From assembly GCF_019931675.1 (NCBI RefSeq), contig NZ_CP082922.1, forward strand, positions 2,681,001-2,745,000: a DNA stretch of 64,000 nucleotides, written 5' to 3'. A program made the translations under genes and the position numbers. Shown piece by piece: positions 1-64,000 of the stretch. The notes under the pieces were generated by a model. The model ran no database searches and was not told the DNA's origin. It saw nothing but the letters and a program-made list of their open reading frames with translations. Positions within the stretch are counted from its first letter, which is position 1; every line of letters starts with the position of its first letter. This DNA is from Nocardioides rotundus. Its GTDB lineage: Bacteria > Actinomycetota > Actinomycetes > Propionibacteriales > Nocardioidaceae.

Positions 1-233
1 TCGTCGACATACCGGCACGCCTCGATGACGGCCACGCGCTCAGACAGGCTCATGATGGGCCGGCGCTTGTACGTCGTAGCCACCTCATCCGACAGCACCC
101 CGACGATCAGCCGGCCTCCGTGAGCCCGGGCAGCTCGCAGCAGCTCGACATGCCCAGCGTGGAAGAGGTCGCCCACCATGTCGACGTAGACCCGCCGACT
201 GCCGGAACGGGGGCGGAAATCGTTCACGGTCAC
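1..233 (-). CDS. Cytidylyltransferase-like nucleotidyltransferase, N-terminal part (truncated by window edge)
   Basis: The reading frame runs off the left end of the window, so only the first 77 or so residues are present. Residues 15-30 read RVYVDMVGDLFHAGHVELL, with the HxGH nucleotide-binding motif of the cytidylyltransferase-like superfamily (HAGH). Further on come the basic KRRPIMSLSERVAVIEAC residues, which follow the motif in glycerol-3-phosphate cytidylyltransferase (TagD)-type proteins. Members join CTP or ATP to a phosphate or sugar phosphate. I chose the GTG at 233, which has AGG about 7 bases upstream; a second in-frame GTG at 227 is possible. The substrate cannot be told from this fragment: glycerol 3-phosphate, phosphoethanolamine and sugar phosphates are all possible. 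Confidence 0.75.
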   Translation of the reverse strand, partial: MTVNDFRPRSGSRRVYVDMVGDLFHAGHVELLRAARAHGGRLIVGVLSDEVATTYKRRPIMSLSERVAVIEACRYVD

Positions 234-390
234 GCATCCTGCCGAACCGAGATGCCTCTGGTCGAGTCGGAGAGGCCCAGCTCCGATGCTCCCCTGCACG
301 CCTCAGTCGCCCGCTGAGAACTGTCGGCGACGAGTGCCAGAGTGCTCTCCACAGGGACCAAAGACGGATGGTCACCATGGGCATGGGGAG

Positions 391-411
391 TAGAATCAAA
401 CGCATGATCGA
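391..411 (+). promoter_or_regulatory. Leaderless promoter -10 and LexA (SOS) box over the start of the HNH gene
   Basis: TAGAAT at 391-396 differs by one base from the -10 consensus and lies 7 bases before the ATG at 404. The 16-base palindrome TCAAACGCATGATCGA at 396-411 matches the actinobacterial SOS box TCGAAC-N4-GTTCGA at 10 of 12 fixed positions and contains the start codon. A repressor bound here would cover the transcription start. REP13E12-type genes of Mycobacterium tuberculosis are known LexA targets, so the position fits the gene family. Binding itself is inferred. Confidence 0.6.
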
Positions 412-1816
412 ACCGCTCGTCAGCCTCCTCAGCCCGGCCGGCACGCCGGGTGAGCGGTTGCGGGCGGATGCGGTCGGAGCGTGGGCCGCGGATCTCTCGA
501 CCGCGGTGACGGCGTCGAACGACGACCCCGGCGGCAGCGGCCTGAACGCGCCCGAGCTGGTGGATGCGATCCGCGCTCTCGAGGAGCTCTCCTGCGTGGT
601 CTCGGCGGCGCAGGCCTCGCTCTCCGCCGAGTTGGACATCCAGATGCGCGCCGAGCGCGAGGCCCACGGCGTGCCGGCCGACAGACACGGCCAGGGCATC
701 GGCGCCCAGGTCGCGCACGCGCGGCGGGAGTCGCCCCATCGCGGCAGCCGGCATCTCGGTCTGGCGACGATCATCCAGCGCGAGCTCCCCCACACCTGGG
801 CGGCGTGGCGCGCGGGGCGCATCACCGAGTGGAAGGCGACGATCATCGCCCGCGAGACGTCCTGCCTGTCGCTTCCCGAACGGCAGGCGGTGGACGCCAT
901 GATCGCCGAGGACCCCGACCAGCTGGAGGGTCGCGGCGATCAGGAGCTCGCCGGGCTTGTCCGCTCCCTGGCCGAGCAGGCCGATCCGGCCGCGGTCGTG
1001 GCACGCCGACGCAACGCCGAGGCCGACCGACGGGTCTCGATCCGGCCGGCCCCCGACACGATGGTCTGGTTGAGCGCCCTACTGCCCGTCGCCGAGGGCG
1101 TGAGCGTGTGGGCCACTCTGTCCCGCGCCGCCGACACGGCCACCTCGTCCGGCGACCCGCGGACCCGCGGCCAGGTGATGGCCGACGCGCTGGTGCAGTC
1201 CGTCACCTCACACCCGGCACCCGACGTCGCGGCCGCCGAGGGGGACGACCAGGAGAGCACCGCCTCGCCCGGGGTCCAGCTCGGCTTGGTGATGACGGAC
1301 CGCGCGCTCTTCGCCGGCAGCGACGAGCCCGCCCACCTCGACGGCTACGGCCCCATCCCCGCTGAGCTCGCCCGGGAGATCGTCACCGGCACCCTGACCC
1401 GCGACGAGTTCGTGTGGGTACGACGCCTCTTCACCCACCCGACCACCGGCGAGCTGATCGCCGCCGATGCCCGCACTCGCCGCTTCCGGGGAAGTCTGTC
1501 GCGCTTCATCCGGCTTCGGGACCGCATCTGCCGCACGCCCTGGTGCGACGCAGCCATCCGACACGTCGACCATGCGGTCGATCACGGGCTCGGCGGCGCC
1601 ACCAGCCAGGACAACGGCCAGGGCACGTGCGAGGCCTGCAACTACGCCAAGCAGGCACCGGGCTGGAGCGCCGGCCCGGCCCTCGGCGGCCCGGAGGACG
1701 GGCACGCGCTCCGCACCACCCTGCCCACCGGGCACAGCTACACCACCAGACCGCCACCCCTGGGCCCCCGCACCGATCCACGACCGCTGCGGATCGACTA
1801 CGCGCTCACCGGCTGA
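404..1816 (+). CDS. DUF222 / 13E12-type HNH endonuclease-domain protein
   Basis: This 470-residue protein has the two-part layout of the 13E12/DUF222 family: a long helical N-terminal DUF222 region (about residues 20-330) and a C-terminal HNH nuclease fold. The HNH part shows CRTPWC at 376-381, HVDH just after it, and a CEACN segment that supplies the last metal and catalytic positions. The family is present in many near-identical copies in actinobacterial genomes and is thought to be mobile or phage-linked; its function is unsettled. Three upstream in-frame ATGs exist (368, 377, 383). I prefer 404 because a good -10 lies 7 bases before it, and the upstream ATGs would fall inside that promoter. 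It converges on mtlA with 34 bases between the stop codons. Confidence 0.85.
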   Translation: MIEPLVSLLSPAGTPGERLRADAVGAWAADLSTAVTASNDDPGGSGLNAPELVDAIRALEELSCVVSAAQASLSAELDIQMRAEREAHGVPADRHGQGIGAQVAHARRESPHRGSRHLGLATIIQRELPHTWAAWRAGRITEWKATIIARETSCLSLPERQAVDAMIAEDPDQLEGRGDQELAGLVRSLAEQADPAAVVARRRNAEADRRVSIRPAPDTMVWLSALLPVAEGVSVWATLSRAADTATSSGDPRTRGQVMADALVQSVTSHPAPDVAAAEGDDQESTASPGVQLGLVMTDRALFAGSDEPAHLDGYGPIPAELAREIVTGTLTRDEFVWVRRLFTHPTTGELIAADARTRRFRGSLSRFIRLRDRICRTPWCDAAIRHVDHAVDHGLGGATSQDNGQGTCEACNYAKQAPGWSAGPALGGPEDGHALRTTLPTGHSYTTRPPPLGPRTDPRPLRIDYALTG

Positions 1817-1850
1817 GGACGATCCGGCCCGGGGCGAGCGCCCGCACCGC

Positions 1851-3893
1851 TCAGGCGCGGACGCTGTCCAGGACGGCCAGCACCTCGTCCGGGGTGGTGG
1901 CGGCCCGCAGCCGCTCCACCTGCTCGGAGTCGGTGAACACCGCGGCGATCTTGGCGAGCAGCTTCAGGTGGTCCTTGCCCGCGCCGGCGACACCGATCAC
2001 GAACTCCGCCTGCTTGCCGTTCCAGTCGATCCCGTCGGGGTAGTGGACGTAGGACAGCGCAGTACGACGGATGCTGTCCTTCGCCTCGTTCGTCCCGTGC
2101 GGGATCGCCAGCAGGTTGCCCATGTGCGTAGACACCGACTGCTCGCGCTCGTGCATGGCGTCGACGTACGCCGGCTCCACCGCACCCGCGGCCACCAGCA
2201 GCTCGCCGGCCTCGGTGATCGCGTCGTCCCGGGTGCCGGCGGTGCCGCCGAGCACGATCGACTCGGCGGCCAGCACGTCGCCTGACCCCTCGTCGACGTC
2301 GGCCTCAGCCTCGGCCGGAGCGGCGGTGCCGGCGGGCTCGGCGGACCCACCCTCGGTGTTGGTCTGCTCCAGCAGGTCCACGATCTCGTCGTACTTCGGG
2401 CTGCCCATGAAGTTGTCGACCGAGACGTGGACGGCGGACCCGGTGCGCTGGCGCGCCCGGTCGGTGAGGTCCTGGTGGGAGACCACCAGGTCGTAGTCGT
2501 CGGTGAGGTTGGAGATCGCCTTGTTCACCACGGTCACGTCGGTGAAGCCGGCGTCCTGCACCTTGCGGCGGAGCACCGAGGCACCCATCGCCGAGGAGCC
2601 CATGCCCGCGTCGCAGGCGAACACGATGCTCTTGATCGTGCCCACCTCGGCCGGCGTGGTGTCCCCGACGAGCGCTCCGGAGGCCACCGACTTCTTGCCC
2701 TTCATCGCCTCCATCGACGCCGTGGCGGCACCCAGGTCGCCCTCGTCGGACTTGTCGATCTTCAGCAGGAACCCGGCGATCGCGAAGGTCACCGCCGCCG
2801 ACGCGAGGACCGCGAGCGTCACGCCGAGGTAGGAGTCCCGGGCGGTCTGGGCGTAGATCGCGAAGATCGAGCCCGGGGCGGCAGGGGCCCGCAGGCCGGT
2901 GTCGAAGAGGACGTTGACGAACACGCCGGTCATGCCGCCGGCGATCATCGCGATGATCAGCTTCGGCTTCATCAGCACATAGGGGAAGTAGATCTCGTGG
3001 ATGCCGCCGAAGAAGTGGATGATCGCCGCACCGGGCGCCGAGGCCTTGGCCAGACCACTGCCGAAGACCGAGAACGCGAGCAGCAGACCCAGGCCGGGGC
3101 CGGGGTTGGCCTCCAGCAGGAACAGCACGGACTTGCCCTGCTCGGACGCCTCCGCGATGCCCAGGGGGGTGAGTACGCCGTGGTTGATCGCGTTGTTGAG
3201 GAAGAAGACCTTGGCGGGCTCGATCACCAGCGAGGTGAGCGGCAGCAGGTTGTTGTCCACCAGCAGCTCGACCATGTTGCCGAGCACGTCCATGATCCAG
3301 TTGACGACCGGCGCGACCACCCAGAAGCCGAAGATCGCCATGACGAAGGCCGTGATGCCGGCCGAGAACATGTTGACGAGCATCTCGAAGCCGGGCCGGA
3401 TCTTGCCGTCCCACAGGGCGTCCAGCCGCTTCATCACCCACGCCGCCAGCGGGCCGAGGATCATCGCGCCGATGAACATGTGCACCTGGCCGAGCTCAGC
3501 GAAGTCCTCCTCCGCGTTGCCGGCGGCCAGCCACTCCTGCAGCGCCTCGGCGTTGAAGTTCGCGATCAGCAGGTCCGAGCCGGCGATCGCGCCCATGACC
3601 GCGAACGCGCCCACCACGGCGCCCCGGTCGCCGTGCACCATCCGGCCACCGGTCGCCGCGATCAGGATCGGCAGCAGGTAGTGGATCGTCGGCCCGACCA
3701 GCGTCGCCAGGTCGGCGTTCGGCAGCCAGCCGTCGGGGATGAAGAGCGCGGTGAGCAGTCCCCACGCGATCAGGGCCGGGATGTTCGGCATGATCATGTT
3801 CGACAGGAAGGTGCCGAACTTCTGCACGTGCACCCGGGCGCCGCCGCGGCTGCTGGTGCCGCTCGATCCGGCGGTCTCGGTGGTGGTCGTCAT
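1851..3893 (-). CDS. mtlA: PTS mannitol-type transporter EIICBA
   Basis: This 680-residue membrane protein imports a hexitol, most likely mannitol, and phosphorylates it during uptake. The order is EIIC (about residues 25-370, hydrophobic segments with GGIHEIYFPYVLMKP near 300), a linker, EIIB (about 415-505, phosphocysteine near 424 in FACDAGMGSSAMG) and EIIA (about 545-680, phosphohistidine near 599 in LLAIPHGTNEAKD). All three modules on one chain is the E. coli MtlA layout. GGAGG lies 8 bases before the ATG. The gene is divergent from a zinc-dependent dehydrogenase, with a palindromic operator between them. Sugar specificity is inferred from similarity to the mannitol family; another hexitol is possible. 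Confidence 0.92.
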   Translation of the reverse strand: MTTTTETAGSSGTSSRGGARVHVQKFGTFLSNMIMPNIPALIAWGLLTALFIPDGWLPNADLATLVGPTIHYLLPILIAATGGRMVHGDRGAVVGAFAVMGAIAGSDLLIANFNAEALQEWLAAGNAEEDFAELGQVHMFIGAMILGPLAAWVMKRLDALWDGKIRPGFEMLVNMFSAGITAFVMAIFGFWVVAPVVNWIMDVLGNMVELLVDNNLLPLTSLVIEPAKVFFLNNAINHGVLTPLGIAEASEQGKSVLFLLEANPGPGLGLLLAFSVFGSGLAKASAPGAAIIHFFGGIHEIYFPYVLMKPKLIIAMIAGGMTGVFVNVLFDTGLRAPAAPGSIFAIYAQTARDSYLGVTLAVLASAAVTFAIAGFLLKIDKSDEGDLGAATASMEAMKGKKSVASGALVGDTTPAEVGTIKSIVFACDAGMGSSAMGASVLRRKVQDAGFTDVTVVNKAISNLTDDYDLVVSHQDLTDRARQRTGSAVHVSVDNFMGSPKYDEIVDLLEQTNTEGGSAEPAGTAAPAEAEADVDEGSGDVLAAESIVLGGTAGTRDDAITEAGELLVAAGAVEPAYVDAMHEREQSVSTHMGNLLAIPHGTNEAKDSIRRTALSYVHYPDGIDWNGKQAEFVIGVAGAGKDHLKLLAKIAAVFTDSEQVERLRAATTPDEVLAVLDSVRA

Positions 3894-3941
3894 GGGTGGT
3901 CCTCCAGCTCTGCGTGACGCCCGTCACGCCTCGTTCTCCGC

Positions 3942-3970
3942 AGTCTGACCCAAAGCGGGGCGTTTGCCAA
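3942..3970 (-). promoter_or_regulatory. Predicted mtlA promoter
   Basis: Read on the minus strand, TTGGCA (3965-3970) and CAGACT (3942-3947) are separated by exactly 17 bases, a good sigma-70-type arrangement. The start point would fall near 3935, about 40 bases before the ATG, leaving room for the GGAGG ribosome site. The palindrome at 3975-3996 abuts the -35 element. Confidence 0.5.
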
Positions 3971-3974
3971 GCAT

Positions 3975-3996
3975 TCGGGCAGAAATTCATGCCCGA
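3975..3996. promoter_or_regulatory. Palindromic operator between mtlA and the divergent dehydrogenase
   Basis: TCGGGCA (3975-3981) and TGCCCGA (3990-3996) form a perfect 7-base inverted repeat with an 8-base A+T-rich centre. The left arm with its flank, ATTCGGGCA followed by GAAA, recurs at 6862-6870 as ATTCGGGCA followed by TAAA, inside the promoter of the DeoR regulator. A shared PTS regulator site is the simplest reading. The cognate protein is inferred to be the DeoR-type regulator at 6915. Confidence 0.5.
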
Positions 3997-4080
3997 CTCT
4001 GTGGCTTTTCCCGGAATCGCCCGTTAGCGTGGCCCGGACAGGCACGGCCGAGCGGGCCGTCCAGGCCCAGGAGGAATCGA

Positions 4081-5127
4081 ATGAAGGCACTGCGCTTCTA
4101 CGCCCCCGAGGACGTCCGGCTGGTCGACGTCCCCGAGCCCGAGACCGGCCGGGACGAGGTCAAGATCCGGGTCCGCAACTGCTCGACGTGCGGCACGGAC
4201 GTGAAGATCTTCCACAACGGCCACGTCAACATCACCGGCGAGACGACCATGGGCCACGAGATCGCCGGCGAGGTGGTCGAGGTCGGCGAGGACGCGCTGG
4301 GCGGGTTCCAGGTCGGCGACCGGGTCCAGTGCATCGCGGCCGTCCCCTGTGGGGAGTGTCACGAGTGCAAGAAGGGCTGGATGGAGGTCTGCGAGAACCA
4401 GACCTCGGTCGGCTACCAGTACGACGGCGGGTTCGCCGAGTACATGATCGTGCCGCACCAGGTGCTCAAGGTCGACGGCTTGAACCGGATCCCCGACAAC
4501 GTGGGCTTCGACGAGGCCTCGGCCGCCGAGCCGTTCGCGTGCGCGATCAACGCCCAGGAGCAGCTCGGCATCGAGGAGGGCGACTTCACCGTCGTCTTCG
4601 GCGCCGGCCCGATCGGCTGCATGCACATCCGGATCGCCCGCGGCGTGCACAAGGTCGGCCCGGTCGTCCTGGTCGACATCAACGACGAGCGGCTGCAGAT
4701 GTCCGCCGAGGCCGTTCAGCCCGACCACGTGATCAACTCCGCGAAGGAGGACTTGGTCGCGAAGGTGATGGAGCTGACCGGCGGTCGCGGCGCGGACGTC
4801 ATCATCACCGCCACCCCGGCCAACGTCACCCAGGAGCAGGCCGTCGCGATGGCCGCGCGCCAGGGCCGGATCTCGTTCTTCGGCGGCCTGCCCAAGAACG
4901 ACCCGGTGATCCAGCTCGACTCCAACGTCGTGCACTACCGCCAGCTGCACATCCACGGCGCCAACGGCTCCTCGCCCGACCACAACAAGCGGGCGCTGGA
5001 GTACATCTCCACCGGCCAGGTCCCGGTCAAGGACCTGATCACCCGCCACCTCCCGCTCGAGCAGGCCCTGGAGGCGTTCCGCATCGTCCAGGCCGGCGAG
5101 GCGATCAAGGTGACCGTCGAGCCCTGA
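4081..5127 (+). CDS. Zinc-dependent medium-chain dehydrogenase, probable polyol or polyol-phosphate dehydrogenase
   Basis: This 348-residue protein belongs to the medium-chain dehydrogenase family of sorbitol/threonine dehydrogenase type, which oxidises a polyol with NAD(P). Catalytic zinc ligands are Cys37 (CGTD), His59-Glu60 (GHE) and Glu150. The structural zinc site is complete, with Cys90, 93, 96 and 104. The Rossmann motif GAGPIGC is at 174-180. AGGAGG lies 6 bases before the ATG at 4081, which rules out the longer frame starting at 3964. It faces mtlA across a shared operator and no classical mtlD is nearby, so it may do the job of mannitol-1-phosphate or sorbitol-6-phosphate dehydrogenase. 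That role is inference; a general sorbitol dehydrogenase is the alternative. Confidence 0.8.
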   Translation: MKALRFYAPEDVRLVDVPEPETGRDEVKIRVRNCSTCGTDVKIFHNGHVNITGETTMGHEIAGEVVEVGEDALGGFQVGDRVQCIAAVPCGECHECKKGWMEVCENQTSVGYQYDGGFAEYMIVPHQVLKVDGLNRIPDNVGFDEASAAEPFACAINAQEQLGIEEGDFTVVFGAGPIGCMHIRIARGVHKVGPVVLVDINDERLQMSAEAVQPDHVINSAKEDLVAKVMELTGGRGADVIITATPANVTQEQAVAMAARQGRISFFGGLPKNDPVIQLDSNVVHYRQLHIHGANGSSPDHNKRALEYISTGQVPVKDLITRHLPLEQALEAFRIVQAGEAIKVTVEP

Positions 5128-5133
5128 GGGAGC

Positions 5134-6822
5134 TCACCCGAGCAGGGCGCGTACGGCGTCCCGCGCGGTCAACGGGTCGGGGGCGGCGAGCGCCGCCTCG
5201 GCTGCGCGCTCACAGGTGTCCATGGACACCCGCGACAGCTGGGCCCCCACGGGCCGCACGGCCGCGGCGGCCATGGACAGCGAGGTGATCCCCATGCCCA
5301 CGAGCACCAGGGCGAGCAGCGGGTCGGCCGCCGCCTCACCGCAGACCCCGACCGGCTTGCCGGCCTGCTTGCCCGCCTCCGCGGTGATCGCGACCAGCTG
5401 CAGCACCGCCGGCTGCCAGGGGTCGGTCAGGTGCGCGAGGTCGGTGGCCATCCGGTCGGTGGCCATGGCGTACTGCGTCAGGTCGTTGGTGCCGATGGAG
5501 AGGAAGTCGACCGCCTCCAGCATCCGGTGCGCCAGCAGCGCGGCGCTGGGCACCTCAACCATGACGCCGGCCTTGAGGCCGCGACCGCGGACCTGCTCGG
5601 CGAAGTCGCGCGCCTCGGCGACGGTCGCGACCATGGGCGCCATCACCCAGGTCTCGGTGCCGGTCCGCTCCGCGGCCCGCGCGATGCCGTCCAGCTGCCG
5701 CTCGAGCAGCCCGGGGTTGTCGAAGGAGAGCCGCAGCCCGCGGACACCGAGGGCGGGGTTCTCCTCCCCCTCGTGGGTGGCGAAGGCGATCGGCTTGTCC
5801 GACCCGGCGTCGAGGGTGCGGACCACGACGTACCTGCCCTCGAAGGGGTCGAGCACGGCGGCGTAGATGTCGGCCTGCTCCTCCACGGACGGCTCGTCCT
5901 TGCGGTTGAGGAAGCTCAGCTCGGTACGGAAGAGGCCGACGCCCTCCACGGGGCCGGCGGCCGCGGCAGCCGCGGACTCGCCGTCGGCGACGTTGGCCAG
6001 CACCTTCACCCGGGTCCCGTCGGTGGTCTCGGCCGGCCCCGTCCACGACTCCAGCTCCGCGCGCAGCACCCGGTCCTCCTCGACCAGGCGCCGGGCCTCG
6101 TCGGGGTCGACGCCGGTCGCCACGGTCCCGGCCACGCCGTCGACCAGCACCGGGGACCCGGCGGCCAGCTCCAGCGCGCCCGCGACCCCGACGATGCAGG
6201 GCAGCCCGAGCTGGCGAGCGATGATGGCCGTGTGGCTCGTGGAGCCGCCCCGCTCGGTCACCAGCGCGAGCACCACGGCCGGGTCCAGGCCGGCGGTGTC
6301 GGCGGGGGCGAGGTCCTCCGCGACCAGGACGGCGGGCTCGTCGGGCAGCTGCACCCCGGGCTCGGGCTCGCCGACGAGGCGGGCGACCACCCGCTTCTCG
6401 ATGTCCTTGAGGTCGGTGGCGCGCTCGGCCATCAGGCCGCCCATCGAAGTGAACACCCCGACGAACTGCTCGACCGACCCGCGGACGGCGGCGATCAGGT
6501 CCTCTCCCGAGCCCAGGCGCTTCTTCACGCCTCCGCGCAGCCCCTTGTCACGGGCCAGGCCGGCGCTCGCGGTGAGCACCTCCGCCGCCGCTCCCGAGGC
6601 GCGACCCGCCTTGGCCTCGAAGCCCTCCGCGACGGCCGCGGCCGCGGTGTCGTAGGCCGCGAGCGCGGCGTCGGCGTCCGCATGCCCGCCGTCGCCGTAC
6701 GCACTGATCGCCTGCTCGGCGACCTCCGTGCGCACGAGCAGCGCGGGCCCGTAGGCCAACCCGGGCACGACCGGCGTACCCCGCAGCTGGCGGTCGTCAG
6801 AGGCGGCATCAGTTGTGACCAT
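5134..6822 (-). CDS. ptsI: Phosphoenolpyruvate-protein phosphotransferase (PTS enzyme I)
   Basis: Enzyme I takes phosphate from phosphoenolpyruvate onto a histidine and passes it to HPr, the first step for every PTS sugar. The 562-residue protein has the phosphohistidine in RGGSTSHTAIIARQLG (His197), then the PEP-binding barrel with SIGTNDLTQYAMATDR and the C-terminal active cysteine in GVCGEAAADP. I start at ATG 6822 (MVTTDAASDD); GTG 6828 is also possible, while the frame upstream to 6894 runs through the promoter region. No strong ribosome site is seen. It is divergent from the DeoR regulator and converges on the dehydrogenase with 6 bases between stops. Length matches typical enzyme I (about 560-575). 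Confidence 0.93.
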   Translation of the reverse strand: MVTTDAASDDRQLRGTPVVPGLAYGPALLVRTEVAEQAISAYGDGGHADADAALAAYDTAAAAVAEGFEAKAGRASGAAAEVLTASAGLARDKGLRGGVKKRLGSGEDLIAAVRGSVEQFVGVFTSMGGLMAERATDLKDIEKRVVARLVGEPEPGVQLPDEPAVLVAEDLAPADTAGLDPAVVLALVTERGGSTSHTAIIARQLGLPCIVGVAGALELAAGSPVLVDGVAGTVATGVDPDEARRLVEEDRVLRAELESWTGPAETTDGTRVKVLANVADGESAAAAAAGPVEGVGLFRTELSFLNRKDEPSVEEQADIYAAVLDPFEGRYVVVRTLDAGSDKPIAFATHEGEENPALGVRGLRLSFDNPGLLERQLDGIARAAERTGTETWVMAPMVATVAEARDFAEQVRGRGLKAGVMVEVPSAALLAHRMLEAVDFLSIGTNDLTQYAMATDRMATDLAHLTDPWQPAVLQLVAITAEAGKQAGKPVGVCGEAAADPLLALVLVGMGITSLSMAAAAVRPVGAQLSRVSMDTCERAAEAALAAPDPLTARDAVRALLG

Positions 6823-6847
6823 GCGCACAGTGTTTCCCGCGAACCCC

Positions 6848-6876
6848 TTGACAGTCAACAGATTCGGGCATAAAAA
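6848..6876 (+). promoter_or_regulatory. Predicted promoter and operator half-site of the fru operon
   Basis: TTGACA (6848-6853), a perfect -35, is followed after exactly 17 bases by TAAAAA (6871-6876). The last nine bases of the spacer are ATTCGGGCA, also found in the mtl operator. TTGACAGTCAA at 6848-6858 is itself an 11-base palindrome over the -35. Transcription would start near 6883 and drive the regulator, fruK, fruA and perhaps ptsH. A repressor bound to either element would block RNA polymerase. Confidence 0.6.
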
Positions 6877-6914
6877 CAACACAAACGCAGACACGCAGCG
6901 GAGGGAGACCGCGG

Positions 6915-7682
6915 ATGTACGCCGAGGAGCGCCAGCAGGCGATCGCCGCGCTGGTGGCGCGCGAGGGTCGCGCCTCGGTGACCGGTCTCGCCCGGGAGCT
7001 CGACGTCACCACCGAGACCGTCCGCCGCGACCTCTCCGCCCTGGAGCGCGTCGGCCTGGTGCGCCGGGTGCACGGCGGAGCCGTCCCCGCCAGCTCGTTC
7101 ACCGTGCTGGAGGCCGCCCTGGGTGAGCGCGACGTGGAGCAGGTGGAGCGCAAGGACCGGATCGCCGGCGCCGCCCTCGACCTGCTCCCCCGCACCGGCG
7201 GCACGCTGCTCTTCGACGCCGGCTCGACGACCGCCCGCCTGGCGGCGCGGCTGCCCGAGGACCGCTCCTACACCGCGATCACCCACAGCGTCCCGATCGC
7301 CGCCCGGCTCGCGCCGCAGCCGCACATCGACCTGCACCTGCTGCCCGGCCACGTGCGCACCGCCACCCAGGCCGCGGTCGGCTCGGCGACCGTCGAGGCG
7401 CTGCGGACCCTGCGTGCCGACCTGGCCTTCCTCGGCACCAACGGCATCTCGGTCTCCCACGGGCTCTCCACGCCCGACCTGGACGAGGCCGTCACCAAGC
7501 GGGCGCTGGTGGCGAGCGCGCACCGCATCGTCGTCCTCGCCGACTCCACCAAGATCGGAGAGGAACGCATGGTCCAGTTCGCCGCCCTGGAGGACGTCGA
7601 CGTCGTGGTCACCGATGACGGGATCCGCGCCGCCGACCGCTCCGCGATCGAGGCCGCCGGTGTCGAGGTCGTGGTCGCATGA
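6915..7682 (+). CDS. DeoR/GlpR-family transcriptional regulator of the fructose PTS operon
   Basis: This 255-residue protein has an N-terminal winged helix (about residues 1-55; recognition helix near VTTETVRRDLSAL) and a C-terminal phosphosugar-sensing domain with the typical DAGSTTARLA nucleotide-fold loop and KRALVASAHR segment. DeoR-family members bind sugar phosphates and usually repress the linked operon. GGAGGGAG lies 8 bases before the ATG. The stop codon overlaps the fruK start by four bases (ATGA), so it is translated together with fruK. Fructose 1-phosphate is the likely effector, from context. It probably acts at the palindromes at 3975-3996 and 6848-6870. Confidence 0.9.
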   Translation: MYAEERQQAIAALVAREGRASVTGLARELDVTTETVRRDLSALERVGLVRRVHGGAVPASSFTVLEAALGERDVEQVERKDRIAGAALDLLPRTGGTLLFDAGSTTARLAARLPEDRSYTAITHSVPIAARLAPQPHIDLHLLPGHVRTATQAAVGSATVEALRTLRADLAFLGTNGISVSHGLSTPDLDEAVTKRALVASAHRIVVLADSTKIGEERMVQFAALEDVDVVVTDDGIRAADRSAIEAAGVEVVVA

Positions 7683-8644
7683 TCGTCACCCTGACCGCCA
7701 ACCCCAGCGTGGACCGCACCGTCACGCTCGCCGGGCCGCTCCAGCGCGGAGCGGTGCAGCGCCTCACCTCCGTCACCTCGCAGGCCGGAGGCAAGGGGGT
7801 CAACATCTCCCGCGCCGCCGTGGCCGCCGAGGTGACCACCCTGGCGATCCTGCCCGCCGCACCCGCGGACCCGTTCGTGGTCTCGCTCGGCGAGGACTCG
7901 ATCCCCTGCCTGCCGGTCGGCCCGGCCGGCCCGGTCCGCACCAACCTGACCGTCACCGAGCCCGACGGCACCACCACCAAGCTCAACTCCCCCGGCGCCG
8001 AGGCCACCCCGGCCCTGCTGGACGCCCTCGCCGAGGCCGTGCTCGCCCAGGCCACCGAGGCTGCGTGGGTGGTCGTGGCGGGGTCGATCCCGCCGGGCGT
8101 CCCGGCCGGGTGGTACGCCGAGCTGATGGCCGCCGTACGCCACACCCCCGCGCGGATCGCGGTCGACACCAGCGAGGCTCCGCTCGTCGCTCTCGTCGAC
8201 GGGCTCCCCGGGAGCGCACCGGACCTGATGAAGCCCAACGGGGACGAGCTCGCCTCGTTCACCGGCGCCGACGCCGCCACCCTGGAGTCCGACCCGCAGG
8301 CGGCGGCCCGCGCGGCCGCCACCCTGGTCGACCGGGGCGTCGGCGCGGTCCTGGCCACGCTCGGCGCGCACGGCGCCGTGCTGGTCACCGCGGAGGGCGC
8401 CTGGCACGCCACGCCCCCGCCCACGACCGTCGTCAGCACCGTCGGTGCCGGCGACTCCAGCCTGTTCGGCTACCTCCTCGGCGACGTGCGAGGAGACGCG
8501 GAACCGGACCGGCTGGCTCTCGGGGTCGCCTACGGCAGCGCCGCCGCAGGCCTCCCCGGCACGACCATTCCGCACCCATCGCAGACCCGCCCCGACCTGG
8601 TCGAGGTGCGTCCGCTCGAACTCCCCTCCGGAGCCCCGACATGA
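7679..8644 (+). CDS. fruK: 1-phosphofructokinase
   Basis: This 321-residue PfkB-family kinase phosphorylates fructose 1-phosphate, the product of the fructose PTS, to fructose 1,6-bisphosphate. Visible features are the N-terminal TLTANPSVDRTV, the GGKGVNISRA substrate loop (about residues 38-47) and the C-terminal ATP/catalytic motif VGAGDSSLFGYL with the catalytic aspartate. It overlaps the regulator by four bases upstream and fruA by four bases downstream, a tight deoR-fruK-fruA operon. Tagatose-6-phosphate kinase is the nearest alternative, but fruA next door favours fructose. Confidence 0.92.
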   Translation: MIVTLTANPSVDRTVTLAGPLQRGAVQRLTSVTSQAGGKGVNISRAAVAAEVTTLAILPAAPADPFVVSLGEDSIPCLPVGPAGPVRTNLTVTEPDGTTTKLNSPGAEATPALLDALAEAVLAQATEAAWVVVAGSIPPGVPAGWYAELMAAVRHTPARIAVDTSEAPLVALVDGLPGSAPDLMKPNGDELASFTGADAATLESDPQAAARAAATLVDRGVGAVLATLGAHGAVLVTAEGAWHATPPPTTVVSTVGAGDSSLFGYLLGDVRGDAEPDRLALGVAYGSAAAGLPGTTIPHPSQTRPDLVEVRPLELPSGAPT

Positions 8645-10743
8645 CCCAGATGATCACCCCCGAGCTCGTCCGTCTCGACGTGGACCTCGGCGAGACCAAG
8701 CAGGACGTCATCCGCGCCCTGGCCGACGTCGTCGCCGACGCCGGCCGCACCGACGACGCACCCCAGCTCGTCGAGGACGCCCTCGCGCGGGAGGAGACCT
8801 CCGCCACGGGCCTGCCTGGCGGCATCGCCATCCCGCACTGCCGTACGCCGGCGGTCGAGGTCCCGACCCTCGCCTTCGCCCGGCTCTCGCCCGCTGTCGA
8901 CTTCGGCGCCAAGGACGGACCGGCCGACCTGGCCTTCCTGATCGCGGCGCCGGCCGGCGGCGACGCCGACCACCTCAAGCTGCTCACCAAACTCGCCCGG
9001 GCCCTGGTGAAGGCGGAGTTCACCGACAGCCTGCGCTCGGCCGAGACGCCCGAGGAGATCGTCGAGCTGGTCGGCGGCGTGGTGGGCGACGCACCCGCCC
9101 CCGCCGCGCAGACCACAGCGCAGACCACTGCGGAGACCCCCGCCGAGAAGCCCGGGCCGACCGCGGCCGCGGAGTCCTCCGCCGCTCCGGTCGCCGGGGC
9201 CGCCGCCGGGGCTGCCGACGACCGGCGCCGCCGCCTCGTCGCGGTGACCGCCTGCCCCACGGGCATCGCCCACACCTACATGGCCGCCGAGGCCCTCGAG
9301 GCCGCGGCGAAGAAGGCCGGGGTCGACATCGAGGTCGAGACCCAGGGCTCCGCCGGCTCCACCCCGCTGGGCCAACAGACGATCGCCGACGCCGACGCGG
9401 TCATCTTCGCCGTCGACGTGGGCGTGCGGGACCGCGGTCGGTTCGCCGGCAAGCCCGTCGTCTCCTCGGGCGTGAAGCGCCCGATCGACGAGGGCGACGC
9501 GATGATCGCCGAGGCGCTGCGCTACGCCGACGACCCCGAGCGTGCCCCCAAGGTCGAGGGCAGCAGCGGCGGGGACGGCGCGGGCCAGTCCTCCACCGCG
9601 ACCGAGTCGTGGGGCGGCAAGGTACGCCGGGTCCTGATGACCGGCGTCTCCTACATGATCCCGTTCGTCGCGGCCGGCGGCCTGCTGATCGCCCTCGGCT
9701 TCCTGCTCGGCGGCTACACGATCACCGGCCCGGCCGGCGAGATCGTCACCGACAACACCCTGTTCAACCTGCCGGACCTGCAGGAGCTCGGGCTGGAGAA
9801 CGCGCTGTTCGACAGCGCGCTGATGGCCTACCTCGGTGCCCTGCTCTTCACCCTCGGCAGCGCGGCCTTCGGCTTCCTGGTGCCGGCGCTGGCCGGCTAC
9901 ATCGCCTACGCCATCGCCGACCGGCCCGGCATCGCCCCCGGCTTCGTGATGGGCGCCCTGGCGGGCCTGGTGAACTCCGGCTTCATCGGCGGCATCATCG
10001 GCGGTGTGCTGGCCGGTCTGGTCGCGCACTGGATCGCCGGGTGGAAGGTGCCGGCCTGGGCCCGCGGCCTGATGCCGGTGCTGGTCATCCCGCTGCTGGC
10101 GACCCTGATCTCCGGCGCGATCATGGTGATCGTCCTCGGCAAGCCGCTCGCGGCGCTGATGGACGCCCTGACCGACGGGCTGAACAGCATGACCGGCGGA
10201 TCGGCGATCGTGCTGGGCATCGTGCTCGGCCTGATGATGGCCTTCGACATGGGCGGCCCGCTCAACAAGACCGCCTACGCCTTCGCCACCGCCGGGCTCG
10301 GCGCCGCGGCCACGGCGAGCGGCAACGCCCCGCAGCTGCGGGTGATGGCCGCGGTGATGCTGGCCGGCATGGTGCCCCCGCTGGCGCTGGCCCTGGCGAC
10401 CGCCGTACGTCCTCGCCTGTTCACCGTGCCCGAGCGCGAGAACGGCAAGGCTGCCTGGGCGATGGGCGCCTCGTTCATCACCGAGGGCGCGATCCCGTTC
10501 GCGGCCGCCGACCCGCTGCGGGTGATCCCCGCGATCATGGCCGGTTCAGCGGTCACCGGCGCGCTCTCCATGGCCTTCGACGTGGGCCTGCGCGCCCCGC
10601 ACGGCGGCATCTTCGTGCTGTTCGCCGTGAGCAACATCGTCGGCTTCCTCATCGCGCTCGTCGCCGGCGTGCTCGTCGGCGCCGCGGCCGTGGTGGCGCT
10701 GAAGTCCATCGGCCGGCCCGACACCGACGTGGCCACCGTCTGA
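8641..10743 (+). CDS. fruA: PTS fructose transporter EIIABC
   Basis: This 700-residue protein imports fructose and phosphorylates it at carbon 1. Order: EIIA (about residues 1-145, phosphohistidine His66 in GIAIPHCRTP), an Ala/Pro/Thr linker, EIIB (about 200-295, phosphocysteine Cys205 in AVTACPTGIAHTYM) and a C-terminal EIIC with eight or more membrane segments and the conserved FDMGGPLNK. A single-chain EIIABC is common in actinobacteria. The ATG at 8641 overlaps the fruK stop. Phosphate reaches it from enzyme I (ptsI) and HPr (ptsH), both in this island. Confidence 0.93.
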   Translation: MTQMITPELVRLDVDLGETKQDVIRALADVVADAGRTDDAPQLVEDALAREETSATGLPGGIAIPHCRTPAVEVPTLAFARLSPAVDFGAKDGPADLAFLIAAPAGGDADHLKLLTKLARALVKAEFTDSLRSAETPEEIVELVGGVVGDAPAPAAQTTAQTTAETPAEKPGPTAAAESSAAPVAGAAAGAADDRRRRLVAVTACPTGIAHTYMAAEALEAAAKKAGVDIEVETQGSAGSTPLGQQTIADADAVIFAVDVGVRDRGRFAGKPVVSSGVKRPIDEGDAMIAEALRYADDPERAPKVEGSSGGDGAGQSSTATESWGGKVRRVLMTGVSYMIPFVAAGGLLIALGFLLGGYTITGPAGEIVTDNTLFNLPDLQELGLENALFDSALMAYLGALLFTLGSAAFGFLVPALAGYIAYAIADRPGIAPGFVMGALAGLVNSGFIGGIIGGVLAGLVAHWIAGWKVPAWARGLMPVLVIPLLATLISGAIMVIVLGKPLAALMDALTDGLNSMTGGSAIVLGIVLGLMMAFDMGGPLNKTAYAFATAGLGAAATASGNAPQLRVMAAVMLAGMVPPLALALATAVRPRLFTVPERENGKAAWAMGASFITEGAIPFAAADPLRVIPAIMAGSAVTGALSMAFDVGLRAPHGGIFVLFAVSNIVGFLIALVAGVLVGAAAVVALKSIGRPDTDVATV

Positions 10744-10789
10744 CCCGCCTCGCTACCGTCTGATCCACCAACCCAGAGGAGATACGCCC

Positions 10790-11047
10790 ATGCCCAGCAA
10801 GACCGTCAAGGTCGGCTCGTCCGTCGGCCTGCACGCCCGCCCCGCCGCGATCATCAGCGAGGCCGCCGGCGAGCTCGGCTCCGAGGTGACCATCGGCATC
10901 CCCGGCGACGAGCCGGTGGACGCCAGCTCGTCCCTGCTCATCATGACCCTCGGCGCCTCGGCCGGCGACGAGGTCGAGGTCAGCAGCGACGACCAGGAGG
11001 CGCTGGACAAGATCGCCGCGCTGGTCGAGCAGGACCTGGACGCCTGA
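10790..11047 (+). CDS. ptsH: Phosphocarrier protein HPr
   Basis: This 85-residue protein carries phosphate from enzyme I to the EIIA domains. The phosphohistidine is His15 in GLHARPAA, and the Ser46 region (ASSSLLIMTLGA) is conserved. AGAGGAG lies about 9 bases before the ATG. It sits 46 bases after fruA and could be read from the same transcript; no separate promoter was seen. It converges on ribF with only 7 bases between stops, and TGAGC-cga-GCTCA at 11045-11057 is a small hairpin at the junction. Confidence 0.95.
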   Translation: MPSKTVKVGSSVGLHARPAAIISEAAGELGSEVTIGIPGDEPVDASSSLLIMTLGASAGDEVEVSSDDQEALDKIAALVEQDLDA

Positions 11048-11054
11048 GCCGAGC

Positions 11055-11990
11055 TCAGTCCCGGAGCAGCTCGCGGGTGCGACGTACGTCGTCGCGCATC
11101 TGCTCGACCAGGGGCTCGACCCCGTCGAAGCGGATCATCCCGCGCAGCCGGGCGACGAACTCGACCTCGACCGGGACCCCGTAGAGGTCCAGGTCGTCGC
11201 GGTCCAGGGCGTAGGCCTCGACCCGCGGGTCGCGGTGGCCGTCGAAGGTGGGGTTGGTCCCCACCGAGATGGCGGCCGGGAAGCGCTCGTCGGTGTCCAG
11301 GCGGGTCAGCCAGCCGGCGTAGACCCCGTCGGCGGGCACGGCGACCTCGCCCGGGGCGACGTTCGCGGTCGGGAAGCCCAGCTCGCGACCCCGCCGGTCC
11401 CCCTCGACGACCGGGCCGCGGACCACGACCGGGCGACCCAGCGCCTCGGCGGCGCCGGTGACGTCCCCGCCGGCCAGGCTCTGCCGGACATAGGTCGAGG
11501 ACCACACCTGCGGCCCGCCGTCCAGGGCGATCCCCTCGACGGTGAAGTCCCGCTCGGCCCCCAGCTCGCGGAGGATGCCGACGTCCCCCGCCGCCTTGTG
11601 GCCGAACCGGAAGTTCGCGCCCACCACTACGGCGGCGGCGTGCAGGCAGCCGACGAGCACCCGGTCGACGAACTCCTCGGGGCTCCAGGTGGAGACCTCC
11701 CGGCTGAACGGGATCGCCAGCACGTCGTCGGCACCGGCCTCGGCGAGCAGGGCGGCCCGGTCCTCGATGGTGGTCAGCGCCACCGGTGCGTGCTCGGGCC
11801 GCAGTACCGCCATCGGGTGCGGGTCGAACGTCGCGACCACGACCCGGTCGATCCCCCGCTCGCGGGAGATCTCGCAGGCGCGCCGGACCACGTGAGCATG
11901 ACCGCGGTGCACGCCGTCGAAGTTGCCGACCGTGACGACGGTGCGGCCGATGTCGGCGGGTACCTCGTCGAAGGATCGCCAGATCTGCAC
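11055..11990 (-). CDS. ribF: Bifunctional riboflavin kinase / FAD synthetase
   Basis: This 311-residue enzyme makes FMN from riboflavin and then FAD. The N-terminal nucleotidyltransferase has GNFDGVHRGH at 22-31. The C-terminal flavokinase (about 185-311) has the GFPTANV motif and the DGVYAG segment. The start is the GTG at 11990, which has TAGGCT ending 8 bases upstream, so the message is probably leaderless. In many actinobacteria ribF is followed by rpsO; here the next gene is ptsH on the other strand. Confidence 0.94.
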   Translation of the reverse strand: MQIWRSFDEVPADIGRTVVTVGNFDGVHRGHAHVVRRACEISRERGIDRVVVATFDPHPMAVLRPEHAPVALTTIEDRAALLAEAGADDVLAIPFSREVSTWSPEEFVDRVLVGCLHAAAVVVGANFRFGHKAAGDVGILRELGAERDFTVEGIALDGGPQVWSSTYVRQSLAGGDVTGAAEALGRPVVVRGPVVEGDRRGRELGFPTANVAPGEVAVPADGVYAGWLTRLDTDERFPAAISVGTNPTFDGHRDPRVEAYALDRDDLDLYGVPVEVEFVARLRGMIRFDGVEPLVEQMRDDVRRTRELLRD

Positions 11991-11997
11991 GGGGTCG

Positions 11998-12003
11998 AGC
12001 CTA
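11998..12003 (-). promoter_or_regulatory. -10 element of the leaderless ribF promoter
   Basis: TAGGCT on the minus strand lies 7 bases before the GTG of ribF, with no ribosome-binding sequence between. It lies in the 23-base gap after truB, so ribF can be transcribed apart from the translation block. Confidence 0.5.
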
Positions 12004-12013
12004 CGACGCCGGC

Positions 12014-12892
12014 TCAGCCGACGAAGACCGCCACCGGTCGCGCGCCGCCGGCCGGGTCGGGACGGTAGAGCGCGAGGAAGGTGCCGTCGGGGGCGAAGAG
12101 CGCGCTCAGCCCCTCCAGGCGCAGGTCCAGCGGCCGGCCGAAGCCGACGTCGCGGGCCTGGGCGTCGTCCAGGTCGACCGCGGCGAAGCCCTCGCGCGCC
12201 GCCTCGGCGAGCGGGACCACGACCGGGTCCTCGGCCAGGTCGTCCAGGGTGCGCGCGCGGTCCAGGCCGAACGGCCCGACGGCGGTACGGCGCAGCGCCG
12301 TCAGGTGGCCGCCCACGCCCAGCGCCGCACCGAGGTCGCGGGCGATCGCGCGGACGTAGGTGCCGCTGGAGCAGCGCAGCGAGACGTCCAGCTCGAAGCG
12401 CTCCCCCGGCCGCTGCTCGTGCAGCGTCAACTCGTGCACGGTCACCGGGCGGGCGTCGAGCCGGACCTCCTCGCCCTCGCGCACCCGCTGGTACGCGCGC
12501 TTGCCCTCGACCTTGACCGCCGACACCGAGGTCGGGACCTGCTCGATGTCGCCGACGAAGCGCTCCAGCGCCCGCTCGACGTCCGCGGGGTCGAGCCCGG
12601 AGGTGTCCGCCGTGGCGGTCACCTCGCCCTCGGCGTCGTCGGTGGTCGTCGACGCGCCCAGCCGGATCGTGGCGTCGTACGCCTTGTCGGTCAGGGTCAG
12701 GTGCCCCAGCAGCCGGGTGGCCCGCCCGACGCCCAGCACGAGCACACCGGTGGCCATCGGGTCCAGGGTGCCGGCGTGCCCGACCTTGCGCGTCCCCAGC
12801 AGCCGACGCCCTCGGGACACGACGTCATGCGACGTCATGCCCGAGGGCTTGTCGACCACCACCAGCCCGGGCATGGGCTCGGGCCGGCTCAC
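12014..12892 (-). CDS. truB: tRNA pseudouridine(55) synthase
   Basis: TruB converts U55 of the T-arm of tRNAs to pseudouridine. The 292-residue protein opens with the family-typical [17 protein letters not shown] and carries the catalytic aspartate Asp44 in [14 protein letters not shown]. The YQRVREG and [15 protein letters not shown] motifs follow, then a C-terminal PUA-like part. It overlaps rbfA by four bases (ATGA). The DHH phosphoesterase gene that often stands between rbfA and truB in actinobacteria is missing. Confidence 0.95.
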
Positions 12893-13347
12893 TCCTCGGC
12901 GTCGTCGGCGTCGGCCGGCTCGTCCTCGTCGACCCGCGGCTTCTTGTACGGGTCGGCCTCGCCGGCGTAGCTGCTGCCGCGGCGCGCCGCGACCTCGTCG
13001 TCGGCCGCCTTGGCCCGGGCGAGCACCTCGTCGAGGTGCCGCGCCTCCTCGGGCAGGGCGTCGGCGACGAAGGTCAGCGACGGCACGTGCCGCATGCCCA
13101 GCTGCTTGCCGACCTCGGAGCGGATCAGCCCCTTGGCCGACTCCAGCGCCGCGGCGGTGGACGCCTGCTGGGCGTCCTCGCCGAGCACGGTGTAGAAGAT
13201 CGTCGCCTGCTGGGTGTCGCCGGTGAGGCGTACGTCGGTCACCGTGACGAAACCCAGCCGGGGATCCTTGATCCGCCGCTCCAACATCTCGGCGACGATC
13301 ACCTGGATCCGATCGGCGATCTTGCGCACCCGCGGGTTGCTGCTCAT
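12889..13347 (-). CDS. rbfA: 30S ribosome-binding factor A
   Basis: RbfA binds the 5' part of 16S rRNA and is needed for 30S maturation and cold growth. The 152-residue protein has the KH-like RbfA fold (about residues 1-115), with [16 protein letters not shown] at the N-terminus and [13 protein letters not shown] charged, acidic actinobacterial tail (ending [12 protein letters not shown]) follows. The gene starts 19 bases after infB and is in the infB transcript; GGAAAGGTGAG supplies a ribosome site just before the ATG. Confidence 0.94.
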
Positions 13348-13366
13348 CTCACCTTTCCCTCCACGC

Positions 13367-16159
<2,793 letters not shown>

Positions 16160-16277
16160 GTTGGAACGTTGCTCCTTCTGGCCCGAGTCCCCTCTCCATC
16201 TAGCCGGAGGTGGTGCGTCGGACCGTTGCTGGTATGCGGGTGTAGCGCGGGCTCATCGCGAAGTACTCATCGAGTGC

Positions 16278-16637
16278 TCATGAGCTGCTGCTCCAGTCCT
16301 GGTCGGTGGTGCGTGGGGTCGTCGTGAGTGAGGCGAGGTACTCCTCCAGCGGGGCGGTCCCGAGCCCGGTCCCGGACCGGAGGGCCCGGGGGAAGGCCCG
16401 GCGGCGCACCGCCGAGTCGTAGCACGCGGTCGTGGGGTGCAGGTGCGCCCCTCGACCCGCCGCGGTGCCCTCCGGATCGGGTACGGCGGCCGGCCGGCCG
16501 CGCGAATCCGTGCCGGCGACCACCCGCAGCAACTCGCTCTTCGCGGCCCGCTCCCGGCACCCGACGCAGGTCCGGACCGGCCCGGCCACGGGGGCCGGAT
16601 CGTCCGGGCATGCGGACAAGGCGTGTTCACGAGCCAC
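16278..16637 (-). CDS. ylxR: YlxR-family (DUF448) RNA-binding protein
   Basis: This 119-residue protein carries the DUF448 signature RTCVGCRERAAKSELLRVV and GRGAHLHP, the basic pocket of the YlxR fold. Family members bind RNA, and YlxR has been linked to RNase P in other bacteria. It lies between nusA and infB as in most actinobacteria. The GTG start at 16637 has TAGGCT at 16645-16650, 7 bases upstream, which suggests a leaderless transcript starting inside the block. The last 30 residues are low complexity (LTTTPRTTDQDWSSSS). Confidence 0.9.
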   Translation of the reverse strand: MAREHALSACPDDPAPVAGPVRTCVGCRERAAKSELLRVVAGTDSRGRPAAVPDPEGTAAGRGAHLHPTTACYDSAVRRRAFPRALRSGTGLGTAPLEEYLASLTTTPRTTDQDWSSSS

Positions 16638-16644
16638 TGGATCA

Positions 16645-16650
16645 AGCCTA
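16645..16650 (-). promoter_or_regulatory. -10 element of a leaderless promoter before ylxR
   Basis: TAGGCT on the minus strand is 7 bases from the GTG of ylxR and 18 bases beyond the nusA stop. It gives ylxR-infB a way of being transcribed independently of rimP-nusA. Confidence 0.5.
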
Positions 16651-16667
16651 CCTAACCCGGGGCCGGA

Positions 16668-17648
16668 TCACGAACCGGAGGGCTCCTCCTCGTCGGAGCG
16701 GATGTCGATCCGCCACCCGGTCAGCCGGGCGGCGAGGCGGGCGTTCTGGCCCTCCTTGCCGATCGCCAGCGAGAGGTGGAAGTCCGGCACGACGACCCGC
16801 GCGGAGCGGGCCTCCTCCGAGAGGATCTCCACCGAGGTCACCTGGGCCGGCGACAGCGCGTGCGCGATCAGCTCCGCCGGGTCGTCGGACCAGTCGACGA
16901 TGTCGATCTTCTCGCCGTTCAGCTCCGACATCACGTTGCGCACCCGCTGGCCCATCGGGCCGATGCAGGCGCCCTTGGCGTTGACGCCGGGCACGTTGGC
17001 CTTCACCGCGATCTTGCTGCGATGCCCGGCCTCCCGGGCGATCGCGGCGATCTCGACCGAGCCGTCGGTGAGCTCGGGGACCTCCAGGGCGAACAGCTTG
17101 CGCACCAGGTTGGGGTGGGTGCGGGACAGGGTGATCTGCGGTCCCCGGACGCCCTTGCGCACCGAGACGACCAGGCACTTGATCCGCTGGCCGTGGGGGT
17201 AGCTCTCCCCCGGCACCCGCTCGCCGAGCGGCAGCAGGGCCTCGAGCTTGCCGAGGTCGACCATCACGTCGTCGGGGTTGCGGCCCTGCTGGATGACGCC
17301 GGAGATGATGTCGCCCTCGCGCCCGGAGAACTCGCCGAACTTGATCTCGTCCTCGGCGTCGCGCAGCCGCTGGAGCATGATCTGCCGGGCGGTCGTGGCC
17401 GCGATCCGACCGAAGCCCTCGGGCGTGTCGTCGTACTCCCCGACGGCCTCGCCCTCCTCGTTCGTCTCGGTGGCGAGCACGGTGACGTGGCCGCTCTTGC
17501 GGTCCAGCACGACCCGTGCCTGCTCCACTGCACCCGGCGTCTTGTGGTAGGCGGTGAGGAGGGCCTGCTCGATCGCCTCGACGAGCACGTCGAACGAGAT
17601 CTCCTTCTCCCGCTCCAACATCCGCAGGATGCTCATGTCGATGTCCAT
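16668..17648 (-). CDS. nusA: Transcription termination/antitermination factor NusA
   Basis: NusA binds RNA polymerase and nascent RNA and tunes pausing, termination and antitermination. The 326-residue protein has the N-terminal polymerase-binding domain (about 1-110), an S1 domain (about 115-185; [18 protein letters not shown]) and tandem KH domains, with [19 protein letters not shown] and [19 protein letters not shown]. It lacks the C-terminal acidic repeats of E. coli NusA, as is normal in actinobacteria. Its ATG overlaps the rimP stop by one base (TGATG), so the two are translated together. Confidence 0.95.
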
Positions 17649-18148
17649 CAGGCGTCCTCCTCGTCGGGCGCGTTGCGTCGGTTGAACTCCACCTGCACCA
17701 GGGCCTTGCCGACGTCGGCGTAGGGGACCTCGACGGGACCGCCGTCGGTCTCCAACCGCACCGCTCCCCCGGGGTCCTCGTCACTGCCGGCGACCCTCCC
17801 GGTGAGGGCGGACCCGTCGGTGCGGGTGACCCGGACCAGCCGGTCGTGGTTGCGGCGCCAGTGCCGCGGGAGGGTCAGCGGACGGTCGACGCCGCGGGAG
17901 GTGACCTCGAGGGTGTAGGGCTGTTGGCCCATCACGTCGGAGGAGTCCAGGACCTCGGAGACCCGGTGCTCGGCCTCGACCAGGTCGTCGTGGGTCACCC
18001 CGCCGTCCTGGTCGACCGCGACCCGCAGCACCCGGCGCTTGCCGGCACTGCTCAGCTCGACCGCCTCCAGGTCCAGGCCCAGGGCCCTCAGGGGAGCCTC
18101 CAGCTCCGCCTCGATGCGGTCGCGGGTGGCGTCGGCTCGCGGGCTCAC
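17648..18148 (-). CDS. rimP: Ribosome maturation factor RimP
   Basis: RimP helps assemble the 30S subunit and stands first in the rimP-nusA-ylxR-infB-rbfA-truB operon. The 166-residue protein has the [21 protein letters not shown] segment, [17 protein letters not shown] with the conserved SPG/SRG-type turn, and a C-terminal SH3-like domain. I chose GTG 18148 because AGGAGGAG lies 9 bases before it. The much longer open frame upstream (to 18424) overlaps the divergent lipoprotein gene and has no family match. Confidence 0.9.
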
Positions 18149-18218
18149 GGCGCTGGCTCCTCCTGTGCTGTTGTCGGGGCTCCACCATAGCGGCCGGGCG
18201 GTCGATATCCTCGCCGCC

Positions 18219-18785
18219 ATGGTCCCCCGATCCTCGCCCCGGCCGATGGCCCGTCGTCTCGTCCTCGGCGGGCTCGTGGCAGCGGGGTCGGGACTGCTGG
18301 CCGGGTGCAGCGAGCTGCCCGACGTGGACCTCTCGACCCTGGACCCGCGGTCGGACCCGGCCACCCCCACGACGACCGAGCCGCGCGAGCCGGCGGACCC
18401 CGACGCGGAGGCCGACGTCCGCACCCTGGAGGCGGCCTACGCCGAGGTCCTGGCGAGCTCCGCGCTGGTCACCGCCGTCGCCGACCGGCACCCGCGACTC
18501 GACGCGACCCTCCGGCCGCTGCTGGCGCTGCACCGCAGCCACGCCGAGGTGCTGGCCGGGGCCGCCCCCGACCGTCCCGAGGCGAGCCCGCCGCCGACGC
18601 GGGCACCACGGCGACGCGCGCGCGCCCTCGAGCTGGTCCGGAGCGCCGAGGCGACCACCCAGACGCGGCTGGAGGGCTGGGCGATGGACGCCCGCAGCGG
18701 CGCCTTCGCGCGGCTGCTCGGGAGCATGGCCGCCGGGGTCGCCCAGCAGCGCTCGCTGCTGCCCGCGCGGGGAGGCGACCGGTGA
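18219..18785 (+). CDS. Putative lipoprotein, helical, first of a two-gene unit
   Basis: I do not recognise a named family. The 188-residue protein starts with basic residues, including a twin-arginine-like ARRLVLGG, then a hydrophobic stretch ending in the lipobox LLAGC (Cys30), so it is predicted to be exported and lipid-anchored. A Pro/Thr/Asp linker follows. The rest is Ala/Leu/Arg-rich and helical, with HRSHAEVL resembling a ferritin-like four-helix bundle. TATCCT at 18206-18211 is 7 bases before the ATG, suggesting leaderless expression. It overlaps the DUF4439 gene by four bases (GTGA). A second ATG at 18247 is possible but would shorten the signal peptide. Confidence 0.65.
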   Translation: MVPRSSPRPMARRLVLGGLVAAGSGLLAGCSELPDVDLSTLDPRSDPATPTTTEPREPADPDAEADVRTLEAAYAEVLASSALVTAVADRHPRLDATLRPLLALHRSHAEVLAGAAPDRPEASPPPTRAPRRRARALELVRSAEATTQTRLEGWAMDARSGAFARLLGSMAAGVAQQRSLLPARGGDR

Positions 18786-19216
18786 CCGCCGTCGACGCGC
18801 TGCAGCACACCCTGGCCGCCGAGCATGCGGCGGTCTACGTCTACGGCGCTCTGGGCGGGATGACCTCCCAGGCCTCCGCGGCCGCGCTCTACGCCACCCT
18901 CACCGAGGGGTACGACGCCCACCGGACCCGGCGGGACGCCCTGGTCGCCCAGCTGGGCCGGCGCGGCGAGCGGCCGGTGGCCGCCGAGGCGGTCTACGAC
19001 CTGCCGGCCGACCTTGCGGGCGAGGGACAGGTACGGCGGGCCGCGCGCTCGGTCGAGCGGGCCTGCGCGGAGACCTACGCCGCCCTGGTCTCCGAGACCA
19101 CCGGCGACCTGCGCTCGGGGGCGCTCGCCGCCCTCGCCGAGTCGGCGCTGCGCGAGCTGGACCTCGGGGCCGAGCCGCAGCACTTCCCCGGCGTCCCCGA
19201 GCTGCGCGACCGCTGA
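18782..19216 (+). CDS. DUF4439 ferritin-like domain protein
   Basis: This 144-residue all-helical protein matches the actinobacterial DUF4439 pattern: LQHTLAAEHAAVYVYGALGG near the N-terminus and YDAHRTRRDALVAQLG in the second helix. The Glu/His spacing is reminiscent of ferritin-like metal sites. Function is unknown. The GTG start overlaps the lipoprotein stop, so the two are made together and may interact, one on the membrane and one soluble. DUF4439 genes next to rimP occur in other actinobacteria. No signal peptide is seen. Confidence 0.75.
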   Translation: MTAVDALQHTLAAEHAAVYVYGALGGMTSQASAAALYATLTEGYDAHRTRRDALVAQLGRRGERPVAAEAVYDLPADLAGEGQVRRAARSVERACAETYAALVSETTGDLRSGALAALAESALRELDLGAEPQHFPGVPELRDR

Positions 19217-19231
19217 CCCGCCCGCACTCAG

Positions 19232-19303
19232 ACGGTCCGCGGACCAGTTCCCTTCCGAGGGAGCCCCGAGATCTCCCCCCGAAAAGACTGGTGCGCGGAC
19301 CGT
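19232..19303. repeat. Nested inverted repeat, possible structured RNA or terminator
   Basis: Two 17-base arms, ACGGTCCGCGGACCAGT (19232-19248) and ACTGGTGCGCGGACCGT (19287-19303), are inverted copies with one mismatch. Inside the 38-base loop a second hairpin forms from TCCCT (19249-19253) and AGGGA (19258-19262) with a four-base loop. It begins 16 bases after the DUF4439 stop. There is no T-run, so it is not a classic terminator, although actinobacterial terminators often lack one. Confidence 0.6.
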
Positions 19304-19350
19304 ACGCAAAATTGTGCAGCTCGCGGTCGACGCGGTCCATAGCGGCGGAC

Positions 19351-19380
19351 CTGCACGAACTTGCACTGCACGAACCTGCA
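19351..19380. repeat. Two tandem 15-base repeats upstream of the TetR gene
   Basis: CTGCACGAACTTGCA (19351-19365) is followed directly by CTGCACGAACCTGCA (19366-19380), one mismatch. Each copy is roughly palindromic (TGCA ... TGCA), which fits a dimeric repressor site, and the position about 110 bases before the regulator start suggests autoregulation. Binding by this TetR protein is inferred from position only. Confidence 0.5.
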
Positions 19381-19490
19381 ACTTTGGGCAACCCGATCCC
19401 GCCTGACCCCCTCCGAAGGTCGCGCCCTTCGCCGACCTGCTGCGGACCCCCGAACGCGGTGCCATGATGAGCAGGAAGGAGGAGCTCGTC

Positions 19491-20144
19491 GTGAGATCTC
19501 AGGAGCGGACCGTGCGGTGGCTGCGACGGGCGAGTCGTCCGGACCCGGCGGTGACCCCGGCCCTGGGGCTGTCGGGGGAGGACCGCGACGAGGTGGTCCA
19601 GGCGGCCACGACCCTCTACCGGACCCGCGGGTTCGCCGGGGTCACGCTGCTCGACGTCGCCCAGGCGGCCGGCGTCACCGAGCAGGGCGTGGTCGCCGCG
19701 TTCGGGGGCGAGGCCGGCCTGTTCGAGGAGGTCTACAGCCGCGAGCTGCGGCACCTCGCCGAGCGGCTGACCGACCGCTTCTCCTCCGGCGACCCGCTCA
19801 CCATGCTGCGCACCGCCCTCAACGGCTGGCTGGACGAGATGGCCGACCCCGGAGTGCGCCAGGTGGTCGTCGTGGACCCCCAGGAGGCACTCGGCTGGGA
19901 CCGGTGGCGCCGCGCCAGCGCCCGGCACGGCCGGATGCTCATCGAGGTCGCGATGATCGACGCGATGGACAAGGGCGCCGTGCGCGAGCAGTCGGTGCGG
20001 CCGCTGGGCTACGTCCTCGCCGGGGCCCTGGAGTCCGGCGTCCAGTTCGCCGCGCGCGAGCCCGACCCCACCGCCGCCCTGGCCGGTGTCCGCGTCGCCC
20101 TCAACAGCATGCTCGACGGGATGCTCGCCGACGCCCGGCGTTGA
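19491..20144 (+). CDS. TetR-family transcriptional regulator
   Basis: The 217-residue protein has an N-terminal TetR helix-turn-helix (about residues 25-72: RDEVVQAATTLYRTRGFAGVTLLDVAQAAGVTEQGVVAAF) and a divergent helical ligand domain. I prefer the GTG at 19491, because AGGAGG lies 8 bases before it; ATGs at 19464 and 19467 in the same frame have no ribosome site. The DNA-binding segment has GV-TEQGVVAAFGG where most members have a tyrosine or phenylalanine before the glycine. Targets are unknown. It lies convergent to proS with 7 bases between them and has no linked transporter or enzyme gene. Confidence 0.85.
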   Translation: MRSQERTVRWLRRASRPDPAVTPALGLSGEDRDEVVQAATTLYRTRGFAGVTLLDVAQAAGVTEQGVVAAFGGEAGLFEEVYSRELRHLAERLTDRFSSGDPLTMLRTALNGWLDEMADPGVRQVVVVDPQEALGWDRWRRASARHGRMLIEVAMIDAMDKGAVREQSVRPLGYVLAGALESGVQFAAREPDPTAALAGVRVALNSMLDGMLADARR

Positions 20145-20151
20145 GCGGGCG

Positions 20152-21939
20152 TCAGCCCACCAGCTCCGCGATCCGCTCGGCCGCGCCCTCGACGGGCACG
20201 TCCTGCCGCTCACCGCTCGCGCGGTCCCGCACCTCCAGGGTCCCCTCGGCCAGACCGCGGCCCACGGTGACGATCGTCGGCACGCCGATCAGCTCGGCGT
20301 CCTTGAACTTCACACCCGGGCTGACCTTGCCGGTGCGGTCGTCCAGGATCACCTCGAGCCCTCGAGCGGCCAGGTCGCCGGCCAGCGCCTCCGCGGCGTC
20401 CAGCAGCGCCTGGTCCTTGCCCGCCGCGACCACGTGCACGTCGGCCGGGGCGATCTCCCGCGGCCAGGAGAGGCCCAGCTCGTCCAGGGTGTTCTCCGCG
20501 ATCGCCGCGACCGCGCGCGAGGGGCCGATGCCGTAGGAGCCCATGGTGACGGTGACGAGCTTGCCGTTCTCGTCGAGCACCTGCAGGCCCAGCGCGTCGG
20601 CGTAGGTGCGGCCCAGCTGGAAGATGTGGCCCATCTCGATCCCGCGGGCGGCGACCAGGGTCCCGCCCAGCTCGGGCCAGCAGCGCGGGCAGTGGTCGCC
20701 CTCGCGCACCTCGGCGGCCTCGATGGTGCCGTCAGGGGTGAAGTCGCGGCCGGCGACCAGGTCCAGCACGTGCTTGCCGGGCTCGTTGGCGCCGGTGACC
20801 CAGCGGGTCCCCTCGACCACCCGGGGGTCGACCAGGAAGCGGATGCCGGAGGCCGACTCCTCGCCGAGGACCCCCGGGCCGATGTAGCCCTTGACCAGCG
20901 CCGGGTGCTCGCGCAGGTCGTCCTCGGTCATCGGCTCGACCTCCAGCGGCTCCAGCTGTCCGCCCAGCCGCTTGAGGTCGACGTCGCGGTCGCCGGGGAC
21001 GCCGATGGCCAGCGGCTCGCGGGTGCCGTCGGGGTGCACCACGACGACCATGACGTTCTTCAGCGTGTCCGCCGCCTCCCAGGGCCGGTCCTCCCGCGGG
21101 AAGTCGGCCTGGAGGTGGGCCACCAGCGTCTCGATGGTCGGGGTGTCGGGGGTGTCCTCGACATGGGCGGCCGGCGCGTCGGCGTACTCCTGCTCCTCGG
21201 GCGCGCGCACCTCGACGGCCTCCACGTTGGCCGCGTAGTCGCACCGGGTGCAGCGGACGTAGGTGTCCTCCCCCACCTCCGCGGTCGCGAGGAACTCCTC
21301 GCTGGCCGAGCCGCCCATCGCGCCGGAGGTCGCCTTGACGATGACGTAGTCGAAGCCGAGCCGGTCGAAGATCCGGATGTAGGCGTCGCGGTGCCGCTGG
21401 TAGGACGCCTCCAGCCCCGCGTCGTCGACGTCGAAGGAGTAGGAGTCCTTCATCACGAACTCGCGGCCGCGCAGCAACCCGGCGCGCGGCCGTGACTCGT
21501 CGCGGTACTTCGTCTGGATCTGGTAGATCGTGAGCGGGAGGTCCTTGTAGGAGGAGTAGAGGTCCTTCACCGCGAGGGTGAACATCTCCTCGTGCGTGGG
21601 CCCGAGGAGGTAGTCGGCCTCCTTGCGGTCCTTGAGCCGGAAGATGTTCTCGCCGTAGTCCGTCCAACGGCCCGATGCCTCGTAGGGCTCCTTGGGCAGC
21701 AGCGCCGGGAAGAGCATCTCCTGGCCGCCGATCGCGTCCATCTCCTCGCGGATGATGCTCTCGATGTTGCGCAGCACCCGCAGGCCCAGCGGCAGCCAGG
21801 TGTAGATGCCCGGCGCGGCGCGGCGGATGTAGCCCGCGCGGACCAGGAGCCGGTGCGAGGGCACCTCGGCGTCGTTGGGGTCCTCGCGCAGGGTGCGCAC
21901 GAACAGGTCGCTCATCCTCAGGACGCGGGCTGCGGTCAT
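20152..21939 (-). CDS. proS: Prolyl-tRNA synthetase, bacterial type with editing insertion
   Basis: This class II synthetase charges tRNA-Pro. The 595-residue length and a large insertion between motifs 2 and 3 (about residues 225-400, YbaK-like editing domain) mark the bacterial type. Visible signatures are [39 protein letters not shown] (motif 2) and [17 protein letters not shown] (motif 3). The ATG at 21939 has TAGCCT at 21947-21952, 7 bases upstream, so it is probably leaderless. Confidence 0.96.
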
Positions 21940-21946
21940 GGGCGGA

Positions 21947-21952
21947 AGGCTA
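21947..21952 (-). promoter_or_regulatory. -10 element of the leaderless proS promoter
   Basis: TAGCCT on the minus strand precedes the ATG of proS by 7 bases, in the 60-base gap after the GNAT gene. No ribosome-binding sequence lies between. Confidence 0.5.
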
Positions 21953-21999
21953 CTGGTGGCCTTCTGCGACCCGCGAACCGATTCCCCCCGTGGGCACGG

Positions 22000-22854
22000 T
22001 CAGAACATCACGGTGGCGAAGGTGGCGGTGCGGCGGAACCCGACGCGCTCGTAGGCACGGCGGGCCGGGAGGTTCCAGTGGTTGACGTAGAGCGAGCAGA
22101 CGGGGGCGATCTCCCGGCGCACGATCTGCGCCACCGCGGCCATCCCGCCGACCGAGAGCCCCTCCCCGCGGTGCTCGGGGTTGACCCACACGCCCTGGAC
22201 CTGGGCGGCGTACGGCGAGGCGCTGGCGACCTCGGCCTTGAACAGGACCCGGCCGTCCTCGATCCGGGAGAACGACCAGCGGCGCGAGACCAGCTGCGTG
22301 ACCCGGGTGCGGTAGAGCCCTGGGGGCACGCCGGTCTCGGGGTCGGTGCCGACCTCCTCGCGGTACATCGCCACGCAGGCGGGGTAGATGACGTCGAGCT
22401 GGTCCTCCGGGGTCACCCTCACCTGCGGGTCGGGCTCGACCAGGGGCTCGCCGTCCAGCGCCATGTGCGCCTGTGCCCAGCGGATCTCGCGGGCCTTCCC
22501 CCAGGCCGGCTGCAGGACGTCCCACATCGGCGCCACGGCGTCCTGGGGGCCGACGATGGTGGCGACGGTGCGTCCGTGGCCGGCCGCCCGCCCGGCGAAG
22601 GCGCGGGCGTCCTCCGGGGAGCACTCGACCGGAACCAGGTTGGCGCCGACGTGGCAGGCCGAGCGCAGCTCGCCGGAGTCGAACATCCCCCACACCTGGC
22701 CGCCGAGCCAGCGCGGCTCCAGGCGGGTGGTGCGGGCCCGGTGGGCGGCGAAGACGTTGACGACGGGGTCCCGCTGGGTCAGCGCCTCGAACGCGGGCAG
22801 GTCCTGCTCACCGAGGACCGAGATCCCCGACCTCGTCTGCCGGACGCCGCGCAC
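22000..22854 (-). CDS. GNAT-family N-acetyltransferase with N-terminal DUF4081
   Basis: The 284-residue protein combines an N-terminal DUF4081 region (about 15-125) with a GNAT fold (about 150-284). The acetyl-CoA loop is visible as VWVNPEHRGEGLSVGGMAA and the C-terminal LYVNHWNLPARRAYERVGF is the usual beta-bulge and last helix. This pair is common in actinobacteria and typically lies between proS and ispG. The substrate is unknown. The GTG start at 22854 has TAGGCT at 22861-22866, 6 bases upstream. The gene keeps the backbone order even though the SDR gene and repeat arrays now separate it from ispG. Confidence 0.88.
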   Translation of the reverse strand: MRGVRQTRSGISVLGEQDLPAFEALTQRDPVVNVFAAHRARTTRLEPRWLGGQVWGMFDSGELRSACHVGANLVPVECSPEDARAFAGRAAGHGRTVATIVGPQDAVAPMWDVLQPAWGKAREIRWAQAHMALDGEPLVEPDPQVRVTPEDQLDVIYPACVAMYREEVGTDPETGVPPGLYRTRVTQLVSRRWSFSRIEDGRVLFKAEVASASPYAAQVQGVWVNPEHRGEGLSVGGMAAVAQIVRREIAPVCSLYVNHWNLPARRAYERVGFRRTATFATVMF

Positions 22855-22860
22855 GCGCCG

Positions 22861-22866
22861 AGCCTA
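22861..22866 (-). promoter_or_regulatory. -10 element of a leaderless promoter before the GNAT gene
   Basis: TAGGCT on the minus strand lies 6 bases before the GTG of the GNAT gene. The divergent SDR gene begins 61 bases further right, so both promoters share this short gap. Confidence 0.5.
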
Positions 22867-22926
22867 GTGCGCTCTCGCGCAATCGCGGTCAAGCGCGCCT
22901 GCGCCGTTCCGTGGTGGAGTGCTGCC

Positions 22927-23862
22927 ATGACCCAGACCGACCTGCCCCTGTCCGGCCGGGTGGCCCTCGTCGCCGGCGCCACCCGCGGCTGCGGCCGCGC
23001 GATCGCGGTGGAGCTGGCGCGGGCCGGGGCGTTCGTCTACGCCACCGGCCGGAGCAGCCGGTCCGCGCCTTCGGAGATGGGCCGCCCGGAGACGATCGAG
23101 GACACCGGCGACCTGGTCGACGCGGTCGGCTCGGGTACGGCGCTGGTGGTGGACCACGAGTCCTCGGAGCAGGTGGCCGCGCTGATGAGGCGGATCGAGG
23201 CCGAGCACGGCCGCCTGGACGTGCTCGTCAACGACATGTTCGGTGGCGACCGCTACGCGCAGTTCGACAAGCCGCTGTGGGAGCACGACGTCGAGGGCGG
23301 CTGGCGGATGATGGGGATGGGCGTGCGCACCCACCTGGTCACCGCCCATCACGCGCTGCCGCTGCTGCTGCGCTCGGGGACCGCCGAGGCGCCCTCGCTC
23401 CTGGTGGAGATGACCGACGGGACCTACGAGGCCAACCGGGAGTACCGCCAGGGCGTGGGGCTGTTCTACGACCTGGTGAAGGCCAACGTCGGGCGGATCG
23501 TCGTCGCGCTGACCCACGAGCTGGCCGACCACCCGGTCACGCCGGTGCTGGTCACGCCGGGGTGGATCCGCTCCGAGGCGATGCTGGACGGCTTCGGGGT
23601 CACCGAGGAGCGCTGGCGCGACGCGCTGGAGCGGGTCCCCGGGTTCGCGATCAGCGAGTCCCCGACGTACGTCGCCCGCGGCGTCGCCGCGCTCGCCGCG
23701 GACCGCGGCCACGCGAGCCTCGCCGGGCGTTCGCTGACCTCACGCGACCTCGCGGACTCCTACGGGGTCACCGACGTGGACGGCTCGCGGCCGGACTGCT
23801 GGCGGCTGCTCGCCGAGCACGGCTTCGACAGCGACCACGTGGACGTGACGGCGTACCGCTGA
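22927..23862 (+). CDS. Short-chain dehydrogenase/reductase
   Basis: The 311-residue protein has the SDR Rossmann motif GATRGCGRAIAVELA (about 17-31) and catalytic YDLVK. The usual catalytic serine is not obvious; the strand before it reads LLVEMTDGTYE, with threonine as candidate. Length is about 50 residues above a classical SDR. Cofactor and substrate are unknown; the R following GCG resembles NADP-binding members. It interrupts an otherwise minus-strand block, divergent from the GNAT gene, and its stop codon runs straight into the tandem repeat array. This suggests a later arrival between proS-GNAT and ispG. Confidence 0.85.
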   Translation: MTQTDLPLSGRVALVAGATRGCGRAIAVELARAGAFVYATGRSSRSAPSEMGRPETIEDTGDLVDAVGSGTALVVDHESSEQVAALMRRIEAEHGRLDVLVNDMFGGDRYAQFDKPLWEHDVEGGWRMMGMGVRTHLVTAHHALPLLLRSGTAEAPSLLVEMTDGTYEANREYRQGVGLFYDLVKANVGRIVVALTHELADHPVTPVLVTPGWIRSEAMLDGFGVTEERWRDALERVPGFAISESPTYVARGVAALAADRGHASLAGRSLTSRDLADSYGVTDVDGSRPDCWRLLAEHGFDSDHVDVTAYR

Positions 23863-23989
23863 CCGGGCACTTGATGCACCCACAAACCCCACCACCGGGC
23901 ACTTGATGTACCCACAGACCCCGCGGCCGGGCACTTCATGCACCCACAAACCCCGCGACCGGGCACTTTGTGCCACCTCGCGGCACGCG
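23862..23989. repeat. Tandem array A: 32-base units, four copies
   Basis: Units begin at 23862, 23894, 23926 and 23958, each 32 bases. The first 20 bases are ACCGGGCACTTGATGCACCC or close to it and the rest is ACAAACCCC plus a GC-rich end. Units 1-3 are nearly identical; unit 4 is degenerate after about 12 bases. The first base of unit 1 is the last base of the SDR stop codon. A 32-base period is not a multiple of three, so this is not coding. Whole units are conserved, with no unique spacers. Confidence 0.9.
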
Positions 23990-23999
23990 CTCAGTGCAT

Positions 24000-24149
24000 C
24001 GAATGCCCGGTCGACGCCCGATGGGGACATGTGATGCCCGGTCGGCGCCCGATGGGGACATCGAATGCCCGGTCGACGCCAGATGGGGACATCGAATGCC
24101 CGGTCGACGCCAGATGGGGACATGTGATGCCCGGTCGGCGAGATGGGGA
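24000..24149. repeat. Tandem array B: 31-base units in the opposite orientation, five copies
   Basis: Units begin at 24000, 24031, 24062, 24093 and 24124, each 31 bases except the last, which is shortened to 26. The core is GAATGCCCGGTCGACGCC followed by GATGGGGACAT; units 2 and 5 carry the GTGATGCCC variant and share other changes, so the array may have grown by copying blocks. Its reverse complement starts ACCGGGCATTCGATGTCCCC, matching array A at 17 of the first 21 positions. It ends one base before the ispG stop codon. Confidence 0.9.
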
Positions 24150-24150
24150 G

Positions 24151-25311
24151 TCAGGAGACGGTGACCTGGGGGGCGGCCCCCTCGACCGGCTCGCCCATCT
24201 CGTCGGCGATCCGCATGGCCTCCTCGATCAGCGTCTCGACGATCTGGCTCTCCGGGACCGTCTTGATCACCTCGCCCTTGACGAAGATCTGGCCCTTGCC
24301 GTTGCCGGAGGCGACGCCGAGGTCGGCCTCGCGGGCCTCGCCCGGACCGTTGACGACGCAGCCCATGACCGCGACCCGGAGCGGGACCTCCATCCCCTCC
24401 AGCCCAGCGGTGACCTCGTCGGCCAGCTTGTAGACGTCGACCTGCGCGCGGCCGCAGGACGGGCAGGAGACGATCTCCAGCCGCCGCGGGCGCAGGTTGA
24501 GCGACTCCAGGATCTGCAGCCCGACCTTGACCTCCTCCACCGGGGGCGCGGACAGCGAGACCCGGATGGTGTCGCCGATCCCCTTCGACAGCAGGGAGCC
24601 GAAGGCGACCGAGGACTTGATCGTGCCCTGGAAGGCCGGCCCGGCCTCGGTGACGCCGAGGTGCAGCGGCCAGTCCCCCGCCTCCGCGAGCAGCTCGTAG
24701 GCGCGCACCATCACGACCGGGTCGTTGTGCTTGACCGAGATCTTGAAGTCGTGGAAGTCGTGCTCCTCGAACAGCGAGGCCTCCCACACGGCCGACTCGA
24801 CGAGCGCCTCGGGCGTGGCCTTGCCGTGCTTCTCCATCAGCCGCTTGTCCAGCGACCCGGCGTTGACGCCGATCCGGATCGACGTGCCGTGGTCCTTGGC
24901 CGCCTGGGCGATCTCCTTGACCTGGTCGTCGAACTTCTTGATGTTGCCGGGATTGACACGTACGGCGGCGCAGCCGGCCTCGATCGCGGCGAAGACGTAG
25001 CGCGGCTGGAAGTGGATGTCGGCGATCACCGGGATCTGCGACTTCTGCGCGATCGCCGGGAGCGCCTCGGCGTCGTCGGCGCTGGGGCAGGCGACCCGGA
25101 CGATGTCGCAGCCGGCCGCGGTCAGCTCGGCGATCTGCTGGAGCGTGCTGTTGATGTCGGCGGTGAGCGTGGTCGTCATCGACTGCACCGAGATCGGGTG
25201 GTCCGAGCCGACGCCCACCTTCCCGACCTGGATCTGCCGGGTCTTGCGCCGGGGCGCGAGCGTGGGGGCCGGGAGTGCGGGCATGCCGAGGCCGACGGCA
25301 TCGTTCGTCAT
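24151..25311 (-). CDS. ispG: 4-hydroxy-3-methylbut-2-en-1-yl diphosphate synthase (flavodoxin)
   Basis: IspG (GcpE) performs the sixth step of the methylerythritol phosphate isoprenoid pathway with a [4Fe-4S] cluster. The 386-residue protein has the barrel domain with [20 protein letters not shown] and the cluster ligands in [16 protein letters not shown] and [17 protein letters not shown]. dxr, another gene of the same pathway, lies two genes upstream. The ATG at 25311 has TAGTCT at 25318-25323, 6 bases upstream, and is probably leaderless, so it need not depend on the dxr transcript. Confidence 0.96.
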
Positions 25312-25317
25312 GGTCCC

Positions 25318-25323
25318 AGACTA
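25318..25323 (-). promoter_or_regulatory. -10 element of the leaderless ispG promoter
   Basis: TAGTCT on the minus strand sits 6 bases before the ATG of ispG, in the 28-base gap after the site-2 protease gene. Confidence 0.5.
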
Positions 25324-25339
25324 CTTGCCGGAGGGTCGC

Positions 25340-26698
25340 TCAGGTCAGTCGCAGGGGCACCACGAGGTCGGCCACGATCAGCACCACGCCCATGACCAGC
25401 ATCGCGCTCGCGACGACGTAGGCGACGGGCAGCAGCTTGGCGACGTCCACGTGTCCCGGGTCGGGTCGGCCGAGCAGGCGGGCGACGCCGCGGCGCAGCC
25501 CCTCCCACAGCGCCCCGGCGATGTGGCCGCCGTCGAGCGGGAGCAGCGGCACGAAGTTGAACATGCCGATGAAGAAGTTGAAACCGGCGATCAACGAGAC
25601 GAGGAACACGGTCTTCTCGACCGGGTCGAACTGCTCGTTGGAGACGACCTCGCCGGCGAAGCGGCCCCCGCCGACGATGCTGACCGGGCTGTCCTGCGCG
25701 CGCGGCTCGAGGCCGAGGATGGCCTGGCCGACATCGAAGACCTTGACCGGCAGGGTCGCCAGGGCCTGGACCGTGTCCACGGTCATCGACCCCATCTGCT
25801 CCAGCGTGTAGATCGGGCCGCCGTACACCACCACCGGCGTGGTGACCGGCGCGACGCCGAGGAAGCCGACCGGGGCCAGCTCGTCGGGGTTCTCCTGGTC
25901 CACCGGGCGCGGGGTGACGGTCGGCGTGATCTGCTTGGTCAGCACCTGGCCGTCCCGCTTGATCCCGAAGGTCAGCTGCTCGTCGCCGCTCTGTCGGATC
26001 AGGGTCGAGATCTGCTCCCAGCTGCGGACCGGCTCGCCGTCGACGCTGACGAACTCGTCGCCCTTCTGCAGGCCCGCGGCGTAGGCGGGCGTGGGGTTCT
26101 CCCGCAGCTCCTGCGGGGTGCACGCCCGGCCGGACTCGTCGGCCGGGACGACGCACGGCACGATCTGCTCGACGACCGGCTCGGCGTCGTACCGCTCGAC
26201 GTTGCCGTTGAACGCGAAGAGGCCCCAGAAGCAGAAGAACGCGATCAGGATGTTCACCGACGGGCCGCCGGCCATCACGATGACCTTCTTCCACCACGGC
26301 AGCTTGTAGAACAGTCGGGGCGAGTCCTCCGGGGAGATCTGCTCCCACTCGGCCGCCCGCGCGTCGGAGATGAGCTGGGTGAACAGCCCGGTGTTGGACT
26401 TGCGCACGGTGTAGACGGGGCGGCCGTCGGCGCCGTACTCCACCTCGTCGGGCGAGCCGCCGGGAGGGAGCATCCCGACGATCTTGACGTAGCCGCCGAG
26501 CGGGATCGCCTTGATGCCGTACTCGGTCTCCCCGCGCGTGCGCGACCAGACAGTGGGGCCGAAGCCGATGAAGTACTGCGTCACCTTCCCGCCGAAGCGC
26601 TTGGCGGGGATCATGTGGCCGAGCTCGTGCAGCCCGATCGAGACCAGGATGGCAAGCACGAACACCACGACGCCGACGGTGTAGAACAGCGCCGTCAT
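25340..26698 (-). CDS. Site-2 protease family (M50) intramembrane metalloprotease
   Basis: The 452-residue protein is an RseP/Rip1-type protease that cleaves membrane proteins, typically anti-sigma factors. The zinc motif HELGH is at 24-28 in the first membrane segment ([20 protein letters not shown]). A PDZ-like domain lies in the middle (about 200-300), and the C-terminal active-site segment carries [15 protein letters not shown]. Its ATG overlaps the dxr stop by four bases. Rip1 of mycobacteria is in the same dxr-rip-ispG context. Its substrates here cannot be told from the sequence. Confidence 0.92.
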
Positions 26699-27813
26699 GC
26701 GCGTCCCCTCTGCTCGATGATCCGGGTGGCCTCGTCGCGGGCCCAGGCATCGGCCCCAAGAATGTCGTCGAGGCCGAGGTCGTGACCCTTCGAGGGTACG
26801 CCGTGTGCGGTCACCACGTCGGCGACCACGTCCACGATGTCCACGAACCGCAGCCGCCCGTCGCGGAAGGCCTGCACGCACACCTCGTTGGCGGCGTTGT
26901 ACGTCGCCGGCGCGGCGCCGCCCCGCTCCCCCGCCGTCCGGGCCAGCGCGACCGCCGGGAACGCCTCGTCGTCCAGCGGGGTGAACTCCCAGGTCTCCGG
27001 GGTCGACCAGTCCACGGCGGGCGCGGCGCCGGGCACCCTGCGGGGCCAGTTCAGGCCCAACGCGATCGGGATCATCATCGTCGGCGGGCTCGCCTGGGCC
27101 AGCGTGGAGCCGTCGACGAACTCCACCATCGAGTGCACGTCGCTGGTGGGGTGCACGACCACGTCGATCCGGTCCAGCGGGATGTCGAAGAGCAGGTGCG
27201 CCTCGATCACCTCCAGCCCCTTGTTGACCAGGGTCGCGGAGTTGATGGTGATGACCGGGCCCATGTCCCAGGTCGGGTGGTTGAGCGCCTGCTCCGGGGT
27301 GACCCGGGCGAGCTCGTCGCGGGTGCGGCCGCGGAAGGGGCCGCCGGACGCGGTCAGCACGAGGCGCCGTACCTCCTCGGGCGTGCCGCCGCGCAGGCAC
27401 TGCGCGATCGCGGAGTGCTCGGAGTCCACGGGCACGATCTGGCCCGGCGCGGCCCGGTCCTTGACCAGGGGGCCGGCCATCACCAGCGACTCCTTGTTGG
27501 CCAGGGCCAGCAGGTGTCCGGCGTCGAGCGCCGCCAGGGTGGGCCGCAGGCCGACGGCCCCGGTGATCCCGTTGAGCACCACGTCGGCCGGCCGCCCGGC
27601 CGCCTCCACCGAGGCCTCCTCGCCGAGGCCGTGGAAGCGCGGGCCGAACTCCTCGACCTGCGCCTCGAAGAGCTCGCGGTTCCCGCCGCCGGCGGTGAGC
27701 GCGACCACGCGGAACAGGTCGGGATGGGCCCGGACGAGGTCCAGGGCCTGCGTGCCGATCGACCCGGTGGACCCGAGTACGGCGATGTCCCGCGGGGCGC
27801 TGGTCTCACTCAC
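26695..27813 (-). CDS. dxr: 1-deoxy-D-xylulose-5-phosphate reductoisomerase
   Basis: Dxr makes methylerythritol phosphate, the first committed step toward isoprenoids, using NADPH. The 372-residue protein begins [20 protein letters not shown] with the nucleotide-binding loop, and carries the metal and substrate motifs [22 protein letters not shown] and [18 protein letters not shown]. The longer frame to 27909 would overlap the divergent metZ start. GTG 27813 is supported by GACAAT at 27821-27826, 7 bases upstream. Confidence 0.95.
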
Positions 27814-27820
27814 GGGCCCG

Positions 27821-27826
27821 ATTGTC
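27821..27826 (-). promoter_or_regulatory. -10 element of the leaderless dxr promoter
   Basis: GACAAT on the minus strand (four of six consensus positions) lies 7 bases before the GTG of dxr. The 88-base gap to the divergent metZ holds no other clear site. Confidence 0.4.
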
Positions 27827-27901
27827 GCAGGAGCATCCCGACGGGCTCCCGGTGATCGGACAGCGGGTCGCGGCCGGTGTCGCGTATGGGACGCTCGCGG
27901 C

Positions 27902-29104
27902 ATGAGCAACGACCCCGGAACGACGTACTCCTCCTGGCGTCCGGCGACCCGCGCCGTGCGGTCCGGCGTGGAGCGCAGCGCGTTCGAGGAGACCTCCGAG
28001 GGCCTGTTCCTGACCAGCGGCTACGTCTACTCCACCGCCGCGGAAGCGGCGGCCGCGTTCGCCGGCGACGTCGATCACTACGTCTACTCGCGCTACACCA
28101 ACCCCACCGTGGACATGTTCGAGGCGCGGCTGGCCGCGATCGAGGGCGCCGAGGCCTGCGCCGCCACCAGCTCGGGGATGTCGGCGGTGTTCACCGCGCT
28201 CGCGGCGCTCGTCGGCGCGGGCGACCGCCTGGTCGCCTCCCGCGCGCTGTTCGGGGCCTGCCTGGTGGTGGTCGACGAGATCCTGCCCCGCTTCGGCGTC
28301 GAGACGGTGCTGGTCGACGGCAACGACCTGGAGCAGTGGGCCGAGGCGCTCTCGGTCCCGACCACGGCCGTGTTCTTCGAGACCCCGTCCAACCCGATGC
28401 TGGAGCTGGTCGACGTCGCCGCGGTGTGCGAGCTCGCGCACGCGGCAGGGGCGCAGGTCGTGGTCGACAACGTGTTCGGCACCCCGATCTTCTCCCGGCC
28501 GCTGGAGCTGGGCGCGGACGTGGTCGTCTACTCCGCGACCAAGCACATCGACGGGCACGGCCGGGTGCTCGGCGGCGCGGTGCTCGGCCGGGCCGACTTC
28601 ATCGACGAGCCGGTGGAGCACCTGCTGCGCAACACCGGCCCGACCATGTCGGCCTTCAACGCGTGGGTGCTGACCAAGGGGCTGGAGTCGCTGGACCTGC
28701 GGGTCCGCCGGATGGCCGACAACGCGCTCGCCGTGGCCCGGCGGCTGGAGGAGCACCCGGCGGTGAGCCGGGTCTGGCACCCGATGCTGGAGAGCCACCC
28801 GCAGCACGACCTCGCGCAGCGGCAGATGTCCGGCGGGGGCACGGTGGCGACCTTCGAGCTGCCCGGCGGCCAGGACGCCGCCTTCACCGTGATGGACGCC
28901 CTGGAGCTCTTCGACATCTCCAACAACCTGGGCGACGCGAAGTCCCTGGTCACCCACCCCGCGACCACGACACATCGGCGGATCGGGCCGGAGAAGCGCG
29001 CGGCGGCCGGGATCACCGACGGCGTCGTACGCCTCTCCGTCGGGTTGGAGGACGAGCAGGACCTGCTCGCCGACCTCGACCAGGCGCTGGCCCGCCTCGG
29101 TTGA
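27902..29104 (+). CDS. metZ: O-succinylhomoserine sulfhydrylase
   Basis: This PLP enzyme of the Cys/Met family makes homocysteine from an activated homoserine and sulfide in methionine biosynthesis. The 400-residue protein shows [25 protein letters not shown] near residue 62, the PLP lysine Lys214 in [11 protein letters not shown], and [11 protein letters not shown] in the C-terminal domain, all typical. Similarity in the N-terminal region is closest to MetZ; O-acetylhomoserine sulfhydrylase or cystathionine synthase activity cannot be excluded. It diverges from dxr. Confidence 0.9.
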
Positions 29105-29149
29105 CGCGTTCGGGCACCGCGACGGCACCGGCGGTGCCAGGATGGGGGC

Positions 29150-30196
29150 GTGTCGAACCTGCCCCGCGAGCTCGCTCAGGCCGAGGTGCTGATCGGCCTC
29201 GGCCGCGACCGGGAGGCCGAGGAGCGGCTGCGCGCCCTGCTGGCCGAGCATCCGCAGTCGCCGGCGGTGTTGCGGACGCTGGCGCGGGCCCTGCACCACC
29301 AGGACCGGCTGGCCGAGGCGGACGAGCTCGCCTCGCGCTCGGTGGCGCTGGCTCCGGAGTCGCAGGACGGGCACCTGGTGCTGTGCGACATCCGGCTCTC
29401 GCGGGAGCTGTGGGCCGACGCCGACCGCAGTGCCCGGGAGTGCCTCCGGCTCGAGCCGCACGACTGGACCTCGCACTACGCGATGGCGCGGGTGCTGCTC
29501 TCGGGTCCGCGGCCCCGGCTGCGGGAGGCGTACGACGCCGCGCGGACCTCGGTCGGCCTCGCACCCGACCAGCCGGCGGCCCACAACCTGGTCGGGCTGT
29601 GCCTGGACAACCTCGGCAACCGGGACGAGGCCGAGCGGGCCTATCGCAACGCGCTCGCCATCGACCCCGGCCACACGATGGCGCAGAACAACCTGGCCAC
29701 CCTGCAGATGGAGCGCGGCCGCCTCGGCCACGGCGCCCGGATGCTCCGCCAGGCGGTCTCGCAGGCCCCGCAGGAGAAGGTGCTCCACCAGAACCTGCAC
29801 CGGATCCTGCTGTTGCTCGGCCGGCGGGCGCTCATCGCGATCGCCACGGCCGGGATCGTGCTGGGCGCGATGATCGCCCAGGACGCTCCTTGGTGGAGCC
29901 GGGCCCTGGTCGGCGCGGCCTTCCTCGCCGGTCTCGGGTGGCTGCTGCACCGATTCCGCGCCAATCTGCCGCGCGGCGTGGGCCAGTGGGGTCGCGAGGC
30001 GCTGGCCGCCGTACCCCGCCGGTGGCAGCTGTTCTACGGCCTGCTCGTGCTCGTCGTCCTGCTGCTCGCCTTCGCCCCGGCCTCGATCGCCGGGCCGGCC
30101 GGGCTGGGCTTCCTCGGCCTCGCGCGGGTCGTCGGGCTCGTGGTCATCCTGGGCTGGCTCGGGGGCGCCCTGCTCAACCTGGTGCGCCGGAGGTGA
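29150..30196 (+). CDS. Tetratricopeptide-repeat membrane protein
   Basis: The 348-residue protein has an N-terminal series of TPR-type helix pairs (about residues 1-225), including VGLAPDQPAAHNLVGLCLDNLGNRDEAERAYRNALAID-like repeats. Three or four hydrophobic segments in the last 130 residues (ALIAIATAGIVLGAMIA, WWSRALVGAAFLAGLGWLL, FYGLLVLVVLLLAFAPAS) are predicted to span the membrane. It would display a protein-binding scaffold at the inner face of the membrane. The next gene encodes a TPR/AAA ATPase 43 bases downstream, so the two probably act together. CAGGAT at 29138-29143 is 6 bases before the GTG start. Confidence 0.8.
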   Translation: MSNLPRELAQAEVLIGLGRDREAEERLRALLAEHPQSPAVLRTLARALHHQDRLAEADELASRSVALAPESQDGHLVLCDIRLSRELWADADRSARECLRLEPHDWTSHYAMARVLLSGPRPRLREAYDAARTSVGLAPDQPAAHNLVGLCLDNLGNRDEAERAYRNALAIDPGHTMAQNNLATLQMERGRLGHGARMLRQAVSQAPQEKVLHQNLHRILLLLGRRALIAIATAGIVLGAMIAQDAPWWSRALVGAAFLAGLGWLLHRFRANLPRGVGQWGREALAAVPRRWQLFYGLLVLVVLLLAFAPASIAGPAGLGFLGLARVVGLVVILGWLGGALLNLVRRR

Positions 30197-30227
30197 GCGA
30201 CCTGCTCCGCGAGGCTCGGCACCGAAC

Positions 30228-30233
30228 TAGGCT
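30228..30233 (+). promoter_or_regulatory. -10 element of a leaderless promoter before the AAA ATPase
   Basis: TAGGCT lies 6 bases before the GTG at 30240, in the 43-base gap after the TPR gene. It gives the ATPase its own transcript start. Confidence 0.5.
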
Positions 30234-30239
30234 GGCGGC

Positions 30240-31490
30240 GTGGACGAGCGCCTGATCGAGAGCCTGAGTGCCGCGGTCGCGGCCTCACCGGAGGACCTGC
30301 CGTTGCGGCTCCACCTGGCCGAGCTGCTGGTCGGCGCGGGCCGGGGCGCCGAGGCCATCCCGCACGCCGCCACGGTGCTGGCCCGGGAGCCGGACAACGA
30401 GAACGCCCGGGACCTGATGGCCCGCGCGATGACCTCCCACGCCGAGTCGGCGCCAGTTGACGGTGAGTCGGCGTCAATTGACGACGACTCGGCGTCAACA
30501 AGCGCCGACTCGGGGGTGTTCGACTGGGGAGCGGCGGAGTCCGAGCTGGGCGGGTCGGTGCCGCCGATGTTCGTGGACGGCGACACCGACGGCGGGGGCG
30601 CGCCCCCTCCCCCGGCGTACGACGCCGAGCGGGCCGGGGTGCGGCTGGCCGACGTCGGCGGGCTGAAGGACGTCAAGAAGCGCCTGGAGGCGAGCTTCCT
30701 CGCGCCCCTGCGCAACCCCGAGCTGCGGCGGCTCTACGGCAAATCCCTGCGCGGCGGCCTGCTGCTCTACGGCCCGCCGGGGTGCGGCAAGACCTTCCTG
30801 GCCAAGGCGGTCGCGGGCGAGCTGGGCGCGTCGTTCATCCACGTGTCGCTGGCCGACATCCTGGACATGTACATCGGCCAGAGCGAGCGCAACGTGCACG
30901 AGCTCTTCGAGACCGCGCGCAGCTCGGCCCCGTGTGTGCTGTTCCTCGACGAGCTCGACGCGATCGGCCAGAAGCGGTCGCTGAGCCGCAACTCCGGCAC
31001 CCGCACCACGGTCAACCAGCTGCTCACCGAGCTCGACGGCGTCGGGTCGGAGAACGAGGGCGTCTACGTGCTGGCCGCCACCAACCACCCGTGGGACGTC
31101 GACCCCGCGCTGCGCCGCCCCGGCCGGCTGGACCGGATGCTGCTCGTCCTCCCGCCGGACACCGAGGCGCGCGAGGCGATCCTGCGCACCCACCTGCGCG
31201 ACCGCCCGGTCGAGCGGATCGACACCCGCAAGCTGGCCAAGGCCACCGACGGCTTCTCCGGCGCGGACCTGGCCCACCTGGCCGAGTCCGCCTCGGAGAA
31301 CGCGCTGATGGACTCCGTCGGCACCGGCCGGGCCCGGATGATCACCATGGCCGACTTCGACGCAGCCCTCGCCGAGGTCCGCCCCTCGATCGGCCCGTGG
31401 ATGGAGACCGCGCGCAACGTGGCGCTCTACGCCAACGCGAGCGGGGAGTACGACGACCTCGCGAAGTGGCTGCGCAAGAGCCGCCGCTGA
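30240..31490 (+). CDS. AAA ATPase with N-terminal TPR-like region (Cdc48/FtsH-like)
   Basis: The 416-residue protein has TPR-like helices (about 1-62), an Asp/Ser-rich linker (about 65-125) built of in-frame 21-base repeats, and one AAA domain (about 135-400). Walker A GPPGCGKT is at 178-185, the Walker B segment CVLFLDELDAIG near 231-242, and sensor and arginine-finger residues in LAATNHPWDVDPALRRPGRLDR. The GQSERNVHELFETAR element is of Cdc48/FtsH type. No membrane span or protease domain is present, so it is an unfoldase or remodelling ATPase rather than FtsH. The partner is probably the TPR membrane protein upstream; the substrate is unknown. Confidence 0.85.
   Translation: MDERLIESLSAAVAASPEDLPLRLHLAELLVGAGRGAEAIPHAATVLAREPDNENARDLMARAMTSHAESAPVDGESASIDDDSASTSADSGVFDWGAAESELGGSVPPMFVDGDTDGGGAPPPPAYDAERAGVRLADVGGLKDVKKRLEASFLAPLRNPELRRLYGKSLRGGLLLYGPPGCGKTFLAKAVAGELGASFIHVSLADILDMYIGQSERNVHELFETARSSAPCVLFLDELDAIGQKRSLSRNSGTRTTVNQLLTELDGVGSENEGVYVLAATNHPWDVDPALRRPGRLDRMLLVLPPDTEAREAILRTHLRDRPVERIDTRKLAKATDGFSGADLAHLAESASENALMDSVGTGRARMITMADFDAALAEVRPSIGPWMETARNVALYANASGEYDDLAKWLRKSRR
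30444..30513 (+). repeat. In-frame 21-base tandem repeat in the AAA ATPase linker
   Basis: Units at 30444-30464, 30465-30485 and 30486-30506, plus a partial unit, start GAGTCGGCGCCAGTTGACG, GAGTCGGCGTCAATTGACG and GACTCGGCGTCAACAAGCG. They encode ESAPVDG, ESASIDD and DSASTSA, so the reading frame is kept. GTCAATTGAC in unit 2 is a perfect palindrome. Confidence 0.75.
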
Positions 31491-31492
31491 CC

Positions 31493-33382
31493 TCACTCCT
31501 CCTTGCGGAGCACCGGCCGCAGGTCGTCGAGCACGGCTTCGTCCTCGATCGTGGAGGGCACGACCGCGTCCTTGCCGTCGGCGATCTCGCGCATCGTCTT
31601 GCGCAGGATCTTGCCCGAGCGGGTCTTGGGCAGCCCGCCGACGATCTCGACCTCCTTGAACGACGCGACCGCACCGACCTCGTCGCGGACCATCCGCACC
31701 AGCTCGGCCCTCAGGTCGTCGGCGTCGGCCTCCACCCCGGACTTGAGCACCACGAAGCCGCGCGGCATCTGGCCCTTCATCGAGTCGGCGACCCCGATCA
31801 CGGCACACTCGGCGACCGAGGGGTGCTGGGCGATCACCGCCTCCATCGAGCCGGTGGAGAGGCGGTGGCCGGCGACGTTGATCACGTCGTCGGTGCGGCC
31901 CATGACGTACAGGTAGCCGTCGGAGTCGACGTACCCGCCGTCGCCGGAGAGGTAGTAGCCGTCGAACGCGGAGAGGTAGGAGGAGACGAAGCGGTCCTCG
32001 TCGTTCCACAGCCCCGGCAGGCACCCCGGCGGCAGCGGCAGCCGGATGCAGATCGCGCCCTCGGTGTCCGCGCCGACCTGCTCGCCCCGCTCGTCGAGGA
32101 TCTGTACGTCGTACCCGGGGACCGGCACGGTCGGCGAGCCCGGCTTGATCGGCATCGGCTCCAGCCCGCGCAGGTTCGCCGCGATCGGCCACCCGGTCTC
32201 GGTCTGCCACCAGTTGTCGATCACCGGCACGTCCAGGGTCCGGGTCGCCCACTCCCAGGTATCGGGATCCAGCCGCTCGCCGGCGAGGAAGAGCGTCTCC
32301 ATCGAGGAGATGTCGTGCTCGGCCAGCAGCGCGGCCTCCGGGTCGTCCTTCTTGATCGCCCGGATCGCGGTGGGCGCGGTGAACAGCGACTTCACCCGGT
32401 GCTCGGAGATCACCCGCCAGAACGCGCCGGCGTCCGGAGTGCCGACCGGCTTGCCCTCGTAGAGCACGGTGGTCGCGCCGCAGATCAACGGGCTGTAGAC
32501 GATGTAGGAGTGCCCGACGACCCAGCCGACGTCGGAGGCGGCCCACCACACGTCGCCCTCGCCGCAGGCGTAGATGTTGGGCAGCGACCAGGCCATCGCG
32601 ACCGCGTGCCCGCCGTTGTCGCGGACGATGCCCTTGGGCTTGCCGGTGGTGCCGGAGGTGTAGAGCACGTAGAGCGGGTCGGTCGCGGCGACCTCGACGC
32701 ACTCGGCGGGGTCGGTGCGCCCGGCCTTCATCGCCACGTCCCAGTCGATGTCGCGGCCCTCGATCATGGTGGCCTCGACCTGCGGTCGCTGCTTGAGCAC
32801 CACGGCGCCCACCTCGTGCTCGGCGAGCTCGAGCGCGCGGTCGACGTACGGCTTGTACTCCACGGTCCGCGAGGGCTCGATGCCGCCGCTGGCGGTGACC
32901 AGCACCTTCGGCTGCGCGTCGTCGATCCGGACGGCGAGCTCGTGCGGGGCGAAGCCGCCGAAGACGACCGAGTGCACCGCGCCGATCCGGGCGCAGGCGA
33001 GCATCGCGATGATCGCCTCGGGGATCATCGGCAGGTAGATCACCACCCGGTCGCCCTGCTCGACCCCGAGGGCCCGCAGCACCCCGCCGAAGGCGGCGAC
33101 CTCCTCCAGCAGCTCGGCGTAGGTGTAGGTGCGCCGGGTGTCGGTGACCGCGGAGTCGTAGATCAGCGCCGCCCGCTCGGCCGCGCCCTTGGCCACGTGC
33201 CGGTCGAGTGCGTTGTAGCAGGTGTTGAGGGTGGCGTCGGGGTACCAGCGGTAGAACGGCGGCCGCTCGTCGTCCAGGATCCGCTGCGGCTTGCGGAACC
33301 AGTCCACCAGCTCCGCCTGCTCGCGCCAGAACCCCTCGGGGTCCTCGATCGACCGGTCGTACGTCTCCTGGTAGGCACCCAT
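31493..33382 (-). CDS. prpE: Propionyl-CoA synthetase (propionate-CoA ligase)
   Basis: This AMP-forming acyl-CoA synthetase activates propionate, or less likely acetate, to its CoA thioester. The 629-residue protein has DATLNTCYNALDRHV near the N-terminus, typical of PrpE rather than Acs, the ATP loop YTSGTTGKPKGIVRDNGG, WWQTETGWPI, and the acetylatable catalytic lysine in LPKTRSGKILRKTM near the C-terminus. I start at ATG 33382 (MGAYQETYDRSIED), where CAGAGT lies 6 bases upstream, rather than the long frame to 33511. It stands alone, convergent with the AAA gene (2 bases apart). No prpBCD genes are nearby. Confidence 0.88.
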   Translation of the reverse strand: MGAYQETYDRSIEDPEGFWREQAELVDWFRKPQRILDDERPPFYRWYPDATLNTCYNALDRHVAKGAAERAALIYDSAVTDTRRTYTYAELLEEVAAFGGVLRALGVEQGDRVVIYLPMIPEAIIAMLACARIGAVHSVVFGGFAPHELAVRIDDAQPKVLVTASGGIEPSRTVEYKPYVDRALELAEHEVGAVVLKQRPQVEATMIEGRDIDWDVAMKAGRTDPAECVEVAATDPLYVLYTSGTTGKPKGIVRDNGGHAVAMAWSLPNIYACGEGDVWWAASDVGWVVGHSYIVYSPLICGATTVLYEGKPVGTPDAGAFWRVISEHRVKSLFTAPTAIRAIKKDDPEAALLAEHDISSMETLFLAGERLDPDTWEWATRTLDVPVIDNWWQTETGWPIAANLRGLEPMPIKPGSPTVPVPGYDVQILDERGEQVGADTEGAICIRLPLPPGCLPGLWNDEDRFVSSYLSAFDGYYLSGDGGYVDSDGYLYVMGRTDDVINVAGHRLSTGSMEAVIAQHPSVAECAVIGVADSMKGQMPRGFVVLKSGVEADADDLRAELVRMVRDEVGAVASFKEVEIVGGLPKTRSGKILRKTMREIADGKDAVVPSTIEDEAVLDDLRPVLRKEE

Positions 33383-33479
33383 AGGGCCACTCTGGCCGGG
33401 GGTCGCTCCCGCCGTCCACACCCGAACGGTCGTGCGCGACGAACGGTGCCGAAAACCGGTTGAGCGGTCGGGAGCGGAC

Positions 33480-33501
33480 GGGGCAGGCTGTGCCCTGCCC
33501 C
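33480..33501. other. GC-rich hairpin upstream of the RIO kinase gene
   Basis: GGGGCAGG (33480-33487) and CCTGCCCC (33494-33501) form a perfect 8-base stem with a 6-base loop. It lies in the 225-base gap between prpE and the kinase and before a small open frame with a good ribosome site, so an attenuator-like role is possible. Confidence 0.45.
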
Positions 33502-33543
33502 GCCGCGGCACCCGGCCGCGCGGACGTCGAGAGGAGTCGTGAC

Positions 33544-33639
33544 ATGTCCATCGCTGTCATCGGCGTGCCCTGTGACCACGCCCTTCTCTCGACCCATCGG
33601 AGCACCGTTGAACACCTTCGAGGACCTCTCCTCACCTGA
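33544..33639 (+). CDS. Possible 31-residue leader peptide before the RIO kinase
   Basis: This frame encodes a 31-residue peptide (MSIAVIGVPCDHALLSTHRS followed by 11 more) with AGAGGAG 8 bases before its ATG, a better ribosome site than any start of the following kinase. It ends at 33639, inside the kinase gene but in another frame, so ribosomes reading it would pass the kinase start at 33608. It has no recognisable domain. It could be a translational leader or a chance frame. Confidence 0.3.
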   Translation: MSIAVIGVPCDHALLSTHRSTVEHLRGPLLT

Positions 33640-34489
33640 CCCGATCGACTCCCGTTTCGTCTTCGACTGGCACGCCTACGACGAGCCCGAGGACGGCGAC
33701 CAGCGCTGGTCCACCTGGCTCTCCGTCGAGCCGCTGTGCCGCGGCCCCGAGCCGCGGCCGGACTGGCTGGTGACCTCCCAGGCCGCCATCGACACCGACC
33801 TGGGCATCTTGAAGACCGGCAAGGAGGCCGACGTCTTCCTGCTCGAGCGCGCCCTGCCGCCCGACGACCCCGCCAACGACGGCTCGCCCGGCACCGGGGT
33901 GGTGATGGCCGCCAAGCGCTACCGCGGCGAGGACGAGCGGGCCTTCCACCGCTCGGCGGCCTACACCGAGGGCCGGCGGGTGCGGAAGTCGCGCGACGCC
34001 CGGGCGATGCGCAAGAAGACCGCGCACGGTCGCGCGGTCGCCGCCGGCCAGTGGGCGTGGGCGGAGTGGCAGGCGCTCGTGCGCTGCCACGACGCCGGGC
34101 TGCCTGTCCCCTATCCCGTCCAGATCGACGGCACGGAGATCCTCATGGAGTGGATCACCGACGCCGACGGCGAGTCCGCCCCGCGGCTGGCGCAGACCCG
34201 CCCGGAGCCGGCACTGCTGCGCGACTACTTCGACCAGGCGGTCGACGTGCTCGCCACGCTCGCCCAGCAGGGGATGGTCCACGGCGACCTGTCGCCGTAC
34301 AACATCCTGGCCACCGGCGAGCGGCTGGTGGTGATCGACCTGCCGCAGGTCATCGACCTGGTCGCCAACCCCCAGGGGGCGGACTTCCTGCTGCGCGACG
34401 TCACGAACGTGTGCCGGTGGTTCCAGGCGCGCGGGCTGGAGGTGGACGAGCAGGAGGTGTACGCCGACCTGCTGGCGCACGCGTTCTAG
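33608..34489 (+). CDS. RIO-type serine kinase/ATPase family protein
   Basis: The 293-residue protein has the RIO1 signature. The ATP-anchoring lysine is in VMAAKRYR, catalytic HGDLSPYN and the metal-binding IDLPQ are at the C-terminal end, and a Lys/Arg-rich segment (GRRVRKSRDARAMRKKTAHGR) follows the first strands. RIO kinases act in ribosome maturation in eukaryotes and archaea; bacterial members are little studied. The start is uncertain: TTG 33608 (LNTFEDLSSPDPIDS) has GGAG 5 bases before it, while GTGs at 33539 and 33572 give longer N-termini without family similarity. Its stop codon forms part of the next gene's -10. Confidence 0.85.
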   Translation: MNTFEDLSSPDPIDSRFVFDWHAYDEPEDGDQRWSTWLSVEPLCRGPEPRPDWLVTSQAAIDTDLGILKTGKEADVFLLERALPPDDPANDGSPGTGVVMAAKRYRGEDERAFHRSAAYTEGRRVRKSRDARAMRKKTAHGRAVAAGQWAWAEWQALVRCHDAGLPVPYPVQIDGTEILMEWITDADGESAPRLAQTRPEPALLRDYFDQAVDVLATLAQQGMVHGDLSPYNILATGERLVVIDLPQVIDLVANPQGADFLLRDVTNVCRWFQARGLEVDEQEVYADLLAHAF

Positions 34490-34492
34490 GGT
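34487..34492 (+). promoter_or_regulatory. -10 element of a leaderless promoter inside the RIO stop codon
   Basis: TAGGGT consists of the RIO kinase stop codon plus GGT and ends 7 bases before the ATG of the LOG-family gene. Confidence 0.5.
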
Positions 34493-34499
34493 TCCGGGC

Positions 34500-35615
34500 A
34501 TGAGACAGAGCCGCGGACGCGTCGTCGAGATCGAGACCCGGGCCGAGCTGGAGGTGCGCGTCGCACGCGGCGCCACCTCGCTGGCCGGCTGGCACCTGCA
34601 GTCGGTCGACCTGCGCGGCTTCGCCCTGCTCGCCACCGTCGACGTCGCCGGGGCGCTGTTCCTCGGCTGCACCTTCGACGACGGCATGGAGTCCTCGGTG
34701 CGGCAGCGCGGCGGCATCGTCTTCCCCGAGGTGCCCGAGACCCCGGTCGACACCTACCGGTCCACGCTCTACACCCCCGAGGAGCTCTACGACACCCTCG
34801 ACGGGAGCGGGTACGACGACTCCCTGGACGCGCGCGCCTACGCCTGGTCGCAGCAGCCCGAGACGCCCGACGGGGCGCTGGCCCAGGCCCTGCACGACCA
34901 CGCGGTCGACCAGGCGCTCGCGGACTGGGTGAAGGGCCGGCGGATCGTCGGGGTGATGGGCGGGCATGCCGCCCAGCGCGGGTCGGAGGAGTATGCGCAG
35001 GCGGCCCGGCTCGGTCGCGACCTCGGGGGTGCGGTGACCGTCGCGACCGGCGGCGGGCCCGGAGCGATGGAGGCGGCCAACCTCGGCGCCTGGCTGGCCG
35101 GCGCCCCGCCCGAGGTGATGGACGAGGCGCTGGCCGCGCTCGCCGCCGCCCCGTCCTTCAAGCCCTCGGTCGGGGACTGGGCGAGCGCGGCCTTCGACGT
35201 CCGGCGGCGCTGGCCCGAGGGCACCGAGTCCCTGGGCATCCCGACCTGGTACTACGGCCACGAGCCGCCGAACCCGTTCGCCTCCAGCATCGCGAAGTAC
35301 TTCGCCAACGCCGCCCGTGAGGCGATCCTGCTGGAGATCTGCAACGGCGGGATCGTCTTCCTGCCCGGCGCCGCCGGGACGGTGCAGGAGATCTTCCAGG
35401 ACGCGTGCGAGAACTACTACGCCGACCCGGCGGCGGTCGCGCCGATGGTGCTGGTCGGGGAGGACTACTGGACCCGCGACCTGCCGGCCTGGCCGCTGTT
35501 GCAGGCGCTGGCCCGCGGGCGCGCGATGGAGCCGCACGTCCACCTCGTCGACACCGCCGACGAGGCGGCACGGGTCGTGCTCACGCAGCCGGGGCAGCCG
35601 GTCAGGGAGTCCTAG
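34500..35615 (+). CDS. LOG-family (lysine decarboxylase-like) Rossmann protein
   Basis: The 371-residue protein has the LOG/SLOG fold in its middle and C-terminal part. GVMGGHAA near residue 155, TGGGPGAMEAANLGAWLAG near 182, and FLPGAAGTVQEIFQDA near 285 correspond to the nucleotide-binding GGGxxGxM and PGGxGTxxE motifs. Members include cytokinin phosphoribohydrolases and many nucleotide-sensing proteins; 'lysine decarboxylase' is an old misnomer. The N-terminal 130 residues, with the LxxVDLRGF start, look like an added domain. PGAAGT instead of PGGxGT is a slight departure. Substrate is unknown. It converges on the aldehyde dehydrogenase with 10 bases between stops. Confidence 0.8.
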   Translation: MRQSRGRVVEIETRAELEVRVARGATSLAGWHLQSVDLRGFALLATVDVAGALFLGCTFDDGMESSVRQRGGIVFPEVPETPVDTYRSTLYTPEELYDTLDGSGYDDSLDARAYAWSQQPETPDGALAQALHDHAVDQALADWVKGRRIVGVMGGHAAQRGSEEYAQAARLGRDLGGAVTVATGGGPGAMEAANLGAWLAGAPPEVMDEALAALAAAPSFKPSVGDWASAAFDVRRRWPEGTESLGIPTWYYGHEPPNPFASSIAKYFANAAREAILLEICNGGIVFLPGAAGTVQEIFQDACENYYADPAAVAPMVLVGEDYWTRDLPAWPLLQALARGRAMEPHVHLVDTADEAARVVLTQPGQPVRES

Positions 35616-35625
35616 CCGCCGCGCC

Positions 35626-37059
35626 TCACGCCCCGATGTAGTGCATGACGTGCTTGATCCGGGTGTAGTCCTCCAGGCCGTACATCGACAGGTCCTTGCC
35701 GTAGCCGGAGTGCTTGAAGCCGCCGTGCGGCATCTCGGAGATGAACGGGATGTGGGTGTTCACCCAGACGCAGCCGAAGTCCAGGCCGCGGGTCATCCGC
35801 ATGGCGCGCGCGTGGTCGGTCGTCCACACCGAGGACGCCAGGCCGTAGTCGACGCCGTTGGCCCAGCGCAGCGCCTCGGCCTCGTCGGAGAACCGCTGCA
35901 CCGTCATCACCGGACCGAAGATCTCGGTCTGTATCTGCTCGTCGTCCTGCCGCAGCCCGGAGACCACCGTGGGCTCGTAGAAGTAGCCGCGCTCGCCGTG
36001 CCGGGTGCCGCCGGTCTCGACCCGGGCGTGGTCGGGCAGCCGGTCCACCATGCCGCTGACGTGACCGAGCTGGGTGCTGTTGTTGAGCGGACCGTAGTAG
36101 GTGCCCTCCGCGAGCGGGTCGCCGGTCGGCATCCCCTGAGCGGCCTCGGCGAGCGCGGCGACGAAGTCGTCGTGCACCGCGTCGGCGACCAGGATCCGAG
36201 TGGCGGCGGTGCAGTCCTGGCCGGCGTTGAAGAGGCCCGCCCCGGCGATGCCCTCGGCGGCGGCTGCCAGGTCGGCGTCCTCGAAGACGACCACCGGGGC
36301 CTTCCCGCCGAGCTCGAGGTGCACCCGCTTGAGGTCGCGGGCGGCCGAGCCCGCCACCTCCATGCCGGCGCGCACCGAACCGGTGATCGCCACCATCTGC
36401 GGCGTCGGGTGCTCGACCAGGCTGCGCCCGGTGTCCCGGTCGCCGCAGACGACGTTGAAGACGCCCGGCGGCAGGAACTCCTGCGCCAGCTCGGCGAACA
36501 GGGTGGTGCTGGCCGGCGTGGTGTCGCTCGGCTTGAGCACGACCGTGTTGCCGGCGGCCAGCGCCGGCGCGACCTTCCAGATCATCATCAGCAGCGGGTA
36601 GTTCCAGGGCGTCACCTGGCCCACGACCCCGACCGGCTCGCGGCGTACATAGGAGGTGTGGTCGGCGAGGTACTCCCCCGCCGAGCGCCCCTCCAGCACC
36701 CGGGCCGCGCCGGCGAAGAACCGGAAGTGGTCCGAGGCGTAGGGCATCTCCTCCTCCATGGTCAGCCCGCGCGGCTTGCCGGTGTCGCGGCACTCGACCT
36801 CGTTGATCTCCTCGATCCGCGACTCCACGGCGTCGGCGATCCGCAGCAGCGCGGTCGCCCGCTCGGCCGCTGTGGTCCGTCCCCAGGACTCGAAGGCGCG
36901 GGCCGCGGCGCGGTAGGCCCGGTCCACGTCCTCCAGCCCCGACCTCGGGGCGGTGGCGTACACCTCCCCCGTCGTCGGGTCCAGCACGTCGTAGGTCTCC
37001 CCCGACGCGCTGCCCACCTGCTCGCCGTCGACGACGTTGCGGAAGGTCTGGTCCGCCAT
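35626..37059 (-). CDS. Aldehyde dehydrogenase, probable 4-aminobutanal (aminobutyraldehyde) dehydrogenase
   Basis: The 477-residue enzyme oxidises an aldehyde to the acid with NAD(P). It has VTPWNYPLLMMIWKVAPALAAG near residue 150, the catalytic glutamate near 250 in LELGGKAP, the catalytic cysteine near 283 in GQDCTAATR, and EIFGPVM near 380. In this setting, beside a class III aminotransferase and a polyamine transporter, it most likely converts 4-aminobutanal to GABA. That role is inference from neighbours and family. GAGGAG lies 5 bases before the ATG at 37059. A -10-like TAGGGT at 37091-37096 (minus) fits the transcript start. Confidence 0.88.
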   Translation of the reverse strand: MADQTFRNVVDGEQVGSASGETYDVLDPTTGEVYATAPRSGLEDVDRAYRAAARAFESWGRTTAAERATALLRIADAVESRIEEINEVECRDTGKPRGLTMEEEMPYASDHFRFFAGAARVLEGRSAGEYLADHTSYVRREPVGVVGQVTPWNYPLLMMIWKVAPALAAGNTVVLKPSDTTPASTTLFAELAQEFLPPGVFNVVCGDRDTGRSLVEHPTPQMVAITGSVRAGMEVAGSAARDLKRVHLELGGKAPVVVFEDADLAAAAEGIAGAGLFNAGQDCTAATRILVADAVHDDFVAALAEAAQGMPTGDPLAEGTYYGPLNNSTQLGHVSGMVDRLPDHARVETGGTRHGERGYFYEPTVVSGLRQDDEQIQTEIFGPVMTVQRFSDEAEALRWANGVDYGLASSVWTTDHARAMRMTRGLDFGCVWVNTHIPFISEMPHGGFKHSGYGKDLSMYGLEDYTRIKHVMHYIGA

Positions 37060-37172
37060 GACTCTCCTCTCAGCGGGGATCGGAGCGCTCACCCTAGCGA
37101 TGGGACCACGAAATCGGTAGGTCGCGGCCACAATCCACGACGGATTCGCTTGCGTTCACCTCGATTCATGGG

Positions 37173-37178
37173 CACGAT
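37173..37178 (+). promoter_or_regulatory. -10 element of the aminotransferase promoter
   Basis: CACGAT at 37173-37178 lies 7 bases before ATG 37186. TTGCGT ends exactly 17 bases upstream of it (37150-37155). The same hexamer stands 7 bases before the Lrp gene start at 44186, so the two genes of the polyamine unit may be expressed alike. Confidence 0.5.
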
Positions 37179-37185
37179 GGTCACC

Positions 37186-38574
37186 ATGGCCGACCAGCAG
37201 ACCCCCACCGACGACTACGACCACCTCCAGCAGGCCGGCAAGGACCACCTGTGGATGCACTTCGCCCGGCACTCGGGCTTCGCCGACGCCGACATCCCGG
37301 TCATCGTGCGCGGGGAGGGCGCCTACCTCTACGACGCCCAGGGCAAGCGCTACCTCGACGGGCTGGCCGGGCTGTTCGTCAGCCAGCTGGGCCACGGTCG
37401 CGAGGAGCTGGCCGAGGCGGCCGCGCAGCAGGCGCGTGAGCTGGCGTTCATGCCGCTGTGGTCCTACGCCCACCCGCCCGCCATCGAGCTCGCCGAGAAG
37501 GTCGCGTCCCACGCCCCCGGCAGCCTGAACCGGGTCTTCTTCACCAGCGGCGGCGGCGAGGCCGTGGAGACCGCGTGGAAGCTGGCGAAGAACTACTTCA
37601 AGCTCACCGGCAAGCCGATGAAGCACAAGGTGATCAGCCGGGCCATCGCCTACCACGGCACCACCCAGGGCGCGCTGTCGATCACCGGCCTGCCGCTGCT
37701 CAAGCAGCAGTTCGAGCCGCTGGTCCCCTCGACCTTCCGCGCGCCGAACACGAACATGTACCGCGCCCCGGTGCACGCCGACGACCCCGAGGCCTTCGGC
37801 CGGTGGGCGGCCGACCAGATCGCCGTCGCGATCGAGAACGAGGGGCCGGACACCGTCGCCGCGGTCTTCCTCGAGCCGGTGCAGAACGCCGGCGGCTGCT
37901 TCCCGCCGCCCCCGGGCTACTGGCAGCGGGTGCGGGAGATCTGCGACGAGTACGACGTGCTCCTGGTCTCCGACGAGGTCATCTGCGCCTTCGGGCGGCT
38001 GGGCACCATGTTCGGCGCCGAGCGCTTCGACTACGAGCCCGACATGATCACCTGCGCCAAGGGCATCACCTCCGGCTACGCCCCGCTCGGCGCGATGATC
38101 GCCTCGGACCGGTTGATGGAGCCGTTCTTGGAGCCCGGCGCCATGTTCGCCCACGGCTACACCTTCGGCGGCCACCCGGTCTCGACCGCCGTCGCCCTGC
38201 GCAACCTGCAGATCTTCGAGGACGAGAAGGTCCTGGAGAACGTCCGGAGCAACGAGGACGCGTTCCGCGCCACCCTCGAGCGGCTCACCGACCTGCCGAT
38301 CGTCGGCGACGTCCGCGGCGAGGGCTACTTCTACGGCATCGAGCTGGTGAAGGACAAGGCGACCAAGGAGAGCTTCACCGACGAGGAGTGCGAGCGGATC
38401 CTCTACGGCTTCGTGTCCAAGCAGCTCTACGCCGAGGGCCTCTACTGCCGCGCCGACGACCGCGGCGACCCGGTCGTCCAGCTGGCGCCGCCGCTGATCT
38501 GCGACCAGTCCCACTTCGACGAGATCGAGCAGATCATGCGGGTCGTGCTGGAGAAGGCCGGGCAGATGCTCTGA
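37186..38574 (+). CDS. Class III PLP aminotransferase, probable putrescine aminotransferase
   Basis: This 462-residue aminotransferase moves the amino group of an amine such as putrescine to a keto acid. It shows LDGLAGLFVSQLGHGREEL, TSGGGEAVETAWKLAKNY with the phosphate-binding residues, DEVICAFGRLGTMFG, the PLP lysine Lys292 in CAKGITSGYAPLGA, and HGYTFGGHP. Similarity is to the putrescine, GABA or beta-alanine-pyruvate groups; the exact amine is not fixed. Three ATGs in one frame (37168, 37177, 37186) are possible. I prefer 37186 because of the -10 seven bases ahead. A strong hairpin follows the stop. Confidence 0.88.
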   Translation: MADQQTPTDDYDHLQQAGKDHLWMHFARHSGFADADIPVIVRGEGAYLYDAQGKRYLDGLAGLFVSQLGHGREELAEAAAQQARELAFMPLWSYAHPPAIELAEKVASHAPGSLNRVFFTSGGGEAVETAWKLAKNYFKLTGKPMKHKVISRAIAYHGTTQGALSITGLPLLKQQFEPLVPSTFRAPNTNMYRAPVHADDPEAFGRWAADQIAVAIENEGPDTVAAVFLEPVQNAGGCFPPPPGYWQRVREICDEYDVLLVSDEVICAFGRLGTMFGAERFDYEPDMITCAKGITSGYAPLGAMIASDRLMEPFLEPGAMFAHGYTFGGHPVSTAVALRNLQIFEDEKVLENVRSNEDAFRATLERLTDLPIVGDVRGEGYFYGIELVKDKATKESFTDEECERILYGFVSKQLYAEGLYCRADDRGDPVVQLAPPLICDQSHFDEIEQIMRVVLEKAGQML

Positions 38575-38596
38575 CCTCGTCGCCCTGGGGGGAACT

Positions 38597-38635
38597 GTGA
38601 AGCCCCTGAGTCATCTGATGGCTCAGGGGCTTCAC
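38597..38635. terminator. Bidirectional terminator hairpin between the aminotransferase and the amine oxidase
   Basis: GTGAAGCCCCTGAGTCAT (38597-38614) and its 18-base inverted copy (38618-38635) differ at one wobble position and enclose a 3-base loop. The stem extends outward on both sides through GGGGA/TCCCC. Lying in the 83-base gap between convergent genes, it can stop transcription from both. Confidence 0.8.
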
Positions 38636-38657
38636 GGTCCCCGGGGGCGCCGTACCC

Positions 38658-40064
38658 TCACGAGTCGAAGCCCAGGCCCGCGCGGTCCAGGGCACGCAGC
38701 CACAGGGAGCGGCGCCCGCCGTTGCGGTCGGAGCGCTCGAGCTCGCGCCGGGTCAGGTTGATCCCGGCCGCGCGCAGCGGCTCGGGTGGGAACGGCAGCG
38801 GCCGCTCGCGCACCATCCGCAGGCGGGTGCGCTCGGTGTCCTCCCCGTGCAGCAGGTCCAGCACCACGTCGGCGGCGAACCGGGTGGCGGCGACGCCCAG
38901 CCCGGTGAAGCCGAGCGACCAGGCGACCCGGCCGGCCAGCCCGGTGCCGTGGAAGGCGGTGAACCGGGTGCTGGTGTCGATCACCCCGCCCCAGCGGTGG
39001 CTGAAGGCGATCCCCTCCAGCTGCGGGAAGGTCTCCAGGAAGTGCTCCGCCAACCGCAGGTGGGTGCCGCCGTGCTGCTCCAGCACCGGGTCGATCCGGG
39101 AGGCGTAGTGGTAGACGGCGTCGTAGCCGCCCCACACGATCCGGTCGTCGTGGGTGAGGCGGTAGTAGTGGAAGAGGTTCCCCGCGTCGGAGACCCCCTC
39201 CCGGCCGGCCCACCCGACCGCCGCGCGCTGCTCCGAGCTGAGCGGCTCGGTGGCCAGCACGTGGTCGTAGACCGGGACGGTGGCCAGCCGCAGCCGGCGC
39301 AGCAGCGGCGGGAACGCGTTCGTCGCGAGCACCACCCGGCGTGCTCGTATCCGCCCCTGCTCCGTGCGCACCTCGACCCGGTCACCGGAGCGCTCCAGGT
39401 CCAGTGCAGGGGTGTGCTCGTGGATCCGGACGCCGCCGCGCAGGCAGGCCGCGCGCAGTCCCCACGCCAGGCGCGCCGGCTCCACCATCGCGGTGCCGGT
39501 CGCTGAGAACAGACCGGCCAGGTAGGTGGGCGAGTCCACCCGCGCCCGGGTCGCCGCGGCGTCCAGCAGCTCCACGGGCTCGCCCGCGGCCGTGAGGTCG
39601 GCGTGCACGTCGGCCAGCGCCTCCGCCTCGTGCGGCCGCGTCGCCACGGTCAGCTCCCCGGTGTCCTCCCAGCCGCAGTCGATCCGATGACGGCGTACGT
39701 CGGCCTCCATCGCCGCCAGGTTCGCCGCCCCGAGGCGGTCGAGCAGGTCGAGCTCCTCGGGCCAGCGGGCCAGGCCGTTGGCGCGGCCGTGGGTGAGGCT
39801 GGCGGAGGCGAAGCCGCCGTTGCGGCCGCTGGCCTGGTCGCCGCAGCGACCGGCGTCCACGAGGAGCACCGACTCACCGGGGTAGCGGTCCAGGGACCGC
39901 AGCGCCGCCCACAGGCCGGCGTACCCACCCCCGACGACGACCAGGTCGGCCTCGGCCTCACCGGTCAGGGGCGGCTCGGGCTCGGGCGCGGAGGGATCGT
40001 CGAGCCACAGCGTCTTCGGGCGGGCGCCCGCGAGAGCGGCCCGGGCGGCACGCTCAGACAGCAC
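38658..40064 (-). CDS. FAD-dependent amine oxidoreductase (DAO family)
   Basis: The 468-residue protein has the FAD-binding VVVGGGYAGLWAALRSL (about 42-58) and DAGRCGDQASGRNGGFASAS, the DadA/PuuB-type fingerprint with SGRNGG. The C-terminal GVIDTSTRFTAFHG and GFTGLGVAATRFAAD close the flavin site. The N-terminal 35 residues form an extension. Placed at the end of a polyamine transporter operon, it may oxidise an amine such as gamma-glutamylputrescine or the polyamine itself to an aldehyde. No glutamylpolyamine synthetase (puuA) is present here, so the substrate is open. Its GTG start overlaps potC by 11 bases. Confidence 0.82.
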   Translation of the reverse strand: MLSERAARAALAGARPKTLWLDDPSAPEPEPPLTGEAEADLVVVGGGYAGLWAALRSLDRYPGESVLLVDAGRCGDQASGRNGGFASASLTHGRANGLARWPEELDLLDRLGAANLAAMEADVRRHRIDCGWEDTGELTVATRPHEAEALADVHADLTAAGEPVELLDAAATRARVDSPTYLAGLFSATGTAMVEPARLAWGLRAACLRGGVRIHEHTPALDLERSGDRVEVRTEQGRIRARRVVLATNAFPPLLRRLRLATVPVYDHVLATEPLSSEQRAAVGWAGREGVSDAGNLFHYYRLTHDDRIVWGGYDAVYHYASRIDPVLEQHGGTHLRLAEHFLETFPQLEGIAFSHRWGGVIDTSTRFTAFHGTGLAGRVAWSLGFTGLGVAATRFAADVVLDLLHGEDTERTRLRMVRERPLPFPPEPLRAAGINLTRRELERSDRNGGRRSLWLRALDRAGLGFDS

Positions 40065-40875
40065 GGCGGCGGCTGCGGGCGCGCAGCTCCCCCATCAGCA
40101 CGATCGCCACCGAGATCACCAGCATCACCGTGCCCACCACGTTGATCTGCATCGGCACCGTCCGGCGCGCGACGCCCCAGACGTACATCGGGAACGTGGT
40201 GGTGTTGCCGGCGTTGAGGTTGGTGATGATGAAGTCGTCGAAGGACAGGGAGAACGCCAGCAGCGCCGCGCCCAGGATGCCCGGGAACACCAGCGGGAAG
40301 GTGACCCGCCAGAAGGTCTGGGCCGGCGTGGCGTAGAGGTCCATCGCCGCCTGCTCCAGGTTGTCGTCCATGCCCGCCAGCCGCGCGCGCACCGTGACGA
40401 CCACGAAGGACAGGCAGAAGGTGACGTGCGCGATCAGGATGGTCCAGAAGCCCAGCTGCCCGGCGAAGCCGGCGGCCACGAACAGCGCCAGCAGCGAGGA
40501 GCCCATGACGATCTCCGGGGAGGCCATCGGCAGGAAGATCAGCAGGTTGGTCGCCGATCGCCCCGCGAAGCGGTGTCGCACCAGCGCGAAGGCCATCAGC
40601 GTGCCGAGGACGGTGGCGATGAGGGTGGACAGGCCGCCGATCTCCAGGCTCCGCACGACGGCCTGGCACATCGAGGGGTCGGCACAGGGGTTGAGCCAGT
40701 TGTCGAGGGTGAACGCGTTGAACTCGTAGATCTTCGTCTGCTCGCTGGGGAGCTTGTTGAAGCTCATCAGCACGACCACGAAGATCGGCAGGAAGGTGTA
40801 GAGCAGCACCCCCAGGCCGAGGAGGAGCACGACGTGCTCCCGCAGCCAGGACGTCCCGCCACGCGACGCGCTCAC
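40054..40875 (-). CDS. potC: Polyamine ABC transporter permease (PotC-type)
   Basis: The 273-residue protein has six predicted membrane segments and the ABC permease loop AAMDLYATPAQTFWRVTFPLVFP, which contacts the ATPase. The order potD-potA-potB-potC and similarity to the spermidine/putrescine permeases support the call. The GTG start overlaps the potB stop by four bases (GTGA), and its end overlaps the amine oxidase start by 11, so the whole unit is one transcript. Confidence 0.9.
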   Translation of the reverse strand: MSASRGGTSWLREHVVLLLGLGVLLYTFLPIFVVVLMSFNKLPSEQTKIYEFNAFTLDNWLNPCADPSMCQAVVRSLEIGGLSTLIATVLGTLMAFALVRHRFAGRSATNLLIFLPMASPEIVMGSSLLALFVAAGFAGQLGFWTILIAHVTFCLSFVVVTVRARLAGMDDNLEQAAMDLYATPAQTFWRVTFPLVFPGILGAALLAFSLSFDDFIITNLNAGNTTTFPMYVWGVARRTVPMQINVVGTVMLVISVAIVLMGELRARSRRRAV

Positions 40876-41732
40876 AGCAGCTCCTCCGTCCCCGCCCGGC
40901 GGACGTAGACCATCACCATGCCCACGATCAGCACCATCAGCAGCACCGACAGGGCACTGGCCGCCGGGTAGTCGTTGGCGTCGGTGAACAGGCTCTGGAT
41001 GACCGAGCCGATCATCCGGGTGTTGGTGCTGCCCAGCAGCTCGGCGTTGATGTAGTCGCCGACCGCGGGGATGAAGGTCAGCAGCGACCCGGAGACCACC
41101 CCGGGCAGGGACAGCGGCCAGGTGACCTTGAAGAACCCCACCACAGGGTTGGCGTAGAGGTCGCGGGAGGCCTCGATCAGCCGGTAGTCGATCTTGTCCA
41201 GGCTGGCGAACAGCGGCAGCACCATGAACGGCAGGAAGTTGTAGGTCAGGCCGGCGATCACCGCGACCGGGGTGTAGAGCAGCCGGCCGTCCGTGCCGAG
41301 GATCTGGAGGGTCTGCAGTGCCTGGACGATCCAGCCGTCGTCGGCCAGCAGCAGCTTCCAGGACAGGGTGCGCACCAGGAAGCTGGTGAAGAAGGGCGCG
41401 ATCACCAGCACGAGCAGCAGGTTCTTCCACCGGCCGGCCTTGAAGGCGATCGCGTAGGCGAGCACGTAGCCGAGGAGCAGGCACAGGACGGTGGCGATGG
41501 CGCCGTACGCCAGCGACCGCAGCAGTGGCTGCCAGTAGTCGGCGACCGCGTCCACGTAGTTCTGCCAGTGGTAGGTCATCTGGTAGCCGCGGAAGTCCGA
41601 GCCCGCGGGGTCGTAGAGGCTGGCCGCCACCAGCGAGTAGAAGGGGACGACGAAGAACACCAGCAGCCAGACCGCCGCCGGGATCAGCAGCAGGTATCCG
41701 GTGCGCGCGCGCCGTCGGGTCGTCTCGGCCAT
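40872..41732 (-). CDS. potB: Polyamine ABC transporter permease (PotB-type)
   Basis: The 286-residue permease has an N-terminal membrane anchor (RTGYLLLIPAAVWLLVFFVV) and a further five predicted spans, with the ATPase-contact loop EASRDLYANPVVGFFKVTWP. It forms the heterodimeric channel with PotC. The ATG at 41732 follows the potA stop by four bases, so translation is probably coupled. Confidence 0.9.
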   Translation of the reverse strand: MAETTRRRARTGYLLLIPAAVWLLVFFVVPFYSLVAASLYDPAGSDFRGYQMTYHWQNYVDAVADYWQPLLRSLAYGAIATVLCLLLGYVLAYAIAFKAGRWKNLLLVLVIAPFFTSFLVRTLSWKLLLADDGWIVQALQTLQILGTDGRLLYTPVAVIAGLTYNFLPFMVLPLFASLDKIDYRLIEASRDLYANPVVGFFKVTWPLSLPGVVSGSLLTFIPAVGDYINAELLGSTNTRMIGSVIQSLFTDANDYPAASALSVLLMVLIVGMVMVYVRRAGTEELL

Positions 41733-41736
41733 CGGC

Positions 41737-42900
41737 TCAGGCGCCCTCGAGCTGGGAGCCGGCGCGGGAGTCCTGGGAGCTGTCGAGCAGGAAGGCGTAC
41801 TCCGGGCGCCAGGAGAGCTCCACCCGGTCCCCGACCGCGAAGATCCGCCGCCGGCCGGTGTTCTGCTCGAAGACCTGCAGCTCCTGGCCCCATGGCATGC
41901 GGACGAGGTACTGCGTGGAGACGCCCACGAACGAGACGTCGGTGACCACCCCACCGGGGACGGTGTTGCCGGGCGCGTCCAGCGCCTCGCCCTCGTCGCC
42001 GATCAGCACCTTCTCCGGCCGGATGCCGATCCACCCGCGGTCGCCGTCCGTGTGCGAGCGGGACGCGGGGATGGAGACGTCGATGCCGTGCATGTCCACC
42101 GTCACGGTGTCGCCGGAGCGCGATCGCACGGTGCCCTCGATCAGGTTGGACTGGCCCAGGAAGTTGGCGACGAACGTGGTGCGGGGGTTCTCGTAGAGCT
42201 CGGCCGGGGCGCCCATCTGCTCGATCACGCCGGCATTCATCACCGCGACGGTGTCGGCCATCGTCATGGCCTCCTCCTGGTCGTGGGTGACGTGGATGAA
42301 GGTGAGCCCCACCTCGGTCTGGATCCGCTTCAGCTCGATCTGCATCTGCCGGCGCAGCTTGAGGTCCAGCGCCCCCAGCGGCTCGTCGAGCAGCAGCACC
42401 TGGGGCCGGTTGATGAGCGCTCGCGCCAGCGCCACCCGCTGCTGCTGGCCGCCGGAGAGCTGGGCGGGCTTCTTGCGGGCCTGGCTCTCCAGCTCCACCA
42501 GCTCCAACATCGACTCGACCGCGGCGTCGACGTCGGCGGCCTTGCGGCGACGCAGCCCGAAGGCGACGTTCTCGAAGATGTCCAGGTGGGGGAAGAGCGC
42601 GTAGTTCTGGAAGACCGTGTTGACCGGGCGCCGGTAGGGCTTGGCCCAGGTGATGTCCTCCCCACCGAGGGTGATCGTGCCCGAAGTCGGCGTCTCCAGC
42701 CCCGCGACCATCCGCAGCGTGGTGGTCTTGCCGCAGCCCGAGGGGCCGAGCAGGGCGAAGAACGAGCCGGAGGGCACGTCGAGGTCCAGGGAGCGTACGG
42801 CGATGAAGCCGCCGAACTCCTTGGTCAGCTCGCGCAGCCCCAGGCCCGCTCCCGTGGCCTCGGCCGTCGCGTCATGGGTCTCCTCAACCGCTCTGGACAT
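41737..42900 (-). CDS. potA: Polyamine ABC transporter ATPase (PotA-type)
   Basis: The 387-residue ATPase powers polyamine import. Walker A GPSGCGKT is at 52-59, the signature [15 protein letters not shown] near 150, Walker [12 protein letters not shown] and the switch histidine in HVTHDQEEA. The C-terminal third (about 260-387) is a TOBE-type regulatory domain. Its start overlaps the potD end by 17 bases, with no strong ribosome site of its own. Confidence 0.92.
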
Positions 42901-44053
42901 CGGACCAGTCCCTTTCGTAGGCGGTGGTCTGCCGGTCGTCGAGGGCCATGAACCCGAAGGAGGTGCTCAGCAGCTCGTCGTCGGGGAAGATCAGCGGGCT
43001 CTCGGCGGCGGTGGGGTCGAGGTCCTGCATCACCTCGCGGGCGCCCTTGACCGGACAGATGTAGTAGTTCCAGGCCGCCAGCTTCGCCGCGACCTCGGGG
43101 TCGTAGTAGTAGTTCATCCACTTCTCGGCGTTGGCCTGGTGGGTGGCGAGGTTCGGCACGATCATGTTGTCCGACCACAGGGAGACCCCCTCGTCGGGGA
43201 AGACCCACTTGATGTCGGGGTTCTCCAGCTGGGTGACGATCGTGTCGCCCGACCACGCCTCACAGGCCGCGGTGTTCCCCGACGCCAGGTCGTTGAGGTA
43301 GTCGTTGCCGTTGAACGCGCGCACCTGGCCGTCGGAGACCGCCTTGCGCAGCCGCTCCAGCGCCGTCTGCCACTGGTCGTCGGTGAAGTCCTCGGGATCG
43401 GCGTCGACGACCTTGAGCATGAACGCCATGGTGTCGCGCATCTCGGTCAGCAGCGTGACCTTGCCCTTGAGGTCGGGCCGCTCGAGCAGCTCGGCGAAGC
43501 TGGAGACCTCGCCGGTGACCTTGGAGTTGTAGGCGATGCCGGTCAGGCCGCTCTGCCACGGCACGTGGAAGCGGTCCTGGGGATCCCACGCGGGCGCGCG
43601 CAGCGAGTCGATCAGGTTCTCCCGGACGTTCGGCAGCGCCCCGGTGTCCAACGGCTGGATCCAGCCCAGGTCGATCATCCGCGCGGCCATCCAGTCGGTG
43701 AGCACCATGATGTCGCGGTTCACCGACTGGCAGGTGGCCAGCTGGTTCTTCACCTTGGCGTAGAACTCCTGGTTGTCGTTCACGTCGTCGGTGTAGTCCA
43801 CCGAGATCCCCGTCTGCCGCTGAAAGACCTGGAACGTGGAGTCCCGCTGCTTGCGCGGGTCGATGTAGGCTGGCCAGTTGCTCACGACCAGCCGCGCGTC
43901 CCGGTCCGAGACGTCGCGGGCCCGGCAGCGGGCCGGGTCCTGCTGGGCCCCGGGCACGTCGAAGAACGGCAGCCGCAGCGACGCCAGGCTGGCGCCGGCG
44001 AAGCCGACGGCTCCGGCGCCGCGTAGCACGTTGCGGCGTGTCAGGCTCGCCAT
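42884..44053 (-). CDS. potD: Polyamine-binding extracellular protein, Tat-exported
   Basis: The 389-residue solute-binding protein begins MASLTRRNVLRGAGAVGFAG, a twin-arginine (Tat) signal. No lipobox cysteine lies in the expected place, so anchoring is unclear. The mature part has the PotD/PotF fold with VVSNWPAYIDP near 70, DIMVLTDWMAARM near 127 and VPWQSGLTGIAYN near 180. It delivers spermidine or putrescine to PotBC. GGGAGGGAG lies 6 bases before the ATG. It diverges from the Lrp regulator across a palindrome-rich gap. Confidence 0.9.
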   Translation of the reverse strand: MASLTRRNVLRGAGAVGFAGASLASLRLPFFDVPGAQQDPARCRARDVSDRDARLVVSNWPAYIDPRKQRDSTFQVFQRQTGISVDYTDDVNDNQEFYAKVKNQLATCQSVNRDIMVLTDWMAARMIDLGWIQPLDTGALPNVRENLIDSLRAPAWDPQDRFHVPWQSGLTGIAYNSKVTGEVSSFAELLERPDLKGKVTLLTEMRDTMAFMLKVVDADPEDFTDDQWQTALERLRKAVSDGQVRAFNGNDYLNDLASGNTAACEAWSGDTIVTQLENPDIKWVFPDEGVSLWSDNMIVPNLATHQANAEKWMNYYYDPEVAAKLAAWNYYICPVKGAREVMQDLDPTAAESPLIFPDDELLSTSFGFMALDDRQTTAYERDWSDVQSG

Positions 44054-44089
44054 CCTTGCTCCCTCCCGGCGAAAGGTGTTCGGATCCTG

Positions 44090-44127
44090 CCATGCACCCA
44101 GGCATGGGGCAAGGAATTCGTTGAATT
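44090..44127. promoter_or_regulatory. Two palindromes in the potD-lrp divergent gap
   Basis: CCATGC-acccag-GCATGG at 44090-44107 is a perfect 6-base inverted repeat. AATTC-gtt-GAATT at 44115-44127 is a second, A+T-rich one, unusual in this genome. Both lie between potD and the Lrp gene. The second resembles Lrp-family sites in being short, palindromic and A+T-rich. Binding by the adjacent regulator is inferred. Confidence 0.5.
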
Positions 44128-44185
44128 TCTCGCTTCCGGCGACGGATCCGCGACTCTCTCCCGATTCTGTGACACGATTCCGGCC

Positions 44186-44650
44186 ATGGGCAAGAGGTCT
44201 CCGGTCGCGCTCGACGACGTCTCCAAGGGCATCATCGAGCAGCTGCAACAAGACGGCCGGCGCTCCTACGCCGCGATCGGGAAGGTCGTCGGGCTCTCGG
44301 AGGCGGCTGTGCGCCAGCGGGTGCAGCGGCTGGTGGACGCGGGCGTGATGCAGGTCGTCGCGGTCACCGACCCGATGCAGCTGGGCTTCGACCGCCAGGC
44401 GATGATCGGCGTCACCGTGCGCGGTGCGCTGCAGACCGTGGCCGACCAGCTGGCCGCGCTGGACGAGGTCGACTACGTGGTCATCACCACGGGCAAGTAC
44501 GACCTGCTCGTCGAGGCGGTCGTGGAGAACGAGGACGACCTGCTGGAGCTCCTGGAGAGCCGGATCCGCAGCATCGACGGGGTGGAGTCCACCGAGACGT
44601 TCATGTACCTGCGCCTGGTCAAGCAGACCTACTCGTGGGGCGTGCGCTGA
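44186..44650 (+). CDS. Lrp/AsnC-family regulator of the polyamine unit
   Basis: The 154-residue protein has the AsnC-type helix-turn-helix (about 10-58; DGRRSYAAIGKVVGLSEAAVRQRVQRLVDAG) and the C-terminal RAM ligand-binding domain (about 70-150; VTTGKYDLLVEAVV). Family members sense amino acids or amines. Divergent from potDABC-amine oxidase, it is the obvious regulator. CACGAT at 44173-44178 is 7 bases before the ATG, so the message is probably leaderless. Its last 32 bases overlap the convergent glycosyltransferase. Confidence 0.88.
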   Translation: MGKRSPVALDDVSKGIIEQLQQDGRRSYAAIGKVVGLSEAAVRQRVQRLVDAGVMQVVAVTDPMQLGFDRQAMIGVTVRGALQTVADQLAALDEVDYVVITTGKYDLLVEAVVENEDDLLELLESRIRSIDGVESTETFMYLRLVKQTYSWGVR

Positions 44651-45749
44651 GGCCCGCGGCATGCTCGTAGTGCGCCACCAGCGCCCCGTTCACCGCCTGC
44701 CACGAGCGCTCGGCGACGCTGGGGCGGGCGTGCTGAGCCAGGGCGGTACGGCGCAGCGGCTCACGTCGCAGCCGGTCGACCGCGGCCGCCAGCGCATGCC
44801 CGTCCCCCGCGGGGTAGAGCAGCCCGTTGCGCTCGGGCTCGACCAGGTCCAGCGGTCCCCCGCTGGCCGGCGCCACGACCGGGACGCCCGAGGCCAGCGC
44901 CTCCTGCGCTGACTGGCAGAAGGTCTCGTGCCGCCCGGTGTGGGCGAAGACGTCCAGGGAGGCGTACGCCGCTGCGAGCTGCTCGCCGTGCAGGACGCCC
45001 AGGAACCGGGCTCGCGGCAGGTGCTTGCGCAGCCGCGGCTCCTCGGGACCGCCCCCCACGATCACCAGGCGCACGCCGGTCAGGTCGTGCACGTGCCGGA
45101 GCAGGTGCAGCTCCTTCTCCGGCGCCAGCCGGCCGACGTACCCCACCAGCAGCTCGCCCTCGGGCGCGAGCGTCTCGCGCAGCCGGTCGTTGGCCTTCGA
45201 GGGGTCGAAGAGCTCCTGGTCCACGCCGCGCGGCCACAGGGCGACGTTGCGCACGCCCAGTGCCCGCAGCTGGGTGACGCTGGCGCGCGACGGCGCGAGC
45301 GTGGTGGTCACGCCGTCGTGGACGCGGCGGGTGAGGCGCACCATCGCCGGCGCCCCACCGGGGATCTGGTAGCGATCGGCGAACCCGACCAGGTCGGTCT
45401 GGTAGATCGCCACCGTGGGGATCCCCAGCCCCTGGGCGGTCCGCGCTGCCTGGTAGCCCAGGGTGGCGGGGCTGGCCAGGTGCACGACGTCGGGCTGGAA
45501 GCGCTCCATCACCGCGCGCAGCCGACGGCGCGTCTCCAGGCCCAGCCGGAAGTCGTGGTAGAACGGCAGGCTCGCTCCGCGGGCCCGGGTCACGGGGAAC
45601 CCCGCGTAGCTGTCCGGGCCGGTGGGTGCCACCAGCTCGGCCCGATGTCCCTCGGCGGCCAGGTGCTCCAGCACCCGGCGCACCGAGTTGGTGACCCCGT
45701 TGACCTGGGGCAGGAACGACTCGGCGACCACAAGCACTCGCAGGCTCAT
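44619..45749 (-). CDS. GT4-family glycosyltransferase, probable phosphatidylinositol or lipid mannosyltransferase
   Basis: The 376-residue protein has the GT-B fold of GT4 enzymes. VAESFLPQVNGVTNSVRRVL opens the N-terminal Rossmann domain, VGYVGRLAPEKELHLL is the donor-domain start, and GRHETFCQSAQEALASGVPVV holds the E-x7-E donor-binding pair. Resemblance is to the mannosyltransferases of the PimB/MgtA group, which build glycolipids in actinobacteria, with GDP-mannose as likely donor. Specificity is not proven. GAAGGG lies 7 bases before the ATG. It runs on to overlap the Lrp gene by 32 bases on the opposite strand. Confidence 0.82.
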   Translation of the reverse strand: MSLRVLVVAESFLPQVNGVTNSVRRVLEHLAAEGHRAELVAPTGPDSYAGFPVTRARGASLPFYHDFRLGLETRRRLRAVMERFQPDVVHLASPATLGYQAARTAQGLGIPTVAIYQTDLVGFADRYQIPGGAPAMVRLTRRVHDGVTTTLAPSRASVTQLRALGVRNVALWPRGVDQELFDPSKANDRLRETLAPEGELLVGYVGRLAPEKELHLLRHVHDLTGVRLVIVGGGPEEPRLRKHLPRARFLGVLHGEQLAAAYASLDVFAHTGRHETFCQSAQEALASGVPVVAPASGGPLDLVEPERNGLLYPAGDGHALAAAVDRLRREPLRRTALAQHARPSVAERSWQAVNGALVAHYEHAAGLSARPTSRSA

Positions 45750-45856
45750 CGCGCATCCCTTCAGTGGAAGGTCCGACACAGCGGACGCTAGGGATCGCGG
45801 GACAACGAGCGGCCCCGGTCAGGGTGGCCGTCAGGTGAATGTCCGCCGAAGGAACC

Positions 45857-46978
45857 TCACCGCTCGGAGGCGGCCAGCTGCCCGCAGGCGGCGTCGATCT
45901 CGCTGCCGCGGGTGTCGCGCACCGTGGTGGGGACGCCCTTGGCCTCCAGCCGGCGGACGAACTCCTCGGTGTCCTCGTCGCGGGAGCGAGTGAACCGGGA
46001 GCCGGGCACCTCGTTGAGCGGGATCAGGTTCACGTGCACCCAGCCCCAATCGCCCCGGGCGTTGAGCACGTCGGCGAGCAGGTCGGCCCGCCAGGCCTGG
46101 TCGTTGATGTCGCGCATCATGGCGTACTCGATGGAGACGCGGCGCTTGGTGGCGCGGGCGTAGTTCCACGCAGCGTCCACGGCCTCGTCCACGCTCCAGC
46201 GGGTGTTGATGGGCACCAGGTCGTTGCGCAGCTCGTCGTCGGGCGCGTGCAGCGACAGGGCGAGCGTGACCGGCACGCCCTCCTCGGCCAGCTGGTTGAT
46301 CCGCGGCACCAGGCCGACCGTGGAGACGGTGACGCCGCGGGCGGACATGCCGTAGCCCGAGGGGCCGGGCTCGGTGAGGCGACGTACGGCGCCCACGACG
46401 GCGCGGTAGTTGGCCAGCGGCTCGCCCATCCCCATGAAGACCACGTTGTTCACCCGGCCCAGACCGCCGGGCACCTCGCCGCGCTCCAGTGCGCGGGCGC
46501 CGGCGAGCACCTGCTCGACGATCTCGGCCGTCGACATGTTGCGCTGCAGGCCGCCCTGGCCGGTGGCGCAGAACGGGCAGGCCATGCCGCAGCCGGCCTG
46601 GGAGGAGACGCACATCGTGACCCGGTCGGGGTAGCGCATCAGCACCGACTCGACCAGCGCCCCGTCGAAGAGCCGCCACAGCGTCTTGCGGGTCGTCCCC
46701 CGGTCGGCCTCGGAGACCGACAGCGGCGTCATCAGCTCCGGCAGCAGGGTCGAGACCAGCTGGTCGCGCTGACCGGCCGGAAGGTCGGTCATCTGCTCCG
46801 GGTCGTCGGCCAGGCGGGTGAAGTAGTGCGCGGAGAGCTGCTTGGCGCGGAAGCCGGGAAGCCCGTTGTCGGCCAGCAGCCGCACCCGCTCGTCCAGCGC
46901 GAGGTCGGCCAGGTGCCGCGGCGGCTTGCGGCGGCCGCGCGGCTCGTCGAACACCAGGGGAAGGGGCTGACCGGTCAT
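45857..46978 (-). CDS. rlmN: 23S rRNA (adenine-2503-C2)-methyltransferase
   Basis: RlmN is a radical SAM enzyme that methylates A2503 of 23S rRNA and A37 of some tRNAs. The 373-residue protein has the SAM cluster motif CGMACPFC (C-x3-C-x2-C), [26 protein letters not shown], and the conserved C-terminal cysteine in [10 protein letters not shown]. Its ATG overlaps the small membrane protein gene by four bases. In mycobacteria rlmN also follows cdsA-type genes. Confidence 0.94.
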
Positions 46979-47349
46979 GGCCTCCCATTCTCCAGCACCA
47001 TCAACCAGGTCACCCAACCGACGCCGACCACGACGATCGCGGTGACCAGCATCCCCAGCAGCATGTACTTGCCGAACCGCTGGGTCCGCGGCGTGACCAG
47101 CAGGAACAGCGGCAGCGCGAGGAGCACGAGCACGAACAGGAACGCCTCGTGCGCCGTACGCTCCCCGAACACCCAGGTGATGAGTGCGGCGAAGGCGGCC
47201 GGCACGAGCGCGACATAGGCCAGCCCGGTGAAGAACGCGCTGATCGCGGTGAAGGTCGGGTGATCGCGGTGCCACCAGTCCCGCCCGTGATGACGGTACG
47301 GCGGAGGGGATGCCTCCTCCCGCTCCCGGATCGCCGGCTGCTCGCTCAT
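46975..47349 (-). CDS. Small membrane protein of unknown function
   Basis: The 124-residue protein has a polar N-terminus with His/Trp-rich [12 protein letters not shown], then three hydrophobic segments (about 36-58, 66-85 and 95-116), so it is probably an integral membrane protein. I do not recognise a domain. It lies between cdsA and rlmN and overlaps rlmN by four bases, so it belongs to the phospholipid/translation transcript. GGGGGA lies directly before the ATG. Confidence 0.6.
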
Positions 47350-47361
47350 TCCCCCATGGTG

Positions 47362-48234
47362 TCAGAAGACCAGGTAATGCAGGAGCAGCCATACCGGGGC
47401 GATCGTGGCGAGCAGCGAGTCCAGCCGGTCCATCAGCCCGCCGTGCCCCGGGATCACCTGCGACATGTCCTTGATCCCCAGGTCGCGCTTCATCACCGAC
47501 TCGCACAGGTCGCCCAGCGTGGCCATCACGACCGCGACCAGGCCCAGCGCGACGCCGACCCACCAGTCGCCATCCAGCAGCCACACGACCAGCGCCACGC
47601 CCGCGGCGACGCAGAAGACCGCGGAGCCGGCGAAGCCCTCCCAGGACTTCTTGGGCGAGATGACCGGGGCCATCGGGTGCTTCCCGAACAGCACCCCGGC
47701 GACGTACCCGCCGATGTCGGAGGCGATCGTGACCAGGATGAAGGTGGCGATGCCCTTGACCCCGTCGTCGATCCGGAAGCCGATGCCCGGGGTCGCACCG
47801 CCCTCGGCCAGCATGAGCGCGACGAAGGACCCCAGGAAGGGCACGTAGATGAGGGTGAACACCGACGCGGTGGCGTTGCGGACGTAGCCCTCGACACCAC
47901 GGCGCAGCAGCCACAGCATGATCACCAGCGCCGTCACCGCGGTCGCGGTCACCAGCACCGGGGCACCCCAGAAGTAGGCGGTGACCACCATCACGGTGCC
48001 GCCGATCATCAGCGGCTGCTCGGGCAGGTCGATGCCGCCCTTGAGCAGGCCCTGGCGCAGCTCCCAGACCGCCACGACGAGGGCCAGGACGATGATGCCC
48101 ATGAACGCCGTCTTCCAGAACAGCAGGGAGAGGGCGACGGCGACCAGCAGGACCACCGCGGAGGCGACCGCGGCCGGCAGATTGCGTCCGGCCCGGCCGT
48201 GGTCCCGCTGCGGCGGGGCGGAGGCAGAGGTCAC
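47362..48234 (-). CDS. cdsA: Phosphatidate cytidylyltransferase
   Basis: CdsA makes CDP-diacylglycerol from CTP and phosphatidic acid, the branch point for phospholipid synthesis. The 290-residue membrane protein has several spans and the signature [12 protein letters not shown] with the downstream [28 protein letters not shown], which holds the metal and CTP residues. GTG 48234 lies 3 bases before the frr stop; GAGG within the end of frr serves as ribosome site. The longer frame to 48873 runs through frr. Confidence 0.93.
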
Positions 48235-48236
48235 GA

Positions 48237-48794
48237 TCAGACCTCGAGGAGCTCTGCTTCCTTGGCCTTGAGCAGCTCGTCGATCCGGTCCGTGTGGGAC
48301 TTCGTGGTGCTGTCCAGCCGCTTCTCGGCGCCGGTCACGTCGTCCTTGCCGACCTCGCCGTCCTTCTCCAGCTTCTCCAGGGCCTGCTTGGCGGTCCGCC
48401 GGATGTTGCGGACCGAGACCCGGCCCTCCTCGGCCTTGCTGCGGGCGACCTTGATGAACTCCTTGCGGCGCTCCTCGGTCAGGTCGGGGAAGACGCAGCG
48501 CAGCACCTTGCCGTCGTTGGCCGGGTTGACGCCCAGGTCGGAGTCGCGGATCGCCTTCTCGATGTTCGCCATCGCGCCCTGGTCGTAGGGCTGGATCAGG
48601 ATCACCCGCGCGTCCTGCGCGGTGAAGGAGGCCAGCTGCTGCAGCGGCGTCTCGGTGCCGTAGTAGTCGACGACGATCTTGTTGAACATGCTCGGCTGCG
48701 CCCGGCCCGCGCGGATCACCGCGAACTCCTCCCGGGTGGCGTCGACCGACTTGTCCATCCGGGTGTCGGCGTCCTTGAGGATGTCGTTGATCAC
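48237..48794 (-). CDS. frr: Ribosome recycling factor
   Basis: The 185-residue factor splits post-termination ribosomes with EF-G. It begins [40 protein letters not shown], the family start, and ends with the coiled-coil domain I ([21 protein letters not shown]). Order pyrH-frr-cdsA is the classical one. The pyrH-frr gap is 41 bases. Confidence 0.96.
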
Positions 48795-48835
48795 GGTGCT
48801 CCCTGCTCTCTCGTCGTCGTGGCGGTGCCGCGGCC

Positions 48836-49552
48836 TCAGCCGGTGGCGCTGACCAGCGTGCCCATCTTCTCACCCCGGGCGATCCGGAGGATGGCGCCCT
48901 GCTGCTCGGCGCCGAAGACGATCAGCGGCATGTCGTTCTCCATGCACAGCGCGAACGCGGTGGCGTCGGCCACCTTGAGCCGCTGCTGCAGGACCTCGCC
49001 GAAGCTGATCGTGTCGTACTTGAACGCGTCCGGGTCCTTCTTCGGGTCGGCGCTGTAGAGGCCGTCCACGCCCTGCTTGGCCATGAGGACGACCTCGCAG
49101 CGGGTCTCCAGCGCGCGCTGCGCGGCGACGGTGTCGGTGGAGAAGTACGGCATCCCGGCGCCGGCGCCGAAGATCACCACGCGGCCCTTCTCCATGTGCC
49201 GCATCGCCCGGCGGGGCACGTAGGGCTCGGCGACCTGGCCCATCGCGATCGCGGTCTGGACCCGGGTGTCGATGCCCTCCTTCTCCAGGAAGTCCTGGAG
49301 GGCCAGGCAGTTCATCACCGTGCCGAGCATGCCCATGTAGTCGGCTCGCGCGCGGTCCATCCCCCGCTGCTGCATCTCCGCGCCGCGGAAGAAGTTGCCG
49401 CCGCCGACCACCACAGCGACCTGCACGCCCTCGCGCACGACCGAGGCGATCTCCGCGGCCACCTGGGAGACCACGTCGGGGTCCACGCCGAGGCGCCCGC
49501 CTCCGAACACCTCGCCGGAGAGCTTGAGCAGGACTCGCTGGTATCCGGTCAC
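48836..49552 (-). CDS. pyrH: UMP kinase
   Basis: PyrH phosphorylates UMP to UDP, the first step to pyrimidine triphosphates. The 238-residue amino-acid-kinase-fold protein has [21 protein letters not shown], the [18 protein letters not shown] segment and [19 protein letters not shown] strong inverted repeat separates it from tsf. Confidence 0.95.
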
Positions 49553-49583
49553 CGAATCTCCCTTGCCGCGTCGTGATGGACGA

Positions 49584-49624
49584 AGGCCGGGCCGCGGATC
49601 GTGAAGTGATCCATGGCCCGGCCT
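49584..49624. terminator. Hairpin between tsf and pyrH
   Basis: AGGCCGGGCC (49584-49593) and GGCCCGGCCT (49615-49624) are perfect inverted copies, and GGATC/GATCC (49596-49600/49608-49612) pair inside them around a 7-base loop, with one 2-base mismatch between the two stems. It is a 15-pair hairpin 32 bases before the pyrH start on the minus strand. It could end part of the rpsB-tsf transcript or shield the message; no T-run follows. Confidence 0.65.
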
Positions 49625-49660
49625 CCTCCTGGTCTCAGGTTCTGCTCGACCTTACTGGTC

Positions 49661-50473
49661 TCAGGCGCCGACCTCGAAGCGGACGAACCGCTGCACGGTG
49701 GTGCCGTTCTCGTCGAGGACCTGCTTGACCGACTTCTTGTTCTCGGTCACCGACGGCTGGTCCAGCAGCGCGACCTCCTTGAAGAAGGCGTTCACCCGGC
49801 CCTCGGTGATCTTGGCGATCGCCTGCTCGGGCTTGCCCTCCTCGCGCGAGGTGGCCTCGGCGATGGAGCGCTCCTTCTCCACGACGTCGGCGGGGACCTC
49901 GTCGCGGGAGAGGTACGTCGGCCGCATGGCGGCGATCTGCTTGGCGGCACCCTCGGCACCGGCCCGCTCGCCGGCGTACTCCACCAGCACGCCGATGGCG
50001 GCCGGCAGGTCGGCGGCCCGGCGGTGCAGGTAGGCCACCGTGTCGCCGTCGAAGTAGGCCACCTGGCCCAGCTCGATCTTCTCACCGATGGTGATCGCCA
50101 GGTTCTCCACGACCTCGCCCACGGTCTTGTCGCCCAGCGGGGCGGCCTTGAGCGCCTCGGCGTCGGTGGCCTTGGCCTGGTCGGCGGCCTCGGCGATCTG
50201 CTGCGCGGCCTTGATGAAGTCGTCGTTCTTGGCGACGAAGTCGGTCTCGCTGCGCAGCTCGACCAGCGCGCCGCCGGAGTGGACGACCAGCCCGGAGGTG
50301 GCCTCGCGCTCGGCGCCCCGCTTGGCGGCCTTGGCGGCGCCCTTGACCCGCAGCACCTCGACGGCCTTGTCGAAGTCGCCGTCGGCCTCGTCGAGGGCCT
50401 TCTTGCAGTCCATCATGCCGGCCCCGGTCAGCTCCCGGAGCTTCTTGACGTCGGCGGCGGTGAAGTTCGCCAT
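49661..50473 (-). CDS. tsf: Elongation factor Ts
   Basis: EF-Ts swaps GDP for GTP on EF-Tu. The 270-residue protein has the N-terminal UBA-like segment with [20 protein letters not shown], then the core with [12 protein letters not shown], the EF-Tu contact. Length fits the family. It lies 50 bases after rpsB in the usual order rpsB-tsf. AGGACTGAACTCCCC lies before the ATG, with only a weak ribosome site. Confidence 0.95.
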
Positions 50474-50523
50474 GGGGAGTTCAGTCCTTCTCTCTTGAGA
50501 ACTCGAAGGGATGGGGTGGTGGG

Positions 50524-51675
50524 TCAGGCCTTCTGCTCGGCGTTGGCGAAGCCGGCCTTCTCGGCCGCCTCGGCGGTGCGGAACCACACCTCGGCCTTGG
50601 TCCGGTCGTACCACGGGCTGGAGGGGGCGTGGAACTTCATCGAGTCCTTGTTGCCCTTGATCTCGAAGCCCTCCGGCGCGGAGCCGTCCTCGTTCGCCGG
50701 GGCGGAGTCGGGGCCGAAGCCACCGTCGGTGGCGGCGAACGCCTTCACCTCGGTGGCGGTGTCGTCCGCGACGGCCTCCTCGGCAGCCACAGCGGTCTCG
50801 GCCTCGGCAGCGGCGCCGGTAGCGTCTCCCTCGGCGGCCTTCTCCTCGGTCTTGACCTCGGCGGACTCCGCGACCAACTCGTCGGCCTTGGCCTCGTCGG
50901 AGGCGACCTCGCCCTCGAGCAGCTCGCGCTCCCACTCGGCCAGCGGCTCGTCGGCCGCGGCCTGGTCGCCCTCGGACTTGCCGCCGGAGCGGGCGATGAG
51001 GCCCTCGGCGACGGCGTCGGCGACCACACGGGTCAGCAGACCGACGGCGCGGATGGCGTCGTCGTTGCCCGGGATCGGGAAGTCGACCTCGTCCGGGTCG
51101 CAGTTGGTGTCCAGGATGCCGATGATCGGGATCCGCAGCTTGCGGGCCTCCTCGACGGCCAGGTGCTCCTTCTTGGTGTCCACCACCCAGACCGCCGCCG
51201 GGGTGCGGGACATCTCGCGGATGCCGCCCAGGGTCTTGTCCAGCTTGTCGCGCTCGCGCTTGAGCTGGAGCAGCTCCTTCTTGGTGCGACCGGAGCCGGC
51301 CACGTCGTCGAAGTCCAGCTCGTCGAGCTCCTTGAGCCGGTTGATCCGCTGGTGCACGGTCGAGAAGTTGGTGAGCATGCCGCCCAGCCAGCGCTGGTTG
51401 ACGAAGGGCATCCCGACGCGGGTCGCCTGCTCGGCGATCGCCTCCTGGGCCTGCTTCTTGGTGCCCACGAACATCACGGTGCCGCCCTTGGCGACGGTCT
51501 CCTTGATGAAGGCGTAGGAGCGGTCGATGTAGGCCAGCGACTGCTGCAGGTCGATGATGTAGATGCCGTTGCGCTCGGTCATGATGAAGCGCTTCATCTT
51601 CGGGTTCCACCGACGGGTCTGGTGTCCGAAGTGCACGCCGCTCTCGAGCAGCTGGCGCATGGTGACGACTGCCAT
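50524..51675 (-). CDS. rpsB: 30S ribosomal protein S2 with C-terminal extension
   Basis: The first 235 residues are ordinary S2: [34 protein letters not shown] and [33 protein letters not shown] segments. The 383-residue length exceeds usual S2 (about 230-300). Residues about 236-335 form an acidic, Ala/Glu-rich linker. Residues 336-383 form a compact extra domain with [19 protein letters not shown] and AAEKAGF, which looks like the small domain called 'sunset' in actinobacterial proteins. The role of the tail is unknown. AGGAG lies about 10 bases before the ATG. A 250-base structured leader precedes it. Confidence 0.93.
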
Positions 51676-51936
51676 GATGATCTTCTCCTGTGTGGGAGCC
51701 CGCGTGCCGCTCTGCCCGCCCTTGACCCAGGACGAGCCGGTCGCCGTGCTCTCTCGTTGGTTTTCAGTTGCTGCCCCGGGCGGGTGCCCGGCGCCCTGAC
51801 GTCCGCGCGGGGCTCCGACCCGGTGTCACCGGGACCGAGGAGGCCCGCCCGCGGGCGGCCGAGCCGCAGGAGGCGGCCCGTCGCGGTCTGCGGACGTGCG
51901 AAGTCAGCTCCCGAAGGAGCTGCTTGCACCATGCTA
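51676..51936 (-). promoter_or_regulatory. rpsB 5' leader with UUCG-capped hairpin
   Basis: From the predicted start point near 51924 the message would carry a leader of about 250 bases before rpsB. It opens with CAGCTCC-TTCG-GGAGCTG (51905-51922, minus strand), a 7-pair hairpin closed by a UUCG tetraloop. Further on CCCGGT-gac-ACCGGG and other GC-rich hairpins follow. No ORF is supported in it. Long leaders often mediate ribosomal-protein autoregulation, so S2 control is a plausible but unproven role. Confidence 0.45.
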
Positions 51937-51960
51937 GTCCACGGCCGGTGCCGGGCCCAA
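51931..51960 (-). promoter_or_regulatory. Predicted rpsB promoter
   Basis: On the minus strand TTGGGC (51955-51960) and TAGCAT (51931-51936) are separated by 18 bases. This would drive rpsB-tsf. The 400-base gap to the M23 gene contains no other supported gene. Confidence 0.5.
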
Positions 51961-52076
51961 TCGCTGGCGCCCGCTTCCGGGCCACCTCGCGTCCACAGGC
52001 CCCCTCCCGGCACCGGTTCTCCACAGGCCCGCCTCGACCGGCGGCGCGACCGCCGCACCGGGTGCAGGGTGTCGCC

Positions 52077-52814
52077 ATGCCCTTCCACCGTCGTGAGACC
52101 CCCGAGCGAGCCGCCAGGCTCCTGTCGCTGATCGTCCTGGTCGCCGGCCTCGTGCTGGCGCCGGTCGACGGCACGGTGCGTCAGACGGGAGCCGCGGCCG
52201 CGGCCGCGGCGGTGGAAGGGCCGCCATCGTGGGCCTCGTCCCGCCCCTCCCCCGACCCCGTGGGCGTGTGGCCGCTGGTGCCCCAGCCCGACGTGGTGGC
52301 CGACTTCGACCCGCCCGCCCAGCGTTGGGGGTCCGGGCACCGGGGCGTCGACCTGCGCGGCCGCGTCGGGCAGCCGGTGCGCTCTGCCCTGGCGGGGAGG
52401 GTGTCCTACGCCGGCCGCCTCGCCGGCCGGGGCGTGGTCGCGGTGACCCACCCCGACGGCACGCGCACGACGTACGAACCTGTGGCCGCCCGGGTGCGGG
52501 TCGGCCAGCAGGTGCCGAAGGGCGGGCGGATCGGTGTGCTGGAGGGAGCGGGGTCGCACTGCTCGCCCTCGGCGTGCCTGCACTGGGGCTGGCTGCGCGG
52601 CGAGACGTACCTCGACCCGCTGGACCTGGTCGGGGGTGGACCGGTGCGACTGCTCCCCCTGTGGCGGGACCTGCCGGCCGGATCCGGGCGCTCCACCGGC
52701 GGGTGGCGGCCCTTGGCGGCCCGGTGGCCGTCGCTGGTGGCGGTGGCGGGCCTGCCGGTGCTCACGCCCGGGGGTGCGCCTGGCGGTAGGCCTGTCGCAA
52801 CCGGTCCGTGGTGA
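52077..52814 (+). CDS. M23-family (LytM-like) peptidase, exported
   Basis: The 245-residue protein has an N-terminal signal peptide ([19 protein letters not shown]) and an M23 domain (about 90-190) with HRGVDLRG (HxxxD zinc ligands) and [17 protein letters not shown]. The second motif, normally HxH, reads C-L-H, so a zinc ligand or catalytic base is replaced; a preceding GSHC may serve instead. Activity is therefore uncertain; degenerate members act as hydrolase activators. AGGG lies about 9 bases before the ATG at 52077, which I prefer to the longer frame to 51768. Its 3' end overlaps xerC by 53 bases. Confidence 0.75.
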
Positions 52815-53712
52815 CGTGGGTGTAGAGCTGGGTCGTCGCCAAGGACGCGTGGCCCAGCAGCTCCTGGACCGAGCGCAGGTCGGCGCCACCCTCGAGCAGA
52901 TGGGTCGCGGCGGTGTGCCGGAGGCCGTGCGGCCCGATGTCGGGCGCGCCCGGCACGTCGGCGATCCGCCGGTGCACCAGGGTGCGCACCGCGCGCTGGT
53001 CGATCCGCCCGCCGCGGGCGCCGAGGAAGACCGCGGGCCCCGAGGTCCCGGTGGCCAGCGCCGGGCGTCCCTCGCGCAGCCACCGGTCCAGGGCACCGGC
53101 CGCCGGGCCGCCGAAGGGCACGGTCCGCTCCTTGCGACCCTTGCCGAGCACGCGGACCACGTTGCGGTCGCGGTCGAGGTCATCCACGTCGAGGCCACAC
53201 AGCTCCCCGACCCGGATGCCGGTCGCATACAGCAGCTCGAGCATCGCCACGTCGCGCAGCCCGACCGCGCTCCCGTCGTCGGCCAGCTCCGCGGCGGCGC
53301 GGACCAGGTCCGCCGCCTCGTCGGCCCGCAGCACCGACGGCAGGGTGCGGTGGGCACGCGGCGACCCGAGCGCCGCGCCGACGTCCACCGGGATGCGGCC
53401 GGTGCGGGCCAACCAGGCGGTGAACCCGCGTGCCGCGGTGGCCCGTCGAGCCACGGTGGTGCGGGAGCGGCCACGGGTCTGCTGCTGGGCAAGCCACCCC
53501 CGCAGGGTGCGCAGGTCGAGGTCGGTGACGTCGGTGTCGCCCAGCCGGCGGGCGTGCTCGAGCAGCGAGGCGATGTCGCCGAGGTAGGCCCGCACGGTGT
53601 GGGCGGTCAGGTCCCGCTCGACGGCCAGGTGCCGCTCGTAGTCGCCGAGCACCCTCGCCATCGCCTCGGGGAGCTCCTCCGGGGCCGGCCCGGCGTTCGC
53701 GGACGTGGTCAC
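52762..53712 (-). CDS. xerC: Tyrosine recombinase XerC
   Basis: XerC with XerD resolves chromosome dimers at dif. The 316-residue protein has the core-binding N-terminal domain (about 20-105) and the catalytic domain, with Arg in [12 protein letters not shown], Lys in [24 protein letters not shown] with His and Arg, His in [15 protein letters not shown] and the nucleophilic tyrosine in the last. The set is complete. It lies in the dprA-comM-yraN-rnhB block, as in other actinobacteria. The last residues overlap the M23 gene on the other strand. Confidence 0.93.
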
Positions 53713-53765
53713 GCCGCAACGGTACGGCGCCGCCCCCGCGTCTAGCGGGAGGTCGCGCCCACGCG

Positions 53766-54923
53766 TCAGCTCTCAAGCGCCCGAGGTCCGAGCAGCCAGC
53801 CGCTGCCCAGGCGGGCCACGAACTCGCGCTTCTCCAGCCGCATCAGGCTCTCGTAGGTCTCCTTCAGGCCGATCCCGGCGGTTCGGGCGATCGAGTCCAC
53901 CAGCACGGGTTCGGCGACGGGGACGGCGTCGAGGATCTGCCGCTGCCGGATGGACAGCGCGTCGCGCGGCTTCGGCGGTTCCCAGGGCACCTCGAGCAGG
54001 TGCTCCCCCGGCGCCCCGACCAGCTCCAGCACCTGCGCGCCGTTGCTGACCAGGGTCATGGCGCCCTCGCGGATCCGCTCGTGCACGCCCTGCGACAGTG
54101 CACTGGTGATCGGCCCGGGGACGCCCATCGCGGCCCGGGAGAGGCTGTCGGCCCAGCGGGCGGTGTTGAGTGCGCCGCTGCGGATCGCCGCCTCGACCAC
54201 GACCGTGCCCGCGGTGAGCGCGGCGATCAGCCGGTTGCGCCCGAGGAAGCGCAGCCGGTGGCTCGCCGACCCCGGCGGTGCCTCGGAGACCAGCGCGTGC
54301 TCGGCTGCCAGGTGCCGGATCAAGGCGGCGTGCCGGGGCGGGTAGGGCCGGTCCACGCCCCCGGCGAGCACCGCCACGGTCCGGCCGCCGGCCTTGAGCG
54401 CCCCGTCGTGGGCGGCGTAGTCGATCCCGATCGCGGCACCCGAGACGGTCACCACGCCCGCCTTGGCCAGGGTGCCGCCGATCTCCAGGGCGATGTCGGC
54501 GCCGTACGTCGTCGCGCCGCGCGAGCCCACCACGGCGACCGAGTGCTGCAGCTCGCCCAGGCTCATCGGGCCGCGCACCCACAGCCCCACCGGGACGCCG
54601 CCGCGCCCGTGGATCTCCACCCCGGCCAGCTGCGAGAGCTGGTCGGGCCACTCCTCGTCGCCCGGGACCACGAACCGGATCCCCTGGTCGGCGGCTCGGG
54701 CCAGGTCGCGGGCGGGGTCGAGGTCGGCGGCGCGCAGGCGCGCGTCCTCCCCGGGACGGCGATCCTCCTCGGCCACGTCGATGTAGGCCCGCTCCTCGAC
54801 GAGCTGCCGCCAGGTGGCGACCGGGCCCAGCTGCGTCACCAGCCCGAGGACCCCGGTCGCCCCGGGCTCGGTCATCCGGCTCAGCGCCACGCGCGCCAGC
54901 CGCTCCTCCTCCGGCGCCCTCAC
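53766..54923 (-). CDS. dprA: DNA-processing protein DprA
   Basis: DprA binds single-stranded DNA and loads RecA on incoming strands in transformation. The 385-residue protein has the Rossmann core with [18 protein letters not shown] and [16 protein letters not shown], then RNRLIAALT and a C-terminal winged helix (about 320-380). Its start overlaps comM by four bases (GTGA). DprA is widespread in bacteria not known to be naturally competent, so competence should not be assumed. Confidence 0.93.
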
Positions 54924-56515
54924 CCCGCGACCTCCAGGTCGAGGGCGGACAGCGGCAGCGGGTCACCGCCGCGCAGCGCGAGCGCGGCGGTCACGTGCTC
55001 GGCCGTCGGCGCGTCCGCGGCGGACAGGTCCGCGAGCGTCCAGGCCATCCGGTGCACCCGGGTCGCGCCGCGGCGGGACAGCCGGCCGGCGTAGACCTCT
55101 TCGTCGACCACCCCGCGGGCCGGGGCGGGTAGAGGGAACTCGCGAGACAGGACGGGGCCGGGCGCGTGCGCGTTCAGCCGCCAGCTGCGCCCCGCCCAGC
55201 GCCGCGACTGCCGCTCGCGCGCGGCCTCGACGACGGCTCGGACCTCGGCGGTCGTCGCCGCCGGGCTCCCCCACGGGACGTCCTCGGGCGCGGGGCGGGC
55301 CGCCACCACATGGCGGGTGATGTCGATCCGGTCGATCAGCGGGCCGCTGAGCCGAGCGCGGTAGGTCCGGCGCTGCTGCTCGGTGCAGGTGCACCGGTGC
55401 TGCATGCCGGTGCCGTAGTTGCCGCACACGCACGGGTTCGCCGCGACCACGAGCATGGTGCGGGCCGGGAACGTGGCGGTCTCCTCCCCCCGGGCGATGG
55501 TCACCTCGCCGCTCTCCATCGGCTGGCGCAGCGCCTCGAGCACGTCGGTGTGGAAGAACGGCAGCTCATCGAGGAAGAGCACGCCGCCGTGCGCCCGGCT
55601 CAGCTCCCCCGGGCGGACCCGCCCCGAGCCGCCGCCGAGCAGGCTGGCGGCGCTGGCACTGTGGTGCGGGGCGCAGTACGGCGGCCGGCGCAGCAGGCCG
55701 TCGCCCGGCTCCAGGGCACCGGCGAGCGAGTGGATCGCGGTCAGCTCGAGCCGCTCCTCGGCGCTCAGGTCGGGCAGGATCCCGGGCAGCCGCTCGACCA
55801 GGGAGGTCTTCCCCGATCCCTTCGGCCCCTCGAGCATCAGGTGGTGCCCGCCGGCCGCGGCGACCTGCAACGCGAACCGGGCATCGTCCAAGCCGTGCAG
55901 GTCGGCGAGGTCGACCTCGTCGCGCCGGGCGTCCCCGCGCCAGGAGAGCAGCCGGGTGCCCGACATCGGCGCCACCTCGGGCGCCTCGGGGACCTCGACC
56001 CCCTTCAGCTCGGCCACCACCTGCCCCAGGGAGCGCATCCCGAAGACCGCCATGCCGGGCACCATCGCCGCCTCCCGCGCCTGCGGCTCGGGCACGAAGA
56101 CCCGGCGCACGCCCGCCGCGGAGGCGGCCATCACCATCGGCAGCACCCCGGGCACCGAGCGGAGCCGCCCGTCCAGGGTGAGCTCGCCGATGAGCACGGT
56201 GTCGCGGAGCGCGTCGGCCTCGACCTGCTCCGAGGCGGCCAACACCGTGACGGCGATGGCCAGGTCGAAGTGCGTCCCCCGCTTGGCCAGGTCGGCCGGC
56301 GAGAGCAGGATCGTCACCCGCCGGGTGGCCGGCCAGGTCAGGTGCTCGTTGGTGATCGCCATCCGGCAGCGCTCGCGGGCCTCGTTGAGCGTGACGTCGG
56401 CGCGCCCGACGATCGTCGCCCCGACCGACCCGGGCGAGACGTCGACCTGGACGTCGACCAGGTGGCCGACCGCACCCTGCAGCGAGATCGACCGACTGGT
56501 CGCCACCCCGCTCAT
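54920..56515 (-). CDS. comM: YifB/ComM-family Mg-chelatase-like AAA ATPase
   Basis: ComM is a helicase that moves branches during recombination of transforming DNA. The 531-residue protein has an N-terminal Lon-like domain (about 1-175) with GSVGATIVGRADVTLNEARER, then an AAA domain with Walker A GPKGSGKTS near 230, GVLFLDELPFF near 315 and NPCVCGNYGTGMQHRCTC-type cysteines, then the lid. It overlaps yraN and dprA by four bases each (ATGA and GTGA). Confidence 0.92.
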   Translation of the reverse strand: MSGVATSRSISLQGAVGHLVDVQVDVSPGSVGATIVGRADVTLNEARERCRMAITNEHLTWPATRRVTILLSPADLAKRGTHFDLAIAVTVLAASEQVEADALRDTVLIGELTLDGRLRSVPGVLPMVMAASAAGVRRVFVPEPQAREAAMVPGMAVFGMRSLGQVVAELKGVEVPEAPEVAPMSGTRLLSWRGDARRDEVDLADLHGLDDARFALQVAAAGGHHLMLEGPKGSGKTSLVERLPGILPDLSAEERLELTAIHSLAGALEPGDGLLRRPPYCAPHHSASAASLLGGGSGRVRPGELSRAHGGVLFLDELPFFHTDVLEALRQPMESGEVTIARGEETATFPARTMLVVAANPCVCGNYGTGMQHRCTCTEQQRRTYRARLSGPLIDRIDITRHVVAARPAPEDVPWGSPAATTAEVRAVVEAARERQSRRWAGRSWRLNAHAPGPVLSREFPLPAPARGVVDEEVYAGRLSRRGATRVHRMAWTLADLSAADAPTAEHVTAALALRGGDPLPLSALDLEVAG

Positions 56516-56877
56516 CCCAGCCCCACCACGTGGTCGACGACCGGGGCGCCCTCGCGGCGGCGCAGCACCGCGACCAGGTCGAGCCGGACGTCGGGGACGA
56601 ATCGGTCCTGGGCGCTCAGCCAGGCGGCGGCCAGCCGGCGCATCCGCGCCACCTTCCGCCGGGTCACCGCCTCGTGGGGGGTGCCGTAGGACAGCGACGT
56701 CCGGGTCTTCACTTCGCAGAACACGAGCACCGGGCCGTCCCGCAGCACCAGGTCGATCTCGCCCTCGGGGCAGCGCCAGTTGCGGTCCAGCAGGACCATC
56801 CCGCACTGCTCGACCAGGTGCCGGGCGGCCACGTCCTCGCCGTACGCCCCCAGGGAGCGGTTGTGGTTCTCCGTCAT
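56512..56877 (-). CDS. yraN: UPF0102 / YraN-family endonuclease-like protein
   Basis: The 121-residue protein has the PD-(D/E)XK-type core, with ARHLVEQCGMVLLDRNWRC and GEIDLVLRDGPVLVFCEVKTR, where the D, E and K residues correspond to the nuclease motif. Function is poorly known; members are linked to Holliday-junction or transformation genes. The ATG at 56877 has GAGG 8 bases upstream, which favours it over the longer frame to 56910. Confidence 0.88.
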   Translation of the reverse strand: MTENHNRSLGAYGEDVAARHLVEQCGMVLLDRNWRCPEGEIDLVLRDGPVLVFCEVKTRTSLSYGTPHEAVTRRKVARMRRLAAAWLSAQDRFVPDVRLDLVAVLRRREGAPVVDHVVGLG

Positions 56878-56979
56878 GCGGCCAGCCTCGCCGCGGCGGC
56901 GGACACCCACCCTGCCTTATCCACAGGCGGGGCCCGGAGCGGGCCCGGAGAGGGGCCTGTGGACGGGAACTGGCCCCGA

Positions 56980-57288
56980 TCAGGTCTTGGGCGGCTCGAT
57001 GTCGGAGGGGCTCAGCTCCTCCACGTTGACGTCCTTGAAGGTCAGCACCTTGACGTTCTTGGCGAAGCGGGCGGGACGGTACATGTCCCACACCCAGGCG
57101 TCGCTCATCGAGACCTCGAAGAACACGTCGCCGGCCTCGGTGCGCGCTTTGACGTCGACCTGGTTGCACAGGTAGAAGCGCCGGTCGGTCTCCACGACGT
57201 ACTTGAAGATCTTCGAGACGTCGCGGTACTCGCGGTAGAGCGTCAGCTCCATCTCGGTCTCGTACTTCTCGAGATCCTCCGCGCTCAT
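56980..57288 (-). CDS. DUF2469-family protein
   Basis: The 102-residue protein begins MSAEDLEKYETEMELTLYRE, the invariant start of this actinobacterial family; function is unknown. I chose ATG 57288 because GAGGAG lies 6 bases before it; GTG 57294, overlapping the rnhB stop, is possible. It stands between rnhB and yraN as in mycobacteria and Streptomyces. A 102-base gap to yraN holds no gene. Confidence 0.9.
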   Translation of the reverse strand: MSAEDLEKYETEMELTLYREYRDVSKIFKYVVETDRRFYLCNQVDVKARTEAGDVFFEVSMSDAWVWDMYRPARFAKNVKVLTFKDVNVEELSPSDIEPPKT

Positions 57289-57290
57289 CC

Positions 57291-58007
57291 TCACTCCTCG
57301 CGCACGTCGTCGGGCAGGGTGCCGACACTATCCGGCCGGTCCTCACCCTCCGGCTCCAGCCCGGCCGCCCGGCGCACGTTGACGAACCGCATCCGGTGCT
57401 GCGGGCAGGGGCCGTGCGCGCGCAGCGCGGCCTCGTGCACGTCGGTGATGTAGCCCTTGTGGGTCTTGAAGTCGTACGCCGGCCAGTCCCGGTCGCGCTC
57501 GACCATGATCCGGTCCCGGGTGACCTTGGCGAGGACCGACGCCGCGGCGATGCAGGCGGCCACCCGATCGCCCTTCCACACCGCCAGACCGGGGACGTCG
57601 AAGCCGTCCACCGGGAACCCGTCGGTCAGCACGTAGGCCGGCCGGATGTCCAGCAGCGCCACCGCACGGCGCAGCGCCTCCACGTTGGCCACGTGCATCC
57701 CGAGCCGGTCGCACTCCTCGGGCTCGACGACCACCACCGACCAGGCGAGGGCTCGGCGGACGACCTGGTCATAGGCCCGCTCGCGGGCGGCGGGGGTGAG
57801 CAGCTTGGAGTCCGCCAGCCCGGGCACGATCCCCGCCCGCCCCTCGGGGAGGACGGCGGCCCCGGCGACCAGCGGCCCCGCACAGGCGCCGCGCCCGGCC
57901 TCGTCGACGCCGGCGATCGGCTCGATCCCCGCGCGCCGCAGGGCCCGCTCATAGCCGTAGAGCCCGGCGTCCCGACGCACGGTCACGCCCTTGGGCAGGC
58001 CGATCAC
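57291..58007 (-). CDS. rnhB: Ribonuclease HII
   Basis: RNase HII removes ribonucleotides embedded in DNA. The 238-residue protein has the catalytic GVDEAGRGACAGPLVAGA (Asp and Glu), GDRVAACIAAASVLAKVTRD, DFKTHKGYITDVHEAAL and the C-terminal PCPQHRMRFVNV. Its GTG start overlaps the lepB stop by four bases. Confidence 0.93.
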   Translation of the reverse strand: MIGLPKGVTVRRDAGLYGYERALRRAGIEPIAGVDEAGRGACAGPLVAGAAVLPEGRAGIVPGLADSKLLTPAARERAYDQVVRRALAWSVVVVEPEECDRLGMHVANVEALRRAVALLDIRPAYVLTDGFPVDGFDVPGLAVWKGDRVAACIAAASVLAKVTRDRIMVERDRDWPAYDFKTHKGYITDVHEAALRAHGPCPQHRMRFVNVRRAAGLEPEGEDRPDSVGTLPDDVREE

Positions 58008-58759
58008 GAGGCGTCCGGCACGTCCGCGAAGGTGTCGGGACGTGCGAGCCAGGAGAACCGTTCTCGCGGCCACAGCAGCACGAAGACCTTGCCGACGACC
58101 AGATCGGTCGGGACGAACGCGCCGGCGTTCGTGCAGTCGGTCTCCATCGTGGCGTCGCACAGGTGCGCCGAGGAGTCCGCGGATCGTGCGCGGTTGTCGC
58201 CCATCACGAAGATCCGGCCCTCGGGGATCGGACCGGCCTTCCACGGCCGCGCACAGTCGTTGACCATGGGGCCGTTGCAGGTCATGCCGGGCGACTTCTT
58301 GACGTAGGAGGCCTCGTCCAACGGCTCGCCGTTGACCGACACGCGCCCCTGCTTGTCACAGCAGCTGACCGTGTCGCCCTCGACGCCGATGACCCGCTTC
58401 ACCAGGTGGCCGCCCTCGGGGTAGAGCCCGATCTTGACCATCACCTGGGCCAGTGGGTTGGTCGGCCCGGCCGAGTCGGCCGGTGAGAGCCAGCCGCCCG
58501 GGTCCTTGAAGACGACCACGTCGCCGCGCTCGGGCCCGTCGCCCCAGTAGGACGGCTTCTCCACCAGGATCCGGTCGTTCTCGACCAGTCCCGGCTCCAT
58601 GGACTCCGAGGGGATGTAGAACGCCTGGATGAAGAAGGCCTTCAGCACGATCGCCAGCACCAGGGCCAGCCCCAGCAGCAGGATCGTCTCCTGCCAGAGC
58701 GGGAGCTGCTTCTTCGCCTTCTTCTTCGGCGCGTCGGAGACCGGGGAGGACGAGGTCAC
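58004..58759 (-). CDS. lepB: Signal peptidase I
   Basis: LepB cleaves signal peptides from exported proteins at the outer face of the membrane. The 251-residue protein has one N-terminal membrane anchor (about 24-46), the catalytic serine Ser53 in IPSESMEPGL and the catalytic lysine Lys121 in VKRVIGVEGD. The C-terminal GDNRARSADSS box is present. TAGGCT at 58766-58771 lies 6 bases before the GTG start, in the 24-base gap after rplS. Its position after rplS is typical. Confidence 0.93.
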   Translation of the reverse strand: MTSSSPVSDAPKKKAKKQLPLWQETILLLGLALVLAIVLKAFFIQAFYIPSESMEPGLVENDRILVEKPSYWGDGPERGDVVVFKDPGGWLSPADSAGPTNPLAQVMVKIGLYPEGGHLVKRVIGVEGDTVSCCDKQGRVSVNGEPLDEASYVKKSPGMTCNGPMVNDCARPWKAGPIPEGRIFVMGDNRARSADSSAHLCDATMETDCTNAGAFVPTDLVVGKVFVLLWPRERFSWLARPDTFADVPDAS

Positions 58760-58765
58760 GCGCTG

Positions 58766-58771
58766 AGCCTA
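58766..58771 (-). promoter_or_regulatory. -10 element of the leaderless lepB promoter
   Basis: TAGGCT on the minus strand lies 6 bases before the GTG start of lepB, so lepB and the genes after it can be transcribed without rplS. Confidence 0.5.
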
Positions 58772-58783
58772 GACCGAGTCCCC

Positions 58784-59134
58784 TCAGGACTCGCGGCGCT
58801 CCTTGATCTTGGCGGCCTTGCCGCGCAGGTTGCGCAGGTAGTAGAGCTTCGCCCGGCGCACGTCACCGCGGGTGACGACCTCGATCTGCTCGAAGATCGG
58901 GGAGTGCAGCGGGAAGGTGCGCTCGACGCCGACGCCGAAGGAGACCTTGCGGACGGTGAAGGTGCGGCCGATGCCGGAGCCGTGGATGCGGATGACCACG
59001 CCCTGGAAGACCTGGACACGGGACCGGTTGCCCTCGGTGACCTTCACGTGCACCTTGACGGTGTCGCCGGCGCGGAACTCCGGGATGTCGGTGCGCTTGT
59101 TGGCGGCGGCCAGGTCGGTGACGAGCTTGCTCAT
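58784..59134 (-). CDS. rplS: 50S ribosomal protein L19
   Basis: L19 is a 116-residue ribosomal protein at the 30S-50S interface. [41 protein letters not shown] and [32 protein letters not shown] segments are the family core. GAGGAGC lies 5 bases before the ATG. Its leader contains an inverted repeat at 59151-59228. Confidence 0.96.
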
Positions 59135-59150
59135 GGTTGCTCCTCGCAGG

Positions 59151-59228
59151 TGCCACAGGTCAACCGCGACTCGTTGATGGTCGTGCGTCGGGTCGCTCGT
59201 GCGGCCGGGCGCCGCGCCCCCTGTGGCA
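59151..59228. promoter_or_regulatory. Inverted repeat in the rplS leader
   Basis: TGCCACAGG (59151-59159) and CCTGTGGCA (59220-59228) are perfect 9-base inverted copies 60 bases apart, close to the ribosome-binding site of rplS. The GC-rich loop carries several short hairpins. A stem here could hide or expose the rplS start. Its role is inferred from position only. Confidence 0.4.
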
Positions 59229-59314
59229 GGTGCGGTACGCCGGTCCCCGGGGTGTGACTTCCGGGCGACCTCGGCCCGAGCGGACCAAGGGGCAAGTCTG
59301 CCAGAGGAGGCGCC

Positions 59315-60073
59315 TCAGTCCGAAATCGGTCCGGGCGGGAGCAGGTCCGGGCGGCGCTCGCGAGTACGGCGTACCCGCTGGTCGTGGCGCCATGCGGCGA
59401 TCCGCCCGTGGTCGCCGGACAGCAGGATCTCCGGCACGTCCAGCCCCCGCCAGGAGGCGGGCTTGGTGTAGACGGGGTACTCCAGCAGACCGTCCTCGTG
59501 CGACTCCTCGTCCAGGGACGCGGCGTTGCCCATGAACCCCGGCAGCAGGCGCACCACGGCCTCGATGATCGCCAGCGCGGCCACCTCGCCGCCGTTGAGG
59601 ACGAAGTCGCCGAGGGAGACCTCCAGCACCTCCACGCGGTCGGCGAAGTGGTCCATCACCCGCTGGTCGATGCCCTCGTAGCGGCCGCAGGCGAAGACCA
59701 GGTGCTCGCGGGTGGACAGGTCCCGCGCCAGCGCCTGGGTCAGCGGGACCCCGCTCGGGGTCGGCACGATCAGGGTCGAGCCCCCCTCATCGCTGGTCGA
59801 GCGCCCTTCATCGCTGGTCGAGCGCCCCTCATCGCTGGTCGAGCCTGTCGAGACCACCTCGTCCAGCGCCTCCCCCCACGGCTCGGGCTTCATCACCATG
59901 CCGGCGCCGCCGCCGTACGGCGTGTCGTCGACCGTCCGGTGCCGGTCGCGGGTCCAGTCCCGCAGGTCGTGCACGTGCAGGTCGAGCAGCCCCGAGGCGC
60001 GCGCCCTCCCGGGCAGCGAGAGGTCGAGGGGCGCGAGGTAGTCCGGGAAGATGGAGACGACGTCGATCCGCAC
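59315..60073 (-). CDS. trmD: tRNA (guanine-37-N1)-methyltransferase with in-frame repeat insertion
   Basis: TrmD methylates G37 next to the anticodon and prevents frameshifting. The 252-residue protein has the trefoil-knot SPOUT core, with [30 protein letters not shown] and [15 protein letters not shown]. Between about residues 78 and 98, STSDEGR is repeated three times, encoded by a 21-base tandem repeat. This loop joins two core segments and is variable in the family. GTG 60073 has the weak hexamer GAGGCT 7 bases upstream. rimM and rpsP, usual upstream neighbours, are absent. Confidence 0.93.
59786..59855. repeat. In-frame 21-base repeat and dispersed-type palindrome inside trmD
   Basis: CTCATCGCTGGTCGAGCG plus CCC (59786-59806) recurs at 59807-59827 with one change and again from 59828. 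The third copy runs into GGTCGAGCCTGTCGAGACC (59837-59855), an imperfect palindrome. Its reverse form, GGTCTCGACAGGCTCGACC, resembles a short repeat that is common between genes in Nocardioides-type genomes. The 21-base length keeps the trmD frame. Confidence 0.8.
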
Positions 60074-60086
60074 GCGGAGCAGCCTC

Positions 60087-61097
60087 TCAGCCCAGCGGGA
60101 GCCGGTCGACCGTGCGGACGTCGCGCAGCGGGTTCGCCGAGCAGCCGGCGATGTTGTAGATCCAGTCCCCCACGGGGACGAACCCCTGACCGTGGCGGGC
60201 CACGGTCATCGGGTTGCCCTCCTGCCACCGGGTGGGATCGGCCAGGTCGAGGACGTAGCTGTACTCGTGCCAGGAGAACCAGACCTTGCCGTCCGCGACG
60301 GCGCCGCCGCCGCGGGAGATGGTGCGCGGCAGGTCGGGCACCTCGCGGGTGCGGCCGGTCTCGGGGTCGAAGAGGTCGACCCGTGCCGACGGCCCGTCGG
60401 CGTCGAAGCCGCCCACGACCATCAGGCCCCGGGGGGTGGACAGGGTGTCGTGGGAGTTGCGTGGCCCGGGCATCGGCGTCGTCGCGGTGCTCCATGTCTC
60501 GGTGCGCGGGTCGAAGACGTCGACCGCGGCGACCTGCTGGGCCTTGTTGTTCTCACCGCCGACCACGTAGATCTTCCCGCGGTGCAGGGTGACCGTGTGC
60601 GCGTAGCGGGCGTTCGGCAGCGGGGGCAGCCGGCGCCAGCGGCCGGTGCGGGTGTCCAGGACCCCCGCCCAGTCGGTCGCCTTGGCGTTCTTGTCCAGGC
60701 CGCCGAAGAGGTAGATCCGCGGGCCGACGGCGGCGGTCTCGAATGACGCCAGCCCGACGGGCACCTCGATGTCGGAGGTCGTCCACTCCCCGGTGCGGGT
60801 GTCGAGCACCTCCACCGAGGTGAGTCGGTTGCCCCGCTCGCCGGTCATCCCGCCCATGATCCAGATCCTCCGGCCGATGACGGAGGTCCCGAAGTCGTCG
60901 CGCGGGGTCTCGATCGTGCCGGCCTGCTCCCACTGGGGGAAGACCTCGGAGCTGGTGGCCGTCTCGACCGTGCTCGTGCCGGCGCTGCTCGAGCCGGACT
61001 CGGCGGAGGGGGTCTGACCCTCCCCTCCGCCGCATCCGGCGACACCGGCGACGACCACGAGGGTCGCCGCCAGGGACCCGAGGGTCCGCAGCGTCAC
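60087..61097 (-). CDS. Kelch-repeat lipoprotein
   Basis: The 336-residue protein has a signal peptide with lipobox VAGC (Cys22) and a Ser/Thr-rich spacer (about 30-55). Kelch motifs follow: repeated GG preceded by hydrophobic residues, as in IWIMGG, IYLFGG, IYVVGG and LMVVGG, each followed after about 20-25 residues by a W or V. It is predicted to fold as a beta-propeller outside the membrane. It overlaps oppF by four bases (GTGA), so it belongs to the peptide transporter operon. Binding partner is unknown; it is not the usual substrate-binding protein. Confidence 0.85.
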
Positions 61098-62140
61098 GCG
61101 CGGATGTCCCGCTCGGCCGCGAAGTGGCAGGCCGACGGGTGCCCGGAGGAGTCGCGGATCTGGAGCAGCGGCTCCTCGGTGGCGCAGATGTCCTCGGCCT
61201 TCCAGCAGCGGGTGCGGAACCGGCAGCCCGAGGGCGGGTCCGCCGGGCTGGGCACGTCGCCCTGCAGCACGATGTGGTCGCGGGCGCCGGCCTTGCGCGG
61301 GTCGGGCACCGGGACCGCGGACAGCAGCGCCTGGGTGTAGGGGTGCGTGGAGTGCTCGTAGATGTCGCTGTCACCGCCGATCTCGACGGCCTTGCCCAGA
61401 TACATCACCATCACCCGGTCCGAGATGTGCCGCACCACCGACAGGTCGTGCGCGATGAAGACGTAGGCGAGCCCGAACTCCTTCTGCAGCCGCTCGAAGA
61501 GATTGACCACCTGCGCCTGCACCGACACGTCGAGCGCCGAGACGGGCTCGTCGCAGACGATGACGTCCGGGCGCAGCGTCAGCGCGCGGGCGATGCCGAT
61601 GCGCTGGCGCTGACCGCCGGAGAACTGGTGCGGGTAGCGGTTGATGTGGTCGGGGTTGAGGCCCACGACCTCCAGCAGCTCCTGCACGGCGGCCTGCTTG
61701 GACCGGCCCTGCAGCGCGTCGGAGTGGATGTCGAAGGGCTCGCCGACGATGTCGGCGACCGTCATCCGGGGGTCGAGGGAGGAGTAGGGGTCCTGCAGCA
61801 CGATCTGGATGTCGCGCCGGGCCCGGCGCAGCTCCTTCGGCGACAGGCCGACCATCTCCCGGCCCTTGAGCTTGATCGACCCGTCGGTCGGCGTCTCCAG
61901 ACCGAGGAGGGTGCGACCCAGCGTGGTCTTGCCACAGCCGGACTCCCCCACGATGCCCAGCGTCTCGCCCTTGTGCAGGTCGAAGGAGACGCCGTCGACG
62001 GCCTTGACGTGGCCGATGGTCCGCTTGAACACGATGCCCTGGGTGAGCGGGAAGTACTTGCGCACGTCGCGCACCTGCAGCACCGGCTCGGCGCTCGTTC
62101 CGGCGCGCTCGGCCTCCGGAGCGGGGGTCGTGGTGCTCAC
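61094..62140 (-). CDS. oppF: Peptide ABC transporter ATPase, OppF/DppF-type
   Basis: The 348-residue ATPase has Walker A GESGCGKT at 65-72, the signature FSGGQRQRIGIARAL near 170, Walker B VIVCDEPVSALD and the switch histidine in FIAHDLSVV. The C-terminal oligopeptide-transporter tail has the PPSGCRFRTRC cysteine pair and later cysteines. It pairs with OppD to power import of di- or oligopeptides. Its GTG overlaps oppD by four bases. Confidence 0.92.
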   Translation of the reverse strand: MSTTTPAPEAERAGTSAEPVLQVRDVRKYFPLTQGIVFKRTIGHVKAVDGVSFDLHKGETLGIVGESGCGKTTLGRTLLGLETPTDGSIKLKGREMVGLSPKELRRARRDIQIVLQDPYSSLDPRMTVADIVGEPFDIHSDALQGRSKQAAVQELLEVVGLNPDHINRYPHQFSGGQRQRIGIARALTLRPDVIVCDEPVSALDVSVQAQVVNLFERLQKEFGLAYVFIAHDLSVVRHISDRVMVMYLGKAVEIGGDSDIYEHSTHPYTQALLSAVPVPDPRKAGARDHIVLQGDVPSPADPPSGCRFRTRCWKAEDICATEEPLLQIRDSSGHPSACHFAAERDIRA

Positions 62141-63189
62141 TTGTCCATCACCTCCTCCCAGAAATGGCAGGCGCTCGTGCGCCCGCCGGGTACGTCGTAC
62201 AGCGGCGGCTTCTCCTCGCGGCAGCGGTCGCGCGCGAAGGTGCACCGCGGGTGGAAGGCACAGCCCGAGGGCGGGTCGGTCAGGGTCGGGGGCAGGCCCT
62301 TGATGACCGTGAGCTCCTGGCCCTTCTGGTCCACCCGCGGGATCGACTCCAGCAGCGCCTTGGTGTAGGGATGGGCCGGCGCCTCGTAGGTCTGGAAGAC
62401 GTCGGCCTGCTCGACCGCGTTGCCGGCGTACATCACACAGATCTTGTCCGCGACGTCGGCGACCACGCCCATGTCGTGGGTGATCAGGATCAGCCCGAGC
62501 TGCATCTCCTTCTGCAGGTCGGCGAGCAGGGACATCACCTGGGCCTGGACGGTCACGTCCAGGGCGGTGGTGGGCTCGTCGGCGATGATCACGTCGGGCT
62601 TGAGCGCCAGGGCCATCGCGATCATCACGCGCTGCCGCATGCCGCCGGAGAACTGGTGCGGGTAGTCGTTGATCCGCCCCCTGGCGCCGGGGATGCCGAC
62701 CAGGTCGAGCATCTCGACGGCCTTGGCCTTGGCGTCCTTGCGGGAGAGGCCCTGGTGCTGGCGGAACAGCTCGCTCAGCTGCCACCCGACGGTGAAGACG
62801 GGGTTCAGCGAGGACAGGGCGTCTTGGAAGATCATCGCGATCTTGTTCGCCCGGACGTGCCGTCGGGTGCCCTCGTCCATGGTGAGCAGGTCGACGCCGC
62901 GGTAGCGCACCTGGCCCTGGGAGATCCGGGCGGGCGGCTCGTCGAGGATGCCCATGATCGCCTGCGCGGTCACGGACTTGCCGGAGCCGGACTCCCCCAG
63001 GATGCCGAGGGTCTCGCCGGGGTTGAGGGTGAAGTTCACCCCGTTCACCGCGTGCGCGATGCCGTCGCGGGTATTGAACTCCACCTGCAGGTCCTCGACC
63101 TCCAGGAGCGGGGCGTACTGGTCGAACTTCACCTTCGACAGCGGGTCCCGACCCCGCTTGACGGGCTCGTCGGTCATGACCTCGGACAT
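62137..63189 (-). CDS. oppD: Peptide ABC transporter ATPase, OppD/DppD-type
   Basis: The 350-residue ATPase has Walker A GESGSGKS at 65-72, [15 protein letters not shown] near 178, Walker [13 protein letters not shown] and the C-terminal [11 protein letters not shown] with cysteines typical of the family's iron-sulfur-like tail. AGGAG lies 6 bases before the ATG. It lies 10 bases after the oppC permease. Confidence 0.92.
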
Positions 63190-63199
63190 TCAGGTCTCC

Positions 63200-64000
63200 T
63201 TAACGGGTACGGGGGTCCAGCGCGTCACGCAGCACGTCACCCAACAGGATGAACGCCAGGCAGGTGACCACGATGAACATGGACGGGAAGACGAGCAGGT
63301 GCCAGAACCCGGCGAAGACCAGGGTCTGTCCCTCGCTGACCAGCAGGCCCCACGACATCGTGGGCCGCTGATATCCCACACCGAGGAAGGTCAGCGTCGC
63401 CTCCGCGCTGATGAAGCCGCCCAGGCCGATGGTCGCCAGCACCATCACCGGCGCGATCGAGTTGGCCAGGATGTGCTTGCGGATGATGAAGCCGTCCGGG
63501 GCCCCCAGCGCTCGCGCCGCGTCGACGAAGTCGCGCTGCTTGGCCGAGATCACCGAGCCGCGCATCACGCGCGCCAGTGACGTCCAGCCGAAGATCGAGA
63601 GCACCGCGGCGATCGACCACTCGTTGCGGGTCTGGAAGATCGCCAGGAACACCAGCGCGCCGAGCAGGAACGGCAGACCGAAGAAGATGTCGGTGAGCCG
63701 GCTCAGGACCGAGTCCACCCAGCCGCCGTACCAGCCGGCGAGGGTGCCGATGGTGACGCCCAGGATCACGGTGGCCGTGGTGGCGATGATCGCGACGACC
63801 ACGGACTTGCGGGTGCCCCAGACCAGGGAGTCCCACATGCTGCAGCCCTGCACGGTGTAGCCGAAGGGGTGCTCGGCCGAGGGGCCGACGCGGGCGTTGT
63901 CCAGGTCGCAGGCGCCGCGGGAGACCGGGTCGGGCCCCGCGAACCACTGCGGGAACGCGGAGAAGAGCAGGGCCACGATCACCAGGATCAGGGAGAACCA
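63200..64000 (-). CDS. oppC: Peptide ABC transporter permease, OppC/DppC-type (N-terminus beyond window)
   Basis: The last 266 residues of the permease are present; the frame is open to the right end. Several membrane spans (VVVAIIATTATVILGVTIGT, LLGALVFLAIF, FIVVTCLAFILLGDVLRDAL) and the ATPase-contact loop DFVDAARALGAPDGFIIRKH are visible. The first part carries an extracellular loop with WFAGPDPVSRGACDLDN. It ends 10 bases before oppD. The remaining opp genes, including the binding protein and oppB, should lie to the right. Confidence 0.92.
   Translation of the reverse strand, partial: WFSLILVIVALLFSAFPQWFAGPDPVSRGACDLDNARVGPSAEHPFGYTVQGCSMWDSLVWGTRKSVVVAIIATTATVILGVTIGTLAGWYGGWVDSVLSRLTDIFFGLPFLLGALVFLAIFQTRNEWSIAAVLSIFGWTSLARVMRGSVISAKQRDFVDAARALGAPDGFIIRKHILANSIAPVMVLATIGLGGFISAEATLTFLGVGYQRPTMSWGLLVSEGQTLVFAGFWHLLVFPSMFIVVTCLAFILLGDVLRDALDPRTR

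Follow-up and report, generated by a model that had tools for sequence, protein, structure and literature searches.

Does the short gap between two convergent genes of Nocardioides rotundus hold a transcription terminator, a set of protein-binding sites or one piece of a larger repeat system? The gap lies between an SDR-like gene and ispG in a 64,000-nucleotide stretch of contig NZ_CP082922.1 (positions 2,681,001 to 2,745,000; hereafter the window) and is occupied by two tandem repeat arrays that face each other (Table 1). A preliminary description of the locus had proposed an RNA barrier or, alternatively, protein-binding units.

Facing arrays between an SDR-like gene and ispG

Table 1. Features of the window, with positions counted from its first base.
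Feature	Position	Strand	Basis
Array A: four 32-bp units	23862..23989	+	sequence, Tandem Repeats Finder, weight matrix
Array B: five 31-bp units plus trailing partial copy to 24149	23981..24149	-	sequence, Tandem Repeats Finder, weight matrix
SDR-like gene, stop 23860-23862	22927..23862	+	codon-bias gene call
ispG (gcpE), convergent neighbour, stop 24151-24153	24151..25311	-	
Solo facing copy of second array type, ~21-bp units, CGAGTCGGCGCCAGTTGACG	30440..30517		

The sequence itself, Tandem Repeats Finder and a unit weight matrix all show the gap between the two stop codons to be filled by four plus-strand and five minus-strand units. Array A units start at 23862, 23894, 23926 and 23958, the first of them, as originally reported, on the last base of the SDR stop; array B units span 23981-24011, 24012-24042, 24043-24073, 24074-24104 and 24105-24135. 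The innermost unit is degenerate in both arrays: the fourth unit of array A scores 16.1 bits with the unit weight matrix (vs. 34-39), and the degenerate unit of array B, 23981-24011, lies at the centre. Tandem Repeats Finder places a 32-bp array at 23856-23968 and a 31-bp array at 23997-24149. At the ispG end of array B this program extends the repeat to 24149, and the last matrix-scored unit stops 15 bases short of the ispG stop. The reported match of the two cores at 17 of 21 positions is borne out, and array B units 24012 and 24105 do both carry the ATCACATG change. Neighbouring units are alike within the window arrays, and the growth by duplication that had been proposed fits the plus-strand pattern matches at one array place, which number 5 and 8 in the nearly identical genomes G173 and G174 (see below). 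The ~31-bp period is like that of a CRISPR array, an identity dismissed from the start and rejected here as well: the units abut (31-32 bp from start to start), whole units repeat without unique spacers and the copies face each other.

No array with a period of 18-46 adjoins ispG in the 29 best-matching relatives, and units of the N. rotundus type are absent beside ispG in the same 29; one faint period call was obtained ~1.4 kb from ispG (L136). A GNAT gene directly follows ispG in 17 of these relatives, lies further off in three and falls outside the stretch in nine. Compared with those 17 of 29, the SDR-like gene and the arrays are an insertion between ispG and GNAT in the N. rotundus lineage.

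A dispersed family of inward-facing arrays

The window arrays are not a product of chance, because the exact core pattern matches 17+18 times in the N. rotundus genome (reversed control 0+0) and units are found at 18 places. With two mismatches allowed, the genome yields 52+62 matches (control 7+10). The weight matrix scored 119 units at the 18 places (20 stretches of this genome). Both orientations are present at 10 places, all 10 of them inward-facing, and a single orientation at eight. The double array of the window is a 'solo' copy, an ordinary member of this dispersed repeat family.

Eleven of the 18 places lie between convergent genes by manual reading of the gene calls, which come from a codon-bias caller rather than curated annotation (the left neighbour at L043 looks wrong). 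Places L039, L042, L046 and L056 are co-directional, L050 is divergent and L044 is irregular, and at L054 no left neighbour was called. The background in these stretches is 102 co-directional, 26 divergent and 16 convergent gaps (n=144). With respect to individual array ends, 22 of 28 lie behind a gene directed into the array, 20 of these at -13 to 17 bp from the stop and the remaining two at 155 and 1548 bp; the other six ends do not.

The exact core matches in 3 of 147 genomes of the genus, two with one match each, and looked restricted to the species until a two-unit scan and a looser pattern revealed a wider family. The two-unit pattern matches in 38 of 215 congeners, with 76 matches in the N. 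rotundus genome, 79 in G178, 46 in G174, 39 in G173, 28 in G045, 17 in G095, 14 in G019, 13 in G160, 10 in G141 and at most three in every other genome; some single matches, and three in G141, are not arrays. Reversed controls gave 0 in most genomes and 4 at most (G095). A matrix scan of 44 stretches detected facing arrays only in Nocardioides zhouii (L106), where they start just past both stop codons, and one lone match in L076. Across 40 stretches from eight genomes, all 34 two-sided places are inward-facing, six are one-sided and none is outward-facing.

The locations of these arrays are conserved. G173 and G174, 98.9% identical over 8.9 kb, have 14 array places in common (judged by spacing, with one pair aligned), which argues that spread is slow at best; pattern counts at common places differ, as in the example given above. 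Several places are also common to species at ~85% identity. The array places are old, and their spelling changes together.

The partner gene and its units

Some facing array pairs lie ~1.1 kb apart. Five such inserts (L049, L181, L183, L202 and L209) encode one protein family, and others differ (L173, with SRPBCC and ArsR-like genes, L044, L207 and L043). In N. rotundus the partner gene sits between convergent pgl and rbpA, bracketed by the genome's own unit type. A search with P0003 (328 aa, from L202) matched 177 of 215 congeners at E <= 1e-30. The top 19 matches (at least 59% identical, E 2.2e-130 or lower) include all 11 array carriers other than N. rotundus (eight with more than three two-unit matches plus G086, G073 and G070), and facing arrays surround the gene at all 19 loci. 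More distant orthologs have facing arrays too, of other sequence. Elsewhere in the genus, as in N. rotundus, the gene occupies the pgl-rbpA gap.

The association was assessed in a two-by-two test of 90 pgl-rbpA gaps (30 loci from an rbpA search and 60 further fetched), rbpA being present in 210 of 215 congeners. Occupied and empty gaps both exist, at 26 and 64 of 90. Arrays are called in 22 of the 26 gaps with the gene, and the other four show facing repeats by eye; the 64 gaps without it give one weak array call (L304) and no facing arrays by eye. Shuffled gaps gave arrays in 0 of 450. Twenty-eight of 50 empty gaps with a pgl match measure 162 bp or less, and 25 gene-bearing gaps with pgl measure 1149-1447 bp (13 of the 64 gene-less stretches have no pgl match; rows L240 and L254 are N. 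rotundus and G086). The partnership of gene and arrays is well supported.

Other genes are found between arrays as well. At one place common to G173 (L173:3410-4469) and G086 (L208:4414-4715), SRPBCC and ArsR-like genes lie between the arrays in G173 only; array centres may therefore gain or lose genes. A 173 aa gene lies between facing arrays at L044:5491-6012 (N. rotundus genome, 1023990-1024511), as does a short gene (~118 aa) at L207:4600-4960. Facing units of the genome's own type ~1.2 kb apart in G022 (C1:1327675-1329082) are likely a further gene-bearing copy, in the second of the two protein clades.

The N-terminal half of the partner protein is AbiEi-like, by fold match (6y8q) and by profile matches; AbiEi_4 matches 12 and MTES_1575 one of 46 aligned relatives. 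The other half has a Vsr/EDxHD homing-endonuclease-like fold with conserved E, D, E/x, H and D, and the nuclease residues are conserved among partner proteins. Pfam returned 0 families for P0003 and four weak families, all below their cut-offs, for P0004, and a PDB sequence search with A1 gave 0 matches. The family is common, with 605 of 7995 scored candidate proteins at E <= 1e-10; among the matches listed, names are only hypothetical or AbiEi-like. Order-wide, 87 of 293 genomes match at E <= 1e-40, in 8 of 37 genera. A period scan detects repeats beside the gene in 12 of 15 loci from this search outside N. rotundus, and in nine of these the repeats lie on both sides; inverted 10-mers are common to the two sides in 14 of the 15 (L397, L401 and L404 have no period call); at least six loci (L394, L396, L399, L400, L403 and L405) have other flanking genes. 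Phage records gave no match, and plasmids gave six weak matches.

Unit structure was compared in 53 elements, a count that omits L049 and L254 (duplicates of L240 and L227) and L232 and L237 (partial proteins). Each unit consists of a constant half, GCYGASYSGGCRC, followed by a variable half, and scored units flank the gene on both sides in 51 of 53 elements. At pgl-rbpA, cores start a median of 1 base past the stop (52 ends; 41 within -6 to 10). Mean between-element distance is 0.32 for the constant and 0.61 for the variable half, and each of them increases with protein distance (Mantel r 0.54 and 0.33; p 0.002 for either half in 500 permutations, with shared descent uncorrected). The alternative first offered for the window, that each unit may be a protein-binding site, is supported indirectly: the same units flank the AbiEi/Vsr-like gene, and unit and protein vary together between species.

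Each species has its own unit spelling. Solo arrays follow the type of their genome, with a distance of 0.29 within vs. 0.39 between genomes (p 0.0005 by permutation). Of 11 same-place comparisons, eight put a place nearer to its own genome's other places than to its ortholog; in the remaining three the ortholog is as close or closer (one is G173/G174, nearly one species). G022 belongs to the other protein clade; its unit occurs there 27+31 times (control 0+0), and G012, which has another unit, has no copies of the G022 unit. The N. rotundus unit is weakly palindromic; units of other species are more so, several with a short inverted repeat.

A second AbiEi-Vsr-like paralog in N. rotundus (L046:8857-9810) is flanked by an array type of its own (CGAGTCGGCGC..GTT, ~21-bp period), found at L046:8689-9897, L046:6949-7006 and L056:8111-8168. 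The window copy of this type (Table 1) lies in the linker region encoded by an AAA+ ATPase gene (30240-31490, plus strand) and is in frame with it. A close relative of that ATPase (93% BLASTP, 96% alignment) lacks 16 residues at the array site, so this copy has changed length recently. Elsewhere in the window, a 21-bp tandem repeat (GGTCGAGCCCCCCTCATCGCT; 3.4 copies, 92% matches) lies at 59774-59845.

What the arrays may do, and comparison with known systems

The explanation that we favour, and judge to be evenly poised, is that the units are recognition sites of a cognate nuclease that homogenises and slowly spreads the arrays, as in REP/RAYT systems but with an unrelated enzyme. The AbiEi/Vsr-like protein would recognise the units and nick or break the arrays; repair from other arrays would then homogenise them, alter copy number and occasionally seed new sites. 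Copies would persist best flush with stops between convergent genes, where disturbance is least, and might there contribute to terminating transcription in both directions. Against this explanation, no transposase-like integration step is known for the Vsr-type nuclease fold. The slow spread judged from G173 and G174, the lack of correction for descent in the protein-unit correlation, the three same-place comparisons with an ortholog as close or closer and the six array ends not behind a gene directed into them also count against it. More tentatively, at somewhat less than an even chance, we propose that Actinobacteria contain a new class of nuclease element bounded by arrays, in which an AbiEi-Vsr fusion endonuclease would read a bipartite unit (a fixed and a fast-changing half), keep all arrays of a genome to one 'dialect' through gene conversion driven by breaks and seed solo arrays where convergent genes end, with two systems of this kind coexisting unmixed in one genome.

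A possible, though doubtful, alternative is a two-way block to transcription, in which the AbiEi/Vsr-like protein or another would act as an orientation-dependent roadblock for convergent genes, without cutting. The position of the arrays argues for it: 22 of 28 ends are behind a gene directed into the array (20 within -13 to 17 bp of the stop), 11 of 18 places are convergent vs. 16 of 144 background gaps, and the median spacing of 1 base past the stop at pgl-rbpA leaves no room for another terminator. However, arrays also face each other within a reading frame, between divergent genes at L050 and between co-directional genes at L039 and L056, the nuclease residues are conserved and most pgl-rbpA gaps have no arrays. 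A selfish nuclease-array element whose solo arrays were co-opted as terminators would join the evidence for cutting and for blocking; we regard this combination as improbable.

An element acting at the RNA level, with a long transcript hairpin that ends or protects RNA, is very unlikely. Such a barrier or terminator had been suggested for the window, and the whole 289-nt transcript does fold well (z -5.4), as facing copies must; the short inverted repeat in units of several other species is also in its favour. Single arrays, on the other hand, fold no better than shuffles (z -0.03 for array A, 0.61 for array B and 0.27 for a G174 array), there is no U-tract terminator, the two arrays of some pairs are separated by 0.6-1.1 kb or do not lie between convergent genes, and one-sided arrays exist. 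Window positions 23600-24400 contain 0 intrinsic terminators (G+C-rich hairpin plus U run) and 0 promoter-like sites, and Rfam gave no match at E <= 1 for 23500-24500.

A replication-linked role, in which iteron-like arrays with a DnaA-type box would serve an origin or partition system or descend from one, is scarcely plausible. It would draw on a TCCACAG box that 52 of 53 elements (e.g. L049, L202) have upstream of the gene, at a near-fixed distance from the start codon, and that none of the 53 has downstream (expectation 0.021 per shuffled sequence); the strand of the box differs between the two protein clades. The box resembles the DnaA box TTATCCACA/TTGTCCACA, but it may simply be part of a promoter, it lies at the gene and was not noted in the window array, the arrays are chromosomal, the folds are AbiEi and Vsr with no replication initiator among the fold matches listed, and plasmid matches are few and weak, with none in phages. 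Neutral local tandem duplication without function, which would account for variable copy number and alike neighbouring units, is contradicted by the gene-array association at pgl-rbpA and by one unit recurring at 18 places, always facing where two orientations occur and tied to one gene, and is next to impossible.

No description of the system came up in the open-access literature searched, and its enzyme and unit design match no partner system there. AbiEi antitoxins of AbiE type IV toxin-antitoxin systems are reported to bind inverted repeats (PMC7319586, PMC3985639), and are like the N-terminal half of the partner protein in fold and profile. Unlike in AbiE, the AbiEi-like half is fused to a nuclease-like domain, and the arrays are dispersed and species-specific. 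The inserts contain one gene of the partner family, and no AbiEii toxin lies between the arrays. The EDxHD/Vsr-like homing endonuclease family of I-Bth0305I (PMC6083498) matches the partner protein in fold; unlike these enzymes, the partner is not in an intron or intein, has an AbiEi-like N-terminal half and is encoded between intergenic arrays.

The closest parallel is with REP/BIME repeats and their RAYT (TnpA-REP) transposases ('REPtrons'; PMC3733652, PMC2817692, PMC8266576). PMC3733652 reports that in two species most conv-REPs lie no more than 20 bp from either ORF end, describes CGTC-tagged REPs as lacking a dedicated transposase and has 0 occurrences of 'actinobacteria' or 'nocardioides'. 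In that account CGTC-tagged REPs are likewise short dispersed intergenic repeats without a RAYT, often dimers and near gene ends, but in the present system the repeat brackets a specific gene. A REPtron-like layout, a single gene flanked by inverted and also dispersed repeats, is found in N. rotundus (L049 plus its solo arrays) and in G174, G178, G019, G095 and G022; as in REP/RAYT, the dispersed copies are intergenic, often convergent and near stops. In contrast to REP/RAYT, the enzyme is AbiEi/Vsr-like: 28 genomes, 12 carrying arrays or array-type matches and 16 others, yielded no RAYT/REP transposase (Y1/HUH, PF01797), whereas the same search was positive in 5 of 14 control genomes. Where REP has a single GTAG-tagged palindrome of 20-40 nt, the units here are bipartite and in tandem, 31-32 bp long (~20-44 bp in some species) and of species-specific spelling; no GTAG tag was noticed in them, nor a CGTC tag or simple tailed hairpin in the N. 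rotundus unit. The arrays hint that soil bacteria have an undescribed partnership in which a DNA-cutting protein is paired with repeated target sites of its own. Dozens of orthologs, each beside arrays of its own, offer a ready-made data set for relating DNA specificity to protein sequence, and make it possible to test concerted change of dispersed bacterial repeats and the ending of convergent transcription by bound arrays. If our explanation is correct, bacteria would have invented the pairing of a repeat with a cognate enzyme a second time, independently of REP/RAYT, on a Vsr-type nuclease.
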